Position numbers and translations under genes: made by a program. Below, one piece after another: positions 1 to 58,406 of a stretch of DNA of 58,406 nt. The stretch lies in contig CACYPV010000020.1 in assembly GCA_902776375.1 (NCBI GenBank), positions 1-58,406 on the forward strand. The letters run 5' to 3'. The stretch's first letter is position 1, and each line of letters starts with the position of its first letter. The stretch is from an uncultured Ruminococcus sp. Its GTDB lineage: Bacteria > Bacillota > Clostridia > Oscillospirales > Acutalibacteraceae. Below the pieces are notes generated by a model that searched no databases, was not told where the DNA came from, and saw only the letters and a program-made list of their open reading frames with translations.

Positions 1-1
1 A

Positions 2-232
2 GTGTGGTGGGTACTCGGATGGATATTTATTTTTCCGATCCCGCTGACTATCATTATATCGCGTAACAAAAAACTGAAAACCGGCGCTAAGATAGGGATT
101 ATCGCCGCCGCGTGGATTGTCTATCTATTGATAGGTATCGGCTCCGGCGCGGCGAACCGGGCGAAGGAACAAGCCGAATCATCTGCACCGCAGACAAGCT
201 ATTCGGAACAGACAACAGGAGGCGCAAAATGA
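2..232 (+). CDS. C-terminal part or small form of a membrane protein
   Basis: The frame is open to the left edge, so this may be the tail of a longer protein or a 76-residue protein starting at the GTG at 2. Two hydrophobic stretches, at about residues 2-19 and 29-48, are separated by a basic loop (RNKKLK). They are followed by a polar Ser/Gln/Thr-rich tail. The layout resembles the C-terminal two-helix membrane module of small clostridial proteins, but no specific family is recognised. It ends about 100 bases before the restriction operon and probably marks the island's left side. Confidence 0.5.
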   Translation: MWWVLGWIFIFPIPLTIIISRNKKLKTGAKIGIIAAAWIVYLLIGIGSGAANRAKEQAESSAPQTSYSEQTTGGAK

Positions 233-263
233 CTGATATTCAAGAGTAATCACAAATCACGTC

Positions 264-293
264 TTGATTTATAACGCTTTAGTGTGATAGAAT
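264..293 (+). promoter_or_regulatory. Candidate promoter of the restriction operon
   Basis: A TTGATT hexamer at 264-269 and TAGAAT at 288-293 are separated by 18 bases. The predicted start lies about 40 bases before the first gene of the operon. This is by sequence match only. Confidence 0.45.
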
Positions 294-341
294 AGTGTTT
301 AGAATGCAATATAATTTATCGATACAAAGGCGGTGGTTTTT

Positions 342-2768
342 TTGCTTGGAGCAATTATCGGTGATACAGCCGGTTCAAGATTTGAATGGCACAATCATAA
401 GAATAAGGATTTTGAACTCCTTTCTCATATCAAAGGCTGCAGGCCTACTGACGATAGTGTTATGTCTTTAGCTGTTGCGCAGGCTATTATGGATTGCACC
501 GGCGACTATCAGAACCTTAGCATTCGTGCTATTGAACGAATGCAAGAGTACGGTCGTAAATACCCTCACGCCGGATATGGCGGAAAATTTCATCAATGGA
601 TTTATGACAGTGATCCCCGCCCTTATAACAGTTGGGGAAACGGTGCTGCCATGCGTGTCAGCGCATGCGGTTTTGCAGCCGGCTCGATTGAAGAGGCCAA
701 AATGCTGTCAAAATCTGTCACGGAAGTAACTCATAATCATCCGGAGGGTTTGAAAGGAGCGGAAGCAACAGCTGTCGCCATCTATCTTGCTAAATCCGGA
801 AAAAGCATGGTGGAAATCCGTGACTATATCGAGGAGCATTATTACAAGATAAAATTCAAGCTGGATGACATCCGCGCCGATTATACATTTGATGTTTCCT
901 GCCAAGGGTCTGTGCCGCAGGCATTGGAGGCGTTTTTTGAGTCAACCGGATTTGAGGACGCTATTCGCAATGCTGTTTCTATCGGCGGCGACAGCGATAC
1001 AATTGCTGCCATAGCCGGAGGCATTGCCGAAGCATACTACGGCATTCCCGCTGATATCCGAAAGCTTGCGTTGACTTTTCTTGATGCGGAGCAGCTCGAA
1101 ATACTGAATGCATTTGAATCCAATTACGGCGTCATTTTGGAGAAAAGTGCCGGTGAAGGAATTTCAAGGGCAGCGGCTTATTTGGCAAAAACCGAGTCCC
1201 TCTCGGGAAATCGAAGTGCTGCAATGACAGAAGCGGTTCGTGTTACGGATGAAGCGCAGCACGACGGCGAGGTTGATAATCGGGAGACGACTGCTAATGC
1301 GCTCTACAATCACCTATATGGCGCATGTAATATTCTTCGCGGACCGATTGATCAGGATGATTACAAATCATATGTTATCCCGATTCTGTTTTTTAAGCGG
1401 ATTTCGGATGTTTATGATGAAGAAACAACAGATAATGAGCAGCTGTACGGTGAAGATATTGAGTTTTATCCCGAGGAAGAACTGCACACTTTTATAATTC
1501 CGAACGGCTGTCATTGGAATGACGTTCGGAACACAAGTGAGGATGTAGGCAAAGCGATTGTTGATGCCATGATGGGTATTGAACACGCCAATCCCGATAC
1601 GATGGCGGGACTGTTTTCATCCTTTGACGATGCAAACTGGACAGATAAAACCAAGCTGGATGATGAACGTCTGAAAGACCTGATTGAGCATATGTCTGCT
1701 CTGCCCGTTGGCAATCGCAATTATTCTGCCGATGTTATGGGTGACGCATACGAGTATCTGATCAAAAAGTTTGCGGATATGAGCAAAAAGAATGCGGGAG
1801 AGTTTTACACGCCGCGTTCTGTCGTTAAGCTCATGGTGCGTTTACTTGCACCGAAATCTGGAGACTCCGTTTACGATCCCGCTTGCGGAACGGGCGGCAT
1901 GCTTATCGAAGCCATTCGCAGTATGGATGATGAAAAAGCGTCCTACGGAAAAATCTACGGGCAGGAAAAGAACCTTTCCACATCGGCTATTGCCAGAATG
2001 AACCTATTTCTCCACGGAGCAAAGGAATTTAAAATCGTGCGAGAGGATACGCTGCGCAAACCGGTTTTTATCCATAACGGACAACTGCAGCAATTTGATT
2101 GTGTGCTTGCCAATCCTCCCTTCGGCTTGGATCATTGGGGTGCGGACATTTTTGAGAACGATCAATGGGGACGTAATATCTGGGGCAGTCCCACTGATTC
2201 CAATGCTGATTACGCATGGCTGCAGCACATGTACAAATCCATGAAACCCGGAAAAGGCCGCTGCGCCGTTGTGATGCCGCAGGGCGTTCTGTTTCACGGA
2301 GGCCGTGAGGGCGATATCCGTAAAAAGATGATTGAAACCGATTGTGTTGAATGCGTAATCGCGCTGGTCGGCAACCTGTTTTACGGTGCTGGAGTATCCG
2401 CTTGTATTCTCTTTTTGAATAACAATAAACCGCTTGCCCGGCGAGGCAAAATATGCATGATTGACGCTACCGGTATTTATACCGCACAGCGCGCTAAAAA
2501 TATTATGACCGAAGCAGATACCGACAAGGTATTCCGCCTTTGGGAAAACTACGAAAATGTAATGGATAAGTGTGCGATCGCTGACCTTGAAACCATTCGT
2601 TCAAAGGATTACACGCTTTCCGTTAACACCTATATTGAAAAAACGCCGGCTCCGCCGATTGACCCTAAGAAGATCCGCGCTGAATTTTATGCTGCGCTGA
2701 AAGAAGTGCGTGACAGCGAGGAAGCGCTGATGCAATTGCTTAAGGAAGGAGGATACATCGATGGCTGA
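342..2768 (+). CDS. hsdM: ADP-ribosylglycohydrolase fused to type I methyltransferase HsdM
   Basis: This is a two-part protein of about 808 residues. Residues 1-265 form an ADP-ribosylglycohydrolase (ARH/DraG family) with the metal-binding TDD motif near residue 38 and GGDSDT near residue 216. A polar linker of about 50 residues follows. Residues 320-800 form a complete HsdM: an N-terminal HsdM helical domain, the AdoMet motif DPACGTGG near 513 and the catalytic NPPF near 592. TTG at 342 is preferred as start because it gives the family's usual beginning MLGAIIGD and leaves AAAGG about 11 bases upstream; GTG at 333 is the alternative. The second hsdM overlaps its end by 8 bases. The HsdM half should methylate adenine with HsdS. 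The role of the hydrolase half here is inference: removing ADP-ribose from DNA or from the enzyme, perhaps against phage transferases. Confidence 0.9.
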   Translation: MLGAIIGDTAGSRFEWHNHKNKDFELLSHIKGCRPTDDSVMSLAVAQAIMDCTGDYQNLSIRAIERMQEYGRKYPHAGYGGKFHQWIYDSDPRPYNSWGNGAAMRVSACGFAAGSIEEAKMLSKSVTEVTHNHPEGLKGAEATAVAIYLAKSGKSMVEIRDYIEEHYYKIKFKLDDIRADYTFDVSCQGSVPQALEAFFESTGFEDAIRNAVSIGGDSDTIAAIAGGIAEAYYGIPADIRKLALTFLDAEQLEILNAFESNYGVILEKSAGEGISRAAAYLAKTESLSGNRSAAMTEAVRVTDEAQHDGEVDNRETTANALYNHLYGACNILRGPIDQDDYKSYVIPILFFKRISDVYDEETTDNEQLYGEDIEFYPEEELHTFIIPNGCHWNDVRNTSEDVGKAIVDAMMGIEHANPDTMAGLFSSFDDANWTDKTKLDDERLKDLIEHMSALPVGNRNYSADVMGDAYEYLIKKFADMSKKNAGEFYTPRSVVKLMVRLLAPKSGDSVYDPACGTGGMLIEAIRSMDDEKASYGKIYGQEKNLSTSAIARMNLFLHGAKEFKIVREDTLRKPVFIHNGQLQQFDCVLANPPFGLDHWGADIFENDQWGRNIWGSPTDSNADYAWLQHMYKSMKPGKGRCAVVMPQGVLFHGGREGDIRKKMIETDCVECVIALVGNLFYGAGVSACILFLNNNKPLARRGKICMIDATGIYTAQRAKNIMTEADTDKVFRLWENYENVMDKCAIADLETIRSKDYTLSVNTYIEKTPAPPIDPKKIRAEFYAALKEVRDSEEALMQLLKEGGYIDG

Positions 2769-4260
2769 ACGAATGACAATTGATGAACTCAAGTCGTATC
2801 TTTGGCAATCGGCTGTATTGCTCCGTACCAATATCGACGCGGGCGCGTATAAGCAGTATATCTTTCCATTGATGTTTTTTAAGAGGATCTGCGATGTTTA
2901 TGATGAAGAAACGGAAAAAGCCATCGCAGAGTATGGTGATGATATCGAATTCTATCCAGAGGAAGAGCTGCATACATTTATTGTTCCAAAAGGGCAACAT
3001 TGGAACGATGTGCGTCAGGTTACTGAGGATGTAGGCAGAGCGATAGTCACCGCTTTCAAAGAAATCGAAAAGGCAAACGGTGAAAAGATGACCGGCATTT
3101 TCGGTGACGGCGCATGGACGAATAAAAACCGTTTGCCCGACAGACTGCTGAAAGACTTGCTGGAGCATTTTTCCTCCAAAACGCTGTCATTGGAGAATTG
3201 CCCAGAAGATGAGTTGGGACAGGGATATGAGTATTTGATTAAGCAGTTTGCCGATGACAGCGGTCACACTGCACAGGAGTTTTACACAAACCGAACCGTA
3301 GTACATTTGATGACAGAAATTTTGCAGCCGCAGAGCGGAGAGTCTGTTTATGACCCGACCTGCGGCAGTGCGGGCATGCTCATTTCCTGTATTGCTCATT
3401 TAAAATCACAGGGAAAAGAGTGGCGGAATTTACAGCTATACGGGCAGGAAATCAACCAGCTGACATGCGCTATCGGAAGAATGAATTTGTTTCTGCACGG
3501 CGTAGAGGATTTTCATATTGTCAATGACGATACGCTCAAAAATCCTGCTTTTATCGAGCGGGGACAGCTGCAGCAGTTTGACATTGTCCTTGCCAATCCG
3601 CCGTATTCCATCAAGCAGTGGGATCGCGGCGCTTTTGAAAATGATAAATACGGACGCAATTTTTTGGGTACGCCTCCGCAGGGACGTGCGGATTTTGCGT
3701 TCTTTCAGCATATCTTGAAAAGCTTGAAGCCCGATACAGGCCGCTGCGCAATACTTTTTCCGCACGGAATATTGACTCGCGATGAAGAGAGTGAAATGCG
3801 TAGAAAGCTTGTGCAGATGGATGTTGTTGAAACTGTCATCGGAATTGCAAAGAATCTTTTCTATAACTCGCCGATGGAAGCATGTGTAGTAATTTGTCGG
3901 ATGTCTAAACCTATAGAAAGACGTGGGAAAGTGCTTTTCATAGATGCGAAAAAGCTTGTAATACGAAAAAATTCCGAAAGCTATTTGGAAGAAGAGCATA
4001 TAAAGACTATTGTTGATTGTTACAAAGACTTTATGGAAATAGAAGGTTTTTCTGCAATAGCTACCACAAATGAAATAATTTGCAATAACGGTACACTGGG
4101 TGTACCTAAGTATGTGAGAAAAGGAGAATTACTCGACTCTAATGAGGGAACAATTGATGATGCGCTTGGAGACTGGATGGCTGGACAAGTTGTGATGCAA
4201 GAAGAATATACTACTCTGATAGAGATGATCTCTAATGAAGGGAGTGGATTGAATGTCTAA
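2761..4260 (+). CDS. hsdM: Type I restriction-modification methyltransferase subunit (second HsdM)
   Basis: This is a 499-residue N6-adenine methyltransferase of type I systems. An HsdM N-terminal helical domain (residues 5-140) precedes the N6_Mtase domain, which has the AdoMet motif DPTCGSAG at 198-205 and catalytic NPPY at 279-282. It lacks the hydrolase domain of the upstream gene but is clearly related to that gene's HsdM half; both share the stretches FKRI-DVYDEET and EFYPEEELHTFI. It overlaps the upstream gene by 8 bases and hsdS by 8 bases, so the three genes are probably translationally coupled. Two different intact HsdM subunits in one operon are unusual and suggest an M1-M2-S complex, or alternative M subunits. 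Confidence 0.93.
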   Translation: MAERMTIDELKSYLWQSAVLLRTNIDAGAYKQYIFPLMFFKRICDVYDEETEKAIAEYGDDIEFYPEEELHTFIVPKGQHWNDVRQVTEDVGRAIVTAFKEIEKANGEKMTGIFGDGAWTNKNRLPDRLLKDLLEHFSSKTLSLENCPEDELGQGYEYLIKQFADDSGHTAQEFYTNRTVVHLMTEILQPQSGESVYDPTCGSAGMLISCIAHLKSQGKEWRNLQLYGQEINQLTCAIGRMNLFLHGVEDFHIVNDDTLKNPAFIERGQLQQFDIVLANPPYSIKQWDRGAFENDKYGRNFLGTPPQGRADFAFFQHILKSLKPDTGRCAILFPHGILTRDEESEMRRKLVQMDVVETVIGIAKNLFYNSPMEACVVICRMSKPIERRGKVLFIDAKKLVIRKNSESYLEEEHIKTIVDCYKDFMEIEGFSAIATTNEIICNNGTLGVPKYVRKGELLDSNEGTIDDALGDWMAGQVVMQEEYTTLIEMISNEGSGLNV

Positions 4261-5398
4261 AGTGCTTCTTGGTGATGTCGTTAATCTTATTAAAGATAAA
4301 GTCGACAAGGATACTACCGATTTGGAATACTATGTTGGTGGCGAACATATTGATGGCGATGAAATCATGATACGGCGCAAAGGGATTATTCAAGGTAGTA
4401 CAATAGGACCTGCCTTTCACATGCGGTTTCAACGTGGTGACGTGCTTCTCATGTCGAGAAATCCCCATCTTCGTAAAGCCAGCATGGTAGATTTCGATGG
4501 GATTTGCTCGAATGTTAGTTATGTCTGCAGAACAAAGGATGAAGGGGTACTGCTACAGTCTCTTCTGCCATTCATCTTGCAAACACTGGATTTTTGGCAA
4601 TTTGCAGAAGAAAACAAAAAAGGGGGTCTCCCATTTTTTCTGAACTGGAAAGACTTTGCGCGGTTTGAATTCGAGCTTATTCCTATTGAACGACAGCATA
4701 AGATATCAGATTTGCTTTGGGCAATGGAACGTGTCAAAAATGCTTATAGGGAGCTTATCGCCAGAACCGACGACTTGGTGAAATCGCAATTTTGCGAGAC
4801 TATTACTTCCTTGCTGGACGAAGGGAAAATCATACCGTTAGATGATTTGGTTGAGAATGATAGGCCGATTACTTATGGCATTCTTAAGCCCGGAACAGGA
4901 TACCCGGGTGGAGTTCCAGTGGTCAAAGTCAAAGACATGCGCGATGGAGTGATAGATCAGACCAAACTTCTACTAACTACACCTGAGTTAGACAATCGAT
5001 ATCGTCGTTCCCGTCTTCGCGCAGGAGACCTACTTATTTCGATAAGAGGTTCTGTGGGACGTATGGCAGAAGTGCCGAAAAATCTTGAAAATGCAAATAT
5101 TACACAGGATACAGCGCGACTTACAATAAAACCTGAATATAATAAAATCTACATTCGGGGTGTATTGGAATCCGAACCTTTACAACGAGACATGGAGCGA
5201 AACATACGCGGTGTTGCTGTCAAGGGAATCAATATTGGGTATCTTCGGTTACTCGGCATTCCAATGTGCGACAGGATTGAGCAAGACAGACTTGCAAAAC
5301 TATATCAACAAAGCGATAAATCAAAATTTGCAGCCCGGCAGGCGCTGAAAGAAATCACCGACGCGCAGAAAGCGTTGATGAAGAAAATATTTGAATAA
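4253..5398 (+). CDS. hsdS: Type I restriction-modification specificity subunit HsdS (expressed copy)
   Basis: This 381-residue specificity subunit has two target recognition domains. TRD1 spans residues 1-150. The central conserved helix follows (AMERVKNAYRELI to LVKSQF, about 160-180). TRD2 then runs to the C-terminal conserved helix containing QQSDKSKFAARQAL and ending KKIFE. It sets the DNA sequence read by the methyltransferase and restriction complexes. It overlaps hsdM by 8 bases. The SQF codons at 4784 begin a 14-bp repeat that recurs at the start of two silent TRD cassettes downstream, making the TRD2 half a likely exchangeable module. Confidence 0.93.
   Translation: MSKVLLGDVVNLIKDKVDKDTTDLEYYVGGEHIDGDEIMIRRKGIIQGSTIGPAFHMRFQRGDVLLMSRNPHLRKASMVDFDGICSNVSYVCRTKDEGVLLQSLLPFILQTLDFWQFAEENKKGGLPFFLNWKDFARFEFELIPIERQHKISDLLWAMERVKNAYRELIARTDDLVKSQFCETITSLLDEGKIIPLDDLVENDRPITYGILKPGTGYPGGVPVVKVKDMRDGVIDQTKLLLTTPELDNRYRRSRLRAGDLLISIRGSVGRMAEVPKNLENANITQDTARLTIKPEYNKIYIRGVLESEPLQRDMERNIRGVAVKGINIGYLRLLGIPMCDRIEQDRLAKLYQQSDKSKFAARQALKEITDAQKALMKKIFE
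4784..4797 (+). repeat. TRD cassette repeat, copy a (inside hsdS)
   Basis: TCGCAATTTTGCGA is a near-palindrome (TCGCA, 4-base centre, TGCGA) read in frame as Ser-Gln-Phe-Cys-Glu. It sits at the junction between the central conserved helix and TRD2. An identical copy occurs at 6647 and a near copy at 7210, each at the same point of an HsdS-like reading frame. It is the likely crossover site for domain exchange. Confidence 0.7.
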
Positions 5399-5439
5399 AA
5401 AACATGGCGAAGGATGTTGGTAAAAAGGAGATTATCAAC

Positions 5440-6399
5440 ATGACAAGCCAAACGATAACCAAAATTGAGCAGCAAATGCTTGCGTACTTAGACAACAGCC
5501 AGATGAAGCAGCTCCATGCTGTTCTGACCGCCTGTTTGCAGGAGCCGACTGCTCAACCCGACATCAACCATGTGCAGCTTTTTTTGGCGGCAAAGCGGGT
5601 TGAGGGTTGCTCGGAGAAAACCATACGGTACTATGACTCTACCCTTAGAAACGCGCTTGATACAATCAACAAGGACGTGCTTCAAATCACTACCGACGAT
5701 CTGCGCTTGTATTTGGATTCATATCAGTCAAACAGAGCCGCAGGCAAAACCACCATTGACAACATCAGAAGGATTCTCTCCAGCTTTTTTTCGTGGCTGG
5801 AGGACGAAGATTATATTATGAAAAGTCCCGTACGCCGTATTCATAAGGTGAAAACCTGCAAGACCGTCAAGGAAACCTATTCGGATGAGGCGCTGGAAAT
5901 CATGCGCGATCACTGCGGAAACAGCCGCGACTTGGCACTTATCGATCTGCTCGCCTCAACCGGAATGCGTGTCGGCGAGCTCGTGCTGCTTAATCGGGAC
6001 GATATTGATTTCACAAATCGGGAATGTGTTGTTCTTGGCAAGGGTAACAAGCAGCGAAAGGTGTATTTTGATGCAAGAGCGAAGATTCACCTGAAAAACT
6101 ATCTGCAAAGCAGGACGGACGATAATCCTGCGTTGTTTGTATCACTGCAAAAGCCGTATAACCGGCTGCAAATACGGGGAATTGAAATCCGTCTGCATGA
6201 CCTCGGGGAAAAACTGAACCTGTGCAGAATCCATCCGCATAAATTCCGCAGAACACTCGCTACCATGGCAATTGACAAGGGTATGCCGATTGAGCAGGTA
6301 CAGCAATTACTCGGGCACCAAAGCGTTGACACGACACTGCAATATGCAATGGTAAATCAGGCAAACGTAAAGCAATCGCATAAAAAGTATTTAGGGTAG
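5440..6399 (+). CDS. Tyrosine recombinase (XerC/D-like) within the hsd locus
   Basis: This is a 319-residue site-specific recombinase. An N-terminal SAM-like core-binding domain (about 38-125) precedes a catalytic domain with Arg177 (TGMRVGE), a Lys in the GKGNKQRK hairpin near 201-207, HKFR at 267-270, His293 (LLGH) and nucleophile Tyr302. The set appears complete. ATG 5440 is chosen over the upstream in-frame ATG at 5404 because AAAAGGAG lies about 10 bases before it. The gene lies between the expressed hsdS and two silent hsdS half-genes. Recombinases in such positions in other bacteria switch type I specificity, so that role is inferred here. Its own recombination sites are not proven. 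Confidence 0.9.
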   Translation: MTSQTITKIEQQMLAYLDNSQMKQLHAVLTACLQEPTAQPDINHVQLFLAAKRVEGCSEKTIRYYDSTLRNALDTINKDVLQITTDDLRLYLDSYQSNRAAGKTTIDNIRRILSSFFSWLEDEDYIMKSPVRRIHKVKTCKTVKETYSDEALEIMRDHCGNSRDLALIDLLASTGMRVGELVLLNRDDIDFTNRECVVLGKGNKQRKVYFDARAKIHLKNYLQSRTDDNPALFVSLQKPYNRLQIRGIEIRLHDLGEKLNLCRIHPHKFRRTLATMAIDKGMPIEQVQQLLGHQSVDTTLQYAMVNQANVKQSHKKYLG

Positions 6400-6403
6400 T
6401 ATT

Positions 6404-6646
6404 ATGCAATTATCAGAGAGTATTCATACCATTTTATCGTATGAGGGTGTTGATGAACAACGGATTAGCACCATAACGCGGTTTATTCTTTCATACTTAG
6501 ACGAAACACAGAGAAGAGGTTTTGTGATTTCTCACTCGGAAAAAATGGAGTTTAATCATAATCTCAGAAAACTTCTTATTGAAAATAAAGTTCCTAATGC
6601 CAAAAATGTGATTGATCAGATAAACAGTTTAATATTCGACCCGTGA
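6404..6646 (+). CDS. Small protein of unknown function next to the recombinase
   Basis: This 80-residue, mostly helical, charged protein begins 4 bases after the recombinase stop codon and is probably translated with it. No family is recognised. Its TGA stop is directly followed, in the same frame, by the 14-bp repeat that opens the silent TRD cassette at 6647, so its 3' end forms one edge of the exchangeable region. A role as recombination directionality factor or accessory protein would fit the position but is only a guess. No strong ribosome binding site is visible. Confidence 0.6.
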   Translation: MQLSESIHTILSYEGVDEQRISTITRFILSYLDETQRRGFVISHSEKMEFNHNLRKLLIENKVPNAKNVIDQINSLIFDP

Positions 6647-6660
6647 TCGCAATTTTGCGA
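6647..6660 (+). repeat. TRD cassette repeat, copy b
   Basis: This copy of TCGCAATTTTGCGA is identical to the one inside hsdS at 4784 and is in the frame of the following TRD cassette (Ser-Gln-Phe-Cys-Glu). It follows directly on the stop codon of the small gene. Confidence 0.7.
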
Positions 6661-7209
6661 AAGGTTCATTCTCGGCGACAGATATCCATTAGTACGGTTA
6701 GATATGGTTTCTGATGTTAGCAGTGGGCTAACCAAGAATTCAAAGAGACCTACGTTTGAAAATAAAATGCCTTACCTTCGGGTTGCAAACGTGTTTTTTG
6801 ATTGTATCGACCTTACAGATATTCAAACAATCGGTATTCAGCAAGGGGAAATAGAAAAAACAATGCTGAAAAAAGGAGATGTTCTGTTTGTTGAGGGCAA
6901 TGGAAGTCCTGACCAAATAGGCCGTGTAGCAGTTTGGGAAGGACAATCTGAACCGATGTTGCACCAAAACCACATAATTAAAGCCCGTCCTGACAAAAGC
7001 AAGGTTTTGTCAAAATATTGTATGTACTACTTTATGACTCAGGAGGGGCGGAATCAGATATTAAGCAACGCAAAAACTACATCTGGATTATTCACGCTGA
7101 GCCTTAGCAAAATTTCAGGATTTGTATTTCCGTTAGCTCCATTGGAAGAACAGCAACAGTTTTTGCGGATAGTCAACCAAAGCGATAAATCAAAATTTGT
7201 CGCTTCAAA

Positions 7210-7223
7210 TCGCAATTTTTCGA
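7210..7223 (+). repeat. TRD cassette repeat, copy c (imperfect)
   Basis: TCGCAATTTTTCGA differs from copies a and b by one base, which breaks the palindrome on the right arm. It is in frame with the second silent cassette (Ser-Gln-Phe-Phe-Glu-Met-Phe-Gly-Asp, the usual HsdS junction). Confidence 0.6.
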
Positions 7224-7836
7224 GATGTTTGGGGATATGGCCGAAAATCCTCACGGATGGCAAATAAAGAGTTTTGTTGATGTTGCAGAAATCGATGGAA
7301 CAATGACGACCGATTACGAAAAATATGCGGATTATCCTCATATTGGAATTGACAGTATCGAAAAAGATACAGGAAGGTTATTTGGATACCGGACCGTGCG
7401 CGAAGACAATGTGAAGAGCGGAAAATATATTTTCGGTTCACAGCACATTATTTACAGTAAGATAAGACCAGCACTAAACAAAGTAGCTCTGCCTGATTTT
7501 GAGGGCTTATGTTCTGCAGATGCATACCCAATTCTGCCGAGAGAAAACATTTGCGTCAAAGAGTTTTTAGCACACGTTTTGCGTTCGGAGTATTTTTTGC
7601 AGTATATCTTGGCGTTCAGCGGTAGATCACAGATGCCGAAAGTAAATCGGAAACAAATCGCTGGATTTAGATTTCCGCTACCGCCAATTGAAATGCAGAA
7701 AGCATTTGTTGCCTTTATGCAACAAAGCGATAAATCAAAAAAACTCGCTTCCGAAACATCAGAAGCGATATCCATAGCAGAGAATATTATAGGAGGTATG
7801 AACTATGCCGGGAACTTTCACGGAACAAAATGTTGA
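7210..7836 (+). pseudogene. Silent HsdS TRD cassette 2 (half-gene)
   Basis: This is a second TRD half-gene. It opens with SQFFEMFGDM, the classic start of the second HsdS domain, and contains a full TRD with the QMPKVNRKQIAGFRFPLPP segment. It ends with QQSDKSKK and a short tail that overlaps the start of hsdR by 32 bases. ATG 7225 could start translation but lacks a clear ribosome binding site. Fusion to TRD1 of hsdS at the repeat would give a 385-residue HsdS. Its reading frame differs from that of cassette 1, so the two are separate modules, not one broken gene. Confidence 0.8.
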
Positions 7837-10717
7837 AGATATGGTTATCCATGCGGTTGAGTCAAACGGATGGAGCTATTATCGCGCCGAAGATCTGCCA
7901 AGAGCGGAATCGGATGTGCTGGTTGAAACGCACCTGCGCGACGCCCTTATCAGATTGAACCCTTGTATTGCAGAAAACCCGGCGCATGCCGATACCGTTA
8001 TTTATAAACTGCGGGCACTGATTTCCACGGTGCGTCCGCACGATCTTGTTACTCAGAACGAACGATTCAAAAAACTCATCTTTGAGGAAAACAGTTTTCC
8101 GTTTGATAAAGACGGCCGTTCTATCAGTATCAGGTTTTTTGATTATGATAACCCGGATAATAATACCTTCGTTGTAACAAATCAGTGGGTATATCCGCAA
8201 AAGAGCGGCGGAAAACGGCTTGATGTCGTCCTGCTTATCAACGGATTCCCCGTTGCAATCGGCGAAATGAAGTCGCCTGTCAGACCGTCGATCAGTTGGA
8301 TGGATGGCGCGGGTGATATACTTAATTATGAGAAATCTATTCCGGAGATGTTCGTCACAAATGTTCTGAACTTCTCCACGGAAGGCAAATGCTTCCGCTA
8401 CGGCGCTATCAATGCGCCTGTTACGCTTTGGGGACCGTGGTACTCTAACATTCCGCATAAAGAAGGCGATTTAGCAAAGGTTCAGCGCGCGGTATCATCC
8501 ATCACGCGGAAAGAGGTTATTCTCGATCTGTTCAGATATTTTACGCTGTTCTCAACAGATAAGCACAATCGAAAGATAAAAATCGTGTGCCGCTATCAGC
8601 AGTATGAAGGCGCTAATCTCATTGTGGATCGTGTAAAGGCAGGATATCCGAAAAAAGGCTTGATATGGCATTTCCAAGGAAGCGGAAAATCCTTGCTGAT
8701 GGTTTTTGCGGCGCAAAAGCTGAGAATGGTCAAAGAACTGAATGCGCCGACCGTTATCATTGTCAATGACCGCATAGATTTGAGCGGACAGATTTTCGGC
8801 ACATTTTCTATGGCAGACGTGCCTAACCTTGTTCCGGCTGACACAAACGCCGAATTGATAAGACTTTTGAAAGCGGACTCGCGCAAGGTCATCATCACTA
8901 AAATATTTGAGTTTGCTCAAATAACGGAAGCTGTCAATTACCGGGATAATATAATTTTGATGGTTGATGAAGCCCACAGGACGCAAGAGGGCGATTTAGG
9001 CGCAAGAATGCGCATGGCGTTGCCGAACGCGTTTTTCTTCGGACTTACCGGAACTCCGATTAACAAGCTCGACAGGAACACCTTTGCGACGTTCGGCGCC
9101 ACAGAGGATCGAACGGGATATATGAGCCGCTATTCTTTTGCGGATTCCGTCGGCGACAGGGCAACTTTGCCGCTGCACTTTGAGCCGGTTCCTGTAAAGC
9201 TCCACGTCAATCAAGCGGCTATAGATGAGGAATTCAAAGCTCTCACAGATGAAGCGGGATTAACGGAAGAAGAACGATCAAAGGTCGCGCAGCGTGTACG
9301 CATGGCTGCAATTATGAAAGACCCGGAACGCATTAAGGCTGTTTGCGCTCATATTGCGGAGCATTTTATGACAAAGGTGAATCCTAACGGCTTTAAGGCG
9401 CAAGTGGTTTGCTTTGACAGAGAGTGCTGCGTGCTATATAAAAAAGAATTGGATCGGCTCCTTGGTGAAGCTACCTCAACAATTGTGATGGATACCAACA
9501 ACGATAAAGCCGATCAATTCAAAAAGTGGCGCAGAACAAGAGAAGAAGAAGCAAAGGTATTGGACGATTTCCGTGACCCGAACAATCCTCTGGAAATTGT
9601 TATAGTCACCAGTAAACTGCTCACGGGCTTTGATGCGCCAATATTGCAGGTTATGTACCTTGATAAGCCCATGAAGGATCATACCTTGCTGCAAGCCATT
9701 TGCCGCACTAATCGCGTTTATGGACAGGACAAGACATACGGCTTGATTGTTGACTATGTGGGCATATTTGATGATGTTGCAAAAGCACTCTCGTTCAACG
9801 CTGAGATGGTGGAAAAAATTATCAGTAATATTGAAAGCGTTAAAGCTAAAGTTCCTCAGCTTGTTGAGAATTGTATCGGATTTTTCCCCGGCGTTGACAG
9901 AACCCGTGATGATTGGGAGGGGTTGGTAGAAGCACAAGACTGCTTGCCAAATGATGAAATGAAGGATAAATTCGGTGCGCAATACCGCGTGCTGAACCGC
10001 GTTTGGAATGCTCTGTCGCCCGACAGCTGCCTAAATCCCTTCAAGGATGATTACAGATGGTTGTCAAAGGTTTATGATTCAATACGCCCGACCGATGAAC
10101 GCGGTAAGCTCATTTGGGCTGCGCTTGGTCCCAAGACAATTCAGCTGGTTCACGAGAACATTTCGGTTGAATCCGTAGATACAGATGAAGACATTCTTGC
10201 AATGGATGCCGAAATCATTCAAAAGTTCATTGAAGGCGACCCTGAATCGGAAAAGAAGCGCAAAAAGATTGAAATTGACCTTGCAGCAATTATCCGCAAA
10301 CGACCGGATGATCCTCGCTTTATTGCGCTCGGCGCAAGGATGGAAAAACTGCGTGAAGAACACGAAGCCGGTCTGCTTACCAGCATGGAATTCCTGAAAG
10401 CATTGTTAGAGCTTGCAAAAGACGTTGTGCAGGTTGAAAAAGAAGCAGTCCCCGAAGATAAGATCGATAAAGGAAAAGCAGCATTAACTTCTTTGTTTCA
10501 AACCGTCAAAAACGACAGCACGCCGATAATCGTTGAGAGGATTGTAACCGATATTGATGGCATTGTAAGAATTGTTCGCTTCCCCGGATGGCAGAATACA
10601 TCTACGGGAAGAAAAGAGGTAAGCAAAAATCTTCGCGATGTAATAATGCGAAAATACCGAATAAAAGATCAGGAGGTATTTGCGAAAGCATATAGTTATG
10701 TCGAGCAGTATTATTGA
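7805..10717 (+). CDS. hsdR: Type I restriction endonuclease subunit R
   Basis: HsdR cuts unmethylated DNA after ATP-driven translocation. The 970-residue product has the N-terminal PD-(D/E)xK nuclease (Asp140, then GEMK with Glu154 and Lys156) and Walker A GSGKS at 292-296. The DEAH-type motif VDEAH follows near 387-391, then GLTGTPI, TSKLLTGFDAP and the QAICRTNR motif VI. A helical C-terminal region binds the M-S core. All key residues are present, so it should be active. An AGGAGG lies about 8 bases before ATG 7805. It overlaps the end of the second silent TRD cassette and is followed 29 bases later by a DUF262 gene. Confidence 0.95.
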   Translation: MPGTFTEQNVEDMVIHAVESNGWSYYRAEDLPRAESDVLVETHLRDALIRLNPCIAENPAHADTVIYKLRALISTVRPHDLVTQNERFKKLIFEENSFPFDKDGRSISIRFFDYDNPDNNTFVVTNQWVYPQKSGGKRLDVVLLINGFPVAIGEMKSPVRPSISWMDGAGDILNYEKSIPEMFVTNVLNFSTEGKCFRYGAINAPVTLWGPWYSNIPHKEGDLAKVQRAVSSITRKEVILDLFRYFTLFSTDKHNRKIKIVCRYQQYEGANLIVDRVKAGYPKKGLIWHFQGSGKSLLMVFAAQKLRMVKELNAPTVIIVNDRIDLSGQIFGTFSMADVPNLVPADTNAELIRLLKADSRKVIITKIFEFAQITEAVNYRDNIILMVDEAHRTQEGDLGARMRMALPNAFFFGLTGTPINKLDRNTFATFGATEDRTGYMSRYSFADSVGDRATLPLHFEPVPVKLHVNQAAIDEEFKALTDEAGLTEEERSKVAQRVRMAAIMKDPERIKAVCAHIAEHFMTKVNPNGFKAQVVCFDRECCVLYKKELDRLLGEATSTIVMDTNNDKADQFKKWRRTREEEAKVLDDFRDPNNPLEIVIVTSKLLTGFDAPILQVMYLDKPMKDHTLLQAICRTNRVYGQDKTYGLIVDYVGIFDDVAKALSFNAEMVEKIISNIESVKAKVPQLVENCIGFFPGVDRTRDDWEGLVEAQDCLPNDEMKDKFGAQYRVLNRVWNALSPDSCLNPFKDDYRWLSKVYDSIRPTDERGKLIWAALGPKTIQLVHENISVESVDTDEDILAMDAEIIQKFIEGDPESEKKRKKIEIDLAAIIRKRPDDPRFIALGARMEKLREEHEAGLLTSMEFLKALLELAKDVVQVEKEAVPEDKIDKGKAALTSLFQTVKNDSTPIIVERIVTDIDGIVRIVRFPGWQNTSTGRKEVSKNLRDVIMRKYRIKDQEVFAKAYSYVEQYY

Positions 10718-10746
10718 TGGTATTACAGTCATGACAGGAGGAAGAA

Positions 10747-12558
10747 ATGGCTATAAATATTGCACCAAAATCACTGGACACGGACTTGAGCGAGCTTATG
10801 CGTGATGTTGAATCAGGCAAAGCCCAGCTCCCTGAATTTCAGCGCAGTTGGACATGGGATGATAACAGAATCATTGGTATTCTTGCAAGCCTTTCACAGG
10901 GCTATCCGATGGGTGCCATCATGCGGCTTGCATACGGTAATGAAAATGTTAGGTTCAAATACCGAACAATAGAAGGTGTGAAAAAAGTTGAAATTATTCC
11001 CGATTATCTTGTTCTGGACGGGCAGCAGCGCCTTACTTCAATATACCGTGCGACATGCTGTAAAGAACCGGTGAATACCACTACGGAAAAAGGTAAGAAC
11101 ATCAAACGCTTTTACTATCTTGATATCAACAAGTGCCTTGACGAAAACGCAGACCGCGATGAAGCAGTTTTTTCTGTTCCTGCCGACCGCATGATAAAGA
11201 CAAATTTTGACAGGGATGTTGTTCTTGATTTATCGACTCGCGAAAAAGAATTTGAGAATGAGATGTTCCCGTTGAATATTGTGTTTGACAGTGGAGTGCG
11301 CGAAGATTGGGCGGATGGTTACAAGGAATTCCATGGCTACAGCAAAGAATTCATGGAAAAATATAAGCAGTTCAGAACGGATGTGCTTGATACAATTACA
11401 GGATATAAGCTGCCGGTAATTACGCTTGGCAAAGAAACTCCGAGAGAAGCCGTTTGCAAAGTGTTTGAAAATGTTAACACCGGCGGTGTTCCGTTGACTG
11501 TTTTTGAACTTGTTACCGCCACCTTTGCTACATACGAGTTTGATCTTCGCAAGGACTGGGAGGAATGCAGAAATATTATTTGGGGCAAAAACGAACTGCT
11601 CCATACGGATGTTATGTACGGCGTAGATGAGACCGCTTTCCTGACTGCTATAACGCTTTTCACCACATATCACGCCGAAACTATGACGACCTGTAAAAAG
11701 AAAGATGTCCTTTCTCTTGCATTTGAGGATTATCAGGCGAATAAAGCCACAATGCTTGAAGGCTATAAATTAGCGCGGGAATTTTTATTAAATGAGTATA
11801 TTTTCAGAAAGCGCGATTTACCTTATACAACCCAGATCATTCCACTTGCCGCTATTTGTGCGGAAATCGGAAAGACGGTGTTTCACCAGCCTCAAACGCA
11901 GAATAAACTGCGCACGTGGTTTTGGTGCGGAATTATGGGAGAAATGTACGGCGGTGCAAACGAAACACGATATGCCAATGATATGGAAGACGTTGTAGCG
12001 GCAATCATGGGTAAGGAAAGCCAGAACCGCACGGTAAATGCAGCGTACTTCTCGGCAACCCGCCTTATATCTCTCCAAACACGTAACAGCGCTGCATATA
12101 AAGGAATTATGGCGCTTGTATACAGAGGACGATGCCACGACTTTGTTCGGGGGACCACGATTGATATCGTAAAAAGCATGGATGAAGCGCCCGATATCCA
12201 CCATATCTTTCCGGAAGCCTATTGTATCAAAAAGGGTTACAAGAGGGATAAGTGGAATTCTATTATTAACAAAACGCCGTTGCTTCCCGAGTCGAACCGC
12301 ATGATTGGCGGAGAAGCACCAAGTGTTTACAGTAAAAAGATTATGCATAAAGCAGAAATTGATGAAGAAAAGCTCCGCTCTCGGGTTGAATCGCATTTAA
12401 TTGATTACGATCTTTTTGTGACTGATGATTTCGACGGATATTTTATTGCCAGAGCAAAATCACTTATGAAGGTTATAGAGGCAGCAATGGGCAAATCAAT
12501 CGCAGACAAAGGGTCGGAGCAGACAATCAACATTTACGGCGTCAGTTTGGCGGATTAG
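10747..12558 (+). CDS. DUF262 and HNH (DUF1524-like) protein, GmrSD-like type IV restriction factor
   Basis: This 603-residue protein has the DUF262 fold of GmrS-type proteins at its N-terminus, with PEFQR at 29-33 and the signature DGQQRLTS at 91-98. It ends in an HNH-like region (HHIFP at 485-489, followed by spaced Asn residues in INKTPLLPESN). In known GmrSD systems the DUF262 part hydrolyses nucleotides and the HNH part cuts modified phage DNA. Modified DNA as target is inferred from the family. An AGGAGGA lies 5 bases before ATG 10747. The gene follows hsdR by 29 bases and is likely cotranscribed, which makes the locus a type I plus type IV composite. Confidence 0.85.
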   Translation: MAINIAPKSLDTDLSELMRDVESGKAQLPEFQRSWTWDDNRIIGILASLSQGYPMGAIMRLAYGNENVRFKYRTIEGVKKVEIIPDYLVLDGQQRLTSIYRATCCKEPVNTTTEKGKNIKRFYYLDINKCLDENADRDEAVFSVPADRMIKTNFDRDVVLDLSTREKEFENEMFPLNIVFDSGVREDWADGYKEFHGYSKEFMEKYKQFRTDVLDTITGYKLPVITLGKETPREAVCKVFENVNTGGVPLTVFELVTATFATYEFDLRKDWEECRNIIWGKNELLHTDVMYGVDETAFLTAITLFTTYHAETMTTCKKKDVLSLAFEDYQANKATMLEGYKLAREFLLNEYIFRKRDLPYTTQIIPLAAICAEIGKTVFHQPQTQNKLRTWFWCGIMGEMYGGANETRYANDMEDVVAAIMGKESQNRTVNAAYFSATRLISLQTRNSAAYKGIMALVYRGRCHDFVRGTTIDIVKSMDEAPDIHHIFPEAYCIKKGYKRDKWNSIINKTPLLPESNRMIGGEAPSVYSKKIMHKAEIDEEKLRSRVESHLIDYDLFVTDDFDGYFIARAKSLMKVIEAAMGKSIADKGSEQTINIYGVSLAD

Positions 12559-12602
12559 ATAAATTAGTAATCATTTGCAGTTGAATAAAAGGTTGAAAAA
12601 AT

Positions 12603-13701
12603 ATGAACACACACAATTTACATGAATTCATCAATCGTTATGAAGAAAATATCGATTTGATCTACGGCGATGTTCATGACGAGCTGTTCAAATGGCAGGC
12701 GATGAAGGTCTCCGGATACAACCTTCGCTTCCTTTGCCGACCGTTTTAATGCGGCGAGGAAAGAGTTTTCACTGTTCATTGACAACAGTCGTATGCATCC
12801 AAGCACCGGCGTCATCAAGCTGTGGGAGAAGGAACCTGAAACGGTGGAGAGGCTATTTTACGAAGTGCTTTTTGCCGAAGCGCACGGTGATGTTTCCGAA
12901 GTGCAGAACAATATGGATAAGTTCCTTGAGGAATATGAGAACCTGCGCTGCAAGTATTTCCCGAGCAACTGGTCATTTAAGCAGGATAGGCACTCTGCTT
13001 CCGTCTTTCTTGCCATGAATGATCCGGACTTCAACTATGTTTATAAGTCGAGCGAAGCACAAACGATGGCAAAATATGTCGATTTCGGATTAAGCATAGG
13101 CTCCGGCAGCAGTTTCAGTCTGCCGAATTACTATAAGCTATGCGACGAAATTGTAGAGGCGCTCAGGGAACATGACAGCTTACTGAAAACACATTTTAGC
13201 AGGCTGACATTGGAACACTACAATGATCAGTCGCTGCATCTTCTTGCGTTTGACCTTATGTACTGCTGCCGCACATATAATTTCTATCATGGAGTATCAA
13301 TACCCTCAGTTCCCAAATCCTCACGAAAAAAAGCTTCTGCCGCGAGCATATCTCCCGAAGAAGCGAAACGACTGGAAGAGGAGCGACTTGCCAAAATAGC
13401 CGCCTTGGAGCAGGAAATCAATGAGCTGGAGCGCAGCTGCGATAGCTGTTCCGAGATTTCGCTCATCGGTGTACAGGTCACGGCAAAGCCTTATGGCGTC
13501 GGCACTGTTGTTGCTCAGGAGATCAACAACATCAGGGTGAGCTTCGGCGGCACGGAAAAATCATATATTCTTGACAGAAAATATGTAGCCCGTCCTCGCT
13601 TTGAGAATGATGAGGATATTATTTCTGTGTTTACCGAATATGGTCAGAAGCAGGAGCAGATAAAAAAGCTTCGGCGTGAATTGGCAGCAATGCAAGGGTA
13701 A
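12603..13701 (+). pseudogene. Frameshifted gene of unknown function in the defence operon
   Basis: Translation from ATG 12603 (with AAAGG upstream) reads 48 codons and stops at TAA near 12747. Removing one base near 12720 joins it to the next frame and gives one protein of about 365 residues. The restored protein has a helical N-terminal half, a charged coiled coil near residues 235-265 (KRLEEERLAKIAALEQEI) and a small beta-rich segment (GVQVTAKPYGVGTVVAQ to YILDRKY) resembling a CarD/Tudor-type barrel. It ends in a second short coiled coil. No family is recognised. Internal starts such as ATG 12793 would give a 302-residue product. Either real decay or a sequencing error could explain the extra base. 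Confidence 0.6.
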
Positions 13702-13714
13702 GAGGGTATCAAAA

Positions 13715-14129
13715 ATGGCAAATGTAAAAATATTTGATGAAACTATTGAAGAATACGACAGTGCTTGCGAGGCGGTTCGCAAGGAAAACGCGGAATACTT
13801 GAAATTATTTGAAGCGGATTTGACTGAAAAGGGGTTATCTCCAAAGACGATAAAGAATCATATCAGCAATGTTGACTTGTTTATTAACGAATTTCTTCTC
13901 AGGGAAGATGCTCAGCCTATAGAAACAGGTATCGATAATCTGGATCCGTTTTTTTATTTCTATATTCATAAGTGTATGTGGTCAACACCTGCCTCGGTAA
14001 GAAGTATGGCAGCAGGTCTGAAAAAATTTTATAAATATCGAGGAAGAAGATTATGTTGAAATTTGCGAAGAAATAAAAGAAAGCTTGCCTTTTTGGGTTG
14101 AGGACTGTGAGGAATTCAACGATTGGTGA
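13715..14129 (+). pseudogene. Stand-alone recombinase core-binding domain, frameshifted near its end
   Basis: ATG 13715 begins a 114-residue frame ending at 14059. It matches the SAM-like N-terminal DNA-binding domain of tyrosine recombinases (EKGLSPKTIKNHISNVDLFI to SVRSMAAGLKKFYKY). No catalytic domain follows. One extra base near 14037-14040 shifts the frame; correcting it continues through EEEDYVEICEEIKESL to the TGA at 14127, giving about 137 residues. Short stand-alone domains of this kind occur in Firmicutes, but their function is unknown to me. It starts 14 bases after the previous frameshifted gene, so the two share an operon and perhaps a fate. Confidence 0.6.
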
Positions 14130-14139
14130 TTTTTCGAAT

Positions 14140-14286
14140 AATAACCGACCGTTAAAGCTTTCAAAACGACCTAATATACCCTTAAACCGACCGCTAAAAC
14201 CCTCAAATCGACCGCATAAGTCCTCAAACCGACCGCATATACCTTCAAATCGACCGCTAAAGCTCTTAAATCGACCGCATATACCC
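14140..14286 (+). repeat. Minisatellite of seven 21-bp units
   Basis: Seven back-to-back 21-base units, consensus close to TCAAATCGACCGCATATACCC, lie just after the last gene of the island. Units vary mainly at the second and third positions of each triplet. The unit length is a multiple of three, so both strands stay open through it: Asn-Arg-Pro-x-x-x-x on the + strand and Gly-Arg-Phe-x-x-x-x on the - strand. No spacers separate the units, so it is not a CRISPR array. Confidence 0.85.
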
Positions 14287-14298
14287 AAAAATGAAAAC

Positions 14299-14345
14299 GC
14301 CCTGTTCGCCAAGGAGATCAAATCCTCGGCAAACAGGGCTGTTTT
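14299..14345 (+). terminator. Strong bidirectional terminator closing the defence island
   Basis: The arm GCCCTGTTCGCC at 14299-14310 pairs with GGCAAACAGGGC at 14328-14339, and the stem may extend inward. TGTTTT follows on the + strand and an A-rich stretch precedes it, so it can also work on the - strand. Confidence 0.75.
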
Positions 14346-14402
14346 GCGTTTATATTATTCACGGGCTGAACCGTCAACCCTCAAAAAACCGCATAAATAC
14401 TA

Positions 14403-14443
14403 AGGTGAGCAGCTTTAATACATTGTATCAAAATTGCTCACCT
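14403..14443 (-). terminator. Hairpin after tRNA-Arg
   Basis: Nine-base arms AGGTGAGCA and TGCTCACCT close a loop containing an inner palindrome (ATACAATGTAT). It lies directly beyond the 3' end of tRNA-Arg on the - strand. No clear U-run follows, so it may be a processing or termination hairpin. Confidence 0.45.
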
Positions 14444-14447
14444 AAGA

Positions 14448-14524
14448 TGGCCCGCCCGAAGGGACTTGAACCCCTGTTCTCCGGAATCGGAATCCGTTGC
14501 GTTATCCAGCTGCGCCACGGGCGG
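14448..14524 (-). tRNA. tRNA-Arg (anticodon CCG)
   Basis: This is a 77-base cloverleaf with encoded CCA at 14448-14450. The acceptor arms CCGCCCG and CGGGCGG pair fully. The anticodon loop TTCCGAT carries CCG, reading CGG. The T loop is TTCAAGT. The top anticodon-stem pair is A-G. Its 3' end faces the defence island, a common arrangement at island insertion points. Confidence 0.93.
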
Positions 14525-14558
14525 ATATTTGGGCGGAGCTTGCCGCCCTTGTTTAAAT

Positions 14559-14587
14559 ATAATAGCACATCTTTTCAAAAAAATCAA
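14559..14587 (-). promoter_or_regulatory. Promoter of tRNA-Arg
   Basis: On the - strand, TTGATT (14587-14582) and TATTAT (14564-14559) are 17 bases apart. The -35 box overlaps the stop codon of the ABC-F gene. A GGGCGG...CCGCCC hairpin lies between promoter and tRNA. Confidence 0.55.
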
Positions 14588-16476
14588 TCCGCAAGCGACT
14601 CCCAAATTTCGTATTGGGCGCTCTGCTCGTTTTGGAGCTGGTCAAGCTTTGCGGTCAGCTCCAGCACTTTCTCATAATCTGCGGCGACTTCGTCGGTTGA
14701 TAGCAGCGCCTGCGTTTCCTCGATCTCCTTGTCGAGCCGCTCTATTTCCGCTTCGGCTTTTTTCAGCTTTGTCTGACGCTTGCGTTCCTCGCTTGCCTGC
14801 TGCTTTTTTATGAAGTAGTCGTTTTGCGGCTTTTCTTTCTTTGCGGAAGCCTGTTTTTCCGTGTCCTCGTCCTTAGTGCGCTCAAGATAATAGTCGTAGT
14901 TGCCCAAGTATTCCTTTACGCCGTCGGGCTTTAGCGCCAGCACTCGGTCGGCCAGCTTGTTGATAAAGTAGCGGTCGTGGCTTATTATAAGCATCGTGCC
15001 GCTGTAATCGAGCAGGGTGTTTTCGAGCTCCTCGCGCGAGGAGGCGTCAAGGTGGTTCGTCGGCTCGTCGAGCAGCAGCATATTGCTGCCTTTGAGCATG
15101 AGCTTTAGCAGCGAGATGCGCGCGCGTTCGCCACCGCTCATTTTTGCCAGCGGCTTAAAAACTTCTTCGCCCTTAAAAAGGAACGAAGCCAGCGCCGAGC
15201 GCACTTCGGTCTGAGTCAGGGCGGGGAAGGCGTCCCAAACCTCGTCTATCGCGGTTTTTTCAAGGTCAAGGTTTTGCTGCATTTGGTCAAAGTAGCCTAC
15301 CATGACGTTAGCGCCGTACTCAAATTCGCCCCTGTCCTGCGGCAGCTTGGCTGTCAGTATCCTGAACAATGTCGTTTTGCCGCAGCCGTTCTCGCCCAGG
15401 ATGAACACGCGCTCGCCCTTGCGTATATGTATGTTGACATCGCGGAAAAGGTGCTTGTCGCCAAAGGATTTTGCCAGATTTCGGCAGATCAGCACGTCGT
15501 TGCCGCTCTCGCATTTCGGCGTAAAGCGCATGCGCATGGTTTCAAGCTCGCTTTCGGGTGCAACGAGCTGAGCCTTTATGCGGTCGGCTTCCTTTTGCTT
15601 GCTGGCGGCGGTGATGAAATTCCTCTCGCGCCCCCAGCGCTTTTGCTGTTCAACGATGCCCTCGATGCGGCGTATCTCTTTTAGGTCGTTTTCGTACTTG
15701 TTTTTCAGCGATTCGTTATACGCCTTTTTCTTTTTGATGAACTCGGAGTAAGAGCCCTTGTAGCACATTGTCTTGCTGTGCTCGAGCTCGATGGTCTTGT
15801 TCGTCACATTATCGAGAAAATAGCGGTCGTGGCTTATGATTATCATAGCGCCCTTGAAGTCGCGTAAAAAGCCCTCGAGCCAGCTCACGGATTGGATATC
15901 CAGATGGTTCGTCGGCTCGTCGAGCAGCAGCAGATTGCTGCGCGAGAGCAAAAGCTTTGCAAGGCAGAGCTTGCTTCGCTGACCGCCGCTAAGGCTGCCG
16001 ACGTTCATCGAAAAATCGTCCTCGGTAAAGCCCAAGCCCAAAAGCGCGGCACGCGTGCGGCTCTTGTAGGTCAGACCGCCAAGTCGCTCGTGCTCCTCCA
16101 TCAGCCGCATTTGCTCCTCGATGAGCGAATCGATGTTTTCAGGGCGGCGCGCGATCTTTTGGTTCAGCGCCGCCAGGTCGATCTCCATTTGCGAAAGATA
16201 GTCGAACACGCTCAAAAGCTCATGATACACGTCGACATCGGGATCGCTGCACGCATGCTGCTCCATGTAGCCCACGCGCGTGTTCTTTTCAAAGGCTACC
16301 GTGCCCTCGGTGGGGGAAAGCTCGCCGTTCAGCACGCGAAAAAGGGTGGTTTTGCCTACGCCGTTCGCGCCAATAAAGCCCACCTTATCGCGCGATTCCA
16401 CATCAAAAGAAACGCCGCTGAACAGCACGCGCTCAATAAACGTTACGCCTAAGTTTCTGACAGATAATGCAGGCAC
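14584..16476 (-). CDS. ABC-F family ATPase (Uup/YfmR type)
   Basis: This is a cytoplasmic translation factor with two ABC domains and no membrane part, about 630 residues. The first domain has Walker A GANGVGKTT at 36-44 and signature LSGGQ; the second has GENGCGKTT and MSGGE. A long charged linker joins them, and a C-terminal coiled coil (KAEAEIERLDKEIEETQALL) marks the Uup/YfmR subgroup. Such proteins bind the ribosomal E site and relieve stalled translation. GTG 16476 is chosen because AAGGGGGG lies just upstream and the product starts MPALSVRNLG; TTG at 16500 would add eight residues. A resistance role is possible for ABC-F proteins but nothing here points to it. Confidence 0.9.
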   Translation of the reverse strand: MPALSVRNLGVTFIERVLFSGVSFDVESRDKVGFIGANGVGKTTLFRVLNGELSPTEGTVAFEKNTRVGYMEQHACSDPDVDVYHELLSVFDYLSQMEIDLAALNQKIARRPENIDSLIEEQMRLMEEHERLGGLTYKSRTRAALLGLGFTEDDFSMNVGSLSGGQRSKLCLAKLLLSRSNLLLLDEPTNHLDIQSVSWLEGFLRDFKGAMIIISHDRYFLDNVTNKTIELEHSKTMCYKGSYSEFIKKKKAYNESLKNKYENDLKEIRRIEGIVEQQKRWGRERNFITAASKQKEADRIKAQLVAPESELETMRMRFTPKCESGNDVLICRNLAKSFGDKHLFRDVNIHIRKGERVFILGENGCGKTTLFRILTAKLPQDRGEFEYGANVMVGYFDQMQQNLDLEKTAIDEVWDAFPALTQTEVRSALASFLFKGEEVFKPLAKMSGGERARISLLKLMLKGSNMLLLDEPTNHLDASSREELENTLLDYSGTMLIISHDRYFINKLADRVLALKPDGVKEYLGNYDYYLERTKDEDTEKQASAKKEKPQNDYFIKKQQASEERKRQTKLKKAEAEIERLDKEIEETQALLSTDEVAADYEKVLELTAKLDQLQNEQSAQYEIWESLAD

Positions 16477-16519
16477 GGCAATACCCCCCTTTCTAATCAA
16501 GTCCGCATTATATTGTAGC

Positions 16520-16885
16520 TTATTTGGCGGAAAATAGCAAGAGGAAATTTACAACGTGCCAAAGGTTTACAAGCGTGTAGGCGACGATCCCCGCGTTGAT
16601 CATTATGTTCACCGCGCGGCTTTCTTCGGCTTTTGCCAGTTTGTAAAATAAAGCGCAAAGCAGGGTTATCATCAAGGGCAGCACGCATTTGATAATCAAA
16701 GTGGGCAAAAAATCTCCCAGCACCGGCCGCATAATGGGGTTTGCCTCGGTGAATCTGCCCGAAGCCAAAAGCGCCTCGGTGCACGCCCAGTCGCAAAGGT
16801 TCAAGACGTACAGGAAAAACAGCTTTTGATAGAATGAGTAGCGCCTGCTGCGAACGGCGCGCTTCATAATTGTTTGAGTTTGCAT
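16520..16885 (-). CDS. DUF5658-like small membrane protein
   Basis: This 121-residue protein has four predicted membrane helices, at about 22-42, 57-75, 77-92 and 97-117. It contains the family pattern of a polar helix start (NLCDWACTEALL) followed by EANPIMRP. The layout matches DUF5658 proteins, which are of unknown function. ATG 16885 has GGAAAGG about 8 bases upstream. It is read in the same direction as the ABC-F gene and ends 43 bases before it, so the two may be cotranscribed. Confidence 0.75.
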   Translation of the reverse strand: MQTQTIMKRAVRSRRYSFYQKLFFLYVLNLCDWACTEALLASGRFTEANPIMRPVLGDFLPTLIIKCVLPLMITLLCALFYKLAKAEESRAVNIMINAGIVAYTLVNLWHVVNFLLLFSAK

Positions 16886-16965
16886 ATTATTTTCCTTTCA
16901 TGGAAGAGTGTGGGATTATTATGCGCCGAAATGATTTGATTAATCAGAAAAAGTTAAAAAAAGTG

Positions 16966-16994
16966 TTGACAAAAAACGCGGTTTGTGATATATT
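16966..16994 (+). promoter_or_regulatory. Promoter of the tRNA-Thr / tRNA-Tyr operon
   Basis: A consensus TTGACA (16966-16971) and TATATT (16989-16994) are separated by 17 bases, about 20 bases before tRNA-Thr. Confidence 0.8.
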
Positions 16995-17013
16995 AAATAG
17001 GCACTTGAGAAAC

Positions 17014-17089
17014 GCTGGTGTAGCTCAGTTGGTAGAGCAGCTGATTTGTAATCAGCAGGTCGGGGGTTCGAGTCCGTCCACCAGCTCCA
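17014..17089 (+). tRNA. tRNA-Thr (anticodon TGT)
   Basis: This is a 76-base cloverleaf with acceptor arms GCTGGTG and CACCAGC, discriminator T and encoded CCA. The anticodon stem GCTGA/TCAGC holds loop TTTGTAA with anticodon TGT (codon ACA). Confidence 0.95.
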
Positions 17090-17108
17090 TCAATGCTAAA
17101 CTTAATAT

Positions 17109-17193
17109 GGGAGAATTCCCGAGTGGCCAAAGGGGGCAGACTGTAAATCTGTTGCGTCATGCTTCGGTGGTTCAAATCCACCTTCTCCCACCA
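17109..17193 (+). tRNA. tRNA-Tyr (anticodon GTA)
   Basis: This 85-base tRNA has a long variable arm, as expected for Tyr. Acceptor arms GGGAGAA and TTCTCCC are followed by A and encoded CCA. The anticodon loop CTGTAAA carries GTA. It lies 19 bases after tRNA-Thr in the same transcript. Confidence 0.95.
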
Positions 17194-17668
17194 AACAGCA
17201 GTTTGGGCAGGAAACTGCTCAGACTGCTTGTTTCCATATAGCTGTATAGTTTTTCGTATCTTTTCCACATTCAACAACGTCATGTAAACGGCGTTACACG
17301 CACTATCCTCTTGATGTTTCCCAACATGAGAGTGAGTTGCCGATGTAGTTACTAAACAAGAACGGACCCAAGAATAACAACTGTGTGTTGGTCGCTTCCC
17401 TGTCGGCAAACAGGGCTGGCTTAAAAGTCAGTGGTCATCGCGTAACTCTTATTTGACGGTTGAGTACCAGATACAGTGATCCTATTCAGTTTTATGGCAC
17501 AGTTTGATAAGATGAAATGACAGCTTGGTTTGGTAGACGACGGCTGTCTTTTCTTTTATAAACCATACCAAATTAGATTATATAGCAGTTGCCGATTATT
17601 GTCAATCGAATTTTGTCGAATCAGATTACAATCTGATTACAAAAACCAACAGAAGAAAGAATTATGCA
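17194..17668. other. Non-coding stretch after the tRNA operon
   Basis: No gene is supported here. An AGCAGTTT/AAACTGCT hairpin sits at 17196-17218. A GACAGC/GCTGTC hairpin followed by TTTTCTTTT lies at 17519-17556 and could terminate the tRNA transcript. The rest is AT-rich with frames broken in all directions. Confidence 0.5.
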
Positions 17669-17702
17669 GGGATGGTGGACAAATTGTCCACTGTCCCTTT
17701 TT
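17669..17702 (+). terminator. Hairpin with 17-bp palindrome core, first copy
   Basis: The perfect palindrome-like core GTGGACAAATTGTCCAC (17675-17691) is extended by GGGA and TCCC on the two sides and followed by TTTTT. It is a good terminator facing the end of the - strand gene at 17707. The same 17 bases recur at 18660. Confidence 0.65.
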
Positions 17703-17706
17703 ACGC

Positions 17707-18168
17707 CTATTCTCTGCCCCAAAATCTGTTGAAATAGTCTGTGAAATATTCCGTTGCGGTTTCATCACCAAATTCGTCATTTCCTTTTTCCTCTGTGTCA
17801 AAGCGTTCTGCGCGATACATTATATGTGCTTCCCACTCTTCCGCAAGTGACTTGTTTTTGCTGATGTACGCTGTCCGAAACAAATACTCTGTTTCTTCAT
17901 TCCATTCAGGAAATCTTTCGTCCTCAGTGTATTGCTCAAGCGCATTCATTTCCGCAGATTCCAAAATTTGGTCGTAAGTTGTTGGGTTAATTTTTTCATT
18001 GAAACATCTTTGTTTCGTATCATAGTACACCAAGCTCTCCAACTCAGCGCGTACTCCCTCAAACTCAATCTTAATGACTTCTGCCCATGTAGACGGTTCA
18101 TCATCATGCGAAACGATATAACTGTTCTTCCTGTTCATAGTAAAAGCTGCATTTCTGCCAATCAACAC
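17707..18168 (-). CDS. Hypothetical acidic protein
   Basis: The 153-residue frame begins at GTG 18168 or, more plausibly, at ATG 18138 (MNRKNSYIVSHDDEPSTW). It is rich in Glu and aromatic residues and looks soluble. No family is recognised. Neither start has a good ribosome binding site. The better start signals belong to the overlapping 52-residue frame just upstream, which may mean that the two are one gene broken by a frameshift. It lies between two identical 17-bp palindromes. Confidence 0.5.
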   Translation of the reverse strand: MLIGRNAAFTMNRKNSYIVSHDDEPSTWAEVIKIEFEGVRAELESLVYYDTKQRCFNEKINPTTYDQILESAEMNALEQYTEDERFPEWNEETEYLFRTAYISKNKSLAEEWEAHIMYRAERFDTEEKGNDEFGDETATEYFTDYFNRFWGRE

Positions 18169-18262
18169 CTATCAGAAATGCCATGATAGTGCATACTCGC
18201 GTCTGATCTTGTCTAAAATCGTCTGCTGATAATGGCGCTAATTGAGTTTGTATATCAGTCAT
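18104..18262 (-). CDS. Small ORF (52 residues), possibly the 5' part of the next gene
   Basis: ATG 18262 is preceded by GGGAGG 8 bases upstream and by a good - strand promoter. The frame reads MTDIQTQLAPLSADDFRQDQ and stops at 18104, overlapping the following 153-residue frame by about 65 bases. It is either a separate small protein or the start of a frameshifted longer gene. No family is recognised. Confidence 0.4.
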   Translation of the reverse strand: MTDIQTQLAPLSADDFRQDQTRVCTIMAFLIGVDWQKCSFYYEQEEQLYRFA

Positions 18263-18295
18263 TTATTGTTCCTCCCATGAAGTTGTTTCGGTTTT

Positions 18296-18324
18296 ATTCT
18301 ATCATTAAAAACCGCCTATTGCAA
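18296..18324 (-). promoter_or_regulatory. Promoter of the small - strand genes
   Basis: On the - strand, TTGCAA (18324-18319) and TAGAAT (18301-18296) are separated by 17 bases, about 35 bases before ATG 18262. Confidence 0.5.
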
Positions 18325-18475
18325 TGTAATTTCGAGATTATTAACCCCCCGTTCAACATAGAAAATAATGGTGTTTTTTGAGTTAATTCTATAATGCACT
18401 CAACGATTTTATTTGCCGTGCTATAATGATTCCTGTTCGCAATGAAAACAGTTTTTCAGATAGGAGTTTTGAATC

Positions 18476-18643
18476 ATGGATAATCAAAAGACGTGCGCGG
18501 ATTGCGTTAATCTTGGTCGTGAAGTGTACTGCATGAAGTGCAAAAGATTGAATAACGGTTATAAGGATTTGTTTGTAGAAGAATCCAAAAGCGAGTACAT
18601 CAACATAACACCCATACAAGCATATCAGGCGGCTCGCAGTTGA
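18476..18643 (+). CDS. Small zinc-ribbon-like protein
   Basis: This 55-residue protein has two closely spaced cysteine pairs (CADC at 7-10 and CMKC at 19-22) that could bind one zinc ion. A polar tail follows. AGGAG lies about 9 bases before ATG 18476. An extended -10 promoter (TGCTATAAT) lies about 50 bases upstream at 18419-18427. The stop codon falls inside the loop of the terminator hairpin. The function is unknown. It is divergent from the 52-residue ORF and inside the palindrome-bracketed segment. Confidence 0.7.
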   Translation: MDNQKTCADCVNLGREVYCMKCKRLNNGYKDLFVEESKSEYINITPIQAYQAARS

Positions 18644-18657
18644 GCCGCCTTTGATTT
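18627..18657 (+). terminator. Terminator of the zinc-ribbon gene
   Basis: AGGCGGCTC pairs perfectly with GAGCCGCCT around a 6-base loop, followed by TTGATTTTTG. The TGA stop codon of the gene overlaps the loop and the second arm. Confidence 0.8.
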
Positions 18658-18659
18658 TT

Positions 18660-18676
18660 GTGGACAAATTGTCCAC
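18660..18676. repeat. 17-bp palindrome, second copy
   Basis: GTGGACAAATTGTCCAC is identical to the core at 17675-17691. The two copies are 985 bases apart and bracket the small two-to-three gene segment. This copy has no adjoining T-run. Confidence 0.7.
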
Positions 18677-18772
18677 ACTTCCTTACTCTCTCCCCTCAAC
18701 AATAGCAATATATTTGAAAATCGCAGGGTAGAACGCCGAACAATTTACTTGCGAACAAAGAACACAAAATTA

Positions 18773-18801
18773 TTGATTTTTATTTGAAAATACTGTATAA
18801 T
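18773..18801 (+). promoter_or_regulatory. Promoter of the 854-residue secreted protein
   Basis: TTGATT (18773-18778) and TATAAT (18796-18801) are 17 bases apart. The transcript would begin about 105 bases before the gene and carry the GTCAGCG repeats in its leader. Confidence 0.65.
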
Positions 18802-18830
18802 ATATTATCAATATCTGTCAGCGGTTCGCG

Positions 18831-18851
18831 GTCAGCGGTCAGCGGTCAGCG
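18831..18851 (+). repeat. Three tandem GTCAGCG units in the 5' leader
   Basis: Three perfect GTCAGCG units are preceded by a degenerate one and flanked by GTTCGC and GCGAAC, so the leader can fold as a hairpin around the repeats. Confidence 0.7.
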
Positions 18852-18915
18852 AACAGACTAAAATGAAACAATTTGATCGATACATGAATAAAAAAATCAT
18901 TAAAGGAGGAAGATC

Positions 18916-21480
18916 ATGAAACGAACTTTAAAAAAACCCGTGAGCATCCTGTTGTCTTTAGTTATAGTCGTCAGCCTGTTCATCATCGTGCCGATCACGG
19001 CGGACGCGTCTTCTGTTACCGGTTTTTTCGACTGCACGTCGGGTTCCGCGGAGGGGTATTTTTTCTACAGAAACCATTTTTGCAAGATCGAATGGACAGG
19101 GATCAATACACAATCTACAAGCGAGGTTCAGTTGTTCGAGTTAAAAGATGTCCTTGTCGAAAGGATAGGGAGCAACGGAGAATCTACAAGCGTTGTTCAA
19201 GATATCTTTGCAGTGAAAAGGAGAGGCGGCACCATAGCCCCCACTCTTATGTTATGGGACGCTACGCTTCGTGCCTATTGGAACCCATTGGAAGTAGAAA
19301 ACCTCACAGCAGGTCAGAGTTCTGCAGGCTATACGAACTCTAAAGTGCTTGCGGCAGGCGCAGACAACAATAATTACAAAAAAGTCTGCACCATCACCTG
19401 CGCGGCGGCAAATGCACCGGCATGGGAATGGTCTGATGACTTTACGGCTTGTACGGCGACCTTCACCTGTGACGATGAGCCAAGCCTTACCCAAACGGTC
19501 TATGCTTCCGTATCGACAGAGGGCTATACTGCGACGGCAAGCGTGACATTCAACAACACAGTTTATACGGAAACGATCACGATCCCGGGCTTCTCTGTCA
19601 ACAAGGCAGGCGATACCTACACGATCCGCAGCGAAGAGGGCTGGAATACCTTCTGCGACTGCCTGCAGGACAATGACGCCTACAACCGTTTCTCGGGCAA
19701 GACCGTTCTGCTTGCTGACGATATCACCGTCACACGCATAGCAGGCGGAGCCGGTCACGACTTCAAGGGAATCTTCGACGGACAAGGGCATACGCTGACC
19801 GTCGCCTACGGCACGGCAGACAGCCCCGTCAGCGACGACGACAAGGCGGCTCCGTTCCGCAATGTTGAGAGCGGCTGCGTCATCAAAAATCTGCACACCC
19901 AAGGCACGATCTATACCTCGAGAAAGTACGCGGGCGGTATCGTCGGCACCCAGTACGGCACAGTAAAGCTCGAGAACTGCCGCAGCAGCGTGACGATCAA
20001 CAGCATGACGGCAGGAGATGGCTCGCACGGCGGTCTTGTCGGTCACAACGGCAGCAGCAACAGCGCAAAGCTCACCATTGACGGCTGTGTGTTTGACGGA
20101 AAGATCCTTTCCGTCGGCGATGATCTCACCACGAATTGCGCGGGCTTTGTGGGTTACAAGGACAATAACGTAACCATCACAAACAGCATTTACGCGCCTA
20201 AAGCGCTTGAAGCAGACGAAACCGAAGTTACAACCGGCACCAGCGCCACCTTTGTCCGCAACGGCTCCCCGGGAACGAACTGCTATTACACACGCACCCT
20301 CGGCACGGCGCAGGGTAAGCAGGCGCGCACCGTTACCGCGGGCGAAAACGTGACGCTCGCACCAAGCGGCACGGCGAAAACATACACCGTCAGCGGCATT
20401 ACGGCTTATGAAAACAACAACGGCTTGCTCTACGGCGATACGATCTATGCCGGAAACGGCGACATTGTTTCGCTCACGCTTGGCAACACCACACCCACCG
20501 GCTATGCATTCACCGGATATACGGTAACCGCAGGCACGCTCCAAGGAACGGAGAATCCTTACACGCTGACAATGCCCGACAGCGACGTCACGGTAACGGC
20601 TGAATTCACCTATGCAGACGGCGTCGGCGCAAGTGTGATCGGTCACTCCGTCTCGCTCGACGGCGACATCGGCGTGAACTTCTATATGGAGCTTGACCCC
20701 GAGATCGCGCAGAGCGAAACCGCGTATATGCATTTTACCATTCCCGATACCAGCCCGGAGTATCAGGAACAGACGGTTTCCATCAAGGACGTGGAACCCA
20801 TCGAGGGCAGCTACTACGTATTCAAGTGCCGTGTGGCGGCAAAGGATATGAAATCCGTCATCACTGCACAGATTTTAGGCGTTGACAAGGAGACCACTGT
20901 CTACACCTATTCCGTTAAGGATTACGCCGACTGGCTGATCGAGCACAAAAACGACAGCGCGGCTTACACAAAAGCCGCTCCGCTGGTCGAAAAAATGCTC
21001 CGATACGGCGCATACGCCAAGGAGTATTTTGACAATACAAATACACTTCCCGACCTCGGTGACGTGAATATCGACAGTAAATTTGACACATACACAAGCA
21101 CGGTTTCCGATGATCTGTTCGACGGCGCGACGCTCTCATTAAAATCACAGACGACGCTTTCGCTCTACTTCACCGACACGGATAAGCTGACCTTCACCTG
21201 TGTGGATGAAAACGGAGCTGAACGCACCGTAGAAACCGTCAGGAACGGCAGCACGCAGATCGCGCGTATCAGAAATATCGCGGCAAGCGAGCTGCAAAAC
21301 AGCTTTACCGTAACCGTCAAGAAGGGCGAGACCGTACTCGGCGCCATTACCTACAGCCCGATGAACTACTGCTATAAAGCACTGAACGGCAGCACGGAAA
21401 ACGAAAACCTGATCAACGCCGTCAAGGCGCTCGCTGCGTATTCCGACGCGGCAAACGAGTTTTTTAAGGCAGGTGCGTAA
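18916..21480 (+). CDS. Large secreted repeat protein (GLUG-like and beta-rich domains)
   Basis: This 854-residue exported protein starts with a clear signal peptide (basic start, hydrophobic core, cleavage near ADASS at about 31). A beta-helix-like region (about 280-440) has GLUG-type motifs (GIFDGQGHTL, GGIVGTQYGTV, GGLVGHNGSS). A beta-repeat segment follows (about 470-570). The C-terminal region has a GHSVSLDGDIGVNFYM motif that I recall as recurrent in Ruminococcus surface proteins. No dockerin, sorting motif or catalytic domain is seen. It is probably adhesive or carbohydrate-binding, by inference. AAAGGAGGA lies upstream of ATG 18916. A 38-residue ORF starts one base after its stop codon. 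Confidence 0.85.
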   Translation: MKRTLKKPVSILLSLVIVVSLFIIVPITADASSVTGFFDCTSGSAEGYFFYRNHFCKIEWTGINTQSTSEVQLFELKDVLVERIGSNGESTSVVQDIFAVKRRGGTIAPTLMLWDATLRAYWNPLEVENLTAGQSSAGYTNSKVLAAGADNNNYKKVCTITCAAANAPAWEWSDDFTACTATFTCDDEPSLTQTVYASVSTEGYTATASVTFNNTVYTETITIPGFSVNKAGDTYTIRSEEGWNTFCDCLQDNDAYNRFSGKTVLLADDITVTRIAGGAGHDFKGIFDGQGHTLTVAYGTADSPVSDDDKAAPFRNVESGCVIKNLHTQGTIYTSRKYAGGIVGTQYGTVKLENCRSSVTINSMTAGDGSHGGLVGHNGSSNSAKLTIDGCVFDGKILSVGDDLTTNCAGFVGYKDNNVTITNSIYAPKALEADETEVTTGTSATFVRNGSPGTNCYYTRTLGTAQGKQARTVTAGENVTLAPSGTAKTYTVSGITAYENNNGLLYGDTIYAGNGDIVSLTLGNTTPTGYAFTGYTVTAGTLQGTENPYTLTMPDSDVTVTAEFTYADGVGASVIGHSVSLDGDIGVNFYMELDPEIAQSETAYMHFTIPDTSPEYQEQTVSIKDVEPIEGSYYVFKCRVAAKDMKSVITAQILGVDKETTVYTYSVKDYADWLIEHKNDSAAYTKAAPLVEKMLRYGAYAKEYFDNTNTLPDLGDVNIDSKFDTYTSTVSDDLFDGATLSLKSQTTLSLYFTDTDKLTFTCVDENGAERTVETVRNGSTQIARIRNIAASELQNSFTVTVKKGETVLGAITYSPMNYCYKALNGSTENENLINAVKALAAYSDAANEFFKAGA

Positions 21481-21481
21481 T

Positions 21482-21598
21482 ATGATTAAAGAAAAGGACG
21501 AACGCACCGAGCTTGAAATCATCAAGTTCCAAACCGAGGACGTTATCTGCACCAGCAACATAACTTATGAAGATGACGAAACCGAGCTGATTAAATGA
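21482..21598 (+). CDS. 38-residue peptide coupled to the secreted protein gene
   Basis: ATG 21482 overlaps the region of the upstream TAA (TAATATG), which suggests translational coupling. The peptide is acidic and contains the segment LEIIKFQTEDVICTSN. I recall similar short proteins in gut Firmicutes with an EIIEF-x-x-EDVI-x-TS core, sometimes near secreted proteins; this is memory, not a search. A single Cys and the leader-like core invite comparison with ribosomal peptide precursors, but no modifying enzyme lies next to it. A double terminator follows. Confidence 0.6.
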   Translation: MIKEKDERTELEIIKFQTEDVICTSNITYEDDETELIK

Positions 21599-21632
21599 TA
21601 AACAAGCAATCAGTACATAACTGAACCTGAAC

Positions 21633-21702
21633 AGGCAGAAGAAGAACAAAAAACCGTTTTTCTTCTGCCTGAAAGGAACACCGATCCGGTGTTCCTTTTT
21701 TT
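21633..21702 (+). terminator. Double terminator after the secreted protein operon
   Basis: The first hairpin pairs AGGCAGAAG with CTTCTGCCT (21633-21670). The second pairs AGGAACACC with GGTGTTCCT (21674-21696), followed by TTTTTTT. Confidence 0.85.
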
Positions 21703-21757
21703 CATATTTACAAGCAAAAATAAGCTGCCGCACGTATGTGAAAATTATTATATCTAT

Positions 21758-24463
21758 TTATGCTTCCGCAGGGAATTTGATGAAGAATTCTGCCAAATAC
21801 ATCTGGATCAGAGTCGCGTCGTCGATATCGATCTCGCCGTCGCCGTTGGTGTCTGCCAAAGCGAGAGCCTGAACGGAGAGCGGCTCCAGCTCGGAGAGAT
21901 GTCTTTGGATTGCCGTTACGTCGCGGATATTCACTTTGCCGTCAAGGTTTGCGTCGCCGAGCAGAACCTCCGGCGTACCGGTCGCCCTAACCGAAAGCTT
22001 GACATAAAGCGCCATTCTGCCGGACATCTCGGTGACAGCGCCGCCGTTTACGGTGATGTTTGTGCTTTCTTCCAGCCAATAACCGAAGTCGGGCATGAGC
22101 ATACAGGAGGTGTAGTAGGTGGCTCCTGCCTGAATGGTTCCCTCAAAAATATCTTCTTCGGTCTCCCACACGGGTGGGCTATAGATGTAGCAGTGTGCGT
22201 TTTCGCCGAGCGTGAGCTGCGGCGGGGTGGTCTGACCTTCCCAATCACCCTCTACGACCGTACCTGCCTCGGGCGGCGTGACGGTCAGCACAACATTGCG
22301 GAGCTTTTGATAGAAGCCCGCGTAAACCGTCATATCGGAGGTAACGGTGCTGTTGATCAACTGATACGCGTCCTCGCTGTATTCCTCTTCGTCGGCAAAT
22401 TCCGCAAGCGGTTTGGTGGCGATATCGCGGAACAGGTAATCGTTGGTTTCCATATCGTCGAGAGCAGAGAAAACACCTGCGTCGTTCAACGCGTCAAAAA
22501 AGCGTGCGCCGTGGTCGATCTCGACCGCAACGATATCATCGCCAAATTCGCCGCAATCGACGGTAACAGTGTAATGCTTCAACTCAAAAACAGGCTTGAC
22601 CGCAACATCGGACGTCAGCATAACAAAGGCGTCATTTTCAATAGTCACGCCGCCTTCGACGACCTCCCAGCCCGTATGTACATAGCCCTCATCGGGGAAT
22701 GCGGTCAGCGTGACCGTGTCGCCGTTTTGGGCGGAGGGTACACTTGCCGCCGCACTGCCGTGCTCGCTCTCTGCGACCGTGACCGTATGGTCGTCGCCCT
22801 TGATATAGGTGGTGACAACAGCCGGCTCGCAGCGGTACTGCCAGCCGCCGACGGTAAACGTGCAGGTAACGGTTCCTTCCTGCCTGCCTGCGCAGGCATA
22901 GCTGAACCTGCCCTCGCCGTCCGTCTGAACAGAAAACACCGAGTTGGGGAATACGCTGTTAGTAACAGAAATGCTCTGATTTTTCATAGGATTTCTGTCC
23001 TTGTCCAAGGCGGTACCCTCAACGTTGTAGGTCTCGTACACGCCCGCCTGCTTGGGCGCGGTCGCGGAGATATATGTATCCTCCTTCTCCAATACGTTGA
23101 TCGTGCGCGTATATTCCGCACTGCCGTAGCTTACACGGGCAGTGTATTCGCCCGGCTCAGCGTCGTCCGGAACCGTAAAGGAGCAGCTTACGTTAGTGCC
23201 CGAACGGCTATTTTTTTTGACGGCACAGGTTTTGCTGTAAACGATCGTTCCGTTGTAAAGCAGCTCCGCCGTGCAGGTATCGTTTTCTATCATATATCCG
23301 CTTGACTGATCGGTCAGCTTTCCACTTATTATGAAGCTGTTTCCTTGATACACTTCACTTTGGGAACAGCTCATATCGGAGAAAGCCGCGTTAGCAGAGC
23401 CCTTGACCCTGAATATAGGGTAATATTCCTTTCTGTAGAGATAATTGCCCCTAAGCTCCCAACCCTCAAAGATATACTCCGCCGCGTCGCCCTGCTTTGT
23501 CGGTATCTTATCGGTGACGGGCTTTGCTCTTCCTTCGTAGCCTGTTTTTCTGTCCAATACACTTCCGTCATCATTGAACCAATAATACTCAACTGTCCTG
23601 CGCTTTACAAATTCAGGGGTGAGCGTTACGTTAGCGGACGGCATATAGAACTCGAAATAACCATTCTCCCAGATCGGTATCAACAGCAGCTTATCGGTGA
23701 TACAGGTCACCGAATTCAGCTTGTACGCATAATCGGGGTTGGCATATATCGTCACACGGCTGCCCTCGAGGGCAGTAGAAGAGCCGCAGCCGATCGAACC
23801 GCCCGTACTGTCCGCAACGGTGATGGTATAGCTGTCTTCCATCTTTTTGAAAAACGCCTGTATCTCAATATCCATTGAGGGCATGGTGCAGCTGAAAACA
23901 TTGTGGGCAGGTTCTTCTAAATGCCACATCCTGCCGTCGGCGCGCTTATACTGGATAACCGAGAGCATATATCCGTCGTCGGGATAGACGTAGACCATAA
24001 AATCACGTTCGGTCTCGATCTCACTTCCGCCGATATTGACACGACCCTCTCCGCCATAGATCTTCGTTGTTACCCTGTGCTTCTGAGCAGGCTTAAAAAC
24101 GGCATGGAACGTTACGTTCTCGGCAGGCATTTTAAGCTTGTATTCATATTCCGTCGTTTCTCCGAACACCAGCGAGCCGTAGACCGCCGTCTGTCCGCCG
24201 CTTTGGAGAGTACAGTAGACATGATCGACCTCATACCCCTTCCTAGGGTTTGCATAAAGCGTTACCTGTTCTCCGGCTGCAAAGCTTTCGCTGCGTCTTC
24301 CCTCGATGTTATACGCGTTGAGAGAGCCCTGTGAATCGTCGTACACACATGCAGCGGAATATACGGCTGCTGCCGATGCGCTCAGCGGAAACAAGCCGAG
24401 CAGCAGGCAGAGGGTAAGCCCCAGGGCTGAGATTTTCATTAATACTTTACCGGTCTTTTTCAT
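21758..24463 (-). CDS. Secreted dockerin protein with InlB-like beta repeats
   Basis: This is a 901-residue exported protein. A signal peptide (1-31, ending SASA) is followed by several beta-rich repeats of the InlB-B/'bacterial repeat' type, with patterns such as VTLTAFPDEGYVHTGWEV and VTIYANPDYAYKLNSV. Ig-like segments lie in the middle. The C-terminus is a type I dockerin (about 835-895) with two calcium loops, GDANLDGKVNIRD and ADTNGDGEIDIDD. It should dock onto a cohesin on a scaffoldin. No catalytic domain is recognised, so binding or structural work is likely. It has its own promoter, divergent from the LytTR gene. Confidence 0.88.
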   Translation of the reverse strand: MKKTGKVLMKISALGLTLCLLLGLFPLSASAAAVYSAACVYDDSQGSLNAYNIEGRRSESFAAGEQVTLYANPRKGYEVDHVYCTLQSGGQTAVYGSLVFGETTEYEYKLKMPAENVTFHAVFKPAQKHRVTTKIYGGEGRVNIGGSEIETERDFMVYVYPDDGYMLSVIQYKRADGRMWHLEEPAHNVFSCTMPSMDIEIQAFFKKMEDSYTITVADSTGGSIGCGSSTALEGSRVTIYANPDYAYKLNSVTCITDKLLLIPIWENGYFEFYMPSANVTLTPEFVKRRTVEYYWFNDDGSVLDRKTGYEGRAKPVTDKIPTKQGDAAEYIFEGWELRGNYLYRKEYYPIFRVKGSANAAFSDMSCSQSEVYQGNSFIISGKLTDQSSGYMIENDTCTAELLYNGTIVYSKTCAVKKNSRSGTNVSCSFTVPDDAEPGEYTARVSYGSAEYTRTINVLEKEDTYISATAPKQAGVYETYNVEGTALDKDRNPMKNQSISVTNSVFPNSVFSVQTDGEGRFSYACAGRQEGTVTCTFTVGGWQYRCEPAVVTTYIKGDDHTVTVAESEHGSAAASVPSAQNGDTVTLTAFPDEGYVHTGWEVVEGGVTIENDAFVMLTSDVAVKPVFELKHYTVTVDCGEFGDDIVAVEIDHGARFFDALNDAGVFSALDDMETNDYLFRDIATKPLAEFADEEEYSEDAYQLINSTVTSDMTVYAGFYQKLRNVVLTVTPPEAGTVVEGDWEGQTTPPQLTLGENAHCYIYSPPVWETEEDIFEGTIQAGATYYTSCMLMPDFGYWLEESTNITVNGGAVTEMSGRMALYVKLSVRATGTPEVLLGDANLDGKVNIRDVTAIQRHLSELEPLSVQALALADTNGDGEIDIDDATLIQMYLAEFFIKFPAEA

Positions 24464-24512
24464 GGTAACGCCTCCTTATTTTTATACATATCTGTGCTGT
24501 TTTTATGGTTTT

Positions 24513-24542
24513 ATTATACGATATTACATTTTATTGTGTCAA
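24513..24542 (-). promoter_or_regulatory. Promoter of the dockerin protein gene
   Basis: On the - strand, TTGACA (24542-24537) and TATAAT (24518-24513) are 18 bases apart, about 50 bases before the gene. Confidence 0.75.
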
Positions 24543-24581
24543 CAGAAAATCAAAAATAACTTGAAATTCGTTAAAAATCAC

Positions 24582-24610
24582 TTGCGTTTTGTTTTTATAG
24601 TCGCTATAAT
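24582..24610 (+). promoter_or_regulatory. Promoter of the LytTR regulator gene
   Basis: TTGCGT (24582-24587) and TATAAT (24605-24610) are 17 bases apart. It lies back to back with the dockerin gene promoter, with about 40 bases between the two -35 boxes. Confidence 0.65.
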
Positions 24611-24640
24611 AAAATCAGATTTGTTTAAAGGAGCCGCAAC

Positions 24641-25441
24641 ATGAACCAACTTACGATTGCCGATCTTTCGGCTGAGCTGATCATGCAATACTATGAGAAC
24701 GACTATATGCCGTTTTTGAGCCATATGGACGATGAAGCGCTGTGGTACGGTCCCGCCGAGGGGCAGTTTTTGCAGGGGAGAGAGGAAATGATCCGCGTCT
24801 GGAATGCAGAGGAGCACAGCTTAAAATTCTCTTTGGGAAATATAGAGGTGACGCACATCACCTCTAACCCTTCCTTTTGCGACGTGATGCTCAGCTACCC
24901 TGTCACTACCCATTACCCCGACAACCACGACATCACGATGTATCAGCGCATATTACTGACATGGTGCGAGCGTGTTATCGCCGACGAAAACGGCGGCAAA
25001 GCAAAGGAGCCACGCATTTTGGTGTGCCATATCGCCAACCTCCATGCCAAGCACGAGGACGACTTTATATATCCAAACAAATTCCATGAGGTTTATCAGG
25101 GACACACCGAGCCGCCGCACGGCAAGCGCATCCATTTTCACGGGTGGGACAGATCGGATTATTTTGTGCTCTCCGACACAATTATCTGCATCTCTGCCGC
25201 GCACGGCTCCAAGCACAGCGAGGTGCATACCACCGACGGCACGATAGAGGTCGCCGCGTCCGTTTCAACGCTCGCCAAGCAGTATGGCAGGCTGTTTTTG
25301 CGCTGCCATCACAGCCATTTGGTGAACCCCGATTATATCCAAAACATCCGCCGCTTCAAGGTCACGCTCTCCGACGGAACCGAGCTGCCGATCCCCGAAA
25401 AGAAATACACTGCATTCAGGGAGCAGTGTCAGAAGAGATAA
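24641..25441 (+). CDS. LytTR transcription regulator with SnoaL/NTF2-like sensor domain
   Basis: The 266-residue protein has an N-terminal NTF2/SnoaL-like fold (about 8-140; Tyr/Trp-rich, LSHMDDEALWYGPAEGQFLQG) and a C-terminal LytTR DNA-binding domain (about 165-262; YGRLFLRCHHSHLVNPDYI and LSDGTELPIPEKKYTAFRE). LytTR domains usually follow response-regulator receivers; here the phospho-acceptor domain is absent, so it may sense a small molecule directly. AAAGGAG lies 8 bases before ATG 24641. Divergent promoters with the dockerin gene suggest that it controls that gene, which is inference. Confidence 0.85.
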   Translation: MNQLTIADLSAELIMQYYENDYMPFLSHMDDEALWYGPAEGQFLQGREEMIRVWNAEEHSLKFSLGNIEVTHITSNPSFCDVMLSYPVTTHYPDNHDITMYQRILLTWCERVIADENGGKAKEPRILVCHIANLHAKHEDDFIYPNKFHEVYQGHTEPPHGKRIHFHGWDRSDYFVLSDTIICISAAHGSKHSEVHTTDGTIEVAASVSTLAKQYGRLFLRCHHSHLVNPDYIQNIRRFKVTLSDGTELPIPEKKYTAFREQCQKR

Positions 25442-25450
25442 TGATGATAG

Positions 25451-25747
25451 GGCAAAGTCGGCTATGATACATACGCGTATCATTTTGCAAAAGAAAACGG
25501 GTATTCTTATGAATTGCTCGATGGGGTAATGCGCGGCGATACAAACGGCGACGGGTATATCAATATTATTGATGTTACCGAAATACAACGTCATATGGCA
25601 GAAATTGCGCGTTTGGAAGGGATATACCTTTATGCGGCAGAAGTAAATCAAAATGATACATTGGATATTTCAGACGCAACTACCTTGCAAAGGTATCTTG
25701 CAGAATATGAGTTTCCAAACCATATCGGCGAAATAACAACTCAATAA
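25451..25747 (+). pseudogene. Remnant of a dockerin-bearing surface protein
   Basis: The frame opens right after a TAG at 25448 and has no credible start (TTG 25514 at best, without a ribosome binding site). It encodes GYDTYAYHFAKENGYSYELLDG, like the end of a leucine-rich-repeat (BspA-type) surface protein. A type I dockerin follows (GDTNGDGYINIIDVTEIQRHM and a second, weaker loop AEVNQNDTLDISD). The second loop has lost the usual first Asp. This is probably the 3' stub of a gene whose 5' part was deleted, lying 10 bases after the LytTR gene. Confidence 0.75.
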
Positions 25748-25754
25748 AAATATA

Positions 25755-25786
25755 AGAGGACTGACGCTAATTTGCGTTAGTCCTCT
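25755..25786. terminator. Bidirectional terminator between converging genes
   Basis: AGAGGACT-ACGC pairs with GCGT-AGTCCTCT around a short loop. TTTAAA follows on one side and an A-rich run precedes it on the other. It separates the dockerin remnant from the CHAP gene. Confidence 0.8.
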
Positions 25787-25809
25787 TTAAACTATATCGT
25801 ATTTTTTAC

Positions 25810-27447
25810 TTATTGACCTGCGAACAGCACGTCGATATTGATGTATTCACAAAGTCCCGAACCAAATTCGTTCTTTTCACCGGGCACCCATTCGCTGCGG
25901 GCTACTCTGGTTTCAAACGAGCCGTTTGTCTCCCAAGAGAAGTTGCCCTCGATGGTGTGTACCTTCAATACATTGCCGTTTTCGTCGGTTTCAACGGATT
26001 CAATGTAACCGATATGGTCGCGTCCGCCGTCCTCAGGATACGGACCCGCCGCGGTGGTGAACAGGTCGCCGGGCTGCGGAATATAGTCGTTTTCATCGAC
26101 GACATGAAGAGCGCCAAGCTTTTTGGAGGCGATGGCGATGTCGCTTACGTACTTGGTAGCCTCGATCGGGTTGTTCAGACCAGCCTTTTCGGCGAACTGG
26201 TTGAGCGAGCACCAGCCGAAGATAGCGCACCACGGGAATTCCTCGGAAACGTTCAGGTCGGAATGAGCGTTTATGTACTGCACATAAGACGAGTTTCCGT
26301 TGCCTACCTGCTCTTGAAGGTGGCTGACCATTATAGAGCGTATCTCGGGTGTTACGGTTACGTTGGCGTCAGCGCGCATGTCGCCCGCCTGAACGTAAAC
26401 GCGGGTCTCGCCCTCTTGTATACCCTTAGCGATTCCGGTAGTTTGATCTATTTCAACGATCTCGGGATTCTCACTGTAGAATTCGCAGCCGCTCACCGAA
26501 GTGCCCTCGGGAACGCTGACTTCAAACTTGTATGTCGCGCCTATGCCAATAGATACCGACGCTTGCTTGAACGCGATAGAATCCGCGGGCGGAAGCACGC
26601 TTACCGTACATTCAGCCGTTATGCCGTTTAGCAGCTTACAGGTTATGACAGCCTCGCCGTTGCCTACAGCGGTGACAAGTCCGCCGTCCGCGGTAACGGT
26701 AGCAACCTTGCCGTCGCTTGATGAGAATTCTTTTACATAAGCCGCGGCGCCGTCATCAACTGTGCCGACGAGCTCGAAGGTATCGCCGATACCGAGCGAA
26801 AGCTCAGTTTCATTGAGCGTTAAGGAGGTCGCGGCGGGGCAGACGGTGACCTTGCAGGCGTCGGTCTGATCGCCCAGTGTGCAGATTATCTCGGCGTTTC
26901 CCGTCGTTTTGGGAATGATCTTACCGTCGGGAGTAACGGAAGCGACCTTTTCGTTGGACGATTTGAACACCGGTGTTGAACCTGGGTCGGATTCGGCAAT
27001 GAGCTGATAGTTTTCATTGACGCCCATCGTGATATCATGCGCATTCAGCTTTAAACTGCCGTCGCCTGAATTGTTGTTGGTCTGGACCGCCATGGGGTAG
27101 ACCTCGGCGAAGCGCATGCCGACAAGGGAATCGCACTCATAGTCGCAGGCAAAGCGCTGGATCTCGGTCACGTCCTCGATCGAAACATCTCCGTCGCCGG
27201 TGACGTTCATCAGCCGCTTGATATCGGCTGAGGGCTTGTCGCCTTTGTCGGACAGATAGTTTTGAACGAGAGAAGCGTCGGCGATATTGACAACGCCGTT
27301 TAGGTTGACGTCGCCTATCAATGTGTTTGGATCAATGGTCGATTTTTTGTTTGAGTTGTTTAGCACGTTGATAGTGATCACGGTCGCCGCGACTCCAACA
27401 ACAAGCACAACGGCAAGAACGATTGCGATAATCCGTTTTTTATTCAT
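25810..27447 (-). CDS. CHAP-domain cell-wall hydrolase with N-terminal dockerin and Big_2 domains
   Basis: This 545-residue protein has an N-terminal signal anchor (about 5-27). A type I dockerin lies immediately after it (about 44-106; GDVNLNGVVNIAD and VTGDGDVSIED). Three bacterial Ig-like (Big_2) domains follow (about 135-366), and a C-terminal CHAP amidase/endopeptidase domain has catalytic Cys407 (FPWCAIF) and His478 (GRDHIGYIE). It probably cleaves peptidoglycan or attached peptides at the cell surface. ATG 27447 is chosen because CAGGAGAG lies about 9 bases upstream; an upstream start would add ten residues. The dockerin between membrane anchor and repeats is an unusual order. It lies downstream of pheT in the same direction. 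Confidence 0.88.
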   Translation of the reverse strand: MNKKRIIAIVLAVVLVVGVAATVITINVLNNSNKKSTIDPNTLIGDVNLNGVVNIADASLVQNYLSDKGDKPSADIKRLMNVTGDGDVSIEDVTEIQRFACDYECDSLVGMRFAEVYPMAVQTNNNSGDGSLKLNAHDITMGVNENYQLIAESDPGSTPVFKSSNEKVASVTPDGKIIPKTTGNAEIICTLGDQTDACKVTVCPAATSLTLNETELSLGIGDTFELVGTVDDGAAAYVKEFSSSDGKVATVTADGGLVTAVGNGEAVITCKLLNGITAECTVSVLPPADSIAFKQASVSIGIGATYKFEVSVPEGTSVSGCEFYSENPEIVEIDQTTGIAKGIQEGETRVYVQAGDMRADANVTVTPEIRSIMVSHLQEQVGNGNSSYVQYINAHSDLNVSEEFPWCAIFGWCSLNQFAEKAGLNNPIEATKYVSDIAIASKKLGALHVVDENDYIPQPGDLFTTAAGPYPEDGGRDHIGYIESVETDENGNVLKVHTIEGNFSWETNGSFETRVARSEWVPGEKNEFGSGLCEYINIDVLFAGQ

Positions 27448-27513
27448 AGCATCACTCTCCTGTTTTACGAAAAACACATATCCATTTCTTTTTATATACT
27501 TCCAAATGATGTC

Positions 27514-29880
27514 TTATCTGAGGCAGACGCCTATTTTTCCGAGATTTGCCACGATGCTGTTCATTATTTCCTGAACTTCCTCGGAGGACAGCGTGCGCTC
27601 ATGCGAGGAAAACTCAAAGCGGATGGTCTCGCTGTGGAATACCTCGGTGTCATAGCTGTCTACGATCTTAGCCGATTTCAAAATGCCCTTGCCTTCGTCA
27701 GCCCAGCACTTAGCCATGTCGGCGAACAGCACGTTCGAGGGAACAACTACGCTGATGTCGTAATCCATCGGCGGGAACTTAGTCGGCTCGTCATAAACGA
27801 TGGGGGCGTTGTCTGTATCGGCGAATGCCTGCATGTCGATTTGAGCGAACACAATTGCCGCTTTCTTGTCGATCTTTTTGCCGATCGTGGGGTGTACGAT
27901 ACCGATCACGCCGATATCCTCTCCGTCAAGCTTAACTGCGTTGAGGTTGACGGGATGTTCGTAGCTGTGGGTGGGCTCAATTGCGGCGAAATCCGGAAGC
28001 TTGTGCTTTACATCGCTCGTGATGACCGCGAGGATGTCGCGCAGCTTGAAGTAGAGATCCTTGACTTCCTGAGTCTTGCTGTAAAGCGTGATGGCGAGCA
28101 TTTTCTTTTCAACGCAGAGGTTATCCCCGGTCATGCCGGTAACGACCCTGCCGATCTCAAAAATGCCGAACTCGGGGGAGTAGCCCACGTTTGTCTTTAC
28201 CTGGCAGAGCTGTGTCGGGATCATGCTGTTGCGGATGGTCTCGATGTTGGGGTTGGTGGCGTTGGCGAGCTTGATGTTGTCCTCGACCTCGATGCCGAGA
28301 TCCTTCAGCTCGTCGTAGTACGCCCATACGTACGAGTGCAGCTCGTGCAGGCTGTATCTCTTTACAAGAATATCCTTTATCTTTTCCTCGTTGCGCTTGA
28401 CCTCATCCATGCGGACAGGATAAAGCGGGGAACGGGTGGTGTGTATCTCAAAGTTGTCATAGCCGTAGATACGGGTGATCTCCTCGATGATGTCGGCGTT
28501 CATCGTAACGTCCTTGGTGGCGCGCCACGAGGGAACGACGACGTCGAAGGTATCGCCGTCGAGCTTTACCTTGAAGCCGAGGCTCTGCAAGGTCTTAACG
28601 ATCGTGTCGTTGTCGATCTCGATGCCGGTGTAGCGGTCGACAAACGACTTTGTGAAGCTCAGTTCAACGGTGTCATAGCGGAAGGCGTACTCGTCGGTGA
28701 GGGCGGATACGACCTTTACGCCGTTATCATATTTCTTTAAAAGATTTAAAAAGCGTGCAATCGCGGGAACGGTAAGCTCGGGATCGAGGCTCTTTTCGTA
28801 GCGCATTGAAGCGTCGGTGCGGTGCGCCAGCCTTACGGTCGACTTGCGGATAGAAGCCGCGTCAAAGGTAGCGGACTCAAGCGTGAGGGTCGTTGTGTCC
28901 TCGACTATCTCGGAATCCAAGCCGCCCATGATGCCTGCGATAGCGACAGGGATATCGCCGTTGCAGATCATCAGTGTGTTCTCGTCCACATTGCGGTCAA
29001 CGCCGTCGAGGGTCTTGAACACAAAGGGCTTGTCAAAGCGCTTTATGCGTATGGCGCCAACTTTGCGCGAATCGAAGGCGTGCATGGGCTGACCCATCTC
29101 GAGCATGAGGTAGTTGGTGAGGTCCGCAAGGAAGTTGATGGCGCGCATTCCGCAGTAGTACAGGCGGATACGCATGTTCACGGGGCTCACCGAGCGCGTG
29201 ATGTTCTCGACCTGCAAGCAGGAGTAGCGGTAGCACAGGGGATCCTCGATTTTTAGATCGACCTTCTGCATATCGTCGTAAACGCTGAGGTCTTCAACGT
29301 CAAGGGGCTTTAAGGGTCTGCCGGCGAGTGCCGCGAATTCGCGCGCGATACCGTAGTGACCCCACAGGTCGGGGCGGTTGGTGAGAGATTTGTTGTCGAC
29401 CTCAAAAACGATGTCGTCTATCTCGTAAATATCCTTTAAATCGGTGCCGTTGGGTACGTCGTCGGTGATCTCCATAATGCCGGAGTGATCGTCGCTGATG
29501 CCGATCTCGTGCTCGCTGCAGCACATGCCGCAGGACATATAGCCCGCGAGCGGTCTGGGCTCAATGGTGATCTCGCCGATTTTAGCGCCCACCTTAGCGA
29601 ACGCTGTTTTCATGCCGACGCGCACATTGGGAGCGCCGCATACTACGTCGGTAAGCTCGGCTTCGCCGGCGTCGACCTTCAAAAGGTGCAGCTTTTTGGA
29701 GTTGGGATGATCCTCAACCGATTTGATCTCGGCGACTACAATGCCGCTTACGTCGCTGCCCTTGAAGAAAATATCGTTTTCCACCTCGGCGGTGGACAGT
29801 GAAAATTTGTGTATCAAATCCAACTTGTCAAGACCCGACAGGTCAACAAAGTCAGAGATCCAGTTCATCGATAAAAACAT
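27514..29880 (-). CDS. pheT: Phenylalanyl-tRNA synthetase beta subunit
   Basis: PheT forms the alpha2-beta2 enzyme that charges tRNA-Phe. The 788-residue product has the expected order: EMAP-like tRNA-binding domain (about 40-150), B3/B4 editing domain (about 205-375), B5 domain (about 400-470), core domain and C-terminal FDX-ACB anticodon-binding domain (about 695-788). It starts 16 bases after pheS and shares its T-box control. The length is normal for the family. Confidence 0.97.
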   Translation of the reverse strand: MFLSMNWISDFVDLSGLDKLDLIHKFSLSTAEVENDIFFKGSDVSGIVVAEIKSVEDHPNSKKLHLLKVDAGEAELTDVVCGAPNVRVGMKTAFAKVGAKIGEITIEPRPLAGYMSCGMCCSEHEIGISDDHSGIMEITDDVPNGTDLKDIYEIDDIVFEVDNKSLTNRPDLWGHYGIAREFAALAGRPLKPLDVEDLSVYDDMQKVDLKIEDPLCYRYSCLQVENITRSVSPVNMRIRLYYCGMRAINFLADLTNYLMLEMGQPMHAFDSRKVGAIRIKRFDKPFVFKTLDGVDRNVDENTLMICNGDIPVAIAGIMGGLDSEIVEDTTTLTLESATFDAASIRKSTVRLAHRTDASMRYEKSLDPELTVPAIARFLNLLKKYDNGVKVVSALTDEYAFRYDTVELSFTKSFVDRYTGIEIDNDTIVKTLQSLGFKVKLDGDTFDVVVPSWRATKDVTMNADIIEEITRIYGYDNFEIHTTRSPLYPVRMDEVKRNEEKIKDILVKRYSLHELHSYVWAYYDELKDLGIEVEDNIKLANATNPNIETIRNSMIPTQLCQVKTNVGYSPEFGIFEIGRVVTGMTGDNLCVEKKMLAITLYSKTQEVKDLYFKLRDILAVITSDVKHKLPDFAAIEPTHSYEHPVNLNAVKLDGEDIGVIGIVHPTIGKKIDKKAAIVFAQIDMQAFADTDNAPIVYDEPTKFPPMDYDISVVVPSNVLFADMAKCWADEGKGILKSAKIVDSYDTEVFHSETIRFEFSSHERTLSSEEVQEIMNSIVANLGKIGVCLR

Positions 29881-29896
29881 AGCGCGGTCTCCTCTC

Positions 29897-30946
29897 TTAT
29901 TCGTCGTCCGTAAACTGCGCCAGCGCCTTCAGGCTGCCGCTGTTGAGGTCGCGGATGTCCTTGATTTTGTACTCCATCATCGCAAGGCGGGTAAGTCCCA
30001 GACCGAACGCGAAGCCCGTGTATTCGTCGGGGTCGATGCCGCCCTCGCGCAGAACGTTGGGGTGGATCATGCCGCAGGGGCAAAGCTCCAGCCAGCCGCT
30101 GTGCTTGCATGAGGAGCAGCCTTCGCCGCCGCAGATAAGGCAGTTGATGTCAAGCTCGAAGCCGGGTTCAACGAAGGGGAAGAAGCCCGGGCGCAGTCTG
30201 ACCTTTACGTCTCTTTTGAACACCTCGGAAAGCATGGTCTTCATAAAGAAGATAAGGTTCGAAATGGAAATGTCCTTGTCGACCATCATGCCTTCCATCT
30301 GGAAGAAGGTGTTTTCGTGGCTGGCGTCGGTAGCCTCGTTGCGGAAGCAGCGGCCGGGGAAGATAGCCTTTATCGGCACGCCGTTGTTTTTAAGGTTGTC
30401 GCCGTATTTTCTGAGGATGGCGTTCTGAGCCGCGGAGGTCTGAGATTTAAGAAGCTGACCGTTCGTCAGGTAATAGGTGTCCTGCATGTCGCGCGCGGGG
30501 TGGTGCTTGGGGATGTTTACCGATTCAAAGCACTCGTAGTCGGTGACCACCTCGGGGTAATCCTCAACGGTAAAGCCCATCGACTTGAAAATAGCCTCGC
30601 ACTGACGCTGTACAAGCGTGATGGGGTGATAAGAGCCGCGTTCAAGGTTTGCGGGAGCGGTGATATCAAACTTGGGCATAGCGGCGATCTCGCGCTCTAC
30701 CTCAGCCCTTCTCAGATTCTCGATCTTTTCATCGATGCGCTTGGCGGCGGATTCCTTAAGCTTGTTCACCTTGGCGCCGAAGGTTTTCTTCTCTTCATTG
30801 CTGAGATCCTTCATGCCCTTCAAAAGCGCGGTGATCCTGCCCTTCTTGCCCAAAAAATCCACGCGAACCTTGTCAATCGAAATAAGGTCGGTGGTTTGAG
30901 ACAGCTTTTGTTCAAGTTCTTCTCTCAATTCACTGATTCTATCCAT
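29897..30946 (-). CDS. pheS: Phenylalanyl-tRNA synthetase alpha subunit
   Basis: This is the 349-residue catalytic subunit. An N-terminal coiled coil (1-85) precedes the class II core with motif 2 (GRCFRNEATDASHENTFFQ) and motif 3 (GFAFGLGLTRLAMM). The Phe-pocket segment PGFFPFVEPG is present. CGGAGG lies before ATG 30946. The stretch CLICGGEGCSSCKHSGWLE holds four Cys residues. It is cotranscribed with pheT under a T-box leader. Confidence 0.97.
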   Translation of the reverse strand: MDRISELREELEQKLSQTTDLISIDKVRVDFLGKKGRITALLKGMKDLSNEEKKTFGAKVNKLKESAAKRIDEKIENLRRAEVEREIAAMPKFDITAPANLERGSYHPITLVQRQCEAIFKSMGFTVEDYPEVVTDYECFESVNIPKHHPARDMQDTYYLTNGQLLKSQTSAAQNAILRKYGDNLKNNGVPIKAIFPGRCFRNEATDASHENTFFQMEGMMVDKDISISNLIFFMKTMLSEVFKRDVKVRLRPGFFPFVEPGFELDINCLICGGEGCSSCKHSGWLELCPCGMIHPNVLREGGIDPDEYTGFAFGLGLTRLAMMEYKIKDIRDLNSGSLKALAQFTDDE

Positions 30947-30978
30947 AATTACCTCCGAGTGTAATGATTATCAATTTT

Positions 30979-31220
30979 AAAAAAGCCCCGCGCCAAATGA
31001 TGTGACGCAGGGACGGAATTGATCCGCGGTACCACCCTGATTCTTATCCATAGGATAAGCTCTCGGTGCATATAACGGTGCTCACCGTCGCTTCCTACTG
31101 CGGGTTCAAAAGCGCCACTCGGGAGTGAACTTCACATAAGCCGGCAGTAACGCGTTTTCAGCCGCGGCGCGTCTCTCTGTAAGGGCGGTTTTATGCTACT
31201 CTCTCCGTCGCTGTGTTATC
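30979..31220 (-). promoter_or_regulatory. T-box leader (tRNA-Phe-sensing riboswitch) of pheST
   Basis: On the - strand the T-box core AGGGTGGTACCGCG is at 31040-31027. A terminator follows (arms 31012-31004 and 30994-30985, then a U-run). The stem I features AGTA (S-turn) and AGAGAG are present. The likely specifier is TTC at 31139-31137 followed by A, matching Phe. Uncharged tRNA-Phe should favour the antiterminator and read-through into pheS. Confidence 0.93.
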
Positions 31221-31226
31221 TTTAAT

Positions 31227-31255
31227 ATAATAGCACGTATCCGCCTTTTTTGCAA
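31227..31255 (-). promoter_or_regulatory. Promoter of the pheST T-box transcript
   Basis: On the - strand, TTGCAA (31255-31250) and TATTAT (31232-31227) are 17 bases apart, just before the T-box stem I. Confidence 0.65.
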
Positions 31256-31372
31256 TAAACATTTTGGAGATATTAGTCGATACTTGTACCGATTAATTAT
31301 TGATTTTGCTTATATACTGCCGTTTCCGGGATTTCCGCCGCGCCCTAAGATGCCTTACTCGAAATAAAACAC

Positions 31373-31401
31373 TTGATTTTTCCGTCGGTTTGGTATAAAA
31401 T
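31373..31401 (+). promoter_or_regulatory. Promoter of ilvA-ridA
   Basis: TTGATT (31373-31378) and TAAAAT (31396-31401) are 17 bases apart, about 34 bases before ilvA. Confidence 0.55.
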
Positions 31402-31434
31402 AGTGGGGTATGAATTTTTAAAGAAGGTATAAAC

Positions 31435-32628
31435 ATGGTCACACTTGATAAAATTTATCATGCTTCATATGTGCTCAAGGACGTTATCCGTCCCACTCAT
31501 CTTGTCAAGGCGCCGGGTATCACCGATAAATGCGAGGTGTATTTAAAACCCGAAAATTTACAGATAACAGGCTCCTTCAAGGTGCGCGGCTCCGGCTATA
31601 AGATTTCCCAGCTCAGCGAGGAGGAAAAGCAGCGCGGAGTTATCGCCTGCTCTGCCGGCAACCACGCTCAGGGCGTGGCTCTTGCAGCTACAAAGTACGG
31701 TATCAAATCGCTCATTTGCCTGCCCGACGGCGCGCCTATATCCAAGGTAGAGGCTACAAAGGGCTACGGCGCTGAGGTCTGCATGGTGCCGGGCGTTTAC
31801 GACGACGCTTACAACGAGGCGCTCAGGCTTCGCGACCAAAAGAACTATACGTTCATCCATCCCTTCGACGATGAAAACGTCATCGCGGGTCAGGGCACTA
31901 TCGGTTTGGAGATACTCAACGAGATGCCCGACGTCGACGCGGTAGTCGCGGCTATCGGCGGCGGCGGACTGCTCTCAGGCGTTGCGCTCGCCATAAAGAA
32001 CCTCAACCCCAACATCAAGGTGTACGGCGTTCAGGCTGAGGGAGCCCCCTCGATGCTCGAGAGCATCAAGAAGGGCGAGCCCGTAAGGCTTGACAGGGTT
32101 TCCACCATCGCCGACGGCATCCAGGTAAAGGAGCCGGGCGAGCACACCTTTAAGTATATTCAGGAATATGTCGACGACATCGTTACCGTTTCCGACGACG
32201 AGATCTGCTCGGCGATCCTCGCGCTTATCGAGCATCAGAAGATGGTTTCCGAGGGCGCGGGCGCGGCGCCGCTTGCGGCTGTAATGTTCGGCAAGCTGCC
32301 TGTTGAGGGCAAAAAGGTTGTCTGCATCGTATCGGGCGGCAACATCGACGTTACTATCCTCAACCGCGTTATCAAGCGCGGACTCATCCGCTCAGGCAGA
32401 CAGCAGACGCTGTGCATCGAGCTTCAGGATAAGCCCGGTCAGCTTGTCGCCGTGTCTAAGATAATCGCCGACCTCGGCGCGAACGTTATCTCCGTGCACC
32501 ACGAGAGGGCGGGCGAGGGCACCGACGTTACCGCGGCGTACCTGAGGATAGTTATAGAGACCCGCAACTTCGACCACGTTCAGCAGATCTCGGATTCGCT
32601 GACGGCAGCGGGCTTTAAATTGGTATAA
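31435..32628 (+). CDS. ilvA: Threonine ammonia-lyase with ACT domain
   Basis: This PLP enzyme converts threonine to 2-oxobutyrate and ammonia by way of reactive enamine/imine intermediates, usually to feed isoleucine synthesis. The 397-residue product has the PLP lysine in GSFKVRG (Lys49), the phosphate-binding GGGGLLSG near 177-184 and a single C-terminal ACT domain (about 325-397). The short ACT-bearing form is common in Firmicutes and may be either biosynthetic or catabolic; the symbol ilvA is chosen without proof of that. AGAAGG precedes ATG 31435. RidA follows 50 bases later. Confidence 0.93.
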   Translation: MVTLDKIYHASYVLKDVIRPTHLVKAPGITDKCEVYLKPENLQITGSFKVRGSGYKISQLSEEEKQRGVIACSAGNHAQGVALAATKYGIKSLICLPDGAPISKVEATKGYGAEVCMVPGVYDDAYNEALRLRDQKNYTFIHPFDDENVIAGQGTIGLEILNEMPDVDAVVAAIGGGGLLSGVALAIKNLNPNIKVYGVQAEGAPSMLESIKKGEPVRLDRVSTIADGIQVKEPGEHTFKYIQEYVDDIVTVSDDEICSAILALIEHQKMVSEGAGAAPLAAVMFGKLPVEGKKVVCIVSGGNIDVTILNRVIKRGLIRSGRQQTLCIELQDKPGQLVAVSKIIADLGANVISVHHERAGEGTDVTAAYLRIVIETRNFDHVQQISDSLTAAGFKLV

Positions 32629-32678
32629 CGCAATGCCGCACCGTGCGGTATTGTCTAAATATTGGAGGTAAAAGGTAT

Positions 32679-33050
32679 ATGGAAAAGATTTACACGAAAA
32701 ACGCTCCCGACGCGATAGGCCCCTATTCGCAGGCGATTAAGGTTGACGGCTTTGTATTCACCTCAGGTCAAATCGCGATAAACCCCGCTACGGGAGATGT
32801 TGAGGCGACAACTATCGAGGCGCAGACCGAGCAGATCTGCGAAAACCTCAAAAACATTCTTGAGGCTGCGGACACCTCGCTTGACAAGACTGTCAAGACA
32901 GTGTGCTTCCTCGCTGATATGAACGACTTTGCGGCGTTCAACGCGGTTTACGGAAAGTACTTCACTTCAAAGCCCGCGCGCTCCTGCGTAGCGGTAAAGA
33001 CTCTGCCGAAGAACGTTTTGGCTGAGGTAGAGGTAATTGCTCGCATCTAA
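32679..33050 (+). CDS. ridA: RidA family enamine/imine deaminase
   Basis: RidA hydrolyses the 2-aminoacrylate and 2-aminocrotonate released by PLP lyases such as the threonine ammonia-lyase encoded just upstream. The 123-residue product has the family's GPYSQAI start, VFTSGQIAINP and the C-terminal RSCVAVKTLPKNVLAEVEVIA, including the key Arg. ATG 32679 has GGAGG about 12 bases upstream. A small hairpin (ATGCCGC/GCGGTAT) lies between the two genes. Confidence 0.96.
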   Translation: MEKIYTKNAPDAIGPYSQAIKVDGFVFTSGQIAINPATGDVEATTIEAQTEQICENLKNILEAADTSLDKTVKTVCFLADMNDFAAFNAVYGKYFTSKPARSCVAVKTLPKNVLAEVEVIARI

Positions 33051-33070
33051 ATTCTTTATTGGAAATAAAA

Positions 33071-33110
33071 CGGACGGAGAACTGGTTTGCAGCGCTCCGT
33101 CCGCTTTTTT
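33071..33110 (+). terminator. Terminator of ilvA-ridA
   Basis: CGGACGGAG at 33071-33079 pairs perfectly with CTCCGTCCG at 33095-33103, followed by CTTTTTT. Confidence 0.88.
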
Positions 33111-33119
33111 GTCATTTAG

Positions 33120-34349
33120 TTAAAAGCCCATCTGCGGCTGCATTCCGCCGCCAAAGCCGCCCATGTCTCCGCCGGGGCCGCCCATTCCGCCGCGGCCGCC
33201 GCCGCCTCCCATCATTTGGTTGGGGATGGAGTCGGTTTCCTGACCGTTTACTATCAGCGTGCCGCCGGTCTTTTCGGCTCTGCCGTCGTAGTCGCATGCC
33301 GACTGACCCGTGATGTCTATTGTGCCTCCGGTGATGTAAAGGTCGCCGTTTGAGTCGAGTCCGTCTGTGTCGCCCTGACCCATATTTATCTTGATGTTGC
33401 CGCCGTTTATGGTGATACATACGCTCTGCGCGGTAGATTTGGTCGTGGCGTTTATTCCGTCGTCGCTTGCTGATATGGTGATCTCGCCGTTGTTGATGGT
33501 GACGTTAGTCGCTTCAATGCCCTCAGAGCCGGTTATGTTGAAGGTGCCGCCGTCGATTACAACAGTGGTGGTGCCTTGTATGCCGTCGCTCGCCGCGTTT
33601 ATGTTGAAGGCGCCGCCGCTGATATATATGCTGCCCTGCGTGTCGTCCTCGTCATTTTCGGCATGCAGACCGTCCTTTTGCGAGTTGATAGTGACAGTAC
33701 CGCCTGCCGCCGAGATCTCGTCGTTAGCCTCTATCGCGTCGCCGGCAGACTCTATGCTGATCGTGCCGCCGGTTATCTTAACGTCGTCCTTGCCGGATAT
33801 TCCGTTGTCGGTCGAGGTTATGGTCATCGTGCCTTCGCCGTTGAACACGATATCGTCCTTGGCAAAGATGACCGCGTCGGTGTTTGTTTCGCCGTCGGCG
33901 GTGAAGGCGCCTGTAACTTTAAGATCGTTCTCAGAACCCTCTTTGGTTGTGACAAATACCTTGTCGGCGTTCTTCACGTAAACGCAGGGCGCGTCGGTGT
34001 TTGTGATATTCGCGCCGTCCAGCACAAGCTGAACCTTGTCGTCGTCGGCAGCCTCAACGATTACCGAGGCGTCCGATGCCGTGCCGCTTATCACGTACAC
34101 GCCGGCTTTGGTGATGGTGATATCGTTGCCGTCGCTGAGCGCAAGGCTCTCAGCCTCGGATGTGTCTGCGGTCTGCGCAAGATCGCGCTCGGTAAAGGTC
34201 GTGGTTTCTACCGATGTGTTTGATGCCGCGGTCGTCGAAGATTTTGATGCGCTCTGCGAGGACGCCGAGCTGTCCGAATTGCCGCTGCATGCGGTCAGCG
34301 CCGCCGATAACAGCGCGACCATTACGATTGCCGAAAGTTTTTTAAACAT
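33120..34349 (-). CDS. Lipoprotein of the Cthe_2159 beta-helix family
   Basis: This 409-residue lipoprotein has a lipobox LTAC with Cys21 and a Ser/Thr-rich spacer (22-60). A right-handed beta-helix of repeating GG-(T/N)-(I/F)-x-I turns follows (about 70-365; KITGGTISIESAGDAIEAND, ISGGAFNINAASDGI). The C-terminus is Gly/Met-rich (GGGGGRGGMGGPGG). This matches the Cthe_2159-type carbohydrate-binding domain, known to bind calcium and acidic polysaccharide. It is probably a surface glycan-binding protein. A good ribosome binding site (AAGGAGGAATAA) precedes ATG 34349. Confidence 0.88.
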   Translation of the reverse strand: MFKKLSAIVMVALLSAALTACSGNSDSSASSQSASKSSTTAASNTSVETTTFTERDLAQTADTSEAESLALSDGNDITITKAGVYVISGTASDASVIVEAADDDKVQLVLDGANITNTDAPCVYVKNADKVFVTTKEGSENDLKVTGAFTADGETNTDAVIFAKDDIVFNGEGTMTITSTDNGISGKDDVKITGGTISIESAGDAIEANDEISAAGGTVTINSQKDGLHAENDEDDTQGSIYISGGAFNINAASDGIQGTTTVVIDGGTFNITGSEGIEATNVTINNGEITISASDDGINATTKSTAQSVCITINGGNIKINMGQGDTDGLDSNGDLYITGGTIDITGQSACDYDGRAEKTGGTLIVNGQETDSIPNQMMGGGGGRGGMGGPGGDMGGFGGGMQPQMGF

Positions 34350-34454
34350 ATTTATTCCTCCTTAAAAACATAAGCTTTTTCTGCTGTGATCAAAGAATAA
34401 CACCGAAAGCTTAAAAGAAACTTAAATGATTTTTATTTTTTTAAAAAGTTGACA

Positions 34455-34504
34455 AATTAAAAGGTCGGAAAGAATAGCAGCCATCACTGCCGTTCTTTCC
34501 GACC
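34455..34504 (-). terminator. Terminator of the polysaccharide operon
   Basis: GGTCGGAAAGAA (34463-34474) pairs perfectly with TTCTTTCCGACC (34493-34504). TTTTAAT follows on the - strand. It ends the long operon just after the flippase gene. Confidence 0.85.
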
Positions 34505-34520
34505 GGTTTTGTATATCAAA

Positions 34521-35993
34521 TTAATCGCCTTTTCTAAGTGACATCAGCTTTTTCGCGTAGTTTATGACCTTCTTGTGGAAGATGATAAGCAGCAACAGGA
34601 TGATACCGACAAGGCTGTAGCGCAGGATGGGCACCTCGTAGGTCATTGACAGCATCAAGCCCGACGCGACAAGGCACAGTGAAACGCCCAGCAGCACCTT
34701 TGCGTCGTACACCTTCGCGCCGTCCATATGCTTTTTGCATACCCAGCGCATACATAAGTAATGGCAAAGCGCGTAAAGTATGTAGCAAATAAGCGTAGTG
34801 TAGCCCGCCGCGACATAGCCGAAGTTGAACCAGCGCGGACTGAGGAACAGGTAGTTAAGACCGATGTTGAGCGCCGCGCCGAACACGCTTGCCGCCATTA
34901 TGAACCACGACTTTTCAAAATAGAACTGGAACGAGGCGAACATGTCGTACATAAACATGAAGAACACGCTAAGCGCTACGGGCGGGATGACCCACTTCGC
35001 GTCGCTGTATTCGGGCGGAGCGAATATCGAGATCGCCTCGGGCGCCAGCATGATAAGCGTAAGGTTAGCCGCCGCTATTATCAGCATTGCCGAATATACA
35101 ATGGGCGCGATATCCTGCGGCTTGCGTTCCTTGATCTTTCTGTACATCCACGGACCCATCGTCTGCGTTATGGCGGTGTTGAACATAGTCATGATCACCG
35201 CAACCGAGTAGGCAAGGCTGTAAATGCCCGCCGCGCTTTCGCTTACATAGCGGCTTATCATTATCCTGTCCGAGCCGTAAAGCAGGGTCTGCGACAGGTA
35301 GTGGGGAACAAGGGGAAGGTTGAATTTAAGGGCGTATAGCCAGTATTTTTTTGAGAAAAACTTTTTTCCGCGCTTCATCTGCACGAAGAAGCACCAGGTG
35401 TAGGCGGCGATATTTACTATCACCATGCCCATTATCCTCGCCGTAGCCTTGTAAGCCGCATCGGAAAGCTGAACAAGCACGACGCCGATGGCGGGCTGCG
35501 CGATCATGACCAGTATAGTCAAGCCGACAAGCAGGCGGTATTTGTTGTTTACGCGCTGCTCCGCCGACCAGAACTGGAACACAGCCGACGTCCATATCAT
35601 AATAAGCATGAACGACATCTGCACCGTGTTCAGCTCAAATAGCTGATTGAAGAAGTCATGGAAGATGAAGTATACTATCGTCCAGAAGCTGCACAGCGCG
35701 AGCGTAAGTCCCTGCATCGACGAGGCGTAGATTTTTGCCTCATGCTCAAATTTTACAAGTCCCTGCAAAAACACGCCCAAAAACAAATTAAGCGTGACTA
35801 TTACGGTGATAATGCCCATCCACGACTGGAATACGTTGTATTCGCCGTATTGCTGGGTGGTGAGCAGGCGCGTGAATATCGGCGTCGATATTACCGATAC
35901 CGCCTTTTGCATGAACGTGCTGATCAAAAACCACAGCGACGCCCTGACCTGAACAGGCATTGAGGAGTATTTGGTTTTTATTTTGGAGAACAT
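34521..35993 (-). CDS. Polysaccharide flippase (Wzx/PST family)
   Basis: This 490-residue membrane protein has about 14 hydrophobic helices and matches the MATE-like flippases that move lipid-linked sugar repeats across the membrane. Recognisable features are the first helix pair (ISTPIFTRLLTTQQYGEYNVFQSW) and the basic cytoplasmic end. It is the last gene of the capsule operon and overlaps the end of licD by 16 bases. Confidence 0.9.
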   Translation of the reverse strand: MFSKIKTKYSSMPVQVRASLWFLISTFMQKAVSVISTPIFTRLLTTQQYGEYNVFQSWMGIITVIVTLNLFLGVFLQGLVKFEHEAKIYASSMQGLTLALCSFWTIVYFIFHDFFNQLFELNTVQMSFMLIMIWTSAVFQFWSAEQRVNNKYRLLVGLTILVMIAQPAIGVVLVQLSDAAYKATARIMGMVIVNIAAYTWCFFVQMKRGKKFFSKKYWLYALKFNLPLVPHYLSQTLLYGSDRIMISRYVSESAAGIYSLAYSVAVIMTMFNTAITQTMGPWMYRKIKERKPQDIAPIVYSAMLIIAAANLTLIMLAPEAISIFAPPEYSDAKWVIPPVALSVFFMFMYDMFASFQFYFEKSWFIMAASVFGAALNIGLNYLFLSPRWFNFGYVAAGYTTLICYILYALCHYLCMRWVCKKHMDGAKVYDAKVLLGVSLCLVASGLMLSMTYEVPILRYSLVGIILLLLIIFHKKVINYAKKLMSLRKGD

Positions 35994-36877
35994 ACCAATT
36001 CCTTCTTTAGCGTACCGTGTTTTCTGTAATGATCCTGATAATATGTGTATGGTTTTTCCGTGTCGACAAAGCTCTTTTCGGCATGGTGAGCACGCCGCTC
36101 TTCCTCGGGCGGCAGCGTCATGTAATCGCCGAATATGATTCGCAGGTGTTTGTCGAAGTTCTTGGGACAGCGGATGACCGTGTCCTCAAACGGAAGCTCT
36201 GTATAGCCGCCGTAGATCTCCTCGCGCTCCATCAGGAATTGCCTCAGCTTTGAATCCCAGAGGTGAGCGGTGTAGGTGTGAGCGTCAAACGGATATTTGT
36301 CTGTCATTTTGTGTATCTTATTTGTCCAAAAGCGATAGGGGAGCAGCTTTAGCGGAAGCACCGCGAACCACATGACCTTTGAGCGCGTTCTGCTCAGGTC
36401 GCTCAGGCGGCAGCGCCGCTTTTCGTTGAAGCGCTTGTACATCACAAGCTTTTTGCAGAATTTATCGCGCTGCTTTTCGTCCTCGGGAGTTCCTCCCAAA
36501 GGAAAAAAATCTATAAAAACGCCCTTAAAAAGCTCGGGGTTCCTGCGCTCGGGCTCCTCGATAAAGGTAGTGCTGCAGTCAAAGACCTTCGCCTCCAGCG
36601 AGGCGCAGTGGCGGCGGTCGTATGATTTTATAAGCTTTAGATTTGACGGAAGCTCCCGCTGTGCTATTTCAAGGAATTTTTTGAAATCAACGTCGGGAAG
36701 CGCGATGTCAAGATCGTCGTCCCACGGTATGAAGCCGCCGTGCCTTACCGCTCCGATACAGGTGCCGCCGATGGCGAAGTAGCGCAGTCCGTGGCGGTCG
36801 AGTATTTGCTTTACCTCTTTATATATATTCAGTATTATACCTTGAAGCGGTGTCAGCGTGTGCTTCTCTTCGGTCAT
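35978..36877 (-). CDS. LicD family phosphotransferase
   Basis: LicD proteins add phosphocholine or a similar phosphodiester group to surface glycans. The 299-residue product has the family signature YFAIGGTCIGAVRHGG followed by IPWDDDLDIALP, with the metal-binding Asp residues. ATG 36877 is chosen because AAAGG lies about 9 bases upstream; an upstream in-frame start at 36922 would overlap the preceding gene. No choline uptake genes are seen in the window, so the transferred group is unknown. Confidence 0.9.
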   Translation of the reverse strand: MTEEKHTLTPLQGIILNIYKEVKQILDRHGLRYFAIGGTCIGAVRHGGFIPWDDDLDIALPDVDFKKFLEIAQRELPSNLKLIKSYDRRHCASLEAKVFDCSTTFIEEPERRNPELFKGVFIDFFPLGGTPEDEKQRDKFCKKLVMYKRFNEKRRCRLSDLSRTRSKVMWFAVLPLKLLPYRFWTNKIHKMTDKYPFDAHTYTAHLWDSKLRQFLMEREEIYGGYTELPFEDTVIRCPKNFDKHLRIIFGDYMTLPPEEERRAHHAEKSFVDTEKPYTYYQDHYRKHGTLKKELVCSPK

Positions 36878-36891
36878 CAATAACAAATCCT

Positions 36892-37803
36892 TTAAAACAT
36901 CTTTCGTGCCAGCGGCGGGCAAACGGCGATAACCACGCCGTATGCTTTTGAGGTAAGCTTATAGCCGCTGAAAAGATAGGGCAGAATACCGCGTCTTACA
37001 TGCTTAACAAGCGTTTTTTCGCTCTTTTTGTCGCGCTCGGGCGATTTTGCCGCCTGGCGGTAAAAAGCTATCGAGTAGCGCGTATCGCGGTTTTTGGCGT
37101 GCTTTTTGAATTCGGGGTATTTTTCCGCAACAAGTTTCCCGGTGTGCTCCGCCGCGTCGTAATATTCAAGCCGTTTGGCAGAAAACTGCGAATGGGTTAT
37201 GCTCTCATCATTCATGCGGTAATAATAAAGAGCTTTGTCGGTGTGGACGATTCTTTGCGCCCTGCCGAAAACATAGGGAATAGTGTAGTAATCCTCGAAA
37301 ACCATCCCTTCGGGGAAGCGCAGGTCATGGAACAAATCTTTCTTGAACAGCTTTCCGCACGCGGAGGTGGTAAGGCCTGTGTCTTCCTTTAAAATATGAA
37401 AAACAGCCTCGTTTGCGGAATAAACCTTCACGCCGCCGTTTTCAATGTGTGAGGCACAGGCGATGTCGGCGTCGTTTTCTGTCATAAGGTCATAAAGCGT
37501 TTGCAGCAAATCTCCGCTTACGCGATCGTCGCTGTCAACAAAGACGATAAAGTCACCGTGCGACTTATCGATTCCGGTGTTTCGAGCTCCGGAAAGCCCC
37601 TTGTTTTCTTGATGTACGGTTTTTACATTTGTATATTTTGCGGCATATCCGTCGCAAATCGCGGGACAGCTGTCGGTTGAGCCGTCGTCGACAAGAATGA
37701 TCTCAAAGTTTGGGTACGTCTGATCAACCAGAGACTCTACGCATTCTGAGATGTATTTTTCGACGTTGTAGACCGGTACTACTATCGATATAAGCGGGCT
37801 CAT
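36892..37803 (-). CDS. Family 2 glycosyltransferase
   Basis: This is a 303-residue GT-A fold enzyme with ISIVVPVYNVEKYI at the start, the nucleotide-sugar motif VDDGSTD and the metal-binding FVDSDD near residue 90. The C-terminal part is basic and may touch the membrane. GAAAGG lies 11 bases before ATG 37803, inside the 3' end of the polymerase gene. It probably adds one sugar of the capsule repeat unit; donor and acceptor are unknown. Confidence 0.92.
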   Translation of the reverse strand: MSPLISIVVPVYNVEKYISECVESLVDQTYPNFEIILVDDGSTDSCPAICDGYAAKYTNVKTVHQENKGLSGARNTGIDKSHGDFIVFVDSDDRVSGDLLQTLYDLMTENDADIACASHIENGGVKVYSANEAVFHILKEDTGLTTSACGKLFKKDLFHDLRFPEGMVFEDYYTIPYVFGRAQRIVHTDKALYYYRMNDESITHSQFSAKRLEYYDAAEHTGKLVAEKYPEFKKHAKNRDTRYSIAFYRQAAKSPERDKKSEKTLVKHVRRGILPYLFSGYKLTSKAYGVVIAVCPPLARKMF

Positions 37804-39070
37804 TGTTATAACATCCTTTCAGTGGCAGCAGCGCCGCGCATACTATCCACCAGAACATAGACGCGCTGAGACAGCTGAGCGATAAGAACATCAGGCTTAT
37901 AACTATGAGAGGGAAGAAGTAGTCGGCTGTCAGCTTGTCGGGGCAGTACATAAGCAGTCTGCGGATGATCGTGAAGAAGATCGAAACGAATAGGAACAGT
38001 CCGAACAGCCCCCATGACATTATAACGTCGACAAATGTGTTATGAGAGAGATTTTCGTTGTAGATCTCGTTGTATTGCATACCGTATCCGAATATCAGAA
38101 GCAAAGGATTGGTTATCAGCTCGTAGCAATAAAAAGAGATAAGCGTGATACGGTTTGAGGTGATGGTGTTGATGTCGACCGCGGTTCCCTGGTGCTCACG
38201 GAAGCGGTTGAACGTGTTGCTTATAAGGTTTGTGATCTGCCGTATAAACACCAAAGCAAGCGCGATACCCGCCATCAAAAAGCGTTTTATAAACCTTGTT
38301 TTGTAGGAAAATCCGTAATAGACGGTGCGCGCCGCGAAGAACAGCAAAATAACGAGCAGTGTGAGCAGCGCCATTTTGGAAACGGTTACCAATAGTGTGG
38401 CTATAAGTATCGGCAGGAAAATGTAGTCGCAGACCTTATGTGTTTTAATAACAAATATAAGTGTGACAGCAAGGCAGATATAAAGCGAAAAATAGTTGGG
38501 GTCGGATGCGTATCCCGAGAAGCGCGAGCCGTTCAGGTAGATCGACATGTCCGTAACTCTTGAGTGGATTATAAAGTAGGTAATAGCTGAATAGCAGGTT
38601 CCGAACGCGAATTTTCTGACTATTTCGTTGAATCTTATATCAGCGTTTCGGTCGAGCATGACCGTCTCAACATAGTACAGCATGATTATTGCCGCCATGT
38701 TTGGCAACAGATAATGATAGTTTTGCAGATATAGGATGTGAGCCAGCTCCAAAGCGACCAGCGCCAGCGTGTGTGCGAGCGCGGTGGAGTTGATTTTTCG
38801 GTCGGTCAGTATTTTTGCGAACAGCGGCAAAGCCAGCAGAACGTTAACTATATATGTTATGCGCAAGCCGTCAAACATTCTGATGTTCGGCACGAGCATC
38901 AGGCAAAAGCTGATGCGGTAGGTGTCATCGCCGAGGATTATCCCCAAAGCTCCCAGAATGATCGCGGGGTAAAAGAAGAACGCGATTTGAAACAGCTTGG
39001 TGAGGGTCACCAGCGTCCAGAAAGCAATGAGGCAATACTTTGCCAGCTTATTCGTGTTTATTCTTACCAA
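37724..39070 (-). CDS. Wzy-like O-antigen/capsule polymerase
   Basis: This 448-residue membrane protein has about 10-12 helices and a large polar loop near 285-330 containing NRFREHQGT, typical of Wzy/O-antigen polymerase-ligase proteins. It should join repeat units on the outer face of the membrane. Its 3' end overlaps the next glycosyltransferase by 80 bases; the last 40 residues (CYNNEPAYIDSSTGLQRRKI onward) are soluble and basic and may be an extension. The family is called from topology and position more than from sequence motifs. Confidence 0.8.
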   Translation of the reverse strand: MVRINTNKLAKYCLIAFWTLVTLTKLFQIAFFFYPAIILGALGIILGDDTYRISFCLMLVPNIRMFDGLRITYIVNVLLALPLFAKILTDRKINSTALAHTLALVALELAHILYLQNYHYLLPNMAAIIMLYYVETVMLDRNADIRFNEIVRKFAFGTCYSAITYFIIHSRVTDMSIYLNGSRFSGYASDPNYFSLYICLAVTLIFVIKTHKVCDYIFLPILIATLLVTVSKMALLTLLVILLFFAARTVYYGFSYKTRFIKRFLMAGIALALVFIRQITNLISNTFNRFREHQGTAVDINTITSNRITLISFYCYELITNPLLLIFGYGMQYNEIYNENLSHNTFVDVIMSWGLFGLFLFVSIFFTIIRRLLMYCPDKLTADYFFPLIVISLMFLSLSCLSASMFWWIVCAALLPLKGCYNNEPAYIDSSTGLQRRKIHLRMRRVSG

Positions 39071-39076
39071 AAAGCA

Positions 39077-40153
39077 TCATTGCTCCTTCTTACAGATTTT
39101 GCCGTAGTTGTCAACGGCGGTCTTTGCTGCCCTGCTCCAGCGGAATTCCTCGGTGCAGCTCAGCGCTCCGAGTGATTTTTCACTCAGCGTCTGTCTTTCC
39201 TCAACCGCTCTTGCGAGGGCTGCGGCGACAGCGTCGGCGTTTGTTTCCGCTCTCCATCCCGCGCCGTAACTTTCGATGAGCTCTCCCAAGGTCGTGCCGT
39301 CCGTCACAAGGCAGGGCAACCCATAGGACAGCGCCTCAAGTATGCCCATTGGCATTCCGTCGTTGCGCGAGGTCTGAATGAAAATATCGCTTTCAAGCAG
39401 CACGCTTTTTTTCTCATCGCCGAAAACCGCAGGGTGCAGCGTTATAAAGTCTTCGGCTTGCGCTGCTTTTATCAAATCCCGAACGACCGGCGCGCAGTGC
39501 GTACCGTTGTCCTCGTCGGGTCCGTAAATGTCAAGTGTGCAGCCGTTTGCTTTTAAAAGCTCTTTTTGAGCGGCAAACGCCTGTATCATGATATCAAGCC
39601 CCTTGATATAGGGCTGCAGTCTGCCGATGTATACGAATCGCAGACCGTTTTTGCCGAACGAGGTCTTTACCTCGTCCTGCGGATAGATCCCGTTTGTGGC
39701 AATAAAGGGATTTGCGCCGAAAACGCGGTCTTCAAGTTCCTTTTTAGAGAGAAACTGAATTCCTCCCGCCTTTTCGCAAAATGGCTTGAACAGCAGAAGA
39801 TTAGCCGGTATTTTTTTAATCCGGCTCTTTTTTTGAGCCGCGCGGTTAAGCGAGCTGTGCGGCACGACCACATAGGGGATATCAAGCTTTCTAAGCTGTT
39901 TTGCTATAGACAAAAACTTTGGAATGTACACCTCGTGGAATACCGCTATGTCGGGTCGGCGATAGGGAAGGGGCAAAGCGTCAAGCTCGCCGGCAGAAAA
40001 GTTTTGGTCGAGGCCGTTTATCTCAAAAAACTCTCCGATATTCCACAGCGCCGCGTCGGCGTATTGCCGCTGATTCTTGACGTGCTCGGGCACCACGGCG
40101 TTTACGCCGCTTGCCTGAAAAGAATCCAGCCGCGCGATATGTAAAATTACCAT
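39077..40153 (-). CDS. Family 4 glycosyltransferase
   Basis: This 358-residue GT-B fold enzyme has the C-terminal donor-binding part LRFVYIGRLQPYIKGLD and the E-x7-E type motif around SRNDGMPMGILEALSYGLP. It likely transfers a sugar from an NDP donor during assembly of the capsule unit. It shares a stop/start overlap (TAATG) with the upstream family 2 enzyme and lies 6 bases before the polymerase. Confidence 0.92.
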   Translation of the reverse strand: MVILHIARLDSFQASGVNAVVPEHVKNQRQYADAALWNIGEFFEINGLDQNFSAGELDALPLPYRRPDIAVFHEVYIPKFLSIAKQLRKLDIPYVVVPHSSLNRAAQKKSRIKKIPANLLLFKPFCEKAGGIQFLSKKELEDRVFGANPFIATNGIYPQDEVKTSFGKNGLRFVYIGRLQPYIKGLDIMIQAFAAQKELLKANGCTLDIYGPDEDNGTHCAPVVRDLIKAAQAEDFITLHPAVFGDEKKSVLLESDIFIQTSRNDGMPMGILEALSYGLPCLVTDGTTLGELIESYGAGWRAETNADAVAAALARAVEERQTLSEKSLGALSCTEEFRWSRAAKTAVDNYGKICKKEQ

Positions 40154-40971
40154 TATATATTACTATCCTTGCGTCTCAGTATTTTATATACGCCTCTGCG
40201 CATAAACGAGGGGACAACGCATACTGCGGCATGGGGATAAGCGCTCGTGACATACTCGCCGCGTGATATCCAGCCGCATTGTTTCAGGTGCTTGCGGAAT
40301 TTCAGCATGAGCTGCGCGAATTTGAATCCGCCGCGCCGCTTGACCTGACCGCCTGAGGAGCGCATCTTGACCAGAGTATCCGGAAGATTCGCGGTACGGG
40401 CTCCGCTTTGAAGCACGCGTACCCACAGGTCGTAGTCCTCAAACAGATAATAGTCGCTGTTGTAGCCGCCCGCGTCAAGCACCGCTTGCTTTTTGAACAT
40501 GACAGCGGGGTGGTTGAAGGGGTTGCGCTTTTTGCTGTAGCTTAAGATATCGCTGTGTTCAAGCGGCACAACGCGCTTTGCAAAGGGCGTTTCGGGGTCG
40601 TCGGAAAACTCCTCGACAGCGCCGCTCAGCAATGCGAGGCTTTCGTCCTTTTCAAACGCTGCAAGCTGTTTTTCACAGCGGTCGGGCAGGCTGAGGTCGT
40701 CGGTGTCCATTCTTGCGACAAGCTCGCAGGAGCAGCGTTTAAGCCCCTCCTCAAGCGCTTTGCCCAGCCCCATGTTTTCATCGAGCCGAAGCACTTCAAG
40801 CTTGTTTCCGAAGCCATTTATGATATCGTCCAGCTCCGGGGTCAGCGGACCGTCGCAGACCAGCACCACCTGCGCAGGCTTTACGGTCTGGCAAAGCATA
40901 CTGTCGATCGCGGCGCGCAGGTATTCAGGGTTTTCCTTGTGATAAACCGACATAAGCACACTGTAGTTCAT
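40153..40971 (-). CDS. Family 2 glycosyltransferase
   Basis: This 272-residue GT-A enzyme starts YSVLMSVYHKENPEYL and has the LVCDGPLTPEL donor motif, MDTDD as the metal site and LFEDYDLWVRVLQSG as the catalytic-loop segment. It resembles the AmsE/WbbL-type group. It is translationally coupled to the next gene by a TAATG overlap and begins 13 bases after the cpsD stop codon. Confidence 0.92.
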   Translation of the reverse strand: MNYSVLMSVYHKENPEYLRAAIDSMLCQTVKPAQVVLVCDGPLTPELDDIINGFGNKLEVLRLDENMGLGKALEEGLKRCSCELVARMDTDDLSLPDRCEKQLAAFEKDESLALLSGAVEEFSDDPETPFAKRVVPLEHSDILSYSKKRNPFNHPAVMFKKQAVLDAGGYNSDYYLFEDYDLWVRVLQSGARTANLPDTLVKMRSSGGQVKRRGGFKFAQLMLKFRKHLKQCGWISRGEYVTSAYPHAAVCVVPSFMRRGVYKILRRKDSNI

Positions 40972-40984
40972 GTCGTCTTATCCC

Positions 40985-41707
40985 TTACCTGTATTCGTAA
41001 TAGTAGTACTTGGAATTCTTCTTGTAAGATTTTCTGGAAGCGGGCTTGCTGTTGTATACAAAGCCCAGAATGTTCGCGTTGGCGAAGTTGAGCTGACGGA
41101 TAGTTTCGTCAAGCTGAGAGGTCTCGGTCGATTCGTGCAGGGTCACGATGAGATATCCGTCGATTACCGACGACAGGATAGCCGCGTCGGAAACCACGGT
41201 AACGGGCGGAAAGTCTACGACAATGTAGTCGTAAACCATCTTGAGCGCCTCGATAAGCTCGCGCATCTGCGGAGACTCAATAAGCTTCGTGGGGTCAGGC
41301 GGAATAGTGCCGGCGGGGATAACATCGATGTTGAGGTCGTCGTTGCGGATGATGGGAAGGCGGCTGTTGCCGTCCTCGTCCGCGAGGTAGTCGCTGAGAC
41401 CCGGGCGGTTCTCCATGCCCAGCTTGGCGGCTACGGTGGGGATCCTCATGTCGCAGTCAACAATAGCGACCTTTTTGTCGATTTGTGCCAGCGAAATAGC
41501 GGTGTTTACCGCAACGGTGCTTTTGCCCTCGCCTCGGTTGGCGCTTACTATGCCGATGCAGCGGTTCTTTTTGCCCGGCAGCGAGAACGAAACGTTGGTC
41601 CTGAGCGTCTTGAAGGATTCCTGCATCGAGAAGGAGGAGTCCGGAGAAAGAAGCATTTTATCGGGGATAAAAGTTTTGTTTTTGTTGTTTTTGTTTTTCT
41701 TAAGCAT
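40985..41707 (-). CDS. cpsD: CpsD/CapB-type tyrosine kinase (BY-kinase)
   Basis: This 240-residue autophosphorylating kinase controls capsule assembly. Walker A is SANRGEGKST (55-64), Walker A' is VAIVDCDMRIP (80-90) and Walker B is YIVVDFPPV. The C-terminus is the expected tyrosine cluster (SKYYYYEYR). In Firmicutes it needs the membrane activator encoded by the adjacent cpsC, with which it overlaps by one base (TAATG). All catalytic motifs are present. Confidence 0.94.
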   Translation of the reverse strand: MLKKNKNNKNKTFIPDKMLLSPDSSFSMQESFKTLRTNVSFSLPGKKNRCIGIVSANRGEGKSTVAVNTAISLAQIDKKVAIVDCDMRIPTVAAKLGMENRPGLSDYLADEDGNSRLPIIRNDDLNIDVIPAGTIPPDPTKLIESPQMRELIEALKMVYDYIVVDFPPVTVVSDAAILSSVIDGYLIVTLHESTETSQLDETIRQLNFANANILGFVYNSKPASRKSYKKNSKYYYYEYR

Positions 41708-42525
41708 TATTTTTTACCCCCTTTTTTCTTGTTCGGTTTTTTGGTTTCAGGAGTCTTATAGTAATAATAGTCGTATGAAGCGTAGTCCATGCCCTTTGTC
41801 TCGTTGAGATTCGGGATGATACCTACGACAGGCAGGTTGTATCTGCCTTCAAGGTCGCCCTCGCTCTTGATAGTGTCGTCGCGGAAGTACTTCACCAGCA
41901 CATAAACCAGCGTGAGTAAAAGACCGATCACGAATCCCAGCAGTCCGTATGAGAAATAGTTGGGACCGAATTTTGCTTTGGGAGGCTTGGGGTCGTCGAC
42001 GATCTTCATCGAGCTGCCCTCGACTACTGTCTTCATATAATCCGGCGCGGCGTTCGCGATAGCGTTAGCGATATTGTACGAGCCGTTGGAGTCTTGTGAG
42101 GTGACGTTGACTTTGATGATCTGTGTTTTGTCCTCGACCTCGGTGGTAACGTATGCCGAGAAATCATCGTAGTCGATGTCCAGCTGAGGATCAAATTCCA
42201 GCGCCGCTTTCAACATGTTGTTACTTGTGAGGATACGCGAGTAGGTTTGTACGAGCTCGCGGGACGCCTGCAGATCTGCGCTTGATACAGCGTTTTTCTG
42301 AATCTGGCTTTGGGTCTGGTTGTTGACAAAAGCCGTGAAGGATGAGCGGTAGGTGGGCTTTATAAGTATGATGGATACAGTGTAAAAAAGCAGCGCGCCC
42401 ACGATCGCGCCCAGTATGATTAACCACAGCTTTTTAAGCAGAGCGGAAAGCAGCGGCGCGAGGTTGACCTCGATTTCACGGACGCTTTTGTCGTTATTGT
42501 TTTTGGTTACGATTTCTTTTTCCAT
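41707..42525 (-). CDS. cpsC: CpsC/Wzz-type chain-length and kinase-activating membrane protein
   Basis: This 272-residue protein has two membrane helices, at about 32-56 and 193-213, flanking an extracellular Wzz domain. The C-terminal cytoplasmic tail carries its own tyrosine-rich run (YASYDYYYYK) and a basic end. It should activate the CpsD kinase and set polysaccharide length. The tyrosine run in the activator, in addition to that in the kinase, is unusual. Confidence 0.93.
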   Translation of the reverse strand: MEKEIVTKNNNDKSVREIEVNLAPLLSALLKKLWLIILGAIVGALLFYTVSIILIKPTYRSSFTAFVNNQTQSQIQKNAVSSADLQASRELVQTYSRILTSNNMLKAALEFDPQLDIDYDDFSAYVTTEVEDKTQIIKVNVTSQDSNGSYNIANAIANAAPDYMKTVVEGSSMKIVDDPKPPKAKFGPNYFSYGLLGFVIGLLLTLVYVLVKYFRDDTIKSEGDLEGRYNLPVVGIIPNLNETKGMDYASYDYYYYKTPETKKPNKKKGGKK

Positions 42526-42554
42526 GTCTGATCTAAACTCCTGTTTATGGTTGA

Positions 42555-43700
42555 TTATTTACTGATATTTTTAACAGCCTTGATTTCCTTTTTCAGATAC
42601 CGCCTGTGGCGTATAGGATTGGCGATCATTCTGTAACTCAAAAAAAAGGGGTAAACGATTTTGTGCTTGTAAACAAATGGGTTAGAGTACTTGAAACGTG
42701 AGCGGGGAGGGAAGACGCGCCTAAGCCAGTACTTTGCCTTTGATGGCTTTTTGCCGTTTGAAATGCTCTCGAGATCCTTTTTGAAAAGATTCTCCATCTG
42801 ACCGAAGGTGTTGCAGGACAAGATGAATTCAAGCATTTCTCGCGTTTCAGCGCTGAGATCGCGCAGGTTTTTCTCGGTGAGCTCAGGCTCGGAGAACAGC
42901 GACACGGCAAGCTCGCGCAGGCGTTCCTCAAATTCCGCTATGCCCAGCTTTTCAAGCTCTTTTGAAATATAGCCGAAATCAAGCTTCAGCTTGTCCGAGC
43001 TCAGTATCACATACTCGTCGGCTACGGTGCGGAAGCCCGTTCCGCGACTGTCGTAGTGCTTGAAAGCGTGGAAGATGAAGAAGATATAATAGTCGTCGTC
43101 GGTGAAATGATACCCGTATTTGTTGCCGCTGTCCTTTACAAGGCGTTTTTTTACGTCCTTGTAATAAGCGAAAGCCTTTTCAAATTCAACGCTTTCGTCA
43201 ATAAGCGCGCGGTGTATCTCAAAGTTGAAGAAGGGCTGCTTAGAGTATTCGTCCGCGGAGAATTCGTCGCTGCGGAATTCATATCCGCGGCTGAGCAGGT
43301 ACTCCTTGGCGTCGTCAGTCCTCTCGGGGTCGGCTAAAATATCGTTGTCGGCAAACTCGCGCGTGCCGTAGCTTTTGTAAAACCCGTTGAGCAGCGCGCC
43401 CTTGAGCGGCATGTACCAAATCCCGTTGTCATCAAAGAACTTGAGCAGCTTTTTGCGCTCCGCGTCGAACAGCATGGTTTTCTTTACGGAATTGTCCAGC
43501 GCGTTTTTCCAGCGCTTTTGCTCCTTGCTATCGGCGTTTTTGAACGCTTCCGTAGGGAGCAGTCCCTTTGCGGTCAGCGCGGTCATGTTATGACTGCGGC
43601 TCATCTGCCACAGCTTTTCAAAATCCGCTGTTTCAAGCTCCGCCGTCTTGCCCGCAGCGGCGCAGGCGGTCAGGTATATGTATTGTTCTGTAGCGTTCAT
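42555..43700 (-). CDS. Nucleotidyltransferase family protein (NTP_transf_5 type)
   Basis: The 381-residue protein has a nucleotidyltransferase core with MPLKGALLNGFY and the acidic pair in REFADNDILAD, then helical C-terminal parts. This family occurs beside lasso-peptide and capsule genes in Firmicutes; its substrate is often unknown. ATG 43700 is chosen (GGAGCAAAGG upstream, ATGA overlap with the S26 gene) over a longer frame from 43793. It is third in the operon that starts with the PqqD-like gene. Confidence 0.85.
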   Translation of the reverse strand: MNATEQYIYLTACAAAGKTAELETADFEKLWQMSRSHNMTALTAKGLLPTEAFKNADSKEQKRWKNALDNSVKKTMLFDAERKKLLKFFDDNGIWYMPLKGALLNGFYKSYGTREFADNDILADPERTDDAKEYLLSRGYEFRSDEFSADEYSKQPFFNFEIHRALIDESVEFEKAFAYYKDVKKRLVKDSGNKYGYHFTDDDYYIFFIFHAFKHYDSRGTGFRTVADEYVILSSDKLKLDFGYISKELEKLGIAEFEERLRELAVSLFSEPELTEKNLRDLSAETREMLEFILSCNTFGQMENLFKKDLESISNGKKPSKAKYWLRRVFPPRSRFKYSNPFVYKHKIVYPFFLSYRMIANPIRHRRYLKKEIKAVKNISK

Positions 43701-44149
43701 CCTTTGCTCCGCCCTTGTATAGCTCTTTTTATCCTTCCGCAAAAGCGTCTGCACTTGTGCGCCAACCACCTTACGGGGTAAATAAAGTTCCAAACCTTGG
43801 CGTACAGCCGGTATCCTCGCGAGTCTACCGTGCAGTCTTTGCCTTTTCGCTTGAACGCGACAAGCACGCCCACAAGCTCTTTGTCGGGCACATGCTCCTT
43901 GACAAAGGTGTTGTCGCCGCGGATAACGTAGTGATCGTCTTTTACACCGATTATCCTGTGAAGCAGATATCCGCCGCTTTTTCTGCGGTAAAGCGGGACG
44001 TCGTACTTTTTCAGCCTGCCCTCAAATGTGCGGATGGTCACCAGGTCTCTGCCTTCCTTCAGCAGGGGGCGCATGCTGACACCGCGGGTCTTGTAAATCA
44101 AAAAACCGTCGCGCTCCAAAAGCGCTTCAAGCTTTGGCTCTGCGCTCAT
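43697..44149 (-). CDS. S24/S26-type signal peptidase-like protein
   Basis: This 150-residue protein carries the serine peptidase motif RGVSMRPLL (Ser25) and LLHRIIGV with a candidate catalytic His64, followed by YVIRGDN. The Ser-His pattern is that of ER/SipW-type signal peptidases rather than the bacterial Ser-Lys type. No strong N-terminal membrane anchor is seen, but the C-terminus (AKVWNFIYPVRWLAHK) may associate with membrane. It overlaps both neighbours by ATGA and could process a product of the PqqD-linked cluster; the substrate is unknown. Confidence 0.85.
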   Translation of the reverse strand: MSAEPKLEALLERDGFLIYKTRGVSMRPLLKEGRDLVTIRTFEGRLKKYDVPLYRRKSGGYLLHRIIGVKDDHYVIRGDNTFVKEHVPDKELVGVLVAFKRKGKDCTVDSRGYRLYAKVWNFIYPVRWLAHKCRRFCGRIKRAIQGRSKG

Positions 44150-44406
44150 TCTTCAATAGCGCCGACCCTGCGCAGGGTGGCTATTACCATATCTACGTCG
44201 GAAGCGATCTGCTCGTCGGCGCCCTCGTATTTTGCGCACATCTTGGCGATTATCTCATCGCGAGTGGTGTCCTCTTTTAAATGATCGACGATCTCGGCGG
44301 CAGTGGAATTACTGCGGATTATTCCGCTGAAATCCGAGTCGCCGGCTGCTACCATGACCTGTGTGTCGTCTATAACTTGTGTAAGAAAATTATCCTTGAG
44401 TTTCAT
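44146..44406 (-). CDS. PqqD-like (RRE fold) protein
   Basis: This 86-residue PqqD-family protein contains the wing-helix segment SNSTAAEIVDHLKEDTTRDEI and a C-terminal helix. PqqD domains bind leader peptides of ribosomally made, modified peptides. ATG 44406 has GGAAAGG about 8 bases upstream. It is the first gene of the capsule operon, about 55 bases after the predicted transcription start. No radical-SAM enzyme or obvious precursor peptide lies beside it, so its partner is unclear. Confidence 0.88.
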   Translation of the reverse strand: MKLKDNFLTQVIDDTQVMVAAGDSDFSGIIRSNSTAAEIVDHLKEDTTRDEIIAKMCAKYEGADEQIASDVDMVIATLRRVGAIEE

Positions 44407-44466
44407 ATGTTTTCCTTTCCGCAAATGCCGCAAAGCATATTTGCACATAATAATTCATACTATACT

Positions 44467-44494
44467 ATTATAGCACGTTTTGCAATACAGTCAA
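44467..44494 (-). promoter_or_regulatory. Promoter of the capsule operon
   Basis: On the - strand, TTGACT (44494-44489) and TATAAT (44472-44467) are 16 bases apart. Downstream genes run without a clear terminator to 34505. Confidence 0.75.
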
Positions 44495-44747
44495 ATGTTT
44501 TTTTCAGATATGCGAAAATTTGTAAAAAAAATTGCCGCCCGGCACAAAGGAATTTTTGTGCCAAAGCGACAAGTTTTAAAAATCTGCATTTTGCGTGAGT
44601 GAAAAAAGGCGTGTATATGTACATGACAGCATGACAGTGCATGACAGTGCGGGGCAGTGTCAGTCCAGTCAACGCGTCAACATCATATAAACCGTAAAAC
44701 GTTTATACTGAACTAACTTGCAATTTGTAATTTGTCACTTGTAATTC
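44495..44747. other. Non-coding stretch with short word repeats
   Basis: No gene is supported. Repeated words include CATGACAG at 44622-44648, TTGTAATTTGT/CTTGTAATT at 44719-44747, and AACTCTC, which begins here and continues into the end of the HPr-kinase-like gene at 44755-44776. The other short frames look like chance. Confidence 0.5.
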
Positions 44748-45491
44748 TTAAAAACTCTCAACTCTCAACTCTCCAAAAGCTGTTTCCGCGGCATCTGTGC
44801 TGTCGGTGCACTGCATACGGAACAGCCCGACCTGCTTCATCAGTCTGCGCTCAAGCTCGATTATCTTGATCACTTCGGCAGGGGTTTCGCCGCGCAGCGC
44901 CGCCTTGTACAGGTGGGCGAACATTTCCGATTCTTCTATCGGCGTAAGCTTGTTAAAGCCCGCGCGTTCAAGCAGGATGATCGCCCTGAGCGGAGCTTTT
45001 TCGGCTTGCGTGGGTTTTCGCTTTATACCCCACGGCGTGGGATAAATGATCGGCTCGCCGTCCGTAATGCGGATAAGCGGCTTGTCGTCGTTGATGATGA
45101 ACGCGCGTTCGCCCAGGACTTCAAGCCAATGCCTTGTGTGTGTGGATTTTCCCGTGCCGCTGGGCGCGATAAACAGATAAGCGCTGCCGTCCGCGACTAC
45201 AGCGGAGCCGTGCACAAGCAGCACGTCGCGATCGATTAGCTTGGTAGCCATTTCAAGGTGGATGGCGTGGTATTCCGAAAAGCTGTGGGAGTTGTCTACT
45301 ATTTCAGCGTCTTTTCCGCTGAGCACAGCGCGGAACCGTTCACGGATCTTTTCTTTGTCGGCGCGCTTGGGAAACACGGTGATATTTGCCTCTTCGTCTG
45401 TATAATAGTCTTTGAAAATGGAATGTGTGAATGGATTATAACAGATTATTTTTATCGTCTCGTCCGCTATATCAATGTTGAATTCTATCAT
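44748..45491 (-). CDS. HPr-kinase-like P-loop ATPase
   Basis: The 247-residue protein has the HprK-like core, with Walker A APSGTGKST (109-117), the following RHWLE segment and the acidic FIINDDKP. It is shorter than true HPr kinase and lacks the N-terminal HprK domain. Related proteins sit in lasso-peptide clusters, where they can phosphorylate the peptide, and in Firmicutes capsule regions. It overlaps the upstream small gene by 20 bases. The substrate is unknown. Confidence 0.85.
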   Translation of the reverse strand: MIEFNIDIADETIKIICYNPFTHSIFKDYYTDEEANITVFPKRADKEKIRERFRAVLSGKDAEIVDNSHSFSEYHAIHLEMATKLIDRDVLLVHGSAVVADGSAYLFIAPSGTGKSTHTRHWLEVLGERAFIINDDKPLIRITDGEPIIYPTPWGIKRKPTQAEKAPLRAIILLERAGFNKLTPIEESEMFAHLYKAALRGETPAEVIKIIELERRLMKQVGLFRMQCTDSTDAAETAFGELRVESF

Positions 45492-45795
45492 TTTTCCTCT
45501 TATAAACCTTCGTCAGTTTTTTAAAGTCCGCCGTCGGCAGCTCGGCTTCGTCGCCGTTTATGTCGTTTGTGATTTTTGTCGTTTCCTTTGTTATATAGGC
45601 GGTAAAGGCGTTGCCGGAGAACTCCGCGCTCTCCTCTTCGCCGCTCAGAACGCTTTCAAACGCCTCAAGCAGCGCGGGCAAAAAGCTCCTTTCCGCCAGC
45701 AGCATTTCACCCGCGGGGTTATATCGTTCATCCTTGAATATCACCTCGGCAATTGGGCGCTTGCCGTGGGTCGTCGTTATTTTATATTCTATCAT
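45472..45795 (-). CDS. Small acidic protein of unknown function
   Basis: This 107-residue, mixed alpha/beta, acidic protein (MIEYKITTTHGKRPIAEVIF) has no recognised family. It starts 2 bases after the EndoU lipoprotein stop codon and overlaps the HPr-kinase-like gene, so all three are probably translated together. Its place directly after a putative ribonuclease gene would suit an immunity protein, but operon context with the kinase offers another explanation. Confidence 0.7.
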   Translation of the reverse strand: MIEYKITTTHGKRPIAEVIFKDERYNPAGEMLLAERSFLPALLEAFESVLSGEEESAEFSGNAFTAYITKETTKITNDINGDEAELPTADFKKLTKVYKRKNDRIQH

Positions 45796-45797
45796 GG

Positions 45798-46463
45798 TCA
45801 GTCTCCTTCGTATACGGGAAAGGCGGTGGTTATCCTCTTGTTGTTGTCAAGGTACATATCTATCTCCAGATCGCCGCTGTAGCCTATCCACAGCGAGCCG
45901 TGAGGGTTGCTTTTGTCGCTCATAGCGTCGTCATACGCCTCGTTTATAGCGTCAACAACCTGCTGCGGCGTCCAGTCCTCGGGGTAAAACGAGCTGAAAC
46001 CGTTTTTCTTGACTCCGTTAACCTTGACCTTGGCGGTGAATACTCCGTGTCCGTCCTTATCGCTCTCGGTGCCGGGGATTATCTCGCCCTTGCTGTCGGT
46101 CACCATTGAATAGTGATAACCCGTAGCCTTACCCTTGCTGTTGATCGTTCCGTCAAAAATATGTTCAAGAGTGTTTTTGGCAAAGCGCTCGGTGTTTTTC
46201 AGCTTTTTGATATCAGCCATCGTGTAGCCGTCAGTGGAAGCCGAGGATTCATCTTGAGAGCTCTCGGCTTTTGAGCTCGCTTTTGAAGAAGCTTTCGAGC
46301 TGCTTTTAGAGCTGCTGCTCGATTTTGCCGCAGAGCTCTGATCTGCGGAGGATGAGGTCTTGATCGAAATGCCGCTCGATGTGACGTTCACTTCGCAGCC
46401 GCAGATAATCACGGCAAGCATAAGGCAAAGACTCAGCAGCGCAGCAGTTATTTTACGTTTCAT
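45798..46463 (-). CDS. Lipoprotein with EndoU-like ribonuclease domain
   Basis: The 221-residue exported protein has a signal peptide with a lipid-attachable Cys (ICGC, Cys23) and a long Ser/Lys linker (35-75). The domain that follows resembles bacterial EndoU nucleases: EHIFDGTINSKGKATGYHYS, then a second His in DKDGHGVF, a Lys in VKKNGFSSFYP and DWTPQQVVDAINEAY. Candidate catalytic residues are His117, His139 and Lys152/153. EndoU domains are RNA-cutting toxins in polymorphic toxin proteins; here the domain stands alone on a lipoprotein. ATG 46463 has AAAGGAG upstream, inside the end of the MATE gene. Confidence 0.8.
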   Translation of the reverse strand: MKRKITAALLSLCLMLAVIICGCEVNVTSSGISIKTSSSADQSSAAKSSSSSKSSSKASSKASSKAESSQDESSASTDGYTMADIKKLKNTERFAKNTLEHIFDGTINSKGKATGYHYSMVTDSKGEIIPGTESDKDGHGVFTAKVKVNGVKKNGFSSFYPEDWTPQQVVDAINEAYDDAMSDKSNPHGSLWIGYSGDLEIDMYLDNNKRITTAFPVYEGD

Positions 46464-46465
46464 TA

Positions 46466-47800
46466 TTAATGCTCCTTTACAACAGATTTGGTTTTCCATT
46501 TTCCGCTTTTCCAGCGCAGCATCATCAGTATCGCTCTAACTATTTCGTCCGCGGCGAGCGCTGTCCACAGCCCGTACAGCCCCCAGCCGGCGACTACCGC
46601 CAACAGGAAAGAGCCGAGCACGCTTATCGCCCAGTTTGAAAAAATAGCGCAGGCGGTGGGGAAGTAGACGTCGCCCGCTCCGCGCAGACTGGCGATGAGC
46701 ACCAGGTTTGTAGACCGCCCGAATTCGAGCGCGACATTGATAAGCAGCACCGTGGCGCCCAGCTCGATGACCTCGGCGTTCGAGGTGAATAAACCCAACA
46801 GCGGATAGCGCAGCAGCGCCCCGATCAGGCTTATCGAAAGCGCTATCAAAAGCGCGAATCGGTGCGCCTTCACTCCGCTTTTGTAGGCTTCATCTGTTTT
46901 TCCCGCGCCAATCAGGTGCCCCGTCATTATCTGCGACGCCTGCCCGATAGCTATTGCGAACACGTAGAAAAACATGGTGATGTTCTGCACGTAAGTTTTG
47001 GTTATCAGTTGTTCGGCTGCCATGTAGTTGAGCACGATAGACGTGATGACAAGCTGCGACAGGTTGTACAGAAAGGTCTCGGTCGCCCCGGGGATGCCTA
47101 TTTTCAGCATGCTGCCAACGTCTTTGAGCGGGAAGGGTTTAAGATGTTTGAATATGGACGGCTTCTCGACCTTTTTGAACAGCACCGCCGCCAGCACGGC
47201 AGTGCCCAGCACACGGCTTATCGAGGTCGCTATCGCTACGCCCGAAACGCCCATGTCGAAGCCCAGCACGAACAGTATGTCCAGTCCGGTGTTCAAAACA
47301 TTCATGCCCACGGTGACGTACATTGATATCTTCGTCATGCCGTGGTTGCGGATTATGACCGCCATAGCGGTAAGCACCGCCTGCAAAAACATAAAGCCGC
47401 CGACGATTGAAAGGTATTCTCCGGCAAGGCTCAGTATCTCGCCCTTCGCGCCGACAAAGCTAAGTATCGGCTGATTGAACAGCAAGAAAACCGCGCTCAC
47501 GATAAGTCCGGCTGCAAAATTCAGTGTTATGGAAAGCGCCGCTATCTTTGATGCGGACGCTTCTTTTTTAGCGCCGAGGTATTGCGAGATCAGCACGGCG
47601 CTCGCCGTGGATATCGCCGAAAAGACTATTGTTGTTATAGACGTCGCCTGATTTGCCGTGTTCACCGCGCCGGCGGCAAGGTCGTTGTATTGGCTCAGCA
47701 CGAACACATCGACTATTCCCAGCGTCATAAACAGCGCGGTTTCGATAAATATAGGCCATGCCAGCGAAAACAGGGTCAGTTTTTTGTTATTAGTTTCCAT
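46466..47800 (-). CDS. MATE family efflux transporter
   Basis: This 444-residue protein has 12 hydrophobic helices and the MATE pattern (LAWPIFIETALFMTLGIVDVFVLSQY; second half SQIMTGHLIGAGKTDEAYKSG). It exchanges cations for drugs or metabolites. The TAA stop lies 2 bases before the EndoU lipoprotein start, so the two are coupled. Substrate cannot be told from sequence. Confidence 0.93.
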   Translation of the reverse strand: METNNKKLTLFSLAWPIFIETALFMTLGIVDVFVLSQYNDLAAGAVNTANQATSITTIVFSAISTASAVLISQYLGAKKEASASKIAALSITLNFAAGLIVSAVFLLFNQPILSFVGAKGEILSLAGEYLSIVGGFMFLQAVLTAMAVIIRNHGMTKISMYVTVGMNVLNTGLDILFVLGFDMGVSGVAIATSISRVLGTAVLAAVLFKKVEKPSIFKHLKPFPLKDVGSMLKIGIPGATETFLYNLSQLVITSIVLNYMAAEQLITKTYVQNITMFFYVFAIAIGQASQIMTGHLIGAGKTDEAYKSGVKAHRFALLIALSISLIGALLRYPLLGLFTSNAEVIELGATVLLINVALEFGRSTNLVLIASLRGAGDVYFPTACAIFSNWAISVLGSFLLAVVAGWGLYGLWTALAADEIVRAILMMLRWKSGKWKTKSVVKEH

Positions 47801-47838
47801 GTAAAGTTATAAGTAATAAGTTATATGTATGACAGTCT

Positions 47839-49578
47839 TCAACTCTCATCTCTCAACTCTATCAAAACTCCGTCCTTCTTCAGCTTTCCTTTGTCATAGC
47901 AATTCGAGAACATTACCTTGCCCTCGGAATTTAATTCCACAGAAGAATTTTGAGCGTTGATATATACAGTCACATTTCCTTTTTTATAGCAAACAAGTCT
48001 GGGGTAACGCTCGTCAAAAACGAACTCCGTTTTGTCGCGCTTTACGTCGTCCAGCGCGCTTCTCAGGTGAACAAGCTCGCTGACCTTTGACTTGATGCCG
48101 TCGTATTTGCCCGCCTCTATCTCGTCCCACGGCATGGTGCTGCGGGTGTAGGGCGTGTGCTTGCCGCGCATGGCTATCTCGGTGCCGTAGTATATGCAGG
48201 GCGAGCCCGCGGTCGTCAGCAGGATAGCCAGCTTTTGCAGCAACACGTTATCGTTTTTGCACGATTCCCTGACGCGCGCGGTGTCGTGAGTATCCAAAAA
48301 GCTGAACACTACCTCGTTTATTTGCCTCGGGTAAAGCGAGCGGCAGAAGCTCAGGCGTTGCGAAAATTCCTTTGCCGTCATCTTTTTGTCGCGCCAAAAA
48401 TCGCCCACGCTGCCCGTGAACGGGTAGTTCATCACGGAGTCGTACTCGTAGCCGTTGAGCCACGTGATGGAGTCGAACCAGATCTCGCCCAGCAGAAAAA
48501 CGTCGGGATTTACCGCTTTCAGCTCGCGGTTGACAACGCGCAGGAAGCTGTGCGAGATCTCGTCGCCCACGTCAAAGCGTATGCCGTCTATGCCGAAATC
48601 GCGCACCCAATGTATACATAAATCGGTGAAGTAGCGCTGTACCTCGGGGTTGTTGGTGTTTAGCTTCGGCATTCCCGCCCAGAACGAGAAGGTGTAGAAC
48701 CGCCCGTCAAGCGTGGAAAAATCATCTCTCGCAAAGTCGTCGCTGTTTATGAAAAACCAGTCGTAATATTTGGAGCTTTTGCCGTTTTCCCAAACGTCCC
48801 TCCACGCGAAAAACATGTGTCCGCAGTGGTTGAACACCGCGTCCAGCATGACGCGTATGCCCATGCCGTGCGCTGTGTTTATCATCTCGCGCAGGTCGTC
48901 CTCGGTGCCGAAGTCGGGGTCGACCTTGTAGTAGTCAAAGGTGTTGTACTTGTGGTCGGAATTCGAAAAGAAAATTGGGGTGAGGTAAATGCCGCTGATA
49001 CCCAGCGACTTTATGTAGGGCAGGCGCTCGGTGATGCCGCGCAGGCTGCCGCCGTACAGGTCGCGCCAGTTCGGGTTTGAAAAATCGCCCCACTCGCGGA
49101 ACCTGCCGTCGTTTTTAAACTCTTTTGAGCGCGCGTATCGCTCGGGAAAAATCTGGTACCAGACCGTGTCGCGCACCCACGCGGGCGGCTTTATAACGTC
49201 GGCGGGATTTATCCAAGGGAACTTGAAATATTCGATGGATATGCGCTTTTTCTCTGCCTCGGGACAGATCTTGTTTTCAAAAACGCACCGGCGTTCGCCC
49301 TCGGCTTCGACCATGAACCAATATTGAAGGCGCTTGTATTTGGGTGTGAGCTCGACCGTCCAGACAACGGTGTGTTCAAGCTCGTAAAGGCGCGTCATTT
49401 CCTTGGGAACGCCCTTCCATTCGCGCAGACGGCGAACCTCGTCAATAAACGGGTCTTCGCTGTAAACAGTTACCTTCTCAACGTCGTAGCCGGTCGTGAG
49501 GTTCAGCACAACGGTGTTTTCGTCAAGGGCGTAACAGTCGCTCCCTGTTGAGCGGTGGCGTATCGCGGGAATGTTCAT
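47839..49578 (-). CDS. Cytoplasmic GH13 alpha-amylase family enzyme (neopullulanase/maltogenic type)
   Basis: The 579-residue enzyme has an N-terminal CBM34-like beta domain (about 1-125) and a GH13 barrel. The four conserved regions are MLDAVFNH, GIDGIRFD with nucleophile Asp336, LLGEIW with acid/base Glu365, and FLDTHD with Asp432. The C-terminal beta domain begins near 500. No signal peptide is present, so it likely degrades imported maltodextrins or cyclodextrins inside the cell. GAAGGTG precedes ATG 49578. Confidence 0.93.
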   Translation of the reverse strand: MNIPAIRHRSTGSDCYALDENTVVLNLTTGYDVEKVTVYSEDPFIDEVRRLREWKGVPKEMTRLYELEHTVVWTVELTPKYKRLQYWFMVEAEGERRCVFENKICPEAEKKRISIEYFKFPWINPADVIKPPAWVRDTVWYQIFPERYARSKEFKNDGRFREWGDFSNPNWRDLYGGSLRGITERLPYIKSLGISGIYLTPIFFSNSDHKYNTFDYYKVDPDFGTEDDLREMINTAHGMGIRVMLDAVFNHCGHMFFAWRDVWENGKSSKYYDWFFINSDDFARDDFSTLDGRFYTFSFWAGMPKLNTNNPEVQRYFTDLCIHWVRDFGIDGIRFDVGDEISHSFLRVVNRELKAVNPDVFLLGEIWFDSITWLNGYEYDSVMNYPFTGSVGDFWRDKKMTAKEFSQRLSFCRSLYPRQINEVVFSFLDTHDTARVRESCKNDNVLLQKLAILLTTAGSPCIYYGTEIAMRGKHTPYTRSTMPWDEIEAGKYDGIKSKVSELVHLRSALDDVKRDKTEFVFDERYPRLVCYKKGNVTVYINAQNSSVELNSEGKVMFSNCYDKGKLKKDGVLIELRDES

Positions 49579-49732
49579 AAAAGCACCTTCTTTTTAACGT
49601 ATGTAATGATACACCGTTATTTTACCACAAATAATCGCAATAATCAATTCATTATCGGCGGAATTTGTTCATATATTTAATACGAAGATATAGGAGGCGT
49701 AAAGCATGTATTTTTGTACGGCGTCCGACATA

Positions 49733-49771
49733 CGGCTTCTAGCATCTAGCATCTAGCTTCTAGCATCTAAA
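49733..49771 (+). repeat. Short tandem repeat of CTAGCAT words
   Basis: The intergenic stretch repeats CTAGCAT/TCTAGC words four times with small variants, directly before the ribosome binding site of the next gene. Confidence 0.7.
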
Positions 49772-49785
49772 CTGAGGTGAAGTTC

Positions 49786-50613
49786 ATGATTACGGCATTG
49801 AGTGTTAATATTCCCAAAAAGAAAAAAGGACTTTCCGGATGGGCGGACAAACTGCGCCGCGACAGAATAGAGGTAGAGGATAAAAACGCGCGCGGGGTCA
49901 CGCTGCGCCACATTACTTACACCAGCTACAGCGGCGAGCTGCGGCTCGAAAAAATCAACTTCGCCGTGGGTGTGCAGCGCGGCAGACTGCTTTGCAGCGA
50001 CAGGCTGATTTTCCCGCGCCAGAGCGGCTACAGGCGTTTTACATCCTCGGCGTTTTCGTCGCGCCTTTGCACGAATTTCGCGCTGAGCGTGCTGAATAAC
50101 TGCAAAAACGCCGCAATGCTCCGCGTCGCGATATACGACCCCGCCGCCTATTGCGCCGACTTTTTGCTCTCCGTGCTTGCGCACTGCTCCGACGTCGCTG
50201 TTGTCACGAGCTGCTTTGAGCCGTATCTGTGCGTTGCGGAGCGCGCTCTCAGCGAAACGGGCGCCGCAGCTATGGTGACGAAAAACAGGGGAGAGCTGAA
50301 AAGCCGCGACCTGATAATCGCGCCTCAGCCCATTGCCGAGGAGCTTGATATATCCGCTGACTCTCTGCTGCTCACCGTTGGGCACTCCCCGAAAAACACC
50401 GCCTGCAAAGCTTATCACGGCTACCGCTTCAAAATGCCGAACGGCTTCGGAGCGCTAAAGCCCGCAGAGCTCAGCGAGGAATACTTTTGCTCGGCGCTCT
50501 ACACCATCGGTTCGCAGTACGCGCTCGGCTCGGTCGTGCCGCAGTCCGCTTACGGCAGCGCAGGGGAGGATACCGCAAAAAGTCTTGCAAATCTCCTTGA
50601 CAACAGGGGGTAA
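49786..50613 (+). CDS. Conserved hypothetical protein upstream of greA
   Basis: The 275-residue protein has alternating beta/alpha segments in its middle (AAMLRVAIYDPAAYCADFLLSVL, DVAVVTSCFEPYLCVAERAL, RDLIIAPQPI), suggesting a Rossmann-like fold. I do not recognise its family. ATG 49786 has GAGGTG about 9 bases upstream; GTG 49777 is a weaker alternative. It ends 51 bases before greA and probably belongs to the greA-lysS transcript. Confidence 0.75.
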   Translation: MITALSVNIPKKKKGLSGWADKLRRDRIEVEDKNARGVTLRHITYTSYSGELRLEKINFAVGVQRGRLLCSDRLIFPRQSGYRRFTSSAFSSRLCTNFALSVLNNCKNAAMLRVAIYDPAAYCADFLLSVLAHCSDVAVVTSCFEPYLCVAERALSETGAAAMVTKNRGELKSRDLIIAPQPIAEELDISADSLLLTVGHSPKNTACKAYHGYRFKMPNGFGALKPAELSEEYFCSALYTIGSQYALGSVVPQSAYGSAGEDTAKSLANLLDNRG

Positions 50614-50664
50614 AAAGAATATAATAAACTGGTTATAATTATTAATACGAAAGGATTGATAAAC

Positions 50665-51147
50665 ATGGCGGCAAAGCCCACAATGCTTACTGAGGAAGGC
50701 CTCAGAAAATTAGAGGAAGAGCTTGAGTATTTACATAACGTAAAGCGTAAAGAGATAGCGGAGAAGATCAAGGTTGCGCGTTCTTACGGCGACCTTTCCG
50801 AGAACAGCGAATACGACGACGCCAAAAACGAGCAGGCGATAATGGAGGCAAGGATCACGACTATCGAATCCATCCTCAAGACCGCCGTCATCATCGACGA
50901 GTCCAACACCTCAAACGACCGTGTTCACCTCACCTCGCTTGTAAAGGTCGAGATGCTGAGAACAGGCAGACAGGCTGAGTACCGCATCGTCGGCTCCGGT
51001 TCTAACGAGGCTGACCCCAAGCAGGGCAAGATCTCCGACGAGTCGCCTATCGGCAAGGCTCTTATGGACAAGAGCGTCGGCGACGTTGTTGAGGTAGAGA
51101 CTCCCGGCGGCATGGTCGAGCTCAAAATTTTGGAAATCAGCAAGTAA
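50665..51147 (+). CDS. greA: Transcription elongation factor GreA
   Basis: GreA rescues backtracked RNA polymerase by stimulating cleavage of the transcript. The 160-residue product has the N-terminal coiled coil with the acidic tip ([15 protein letters not shown]) and the C-terminal FKBP-like domain ([22 protein letters not shown]). ATG 50665 has AAAGGA about 9 bases upstream; TTG 50656 is less likely. lysS follows after 22 bases, a common pairing in Firmicutes. Confidence 0.97.
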
Positions 51148-51169
51148 AAGATAGGGAAGGACGTTTAAT

Positions 51170-52771
51170 ATGAGTCAAAAGCCACAGCAGGCAAACACCA
51201 GCGACGTCATTCAGGTGCGTTATGACAAGCTCGACGCCCTGCGCGAAGCGGGCAGAGACCCCTTTGTTATTACCACCAGCGACCGCGATACATATACCCA
51301 GGACATAAAAAACAGCTTTGAAACATACGAAAACAAGGACGTCTGCGTCGCGGGCAGAATAATGTCAAAACGCGGCAAGGGCAAGGTGTCGTTCCTCGAC
51401 CTGCACGATAAAACCGGCAAGATACAGATCTTCGCCAAGTTCGACGATTTGGGCGAGGAGGAGTACGGCTTCCTGAAAAAGTGGGATATCGGCGATATCG
51501 TCGAGGTCAAGGGCTTTGTGTTCAAGACCCAGATGGGCGAGATCTCAATCCACGCCAAGGCGGTGCGCCTGCTTTCAAAGTCGCTCAAGCCCCTGCCCGA
51601 AAAGTACCACGGACTTACCAACACCGACCTCAGATACCGTCAGCGCTACGTTGACCTCATCATGAACCCCGAGGTAAAGGACACCTTTGTAAAGCGCTCG
51701 ATGATCATTTCAAGCATCCGCCGCTTCCTCGACGCTCAGGGCTTTATCGAGGTCGAGACCCCCATGCTCGTTTCAAACGCGGGCGGCGCGGCTGCAAGAC
51801 CCTTCATGACCCACTTCAACGCGCTTGACGAGGACTTAAAGCTTCGCATTTCGCTTGAATTATATCTTAAAAGACTTATCGTAGGCGGCCTCGAGCGCGT
51901 TTATGAGATAGGCAGAGTGTTCCGCAACGAAGGCGTAGACACCCGCCACAACCCCGAATTCACCCTCATGGAGCTGTATCAGGCTTACACCGACTACAAC
52001 GGCATGATGGATTTGACCGAGCGCATGTACCGCCATGTCTGCGAGGAGGTGCTCGGCACCACTAAGGTGGTTTACAACGGCATTGAGATCGACTTCGGCA
52101 AGCCCTTCGAGCGCGTCACCATGCTCGACGCCGTAAAGCAGTACGCCGGCGTTGACTTCAACGAGATCAAGACCGACGAGGAAGCAAAGGCTGTTGCCAA
52201 GGAGCACCACGTCGAGTTTGAGGACAGACACAAGAAGGGCGACATCCTCAGCCTGTTCTTCGAGGAATTCGCCGAGGAGCACATGATCCAGCCCACCTTC
52301 GTTATGGATCATCCCATCGAGATCTCTCCGCTCACGAAGAAAAAGCCCGAAGACCCCAACTATGTTGAGCGTTTTGAGCTGTTTATCAACGGCTGGGAAA
52401 TGGCGAACGCTTACTCCGAGCTCAACGACCCCATCGACCAGCGCGAACGCTTTAAGGCTCAGGAGGAGGCTCTTGCGCAGGGCGACGAAGAGGCTAACAC
52501 CACCGACGAGGACTTCCTCAACGCCCTCGAGATCGGTATGCCCCCCACAGGCGGCATAGGCTACGGCATCGACAGAATGGTAATGCTGCTCACCGATTCC
52601 GCCGCTATCAGGGACGTCCTGCTCTTCCCCACAATGAAATCCCTCGACCAGCCGAAGAAGGAAGAAAAAGCAAAAGAGAAGCCCGCAGATTTCGAGTGTG
52701 CCTGCAATACCTGCCCCTCTCAGGAAGCCTGCAAGGCTGCGCAGGAAGCAGAAAAAGCGACACAAAAGTGA
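51170..52771 (+). CDS. lysS: Lysyl-tRNA synthetase (class II) with Cys-rich tail
   Basis: This is a 533-residue enzyme charging tRNA-Lys. The N-terminal OB-fold anticodon-binding domain (about 55-150) precedes the class II core with motif 2 (GRVFRNEGVDTRHNPEFTLME) and motif 3 (GGIGYGIDRMVMLL). Beyond the normal end (about residue 495) there is a charged linker and a tail with four Cys residues, CACNTC and CPSQEAC type. That tail is not part of the standard enzyme and could bind metal. AAGG precedes ATG 51170. Confidence 0.97.
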   Translation: MSQKPQQANTSDVIQVRYDKLDALREAGRDPFVITTSDRDTYTQDIKNSFETYENKDVCVAGRIMSKRGKGKVSFLDLHDKTGKIQIFAKFDDLGEEEYGFLKKWDIGDIVEVKGFVFKTQMGEISIHAKAVRLLSKSLKPLPEKYHGLTNTDLRYRQRYVDLIMNPEVKDTFVKRSMIISSIRRFLDAQGFIEVETPMLVSNAGGAAARPFMTHFNALDEDLKLRISLELYLKRLIVGGLERVYEIGRVFRNEGVDTRHNPEFTLMELYQAYTDYNGMMDLTERMYRHVCEEVLGTTKVVYNGIEIDFGKPFERVTMLDAVKQYAGVDFNEIKTDEEAKAVAKEHHVEFEDRHKKGDILSLFFEEFAEEHMIQPTFVMDHPIEISPLTKKKPEDPNYVERFELFINGWEMANAYSELNDPIDQRERFKAQEEALAQGDEEANTTDEDFLNALEIGMPPTGGIGYGIDRMVMLLTDSAAIRDVLLFPTMKSLDQPKKEEKAKEKPADFECACNTCPSQEACKAAQEAEKATQK

Positions 52772-52796
52772 AATAATCGCATATTTTAATGAATTT

Positions 52797-52832
52797 GACC
52801 TTGATGGATTCGTTTTCATCAAGGTCTTTTTT
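52797..52832 (+). terminator. Terminator after lysS
   Basis: GACCTTGATG (52797-52806) pairs perfectly with CATCAAGGTC (52817-52826), followed by TTTTTT. Confidence 0.9.
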
Positions 52833-52842
52833 GTTTGACGGA

Positions 52843-52871
52843 TAGACAAAATCAAGCTGAAATGATATAAT
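52843..52871 (+). promoter_or_regulatory. Promoter inside R1, copy 1
   Basis: TAGACA (52843-52848) and TATAAT (52866-52871) are 17 bases apart. The same boxes and spacing occur in copy 2 at 56292-56320. Confidence 0.65.
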
Positions 52872-52908
52872 GATGAAAAGATAAATCGGAAATAAGGAGA
52901 GGATTTAA

Positions 52909-53964
52909 ATGACACACGAAGAAAAAGCGTTATCCTATTTCAAAGATAAATTTCATTGCTCACAGTCTGTTCTTGCCGCATATGCCGACGAATTAACGGA
53001 AGAACAAGCGTTGAAAATCGCCGCCTGCTTTAACGCAGGAATGAGAAAAGGCGAGGTGTGCGGAGCTTGTTCGGGAGCGTTAATGGTGCTCGGAATGATG
53101 TACGGTCAAGCCGATAAAGACGATCTCGACAGTCGAAACAAAACCAATCAGATGACTAACCGTTTTCTGGATCGCGTTAAGGAACTAAACGGGACATATA
53201 TCTGTAATGAGATACTTGGCTGTGATATTACCACGCAGGAAGGCGTTGAATACGCAATAAAGCACGAATTATTCACCACGACCTGTAGAGATATGGTAGC
53301 GCTTGCCGTTCAGGTTATTGAAATGAAAGAAGGAAAAATACCTAATCCAAATAGTGTACATCCTATTACGGGATACGAAAATGAAATCTATATCAAACCG
53401 ACAATCAAAAATCCTAATATCATTGTCGGTGACTTTTCCTATATCGCTGATTCGGATTTTGAAAGTCACGTTACCCATCTTTATGAATGGAATGGCGACA
53501 AACTGTTAATTGGAAAGTTTTGTCAGATAGCGTCTGGCGTTGAATTTATGATGAACGGAGCTAATCATCAGATGAATGCCATATCAACCTTTCCGTTTTA
53601 TACACTGGAAGGCTGGGATATGAACCCGCCTGCAATTACGGATTTGCCGATAAAAGGCGATACGATTATCGGAAATGATGTTTGGATAGGTCAAAATGCA
53701 ACGATTCTGCCCGGCGTTCATATCGGTGACGGCGCTATCATTGGCGCAAACAGCGTAGTAGGAAGTGATGTTGAACCTTATACGATCGTTGCCGGAAACC
53801 CGGCGAAGAAATTACGAAAACGTTTTGATGATGCGCTGATTGAACTCCTGCTTCGCTTCAAATGGTGGGACAAGAGTATTGACGAGATAAACAAATTGAT
53901 TCCGCTTCTGACCTGTAGCAAATTGGATAAAGTCAAGGAAGAAATACAGAAACGGATAGATTGA
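52909..53964 (+). CDS. C_GCAxxG_C_C redox protein fused to a Vat-like acetyltransferase
   Basis: This is a 351-residue fusion. Residues 1-145 match the C_GCAxxG_C_C family (HCSQSVL with Cys17, Cys40, GEVCGACSGALMVLG with Cys51 and Cys54, then Cys99, Cys105 and Cys126), a putative redox or metal protein often near transport genes. Residues 150-351 form a left-handed beta-helix acyltransferase of the streptogramin/xenobiotic (Vat/CatB-related) group, with GKFCQIASGVEFMMNGANHQMN holding the candidate catalytic His220 and the repeats IIGNDVWIGQNATILPGV. It probably acetylates a small molecule; the substrate is unknown. AGGAGAG precedes ATG 52909. Confidence 0.88.
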   Translation: MTHEEKALSYFKDKFHCSQSVLAAYADELTEEQALKIAACFNAGMRKGEVCGACSGALMVLGMMYGQADKDDLDSRNKTNQMTNRFLDRVKELNGTYICNEILGCDITTQEGVEYAIKHELFTTTCRDMVALAVQVIEMKEGKIPNPNSVHPITGYENEIYIKPTIKNPNIIVGDFSYIADSDFESHVTHLYEWNGDKLLIGKFCQIASGVEFMMNGANHQMNAISTFPFYTLEGWDMNPPAITDLPIKGDTIIGNDVWIGQNATILPGVHIGDGAIIGANSVVGSDVEPYTIVAGNPAKKLRKRFDDALIELLLRFKWWDKSIDEINKLIPLLTCSKLDKVKEEIQKRID

Positions 53965-54003
53965 TAAATTCTGATTTATCGCAGTTACTATTATGGCAAT
54001 CGC

Positions 54004-54034
54004 AGGCAGCCTTATATGAGGTTGCCTGTTTTTT
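54004..54034 (+). terminator. Terminator after the fusion gene (R2, copy 1)
   Basis: AGGCAGCCT pairs with AGGTTGCCT around a short loop, followed by GTTTTTT. A close relative with the same flanks lies at 56743-56771. Confidence 0.8.
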
Positions 54035-54371
54035 ATGCCCTGAAACGAATCGCAAACTACGATATTTCTCTCATTTATATATAATATAGGTAAAGGAGAG
54101 GATATGTACTTGAAAAAAGACCAATGAAAGACATCTCTTTTTGGGGGTATTACACCCCGTATACCATTTCGTACACCATTTTGAACAGCTTTTATAATAA
54201 CTTATAATAAAATATAAAAAATCGCTTGAAAAATAAGCCGATAAATGGTAAGATATAAGAAGTTATGGAGGGGTATAAAATGAACGCTTCCGAAATATAA
54301 ACAAAGAAAATTTAGGAAAGGAAAAGTAATTCCAATCACCCTAAATGGATAATTGGATTATACGAGAATAA
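54035..54371 (+). other. Non-coding leader before the EAL gene, with scaffold repeat R3 copy 1
   Basis: No substantial gene is seen. The stretch 54224-54284 (GCTTGAAAAATAAGCCGATA to the GGAGG and ATG) recurs at 56898-56968. Its GGAGG and ATG 54281 open only a 6-codon frame (MNASEI) that stops at 54301. A CCCC/GGGG mini-hairpin lies near 54143-54157. The DNA from 54302 on is unlike copy 2 and may be the insertion edge of the EAL gene. Confidence 0.6.
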
Positions 54372-56084
54372 ATGACAGGCACAGATAATGACAAACTGAA
54401 TTATAAAGATGGTTTTTCAGAATTGTTTGTAAAGCTTATCGACGCCATGGTTGATTATGAGCATTTTTCCAGAGACGCAATGGTAGATGCTCTTAACAGA
54501 CTGGCCCGGTCTTTCCGTCTGACAAAAGTTGTCACTGAGTATCATAAGAGCATGATAGCTGAGAAGGACGAAGAAGGTGAGATCCTCTGCGATTTCGATG
54601 AGGGTCCCGCCGATATTGTTGTGCTTAAAAAAGAACTCATTTTAAAAACAGGGGCCATAGTTCGAGTAATAGTGTATGCTGCTGAGGGTACGGAACCTTT
54701 AAGCAGGGAAGAAGAGCAGCGGCTTGACATCTGTATCCGTGCCATGATGGGTTATATCGGACGAAACCGGCTTCAGACGGCGGTTGAGATCCTTGCATTT
54801 CATGATAGCAATGGATATCCAAATTCTGCTTATTACTTTAGACATCTTGGGAAAATGAGTAAAACAGGCGGATTTTTAGGTTTTACTGCAGCTATGTATA
54901 ATCTTAAGGATTTTTCCGGCATAAACCGGGATATAGGATTCGAGAGTGGTAATGTAGTTATGAAGGCCCACTATGAAACCTTAAGGGATATGATCGGAGA
55001 GAGAGGTACAGTGTGCCGTGTGGTTGGAGATAACTTTGCTGCTATATTTCCCAATGAATTACTGGAGCAAATCACCACATTTCTTGAAGGAACACCGGTC
55101 ATATATGATCAGGAGACTAAAGGTAGTGTGAGTGTATCAGCATGTGCCGGCATATTTGTTATCCCGGAAGATTTTGTATATGAAAGACCGGGAGATATTG
55201 TTGATATGATTATGCCTACCTGTCAGGCAGCCAAGGTATCTGGTGAAACCGACTTTGTATATGCAAGTATGAAGAATCTGGAGGATAAAGAGAATGCTGC
55301 GAGAGTCCGCAGAGATTTTGAGAAAGCTCTTAAGAATAGTGAATTTCAGGCATATTATCAACCAAAGGTAAATGTTGAAACAGGCAGGATCACAGGTGCG
55401 GAAGCTCTTTGCAGATGGATCAGAGATGGAAAGATGATTACACCTATGGAGTTCATTCCTATACTTGAGAGGAGTACGGACATTTTCCGTCTGGATTTTT
55501 ATATGCTGGATCTTGTATGCAAAAACATTAGGAAATGGCTTGACGAAGGGAGAAATGCGGTCAGGATATCTATTAACATTTCCCGCAAGCACCTGACCGA
55601 TCCGAAGCTCCTCGATAAAATAGTAGATATAGTAAACCGATATGATATCCCATATGAATACATAGAGATAGAGCTTACTGAAACGACTACAGAAGGCGAT
55701 TATAATAAACTAAAGAAGTTGGTCGAAGGTCTGAAGAAGATTGGCATATACACGTCCATTGATGATTTTGGCATAGGCTATTCATCACTAAATCTTATAA
55801 GAGAGTTACCCTGGAATGTAATGAAGATTGACAGGAGCCTTCTTCCAACGTCTTCAACGAATGAAAAGGATCTCTCTACGATTCTGTATAAGCATATAAC
55901 AGCAATGGCTTGTGACATGGGGCTTGAGTGTCTTACAGAAGGTGTTGAGACTGAAGAGCAGGTTCAGATCCTACGTGACAATTCCTGTGAATATGCCCAA
56001 GGTTATTATTATGACTGGCCTCTTCCCCTGGATGAATTTGAAAAACGGTTAGAGGCCGGAGAGTATCCAGTACATCTGAGATAA
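54372..56084 (+). CDS. EAL-domain c-di-GMP phosphodiesterase with degenerate GGDEF
   Basis: The 570-residue protein has an N-terminal helical/GAF-like region (1-150), a degenerate GGDEF domain (about 155-310; VVGDNFAAIF in place of the signature) and a C-terminal EAL domain (about 325-560). The EAL domain keeps AEALCRW, NISRKHL, ELTET, DDFGIGYSSLN, KIDRSLL, EGVETEEQ and QGYYYDWPLP, so it should hydrolyse c-di-GMP. No membrane helix is seen. Codons such as AGA, AGG, ATA and GGA are frequent, unlike the CGC-rich neighbours, which suggests transfer from a Lachnospiraceae-like source. No strong ribosome binding site precedes ATG 54372. Confidence 0.9.
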   Translation: MTGTDNDKLNYKDGFSELFVKLIDAMVDYEHFSRDAMVDALNRLARSFRLTKVVTEYHKSMIAEKDEEGEILCDFDEGPADIVVLKKELILKTGAIVRVIVYAAEGTEPLSREEEQRLDICIRAMMGYIGRNRLQTAVEILAFHDSNGYPNSAYYFRHLGKMSKTGGFLGFTAAMYNLKDFSGINRDIGFESGNVVMKAHYETLRDMIGERGTVCRVVGDNFAAIFPNELLEQITTFLEGTPVIYDQETKGSVSVSACAGIFVIPEDFVYERPGDIVDMIMPTCQAAKVSGETDFVYASMKNLEDKENAARVRRDFEKALKNSEFQAYYQPKVNVETGRITGAEALCRWIRDGKMITPMEFIPILERSTDIFRLDFYMLDLVCKNIRKWLDEGRNAVRISINISRKHLTDPKLLDKIVDIVNRYDIPYEYIEIELTETTTEGDYNKLKKLVEGLKKIGIYTSIDDFGIGYSSLNLIRELPWNVMKIDRSLLPTSSTNEKDLSTILYKHITAMACDMGLECLTEGVETEEQVQILRDNSCEYAQGYYYDWPLPLDEFEKRLEAGEYPVHLR

Positions 56085-56222
56085 TAACAACATATAGATC
56101 ATTTTCAAGAGTGTATCTGATACACATAGCTTTTTTACTTTCGAGAGTTGCGATGTCTCGGATTTACGCCATTTACGCCAAACTTACGCCAAACGGTGCA
56201 GAAAGTTGTGCAGAGCGTAATC

Positions 56223-56353
56223 AATCGCATATTTTAATGAATTTGACCTTGATGGATTCGTTTTCATCAAGGTCCTTTTTTATTTGACGTATAGACAAAA
56301 TCAGGCTGAAATGATATAATCATAGAAAGATAGATTGGAATTAAAGGGAGATA
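56223..56353 (+). repeat. Scaffold repeat R1, copy 2
   Basis: This is a near copy of 52775-52905. It includes the perfect terminator GACCTTGATG/CATCAAGGTC (56245-56274, then TTTTTT) and the TAGACA-17-TATAAT promoter (56292-56320). Confidence 0.85.
56292..56320 (+). promoter_or_regulatory. Promoter inside R1, copy 2
   Basis: TAGACA (56292-56297) and TATAAT (56315-56320) are 17 bases apart, 37 bases before the ACT gene. Confidence 0.65.
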
Positions 56354-56356
56354 ACC

Positions 56357-56722
56357 ATGAAACTGAAAGTACTGCCTTATAGCTTTGCCGTGTGTAAACT
56401 TTTAACGGCTGACAATATCAATTTAAACACTGAGTTTTGTTTTATAGGAAAAACCGATGAAGAGATATCTTTGGTATGTACAACTGAGAATATCCCTGCC
56501 GATACTATAGAGCAAGACGACGGTTGGCGATGCTTTAGGATAGAGGGGATTCTTGACTTTTCTCTTATCGGTATTCTCTCTAGAATATCCGCCGTGCTTG
56601 CGGAGAACAAAATCGGAATATTTGCTTTTTCAACCTATAATACAGATTATATTCTTGTTAAGGAAGAAAACTTTGAAAAAGCATTAAAGGTCTTGACATC
56701 CGTTGGATATACAATAGTATAA
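56357..56722 (+). CDS. ACT domain-containing protein
   Basis: The 121-residue protein resembles ACT_7/CASTOR-type regulators. A first half with RCFRIEGILDFSLIGILSRIS leads into an ACT fold (SAVLAENKIGIFAFSTYNTDYILV, then KALKVLTSVGYTIV). Such proteins bind amino acids and signal to partners. AAAGGGAG lies 8 bases before ATG 56357. It occupies the same place in scaffold copy 2 as the acetyltransferase fusion does in copy 1. Confidence 0.9.
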   Translation: MKLKVLPYSFAVCKLLTADNINLNTEFCFIGKTDEEISLVCTTENIPADTIEQDDGWRCFRIEGILDFSLIGILSRISAVLAENKIGIFAFSTYNTDYILVKEENFEKALKVLTSVGYTIV

Positions 56723-56742
56723 ATTCTGATTTACAGCAATAG

Positions 56743-56771
56743 CAGGCAGCTTTTTACGAGGCTGCCTTTTT
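56743..56771 (+). terminator. Terminator after the ACT gene (R2, copy 2)
   Basis: AGGCAGC pairs with GCTGCCT around a TTTTTACGAG loop, followed by TTTTTG. Flanking bases (AAATTCTGATTTA) match those of copy 1 near 53966. Confidence 0.8.
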
Positions 56772-56897
56772 GCCGCTTATGAAAAATGATAAATTCTTGC
56801 ATTATTTGCTATTTTCACTTGACGTTCCTTGTTTTTTATTGTAAAATTACTATAGTATAAGTATAAGTCGAAAAGAGTGTATAATAAGGTAAAAAAG

Positions 56898-56968
56898 GCT
56901 TGAAAAATAAGCCGATAAATGGTAAGATAATAGAAAAGCTATAAGAAGTTATGGAGGAATATGAAATG
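56898..56968 (+). repeat. Scaffold repeat R3, copy 2
   Basis: This matches 54224-54284 except for a 12-base insertion. It carries a GGAGG ribosome binding site and ATG 56966. Confidence 0.8.
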
Positions 56969-57010
56969 AGTACTTTCATAATCCCGACAATTAAGAGCCT
57001 GAAAAAATGA
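56966..57010 (+). CDS. 14-codon leader ORF overlapping the GGDEF gene
   Basis: ATG 56966 has an excellent GGAGG 8 bases upstream and encodes MSTFIIPTIKSLKK. Its TGA overlaps the next gene's ATG as ATGA. The GGDEF gene has no ribosome binding site of its own, so it is probably translated by coupling to this tiny frame. Confidence 0.5.
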   Translation: MSTFIIPTIKSLKK

Positions 57011-58131
57011 AGCGCGGCATTAAGGATATTTCTCTGCTTGAGAAGATAAAAAACAATTTGTTCTATACCGGAATCGACAAAAATGCGTTCAAACAGATCC
57101 AAAACGAGGTAGCTGCGGCTAATCTAAAGGCGCTTAGATACCGGTCTGTCCTTGTCAGCGTGTTTTGGATATATTGTATTTGTATGTCTTTTTTTGCCAG
57201 GGACTACAAGATGTGCCGCCCTGCGTATATCATTTCGCTCTGCTCCTGCATTTTTTCCTTTTTGTGTTCACATTTTTTTATCCCGCGATTTCCGAAAACG
57301 CTTCCCTTGTTCAAATTCATTTTCCGCCTGTCGCTGCTCGGCGGCGGAATAGGGATCGCCGTTTGTCAGTGGAATCTGCGCTCGCTGACTTTGTTCGCTG
57401 TCGCTCTTATTTCGCCTTCGGTTTTTATTGACAGTACGGTGTCTTCGCTGGCAGTGCATTGCGCCGCCCTTATAATCTACATTCTTTGCGGAAGAAACAC
57501 CATTTCTCCGGATATTTTTTACTGGGGACTGAACAATTATATGTTGTTTTCCGTTTTCGGACTCTTGATCGGAAACGCTATCAACAAAGAGCGTTCCGAG
57601 CGTTATGTCTATGCGGAATATGAAAAGCAGCTTGCGGAAATGCAGATGCGTTACGCTTTTTTCGACCGTATGACAGGCTTAAAGAACAGACACGCTTATG
57701 AGGATATGCTGACGAAGCTTTCGGAGGATATGCCTGATGAATTGTGTATCGTCATGGCGGATATCAACGGATTGAAGGTGACTAACGACACCATCGGACA
57801 CAAAGCCGGCGACGAGCTTATTACAGGCGCTTCGGAATGTCTGTCCGCTGCGTTTGAGGGGATCGATACGATTTTCCGCATAGGGGGCGACGAGTTCTGC
57901 ATAATCCTTTTCGAGCCTATCGAAAAGGCGCAGCTTTGTCTTACGCGTTTGGAGGAGCTTACGGCAAAATGGCACGGCAACTATATTGACAGTGTTTCCA
58001 TTTCTACAGGAGTCGCTTCTATAAAAGAGCATAAGGACGTGGAGTCCGTCTTTGCCGAGGCAGACAGAATCATGTATGAATATAAGCAAAAATACTACAG
58101 GAGCCGTGGCGTTGATAAGTGTTATCATTGA
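57007..58131 (+). CDS. Membrane diguanylate cyclase (GGDEF)
   Basis: The 374-residue protein has about six membrane helices (45-200) followed by a short coiled coil and a GGDEF domain (about 215-370). The active motif FRIGGDEF is intact, as are DRMTGLKNRHAYEDML and the metal Asp in MADINGLK. It should make c-di-GMP in response to an unknown membrane signal. No RxxD inhibition site is evident before GGDEF. With the EAL gene upstream it could form an opposing pair. Codon use is like the host core genes, unlike the EAL gene. Confidence 0.93.
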   Translation: MKRGIKDISLLEKIKNNLFYTGIDKNAFKQIQNEVAAANLKALRYRSVLVSVFWIYCICMSFFARDYKMCRPAYIISLCSCIFSFLCSHFFIPRFPKTLPLFKFIFRLSLLGGGIGIAVCQWNLRSLTLFAVALISPSVFIDSTVSSLAVHCAALIIYILCGRNTISPDIFYWGLNNYMLFSVFGLLIGNAINKERSERYVYAEYEKQLAEMQMRYAFFDRMTGLKNRHAYEDMLTKLSEDMPDELCIVMADINGLKVTNDTIGHKAGDELITGASECLSAAFEGIDTIFRIGGDEFCIILFEPIEKAQLCLTRLEELTAKWHGNYIDSVSISTGVASIKEHKDVESVFAEADRIMYEYKQKYYRSRGVDKCYH

Positions 58132-58189
58132 TTTGCCGCCGTGCGCTTGAGCTCCGGACGCGGTAACCGGATATATTACAGATACGATG

Positions 58190-58232
58190 AATCCCCGAAA
58201 ATCGCTGATTAATGCGGCTTTCGGGGATTGTT
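58190..58232 (+). terminator. Hairpin after the GGDEF gene
   Basis: AATCCCCGAAA (58190-58200) pairs perfectly with TTTCGGGGATT (58219-58229). Only GTTAATAG follows, so termination may be weak. Confidence 0.65.
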
Positions 58233-58406
58233 AATAGCATACCATCATCAACACAGGGAATGACGATCCCGTTATGCTGACGATAGTGGCGGCAAGATGA
58301 TAATAAGAGACTAACTATTAAAAGTCAATAGGGAAACGAAAAGTTTTCCACAAAAATCAACAATCAGAAAACAGGCACGACAAAAAGAGCAACCGCGTAG
58401 TTGCTC
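58233..58406. other. Right edge of the window
   Basis: No gene is seen. A GAGCAAC/GTTGCTC hairpin ends exactly at the window edge (58387-58406) and is preceded by an A-rich run. It is probably a terminator of a - strand gene beyond the edge. Confidence 0.45.

What the first reader, a model, noticed from the sequence alone, without database searches (positions are those of the whole stretch)
342..2768. ADP-ribosylglycohydrolase fused to a type I DNA methyltransferase
The sequence shows an ARH domain with TDD and GGDSDT metal sites joined in frame to a full HsdM. ARH enzymes remove ADP-ribose from proteins or nucleic acids. Inference: the fusion may protect the restriction complex or host DNA from phage ADP-ribosyltransferases, clean ADP-ribosylated DNA before methylation, or release a modification-gated restriction step. 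I do not know of a described system of this type.
Basis: partly seen in the sequence, partly recalled or inferred. Interest (0 to 1): 0.85.

Follow-up and report, generated by a model that had tools for sequence, protein, structure and literature searches.

The report
ADP-ribose remover fused to restriction methyltransferase
A bacterium encodes one protein that joins an enzyme expected to strip ADP-ribose tags off other molecules to the DNA-marking part of a restriction system; the same joint protein recurs in other bacteria, several from animal guts, and in virus-like DNA, but what it does is untested.

Summary
Window 342-2768 (+) is one open frame: an ADP-ribosylglycohydrolase (ARH) domain, a ~56-residue linker and a complete HsdM. 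It is no assembly join: I found 18 further fusions, 19 in all (10 in cellular genomes, 9 in IMG/VR contigs), 52-93% identical pairwise. The 12 ARH motif residues checked are invariant wherever covered; the linker keeps its length (53-61 residues) but not its sequence. The ARH half is closest to ARH3 by sequence and fold.

The 16 more distant IMG/VR relatives seen lack the ARH, and so do two close ones, so it is a modular add-on. DarT was not matched in 17 of the 19 carriers searched.

Best guess (0.4): a tethered de-ADP-ribosylase that keeps the restriction complex or its surroundings working against ADP-ribosyltransferases of invaders. Activity and substrate are untested. Nothing in the listings of ten paper searches describes it. 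New variant of a known kind.

The parts
342..1118 (+). ARH (ADP-ribosylglycohydrolase) domain, start TTG 342 (GTG 333 also in frame)
   Evidence: PF03747 E 7.9e-34; 12 motif residues invariant in the 18 or 19 fusions that cover them; ARH3-like by sequence and Foldseek
447..455 (+). TDD metal-site motif
   Evidence: read; invariant in 18 of 18 that cover it
984..1001 (+). GGDSDT metal-site motif
   Evidence: read; D217, D219, T220 (counted from TTG 342) invariant in 19 of 19
1119..1286 (+). linker, 56 residues, length conserved but sequence variable
   Evidence: 53-61 residues in 19 fusions, 2 of 56 positions invariant; lower pLDDT with a helix 291-307 in the model
1287..2768 (+). HsdM1 (HsdM_N + N6_Mtase; DPACGTGG and NPPF)
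   Evidence: best solved structures 7vru_A and 7vs4_A, PacII M1M2S
2761..4260 (+). HsdM2, second methyltransferase subunit with NPPY
4253..5398 (+). HsdS specificity subunit
   Evidence: Methylase_S, PADLOC Specificity_I
5404..6399 (+). Xer-type tyrosine recombinase
   Evidence: Phage_integrase, NF040815
6704..7267 (+). spare HsdS half (one TRD)
   Evidence: Methylase_S; same direct repeats as HsdS
7225..7836 (+). spare HsdS half (one TRD)
   Evidence: Methylase_S; same direct repeats
7805..10717 (+). HsdR restriction subunit
   Evidence: HSDR_N, SWI2_SNF2, T1R_D3-like; TIGR00348; motifs GEMKSP, GSGKS, DEAH
10747..12558 (+). GmrSD_N (DUF262) protein downstream; membership in the operon uncertain
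   Evidence: PF03235

Best explanation
[quoted passage not shown] Shown here: the fusion, its recurrence and conservation, intact motifs in both halves, the M1-M2-S-R operon, and copies in virus-like contigs and beside conjugation genes. Inferred: the ARH is an active hydrolase held at the restriction complex, and it removes ADP-ribose placed on the complex or on nearby molecules by ADP-ribosyltransferases of invading phages or plasmids, so that methylation and restriction go on working.
For: 19 fusions, the 12 ARH motif residues checked invariant where covered (residue roles by alignment with ARH3 and recall). Purifying selection on the ARH: dN/dS 0.046, 0.031 and 0.039 in the 3 of 9 pairs where dS is defined, two of them with dS above 2.5. 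Linker 53-61 residues with 2 of 56 positions invariant, against 99 of 259 ARH and 157 of 487 HsdM positions, which suggests a positional role. M1M2S assignment: 7vru_A E 2.6e-132, 7vs4_A Foldseek E 2.2e-39, NPPF in M1 of 19 of 19 and NPPY in M2 of 18 of 19 (in L035 M2 is split and only its first piece was checked). No DarT in 17 of the 19 carriers. The setting fits a published proposal that ARG systems without a linked ART counter viral ADP-ribosylation (PMC9503650, section 3.8 read), and that phages inject ARTs such as Alt (PMC5512222, passages).
Against: No hydrolase activity, target or phage phenotype was tested. M1 relatives at 84% (L234, over 299 residues) and 64% (L041) have no ARH, and none of 16 IMG/VR loci whose HsdM is 46-54% identical to M1 has one. 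Four standalone ARHs fall among the fused ones in the trees, so the domain moves independently. I recall no report of an ART that targets a type I restriction complex. The PF03496 search is uninformative, its control rang nowhere; apart from DarT no ART family was usefully sought, so an ART in the carriers is not excluded.
Confidence: 0.4

Rival explanations
1. The ARH acts on DNA: while M1M2S-R scans or cuts, it removes ADP-ribose from DNA ends or bases so that sites can be methylated or ends processed.
For: The fusion places the ARH on a DNA-binding subunit. The ARH-like bacterial enzyme SCO5809 removed ADP-ribose from RNA phosphate ends, and ARH3 is cited there for phosphate ends (PMC11833690, passages). 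The fused ARH is ARH3-like.
Against: The same paper found no ARH activity on guanosine-linked ADP-ribose in RNA. No DarT in 17 of the 19 carriers.
Confidence: 0.15
2. The ARH serves the mobile element itself: a counter-defence enzyme against host ART-based abortive systems, which travels fused to a restriction gene.
For: 9 of 19 fusions lie in IMG/VR contigs; DNA polymerase and exonuclease of phage families lie near it in L211 and L207. A MobL relaxase and a T4SS coupling protein lie near the operon in L219, with homologues in L212 and L220.
Against: Fusion to a methyltransferase subunit and a conserved linker length are not needed for this.
Confidence: 0.2
3. The ARH gates restriction by binding or cleaving a small ADP-ribose signal, for example O-acetyl-ADP-ribose or a cyclic ADP-ribose.
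For: ARG-family enzymes can act on O-acetyl-ADP-ribose (PMC9503650, passage). A protein with WYL and WCX domains lies by the operon in L222, with homologues in L215 and L221.
Against: The same paper argues that ARG domains prefer macromolecular substrates. A signal-making enzyme in the neighbourhood was not systematically sought.
Confidence: 0.1
4. A passenger: a housekeeping ARH became fused by chance and is active but has no role in restriction.
For: The closest standalone ARH (73% identical, L073) has no restriction gene recognised around it. Unfused M1 relatives exist.
Against: ARH motif residues and linker length are kept across fusions 52-93% identical.
Confidence: 0.14
5. An assembly or frameshift artefact.
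For: None found.
Against: The same fusion in 18 other loci.
Confidence: 0.01

Closest known systems
[quoted passage not shown]
   Same: Two different M subunits, M1 with NPPF and M2 with NPPY, plus S; best sequence and fold match of the HsdM half.
   Different: PacII M1 has no ARH domain: 7vru_A is 499 residues and its residues 9-496 match the window HsdM half.
ARH3 ADP-ribosyl hydrolases (PF03747)
   Same: Motifs and fold.
   Different: The ARH3 chains in the PDB are stand-alone proteins of about 350 residues; here the domain is fused to a DNA methyltransferase subunit.
ARG-centred host systems predicted to counter viral ADP-ribosylation (PMC9503650, section 3.8)
   Same: ARG without a recognised linked ART; WYL-domain protein beside some loci.
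   Different: The section names phosphatases, chaperones, REases and helicases as partners, not a type I methyltransferase fusion.
DarTG toxin-antitoxin (PMC12255303, passages)
   Same: Pairs ADP-ribosyl hydrolysis with phage defence.
   Different: The hydrolase domain is of another family (PF03747), and no DarT was matched in 17 of the 19 carriers.

Membership tests
Type I restriction-modification | HsdM with HsdM_N and N6_Mtase, HsdS with TRDs, HsdR with nuclease and SF2 motor | tested here: met
Type I restriction-modification | methylation and cleavage activity | not testable with these tools
   needs biochemistry
Non-canonical M1M2S (m6A/m4C) type I | two different M subunits, M1 NPPF and M2 NPPY | tested here: met
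   definition from PMC9613975
Non-canonical M1M2S (m6A/m4C) type I | m6A on one strand and m4C on the other | not testable with these tools
   needs methylome sequencing
ARH/DraG ADP-ribosyl hydrolases (PF03747) | family profile, fold and motif residues | tested here: met
ARH/DraG ADP-ribosyl hydrolases (PF03747) | hydrolase activity and linkage specificity | not testable with these tools
   needs enzyme assay
DarTG toxin-antitoxin | linked DarT transferase | tested here: not met
   0 of 17 genomes or records at E 0.001; control rang in 1 of 14; virus records may be fragments
ARG-centred systems of PMC9503650 | ARG with phosphatase, and Nudix or WYL regulator | tested here: inconclusive
   WYL/WCX protein by HMM in L222, homologues in L215 and L221; phosphatase and Nudix not sought

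The most novel reading that the evidence does not exclude
A new kind of type I restriction system with built-in de-ADP-ribosylation: ARH-M1 repairs or protects the complex or its DNA from ADP-ribosylating invaders, and in one branch works with a pseudo-methyltransferase-TRD protein that, in each of the 8 IMG/VR contigs where it was found, lies in the same neighbourhood as an ARH gene of this group.
Probability: 0.4. Interest if true: 0.85.

Novelty: new variant of a known kind. Interest (0 to 1): 0.68.

Why it matters
If true, it links two fields that rarely meet, restriction and ADP-ribosylation, and gives a direct test of whether bacteria defend their immune complexes against ADP-ribosyltransferases of phages. 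It would also add an enzymatic module to the non-canonical m6A/m4C type I systems, whose diversity is little explored.

Tried and rejected
Assembly join: rejected by recurrence.

Standalone ARH next to type I genes as an ancestral state: in the neighbourhoods read (genes recognised only by BLAST to the window's own proteins, so distant hsd genes can be missed) two ARHs lie near an HsdM-like frame, L062 (about 10 kb away, with HsdS) and L083 (about 0.8 kb from a 210-residue HsdM-like piece); L074 has a very short weak match. The closest standalone ARH (L073, 73% identical) has none. This neither shows nor excludes an unfused ancestor.

Linked ART: DarT search negative; PF03496 search uninformative, control silent.

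One origin of the fused ARHs: not recovered as a clade. In one search (10 fused of 52 rows) well-supported branches force at least 2 changes of the label; (18 fused of 49 rows; L148 left out because it lacks its start, and only 19 of the standalone and 12 of the viral ARHs used) they force 1, holding the fused rows together costs 23.0 log-likelihood units, p-AU 0.107, so one clade is not rejected. HsdM tree (61 rows, duplicates dropped first, which also left out L123): 9 fused M1 rows lie in one branch at 100/100 that also holds the unfused L041 and the contig-edge L039; the tool warned of long branches, and the starred branches force 2 changes if L039 counts as unfused.

dN/dS: of 9 pairs, dS for the ARH is defined in 3. 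Mutual placement of the two domains: not predicted (pTM 0.55). Upstream accessory protein: weak model (pLDDT 66); its best fold match, Esub1, was not found in the paper library. Plasmid and phage records: 0 of 3474 and 0 of 130 matching records cover 80% or more of the query. Single-protein IMG/VR scan: nothing.

Corrections to my notes: note 3 counts 18 fusions, now 19; note 4 calls the accessory gene directly upstream in 8 loci, but it is adjacent in 6. The phage capsid, protease and SAM-synthetase labels in that note were read by eye and not tested by a search.

Full report
What is there. Window 342-2768 (+) is one frame with an ARH domain, a linker and a full HsdM. The operon continues with HsdM2, HsdS, a Xer recombinase, two spare HsdS halves and HsdR. 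The HsdM half matches 7vru_A and 7vru_B, the PacII M subunits (Foldseek), and the motifs are NPPF in M1 and NPPY in M2, so this is an M1M2S system in the sense of PMC9613975 (outline with abstract, and parts 1 and 2 of 6 of the text, read).

Is it real. One search (genome contigs) returned 10 loci: 7 with the fusion (L033-L038, L040; L037 is interrupted within HsdM1), one cut at the contig edge (L039), one M1 without ARH (L041) and one short weak match (L042). IMG/VR scans gave 9 more: L127-L133 and L148 (best 80 of 127 relatives kept) and L250 (best 80 of 124 kept). That makes 19 fusions, 10 cellular and 9 in IMG/VR, 52-93% identical pairwise. In 4 of the 19 something cannot be read whole: L148 lacks the first 87 residues, G575 is cut by an N run, L037 is interrupted, and the HsdM2 beside L035 is split.

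Conservation. Twelve ARH motif residues are invariant in the 18 or 19 rows that cover them. Neighbouring residues do vary: TDDT for TDDS in L212, THNHSEG in L211, SHNHPEG in L037, GGDADT in L040. Invariant positions: 99 of 259 in the ARH, 2 of 56 in the linker, 157 of 487 in HsdM; the linker is 53-61 residues in all 19. dN/dS for L033/L038 is 0.046 in the ARH, 0.149 in the linker and 0.014 in HsdM, so the ARH is constrained but less than HsdM. The AlphaFold2 model has pLDDT 84.8 and pTM 0.55: the domains are well predicted, their mutual placement is not. Foldseek gives PacII (7vs4_A, E 2.2e-39) and ARH3 (6g1p_B, E 8.3e-10). That the residues are catalytic rests on alignment to ARH3 and on recalled knowledge of ARH3.

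Gain and loss. Of 80 IMG/VR loci, 11 have an HsdM 60% or more identical to the window M1: 9 are fused, one is cut at the contig start (L232), one is unfused (L234, 84% over 299 residues); of 16 loci at 46-54% none has an ARH in the frame, though 7 of these 16 match M2 about as well as or better than M1. L041, 64% identical, is unfused and shows no ARH on its contig. M1-M2-S-R operons without ARH are annotated on plasmids of Exiguobacterium and Streptomyces. So an ARH was added to M1 in one branch and is missing from some members.

Setting. DNA polymerase (L211) and exonuclease (L207) of phage families lie near the operon. L219 has a MobL relaxase and a T4SS coupling protein, with homologues in L212 and L220. 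A ~535-residue protein, weakly N6_Mtase-like (18.5 and 21.1 bits against a cut-off of 20.4) and with one TRD, lies upstream in 8 fused loci, adjacent in 6; in L209 HsdR lies between and in L213 three genes. By eye it lacks the NPP[FY] motif. In IMG/VR its 8 confirmed matches all lie near an ARH gene of this group: 7 fusions and L313, whose ARH frame ends early. In 295 genomes of the order it occurs once, at a contig end, so its neighbour cannot be seen; the window's genome has none at E 1e-40.

Mechanism. Shown: architecture, recurrence, conservation, operon. Inferred: hydrolase activity, macromolecular substrate, outside transferase. Absence of DarT in 17 of the 19 carriers (not searched: those of L035 and L250) is a limited test, since other ARTs were not usefully sought. 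I put 0.4 on a shield or repair role at the restriction complex; the rivals are a DNA substrate (0.15), counter-defence of the mobile element (0.2), a small signal (0.1) and a passenger (0.14).

Literature. The listings of ten searches (several showed only the top of longer lists) hold no description of the fusion; the library covers open-licence PMC papers only. Passages were read of PMC3900703, PMC11005914, PMC3482391, PMC12255303, PMC11833690 and PMC5512222; of PMC9503650 passages and section 3.8.

Noticed in passing
window 4783-7751: Direct repeats at 4783, 6646 and 7209 and at 5309, 7178 and 7723 bracket three HsdS TRD cassettes beside a Xer gene. The window's expressed second TRD is 87% identical to a spare HsdS half in L033 while the full HsdS proteins are 37% identical, which suggests cassette exchange.
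   Followed up: partly
L208 8228-9847, L209 4974-6587, L210 13300-14895, L211 611-2215, L212 6579-8198, L213 17309-18907, L123 4881-6509, L207 1-1611: A pseudo-methyltransferase-like protein with a single TRD upstream of the fusion in 8 loci, not found in the window's genome; Foldseek on a weak model links it to Esub1 (8vsr) and PacII S.
   Followed up: partly
window 10747-12558: GmrSD_N (DUF262) gene directly after HsdR; PADLOC best matches PDC-M55C and HEC-05.
   Followed up: no
window 14100-14524: Repeated cgaccgcata-like units (seen by eye) lie before a tRNA-Arg (ccg) gene at 14448-14524, to the right of the restriction genes.
   Followed up: no
L061 7009-9255, L060 7453-9354, L059 8506-10305, L138 5923-7626: Other ARH fusions: with SseB and Macro, SseB, DHH/DHHA1 and DUF6508.
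   Followed up: no
L045 3952-6642: A standalone ARH 65% identical to the fused one lies next to two frames with GmrSD_N and GmrSD_C.
   Followed up: no
L211 10398-12311: A ~640-residue gene after HsdR, phrog_4031 of unknown function, with homologues in 6 carrier loci and a weak capP match.
   Followed up: no
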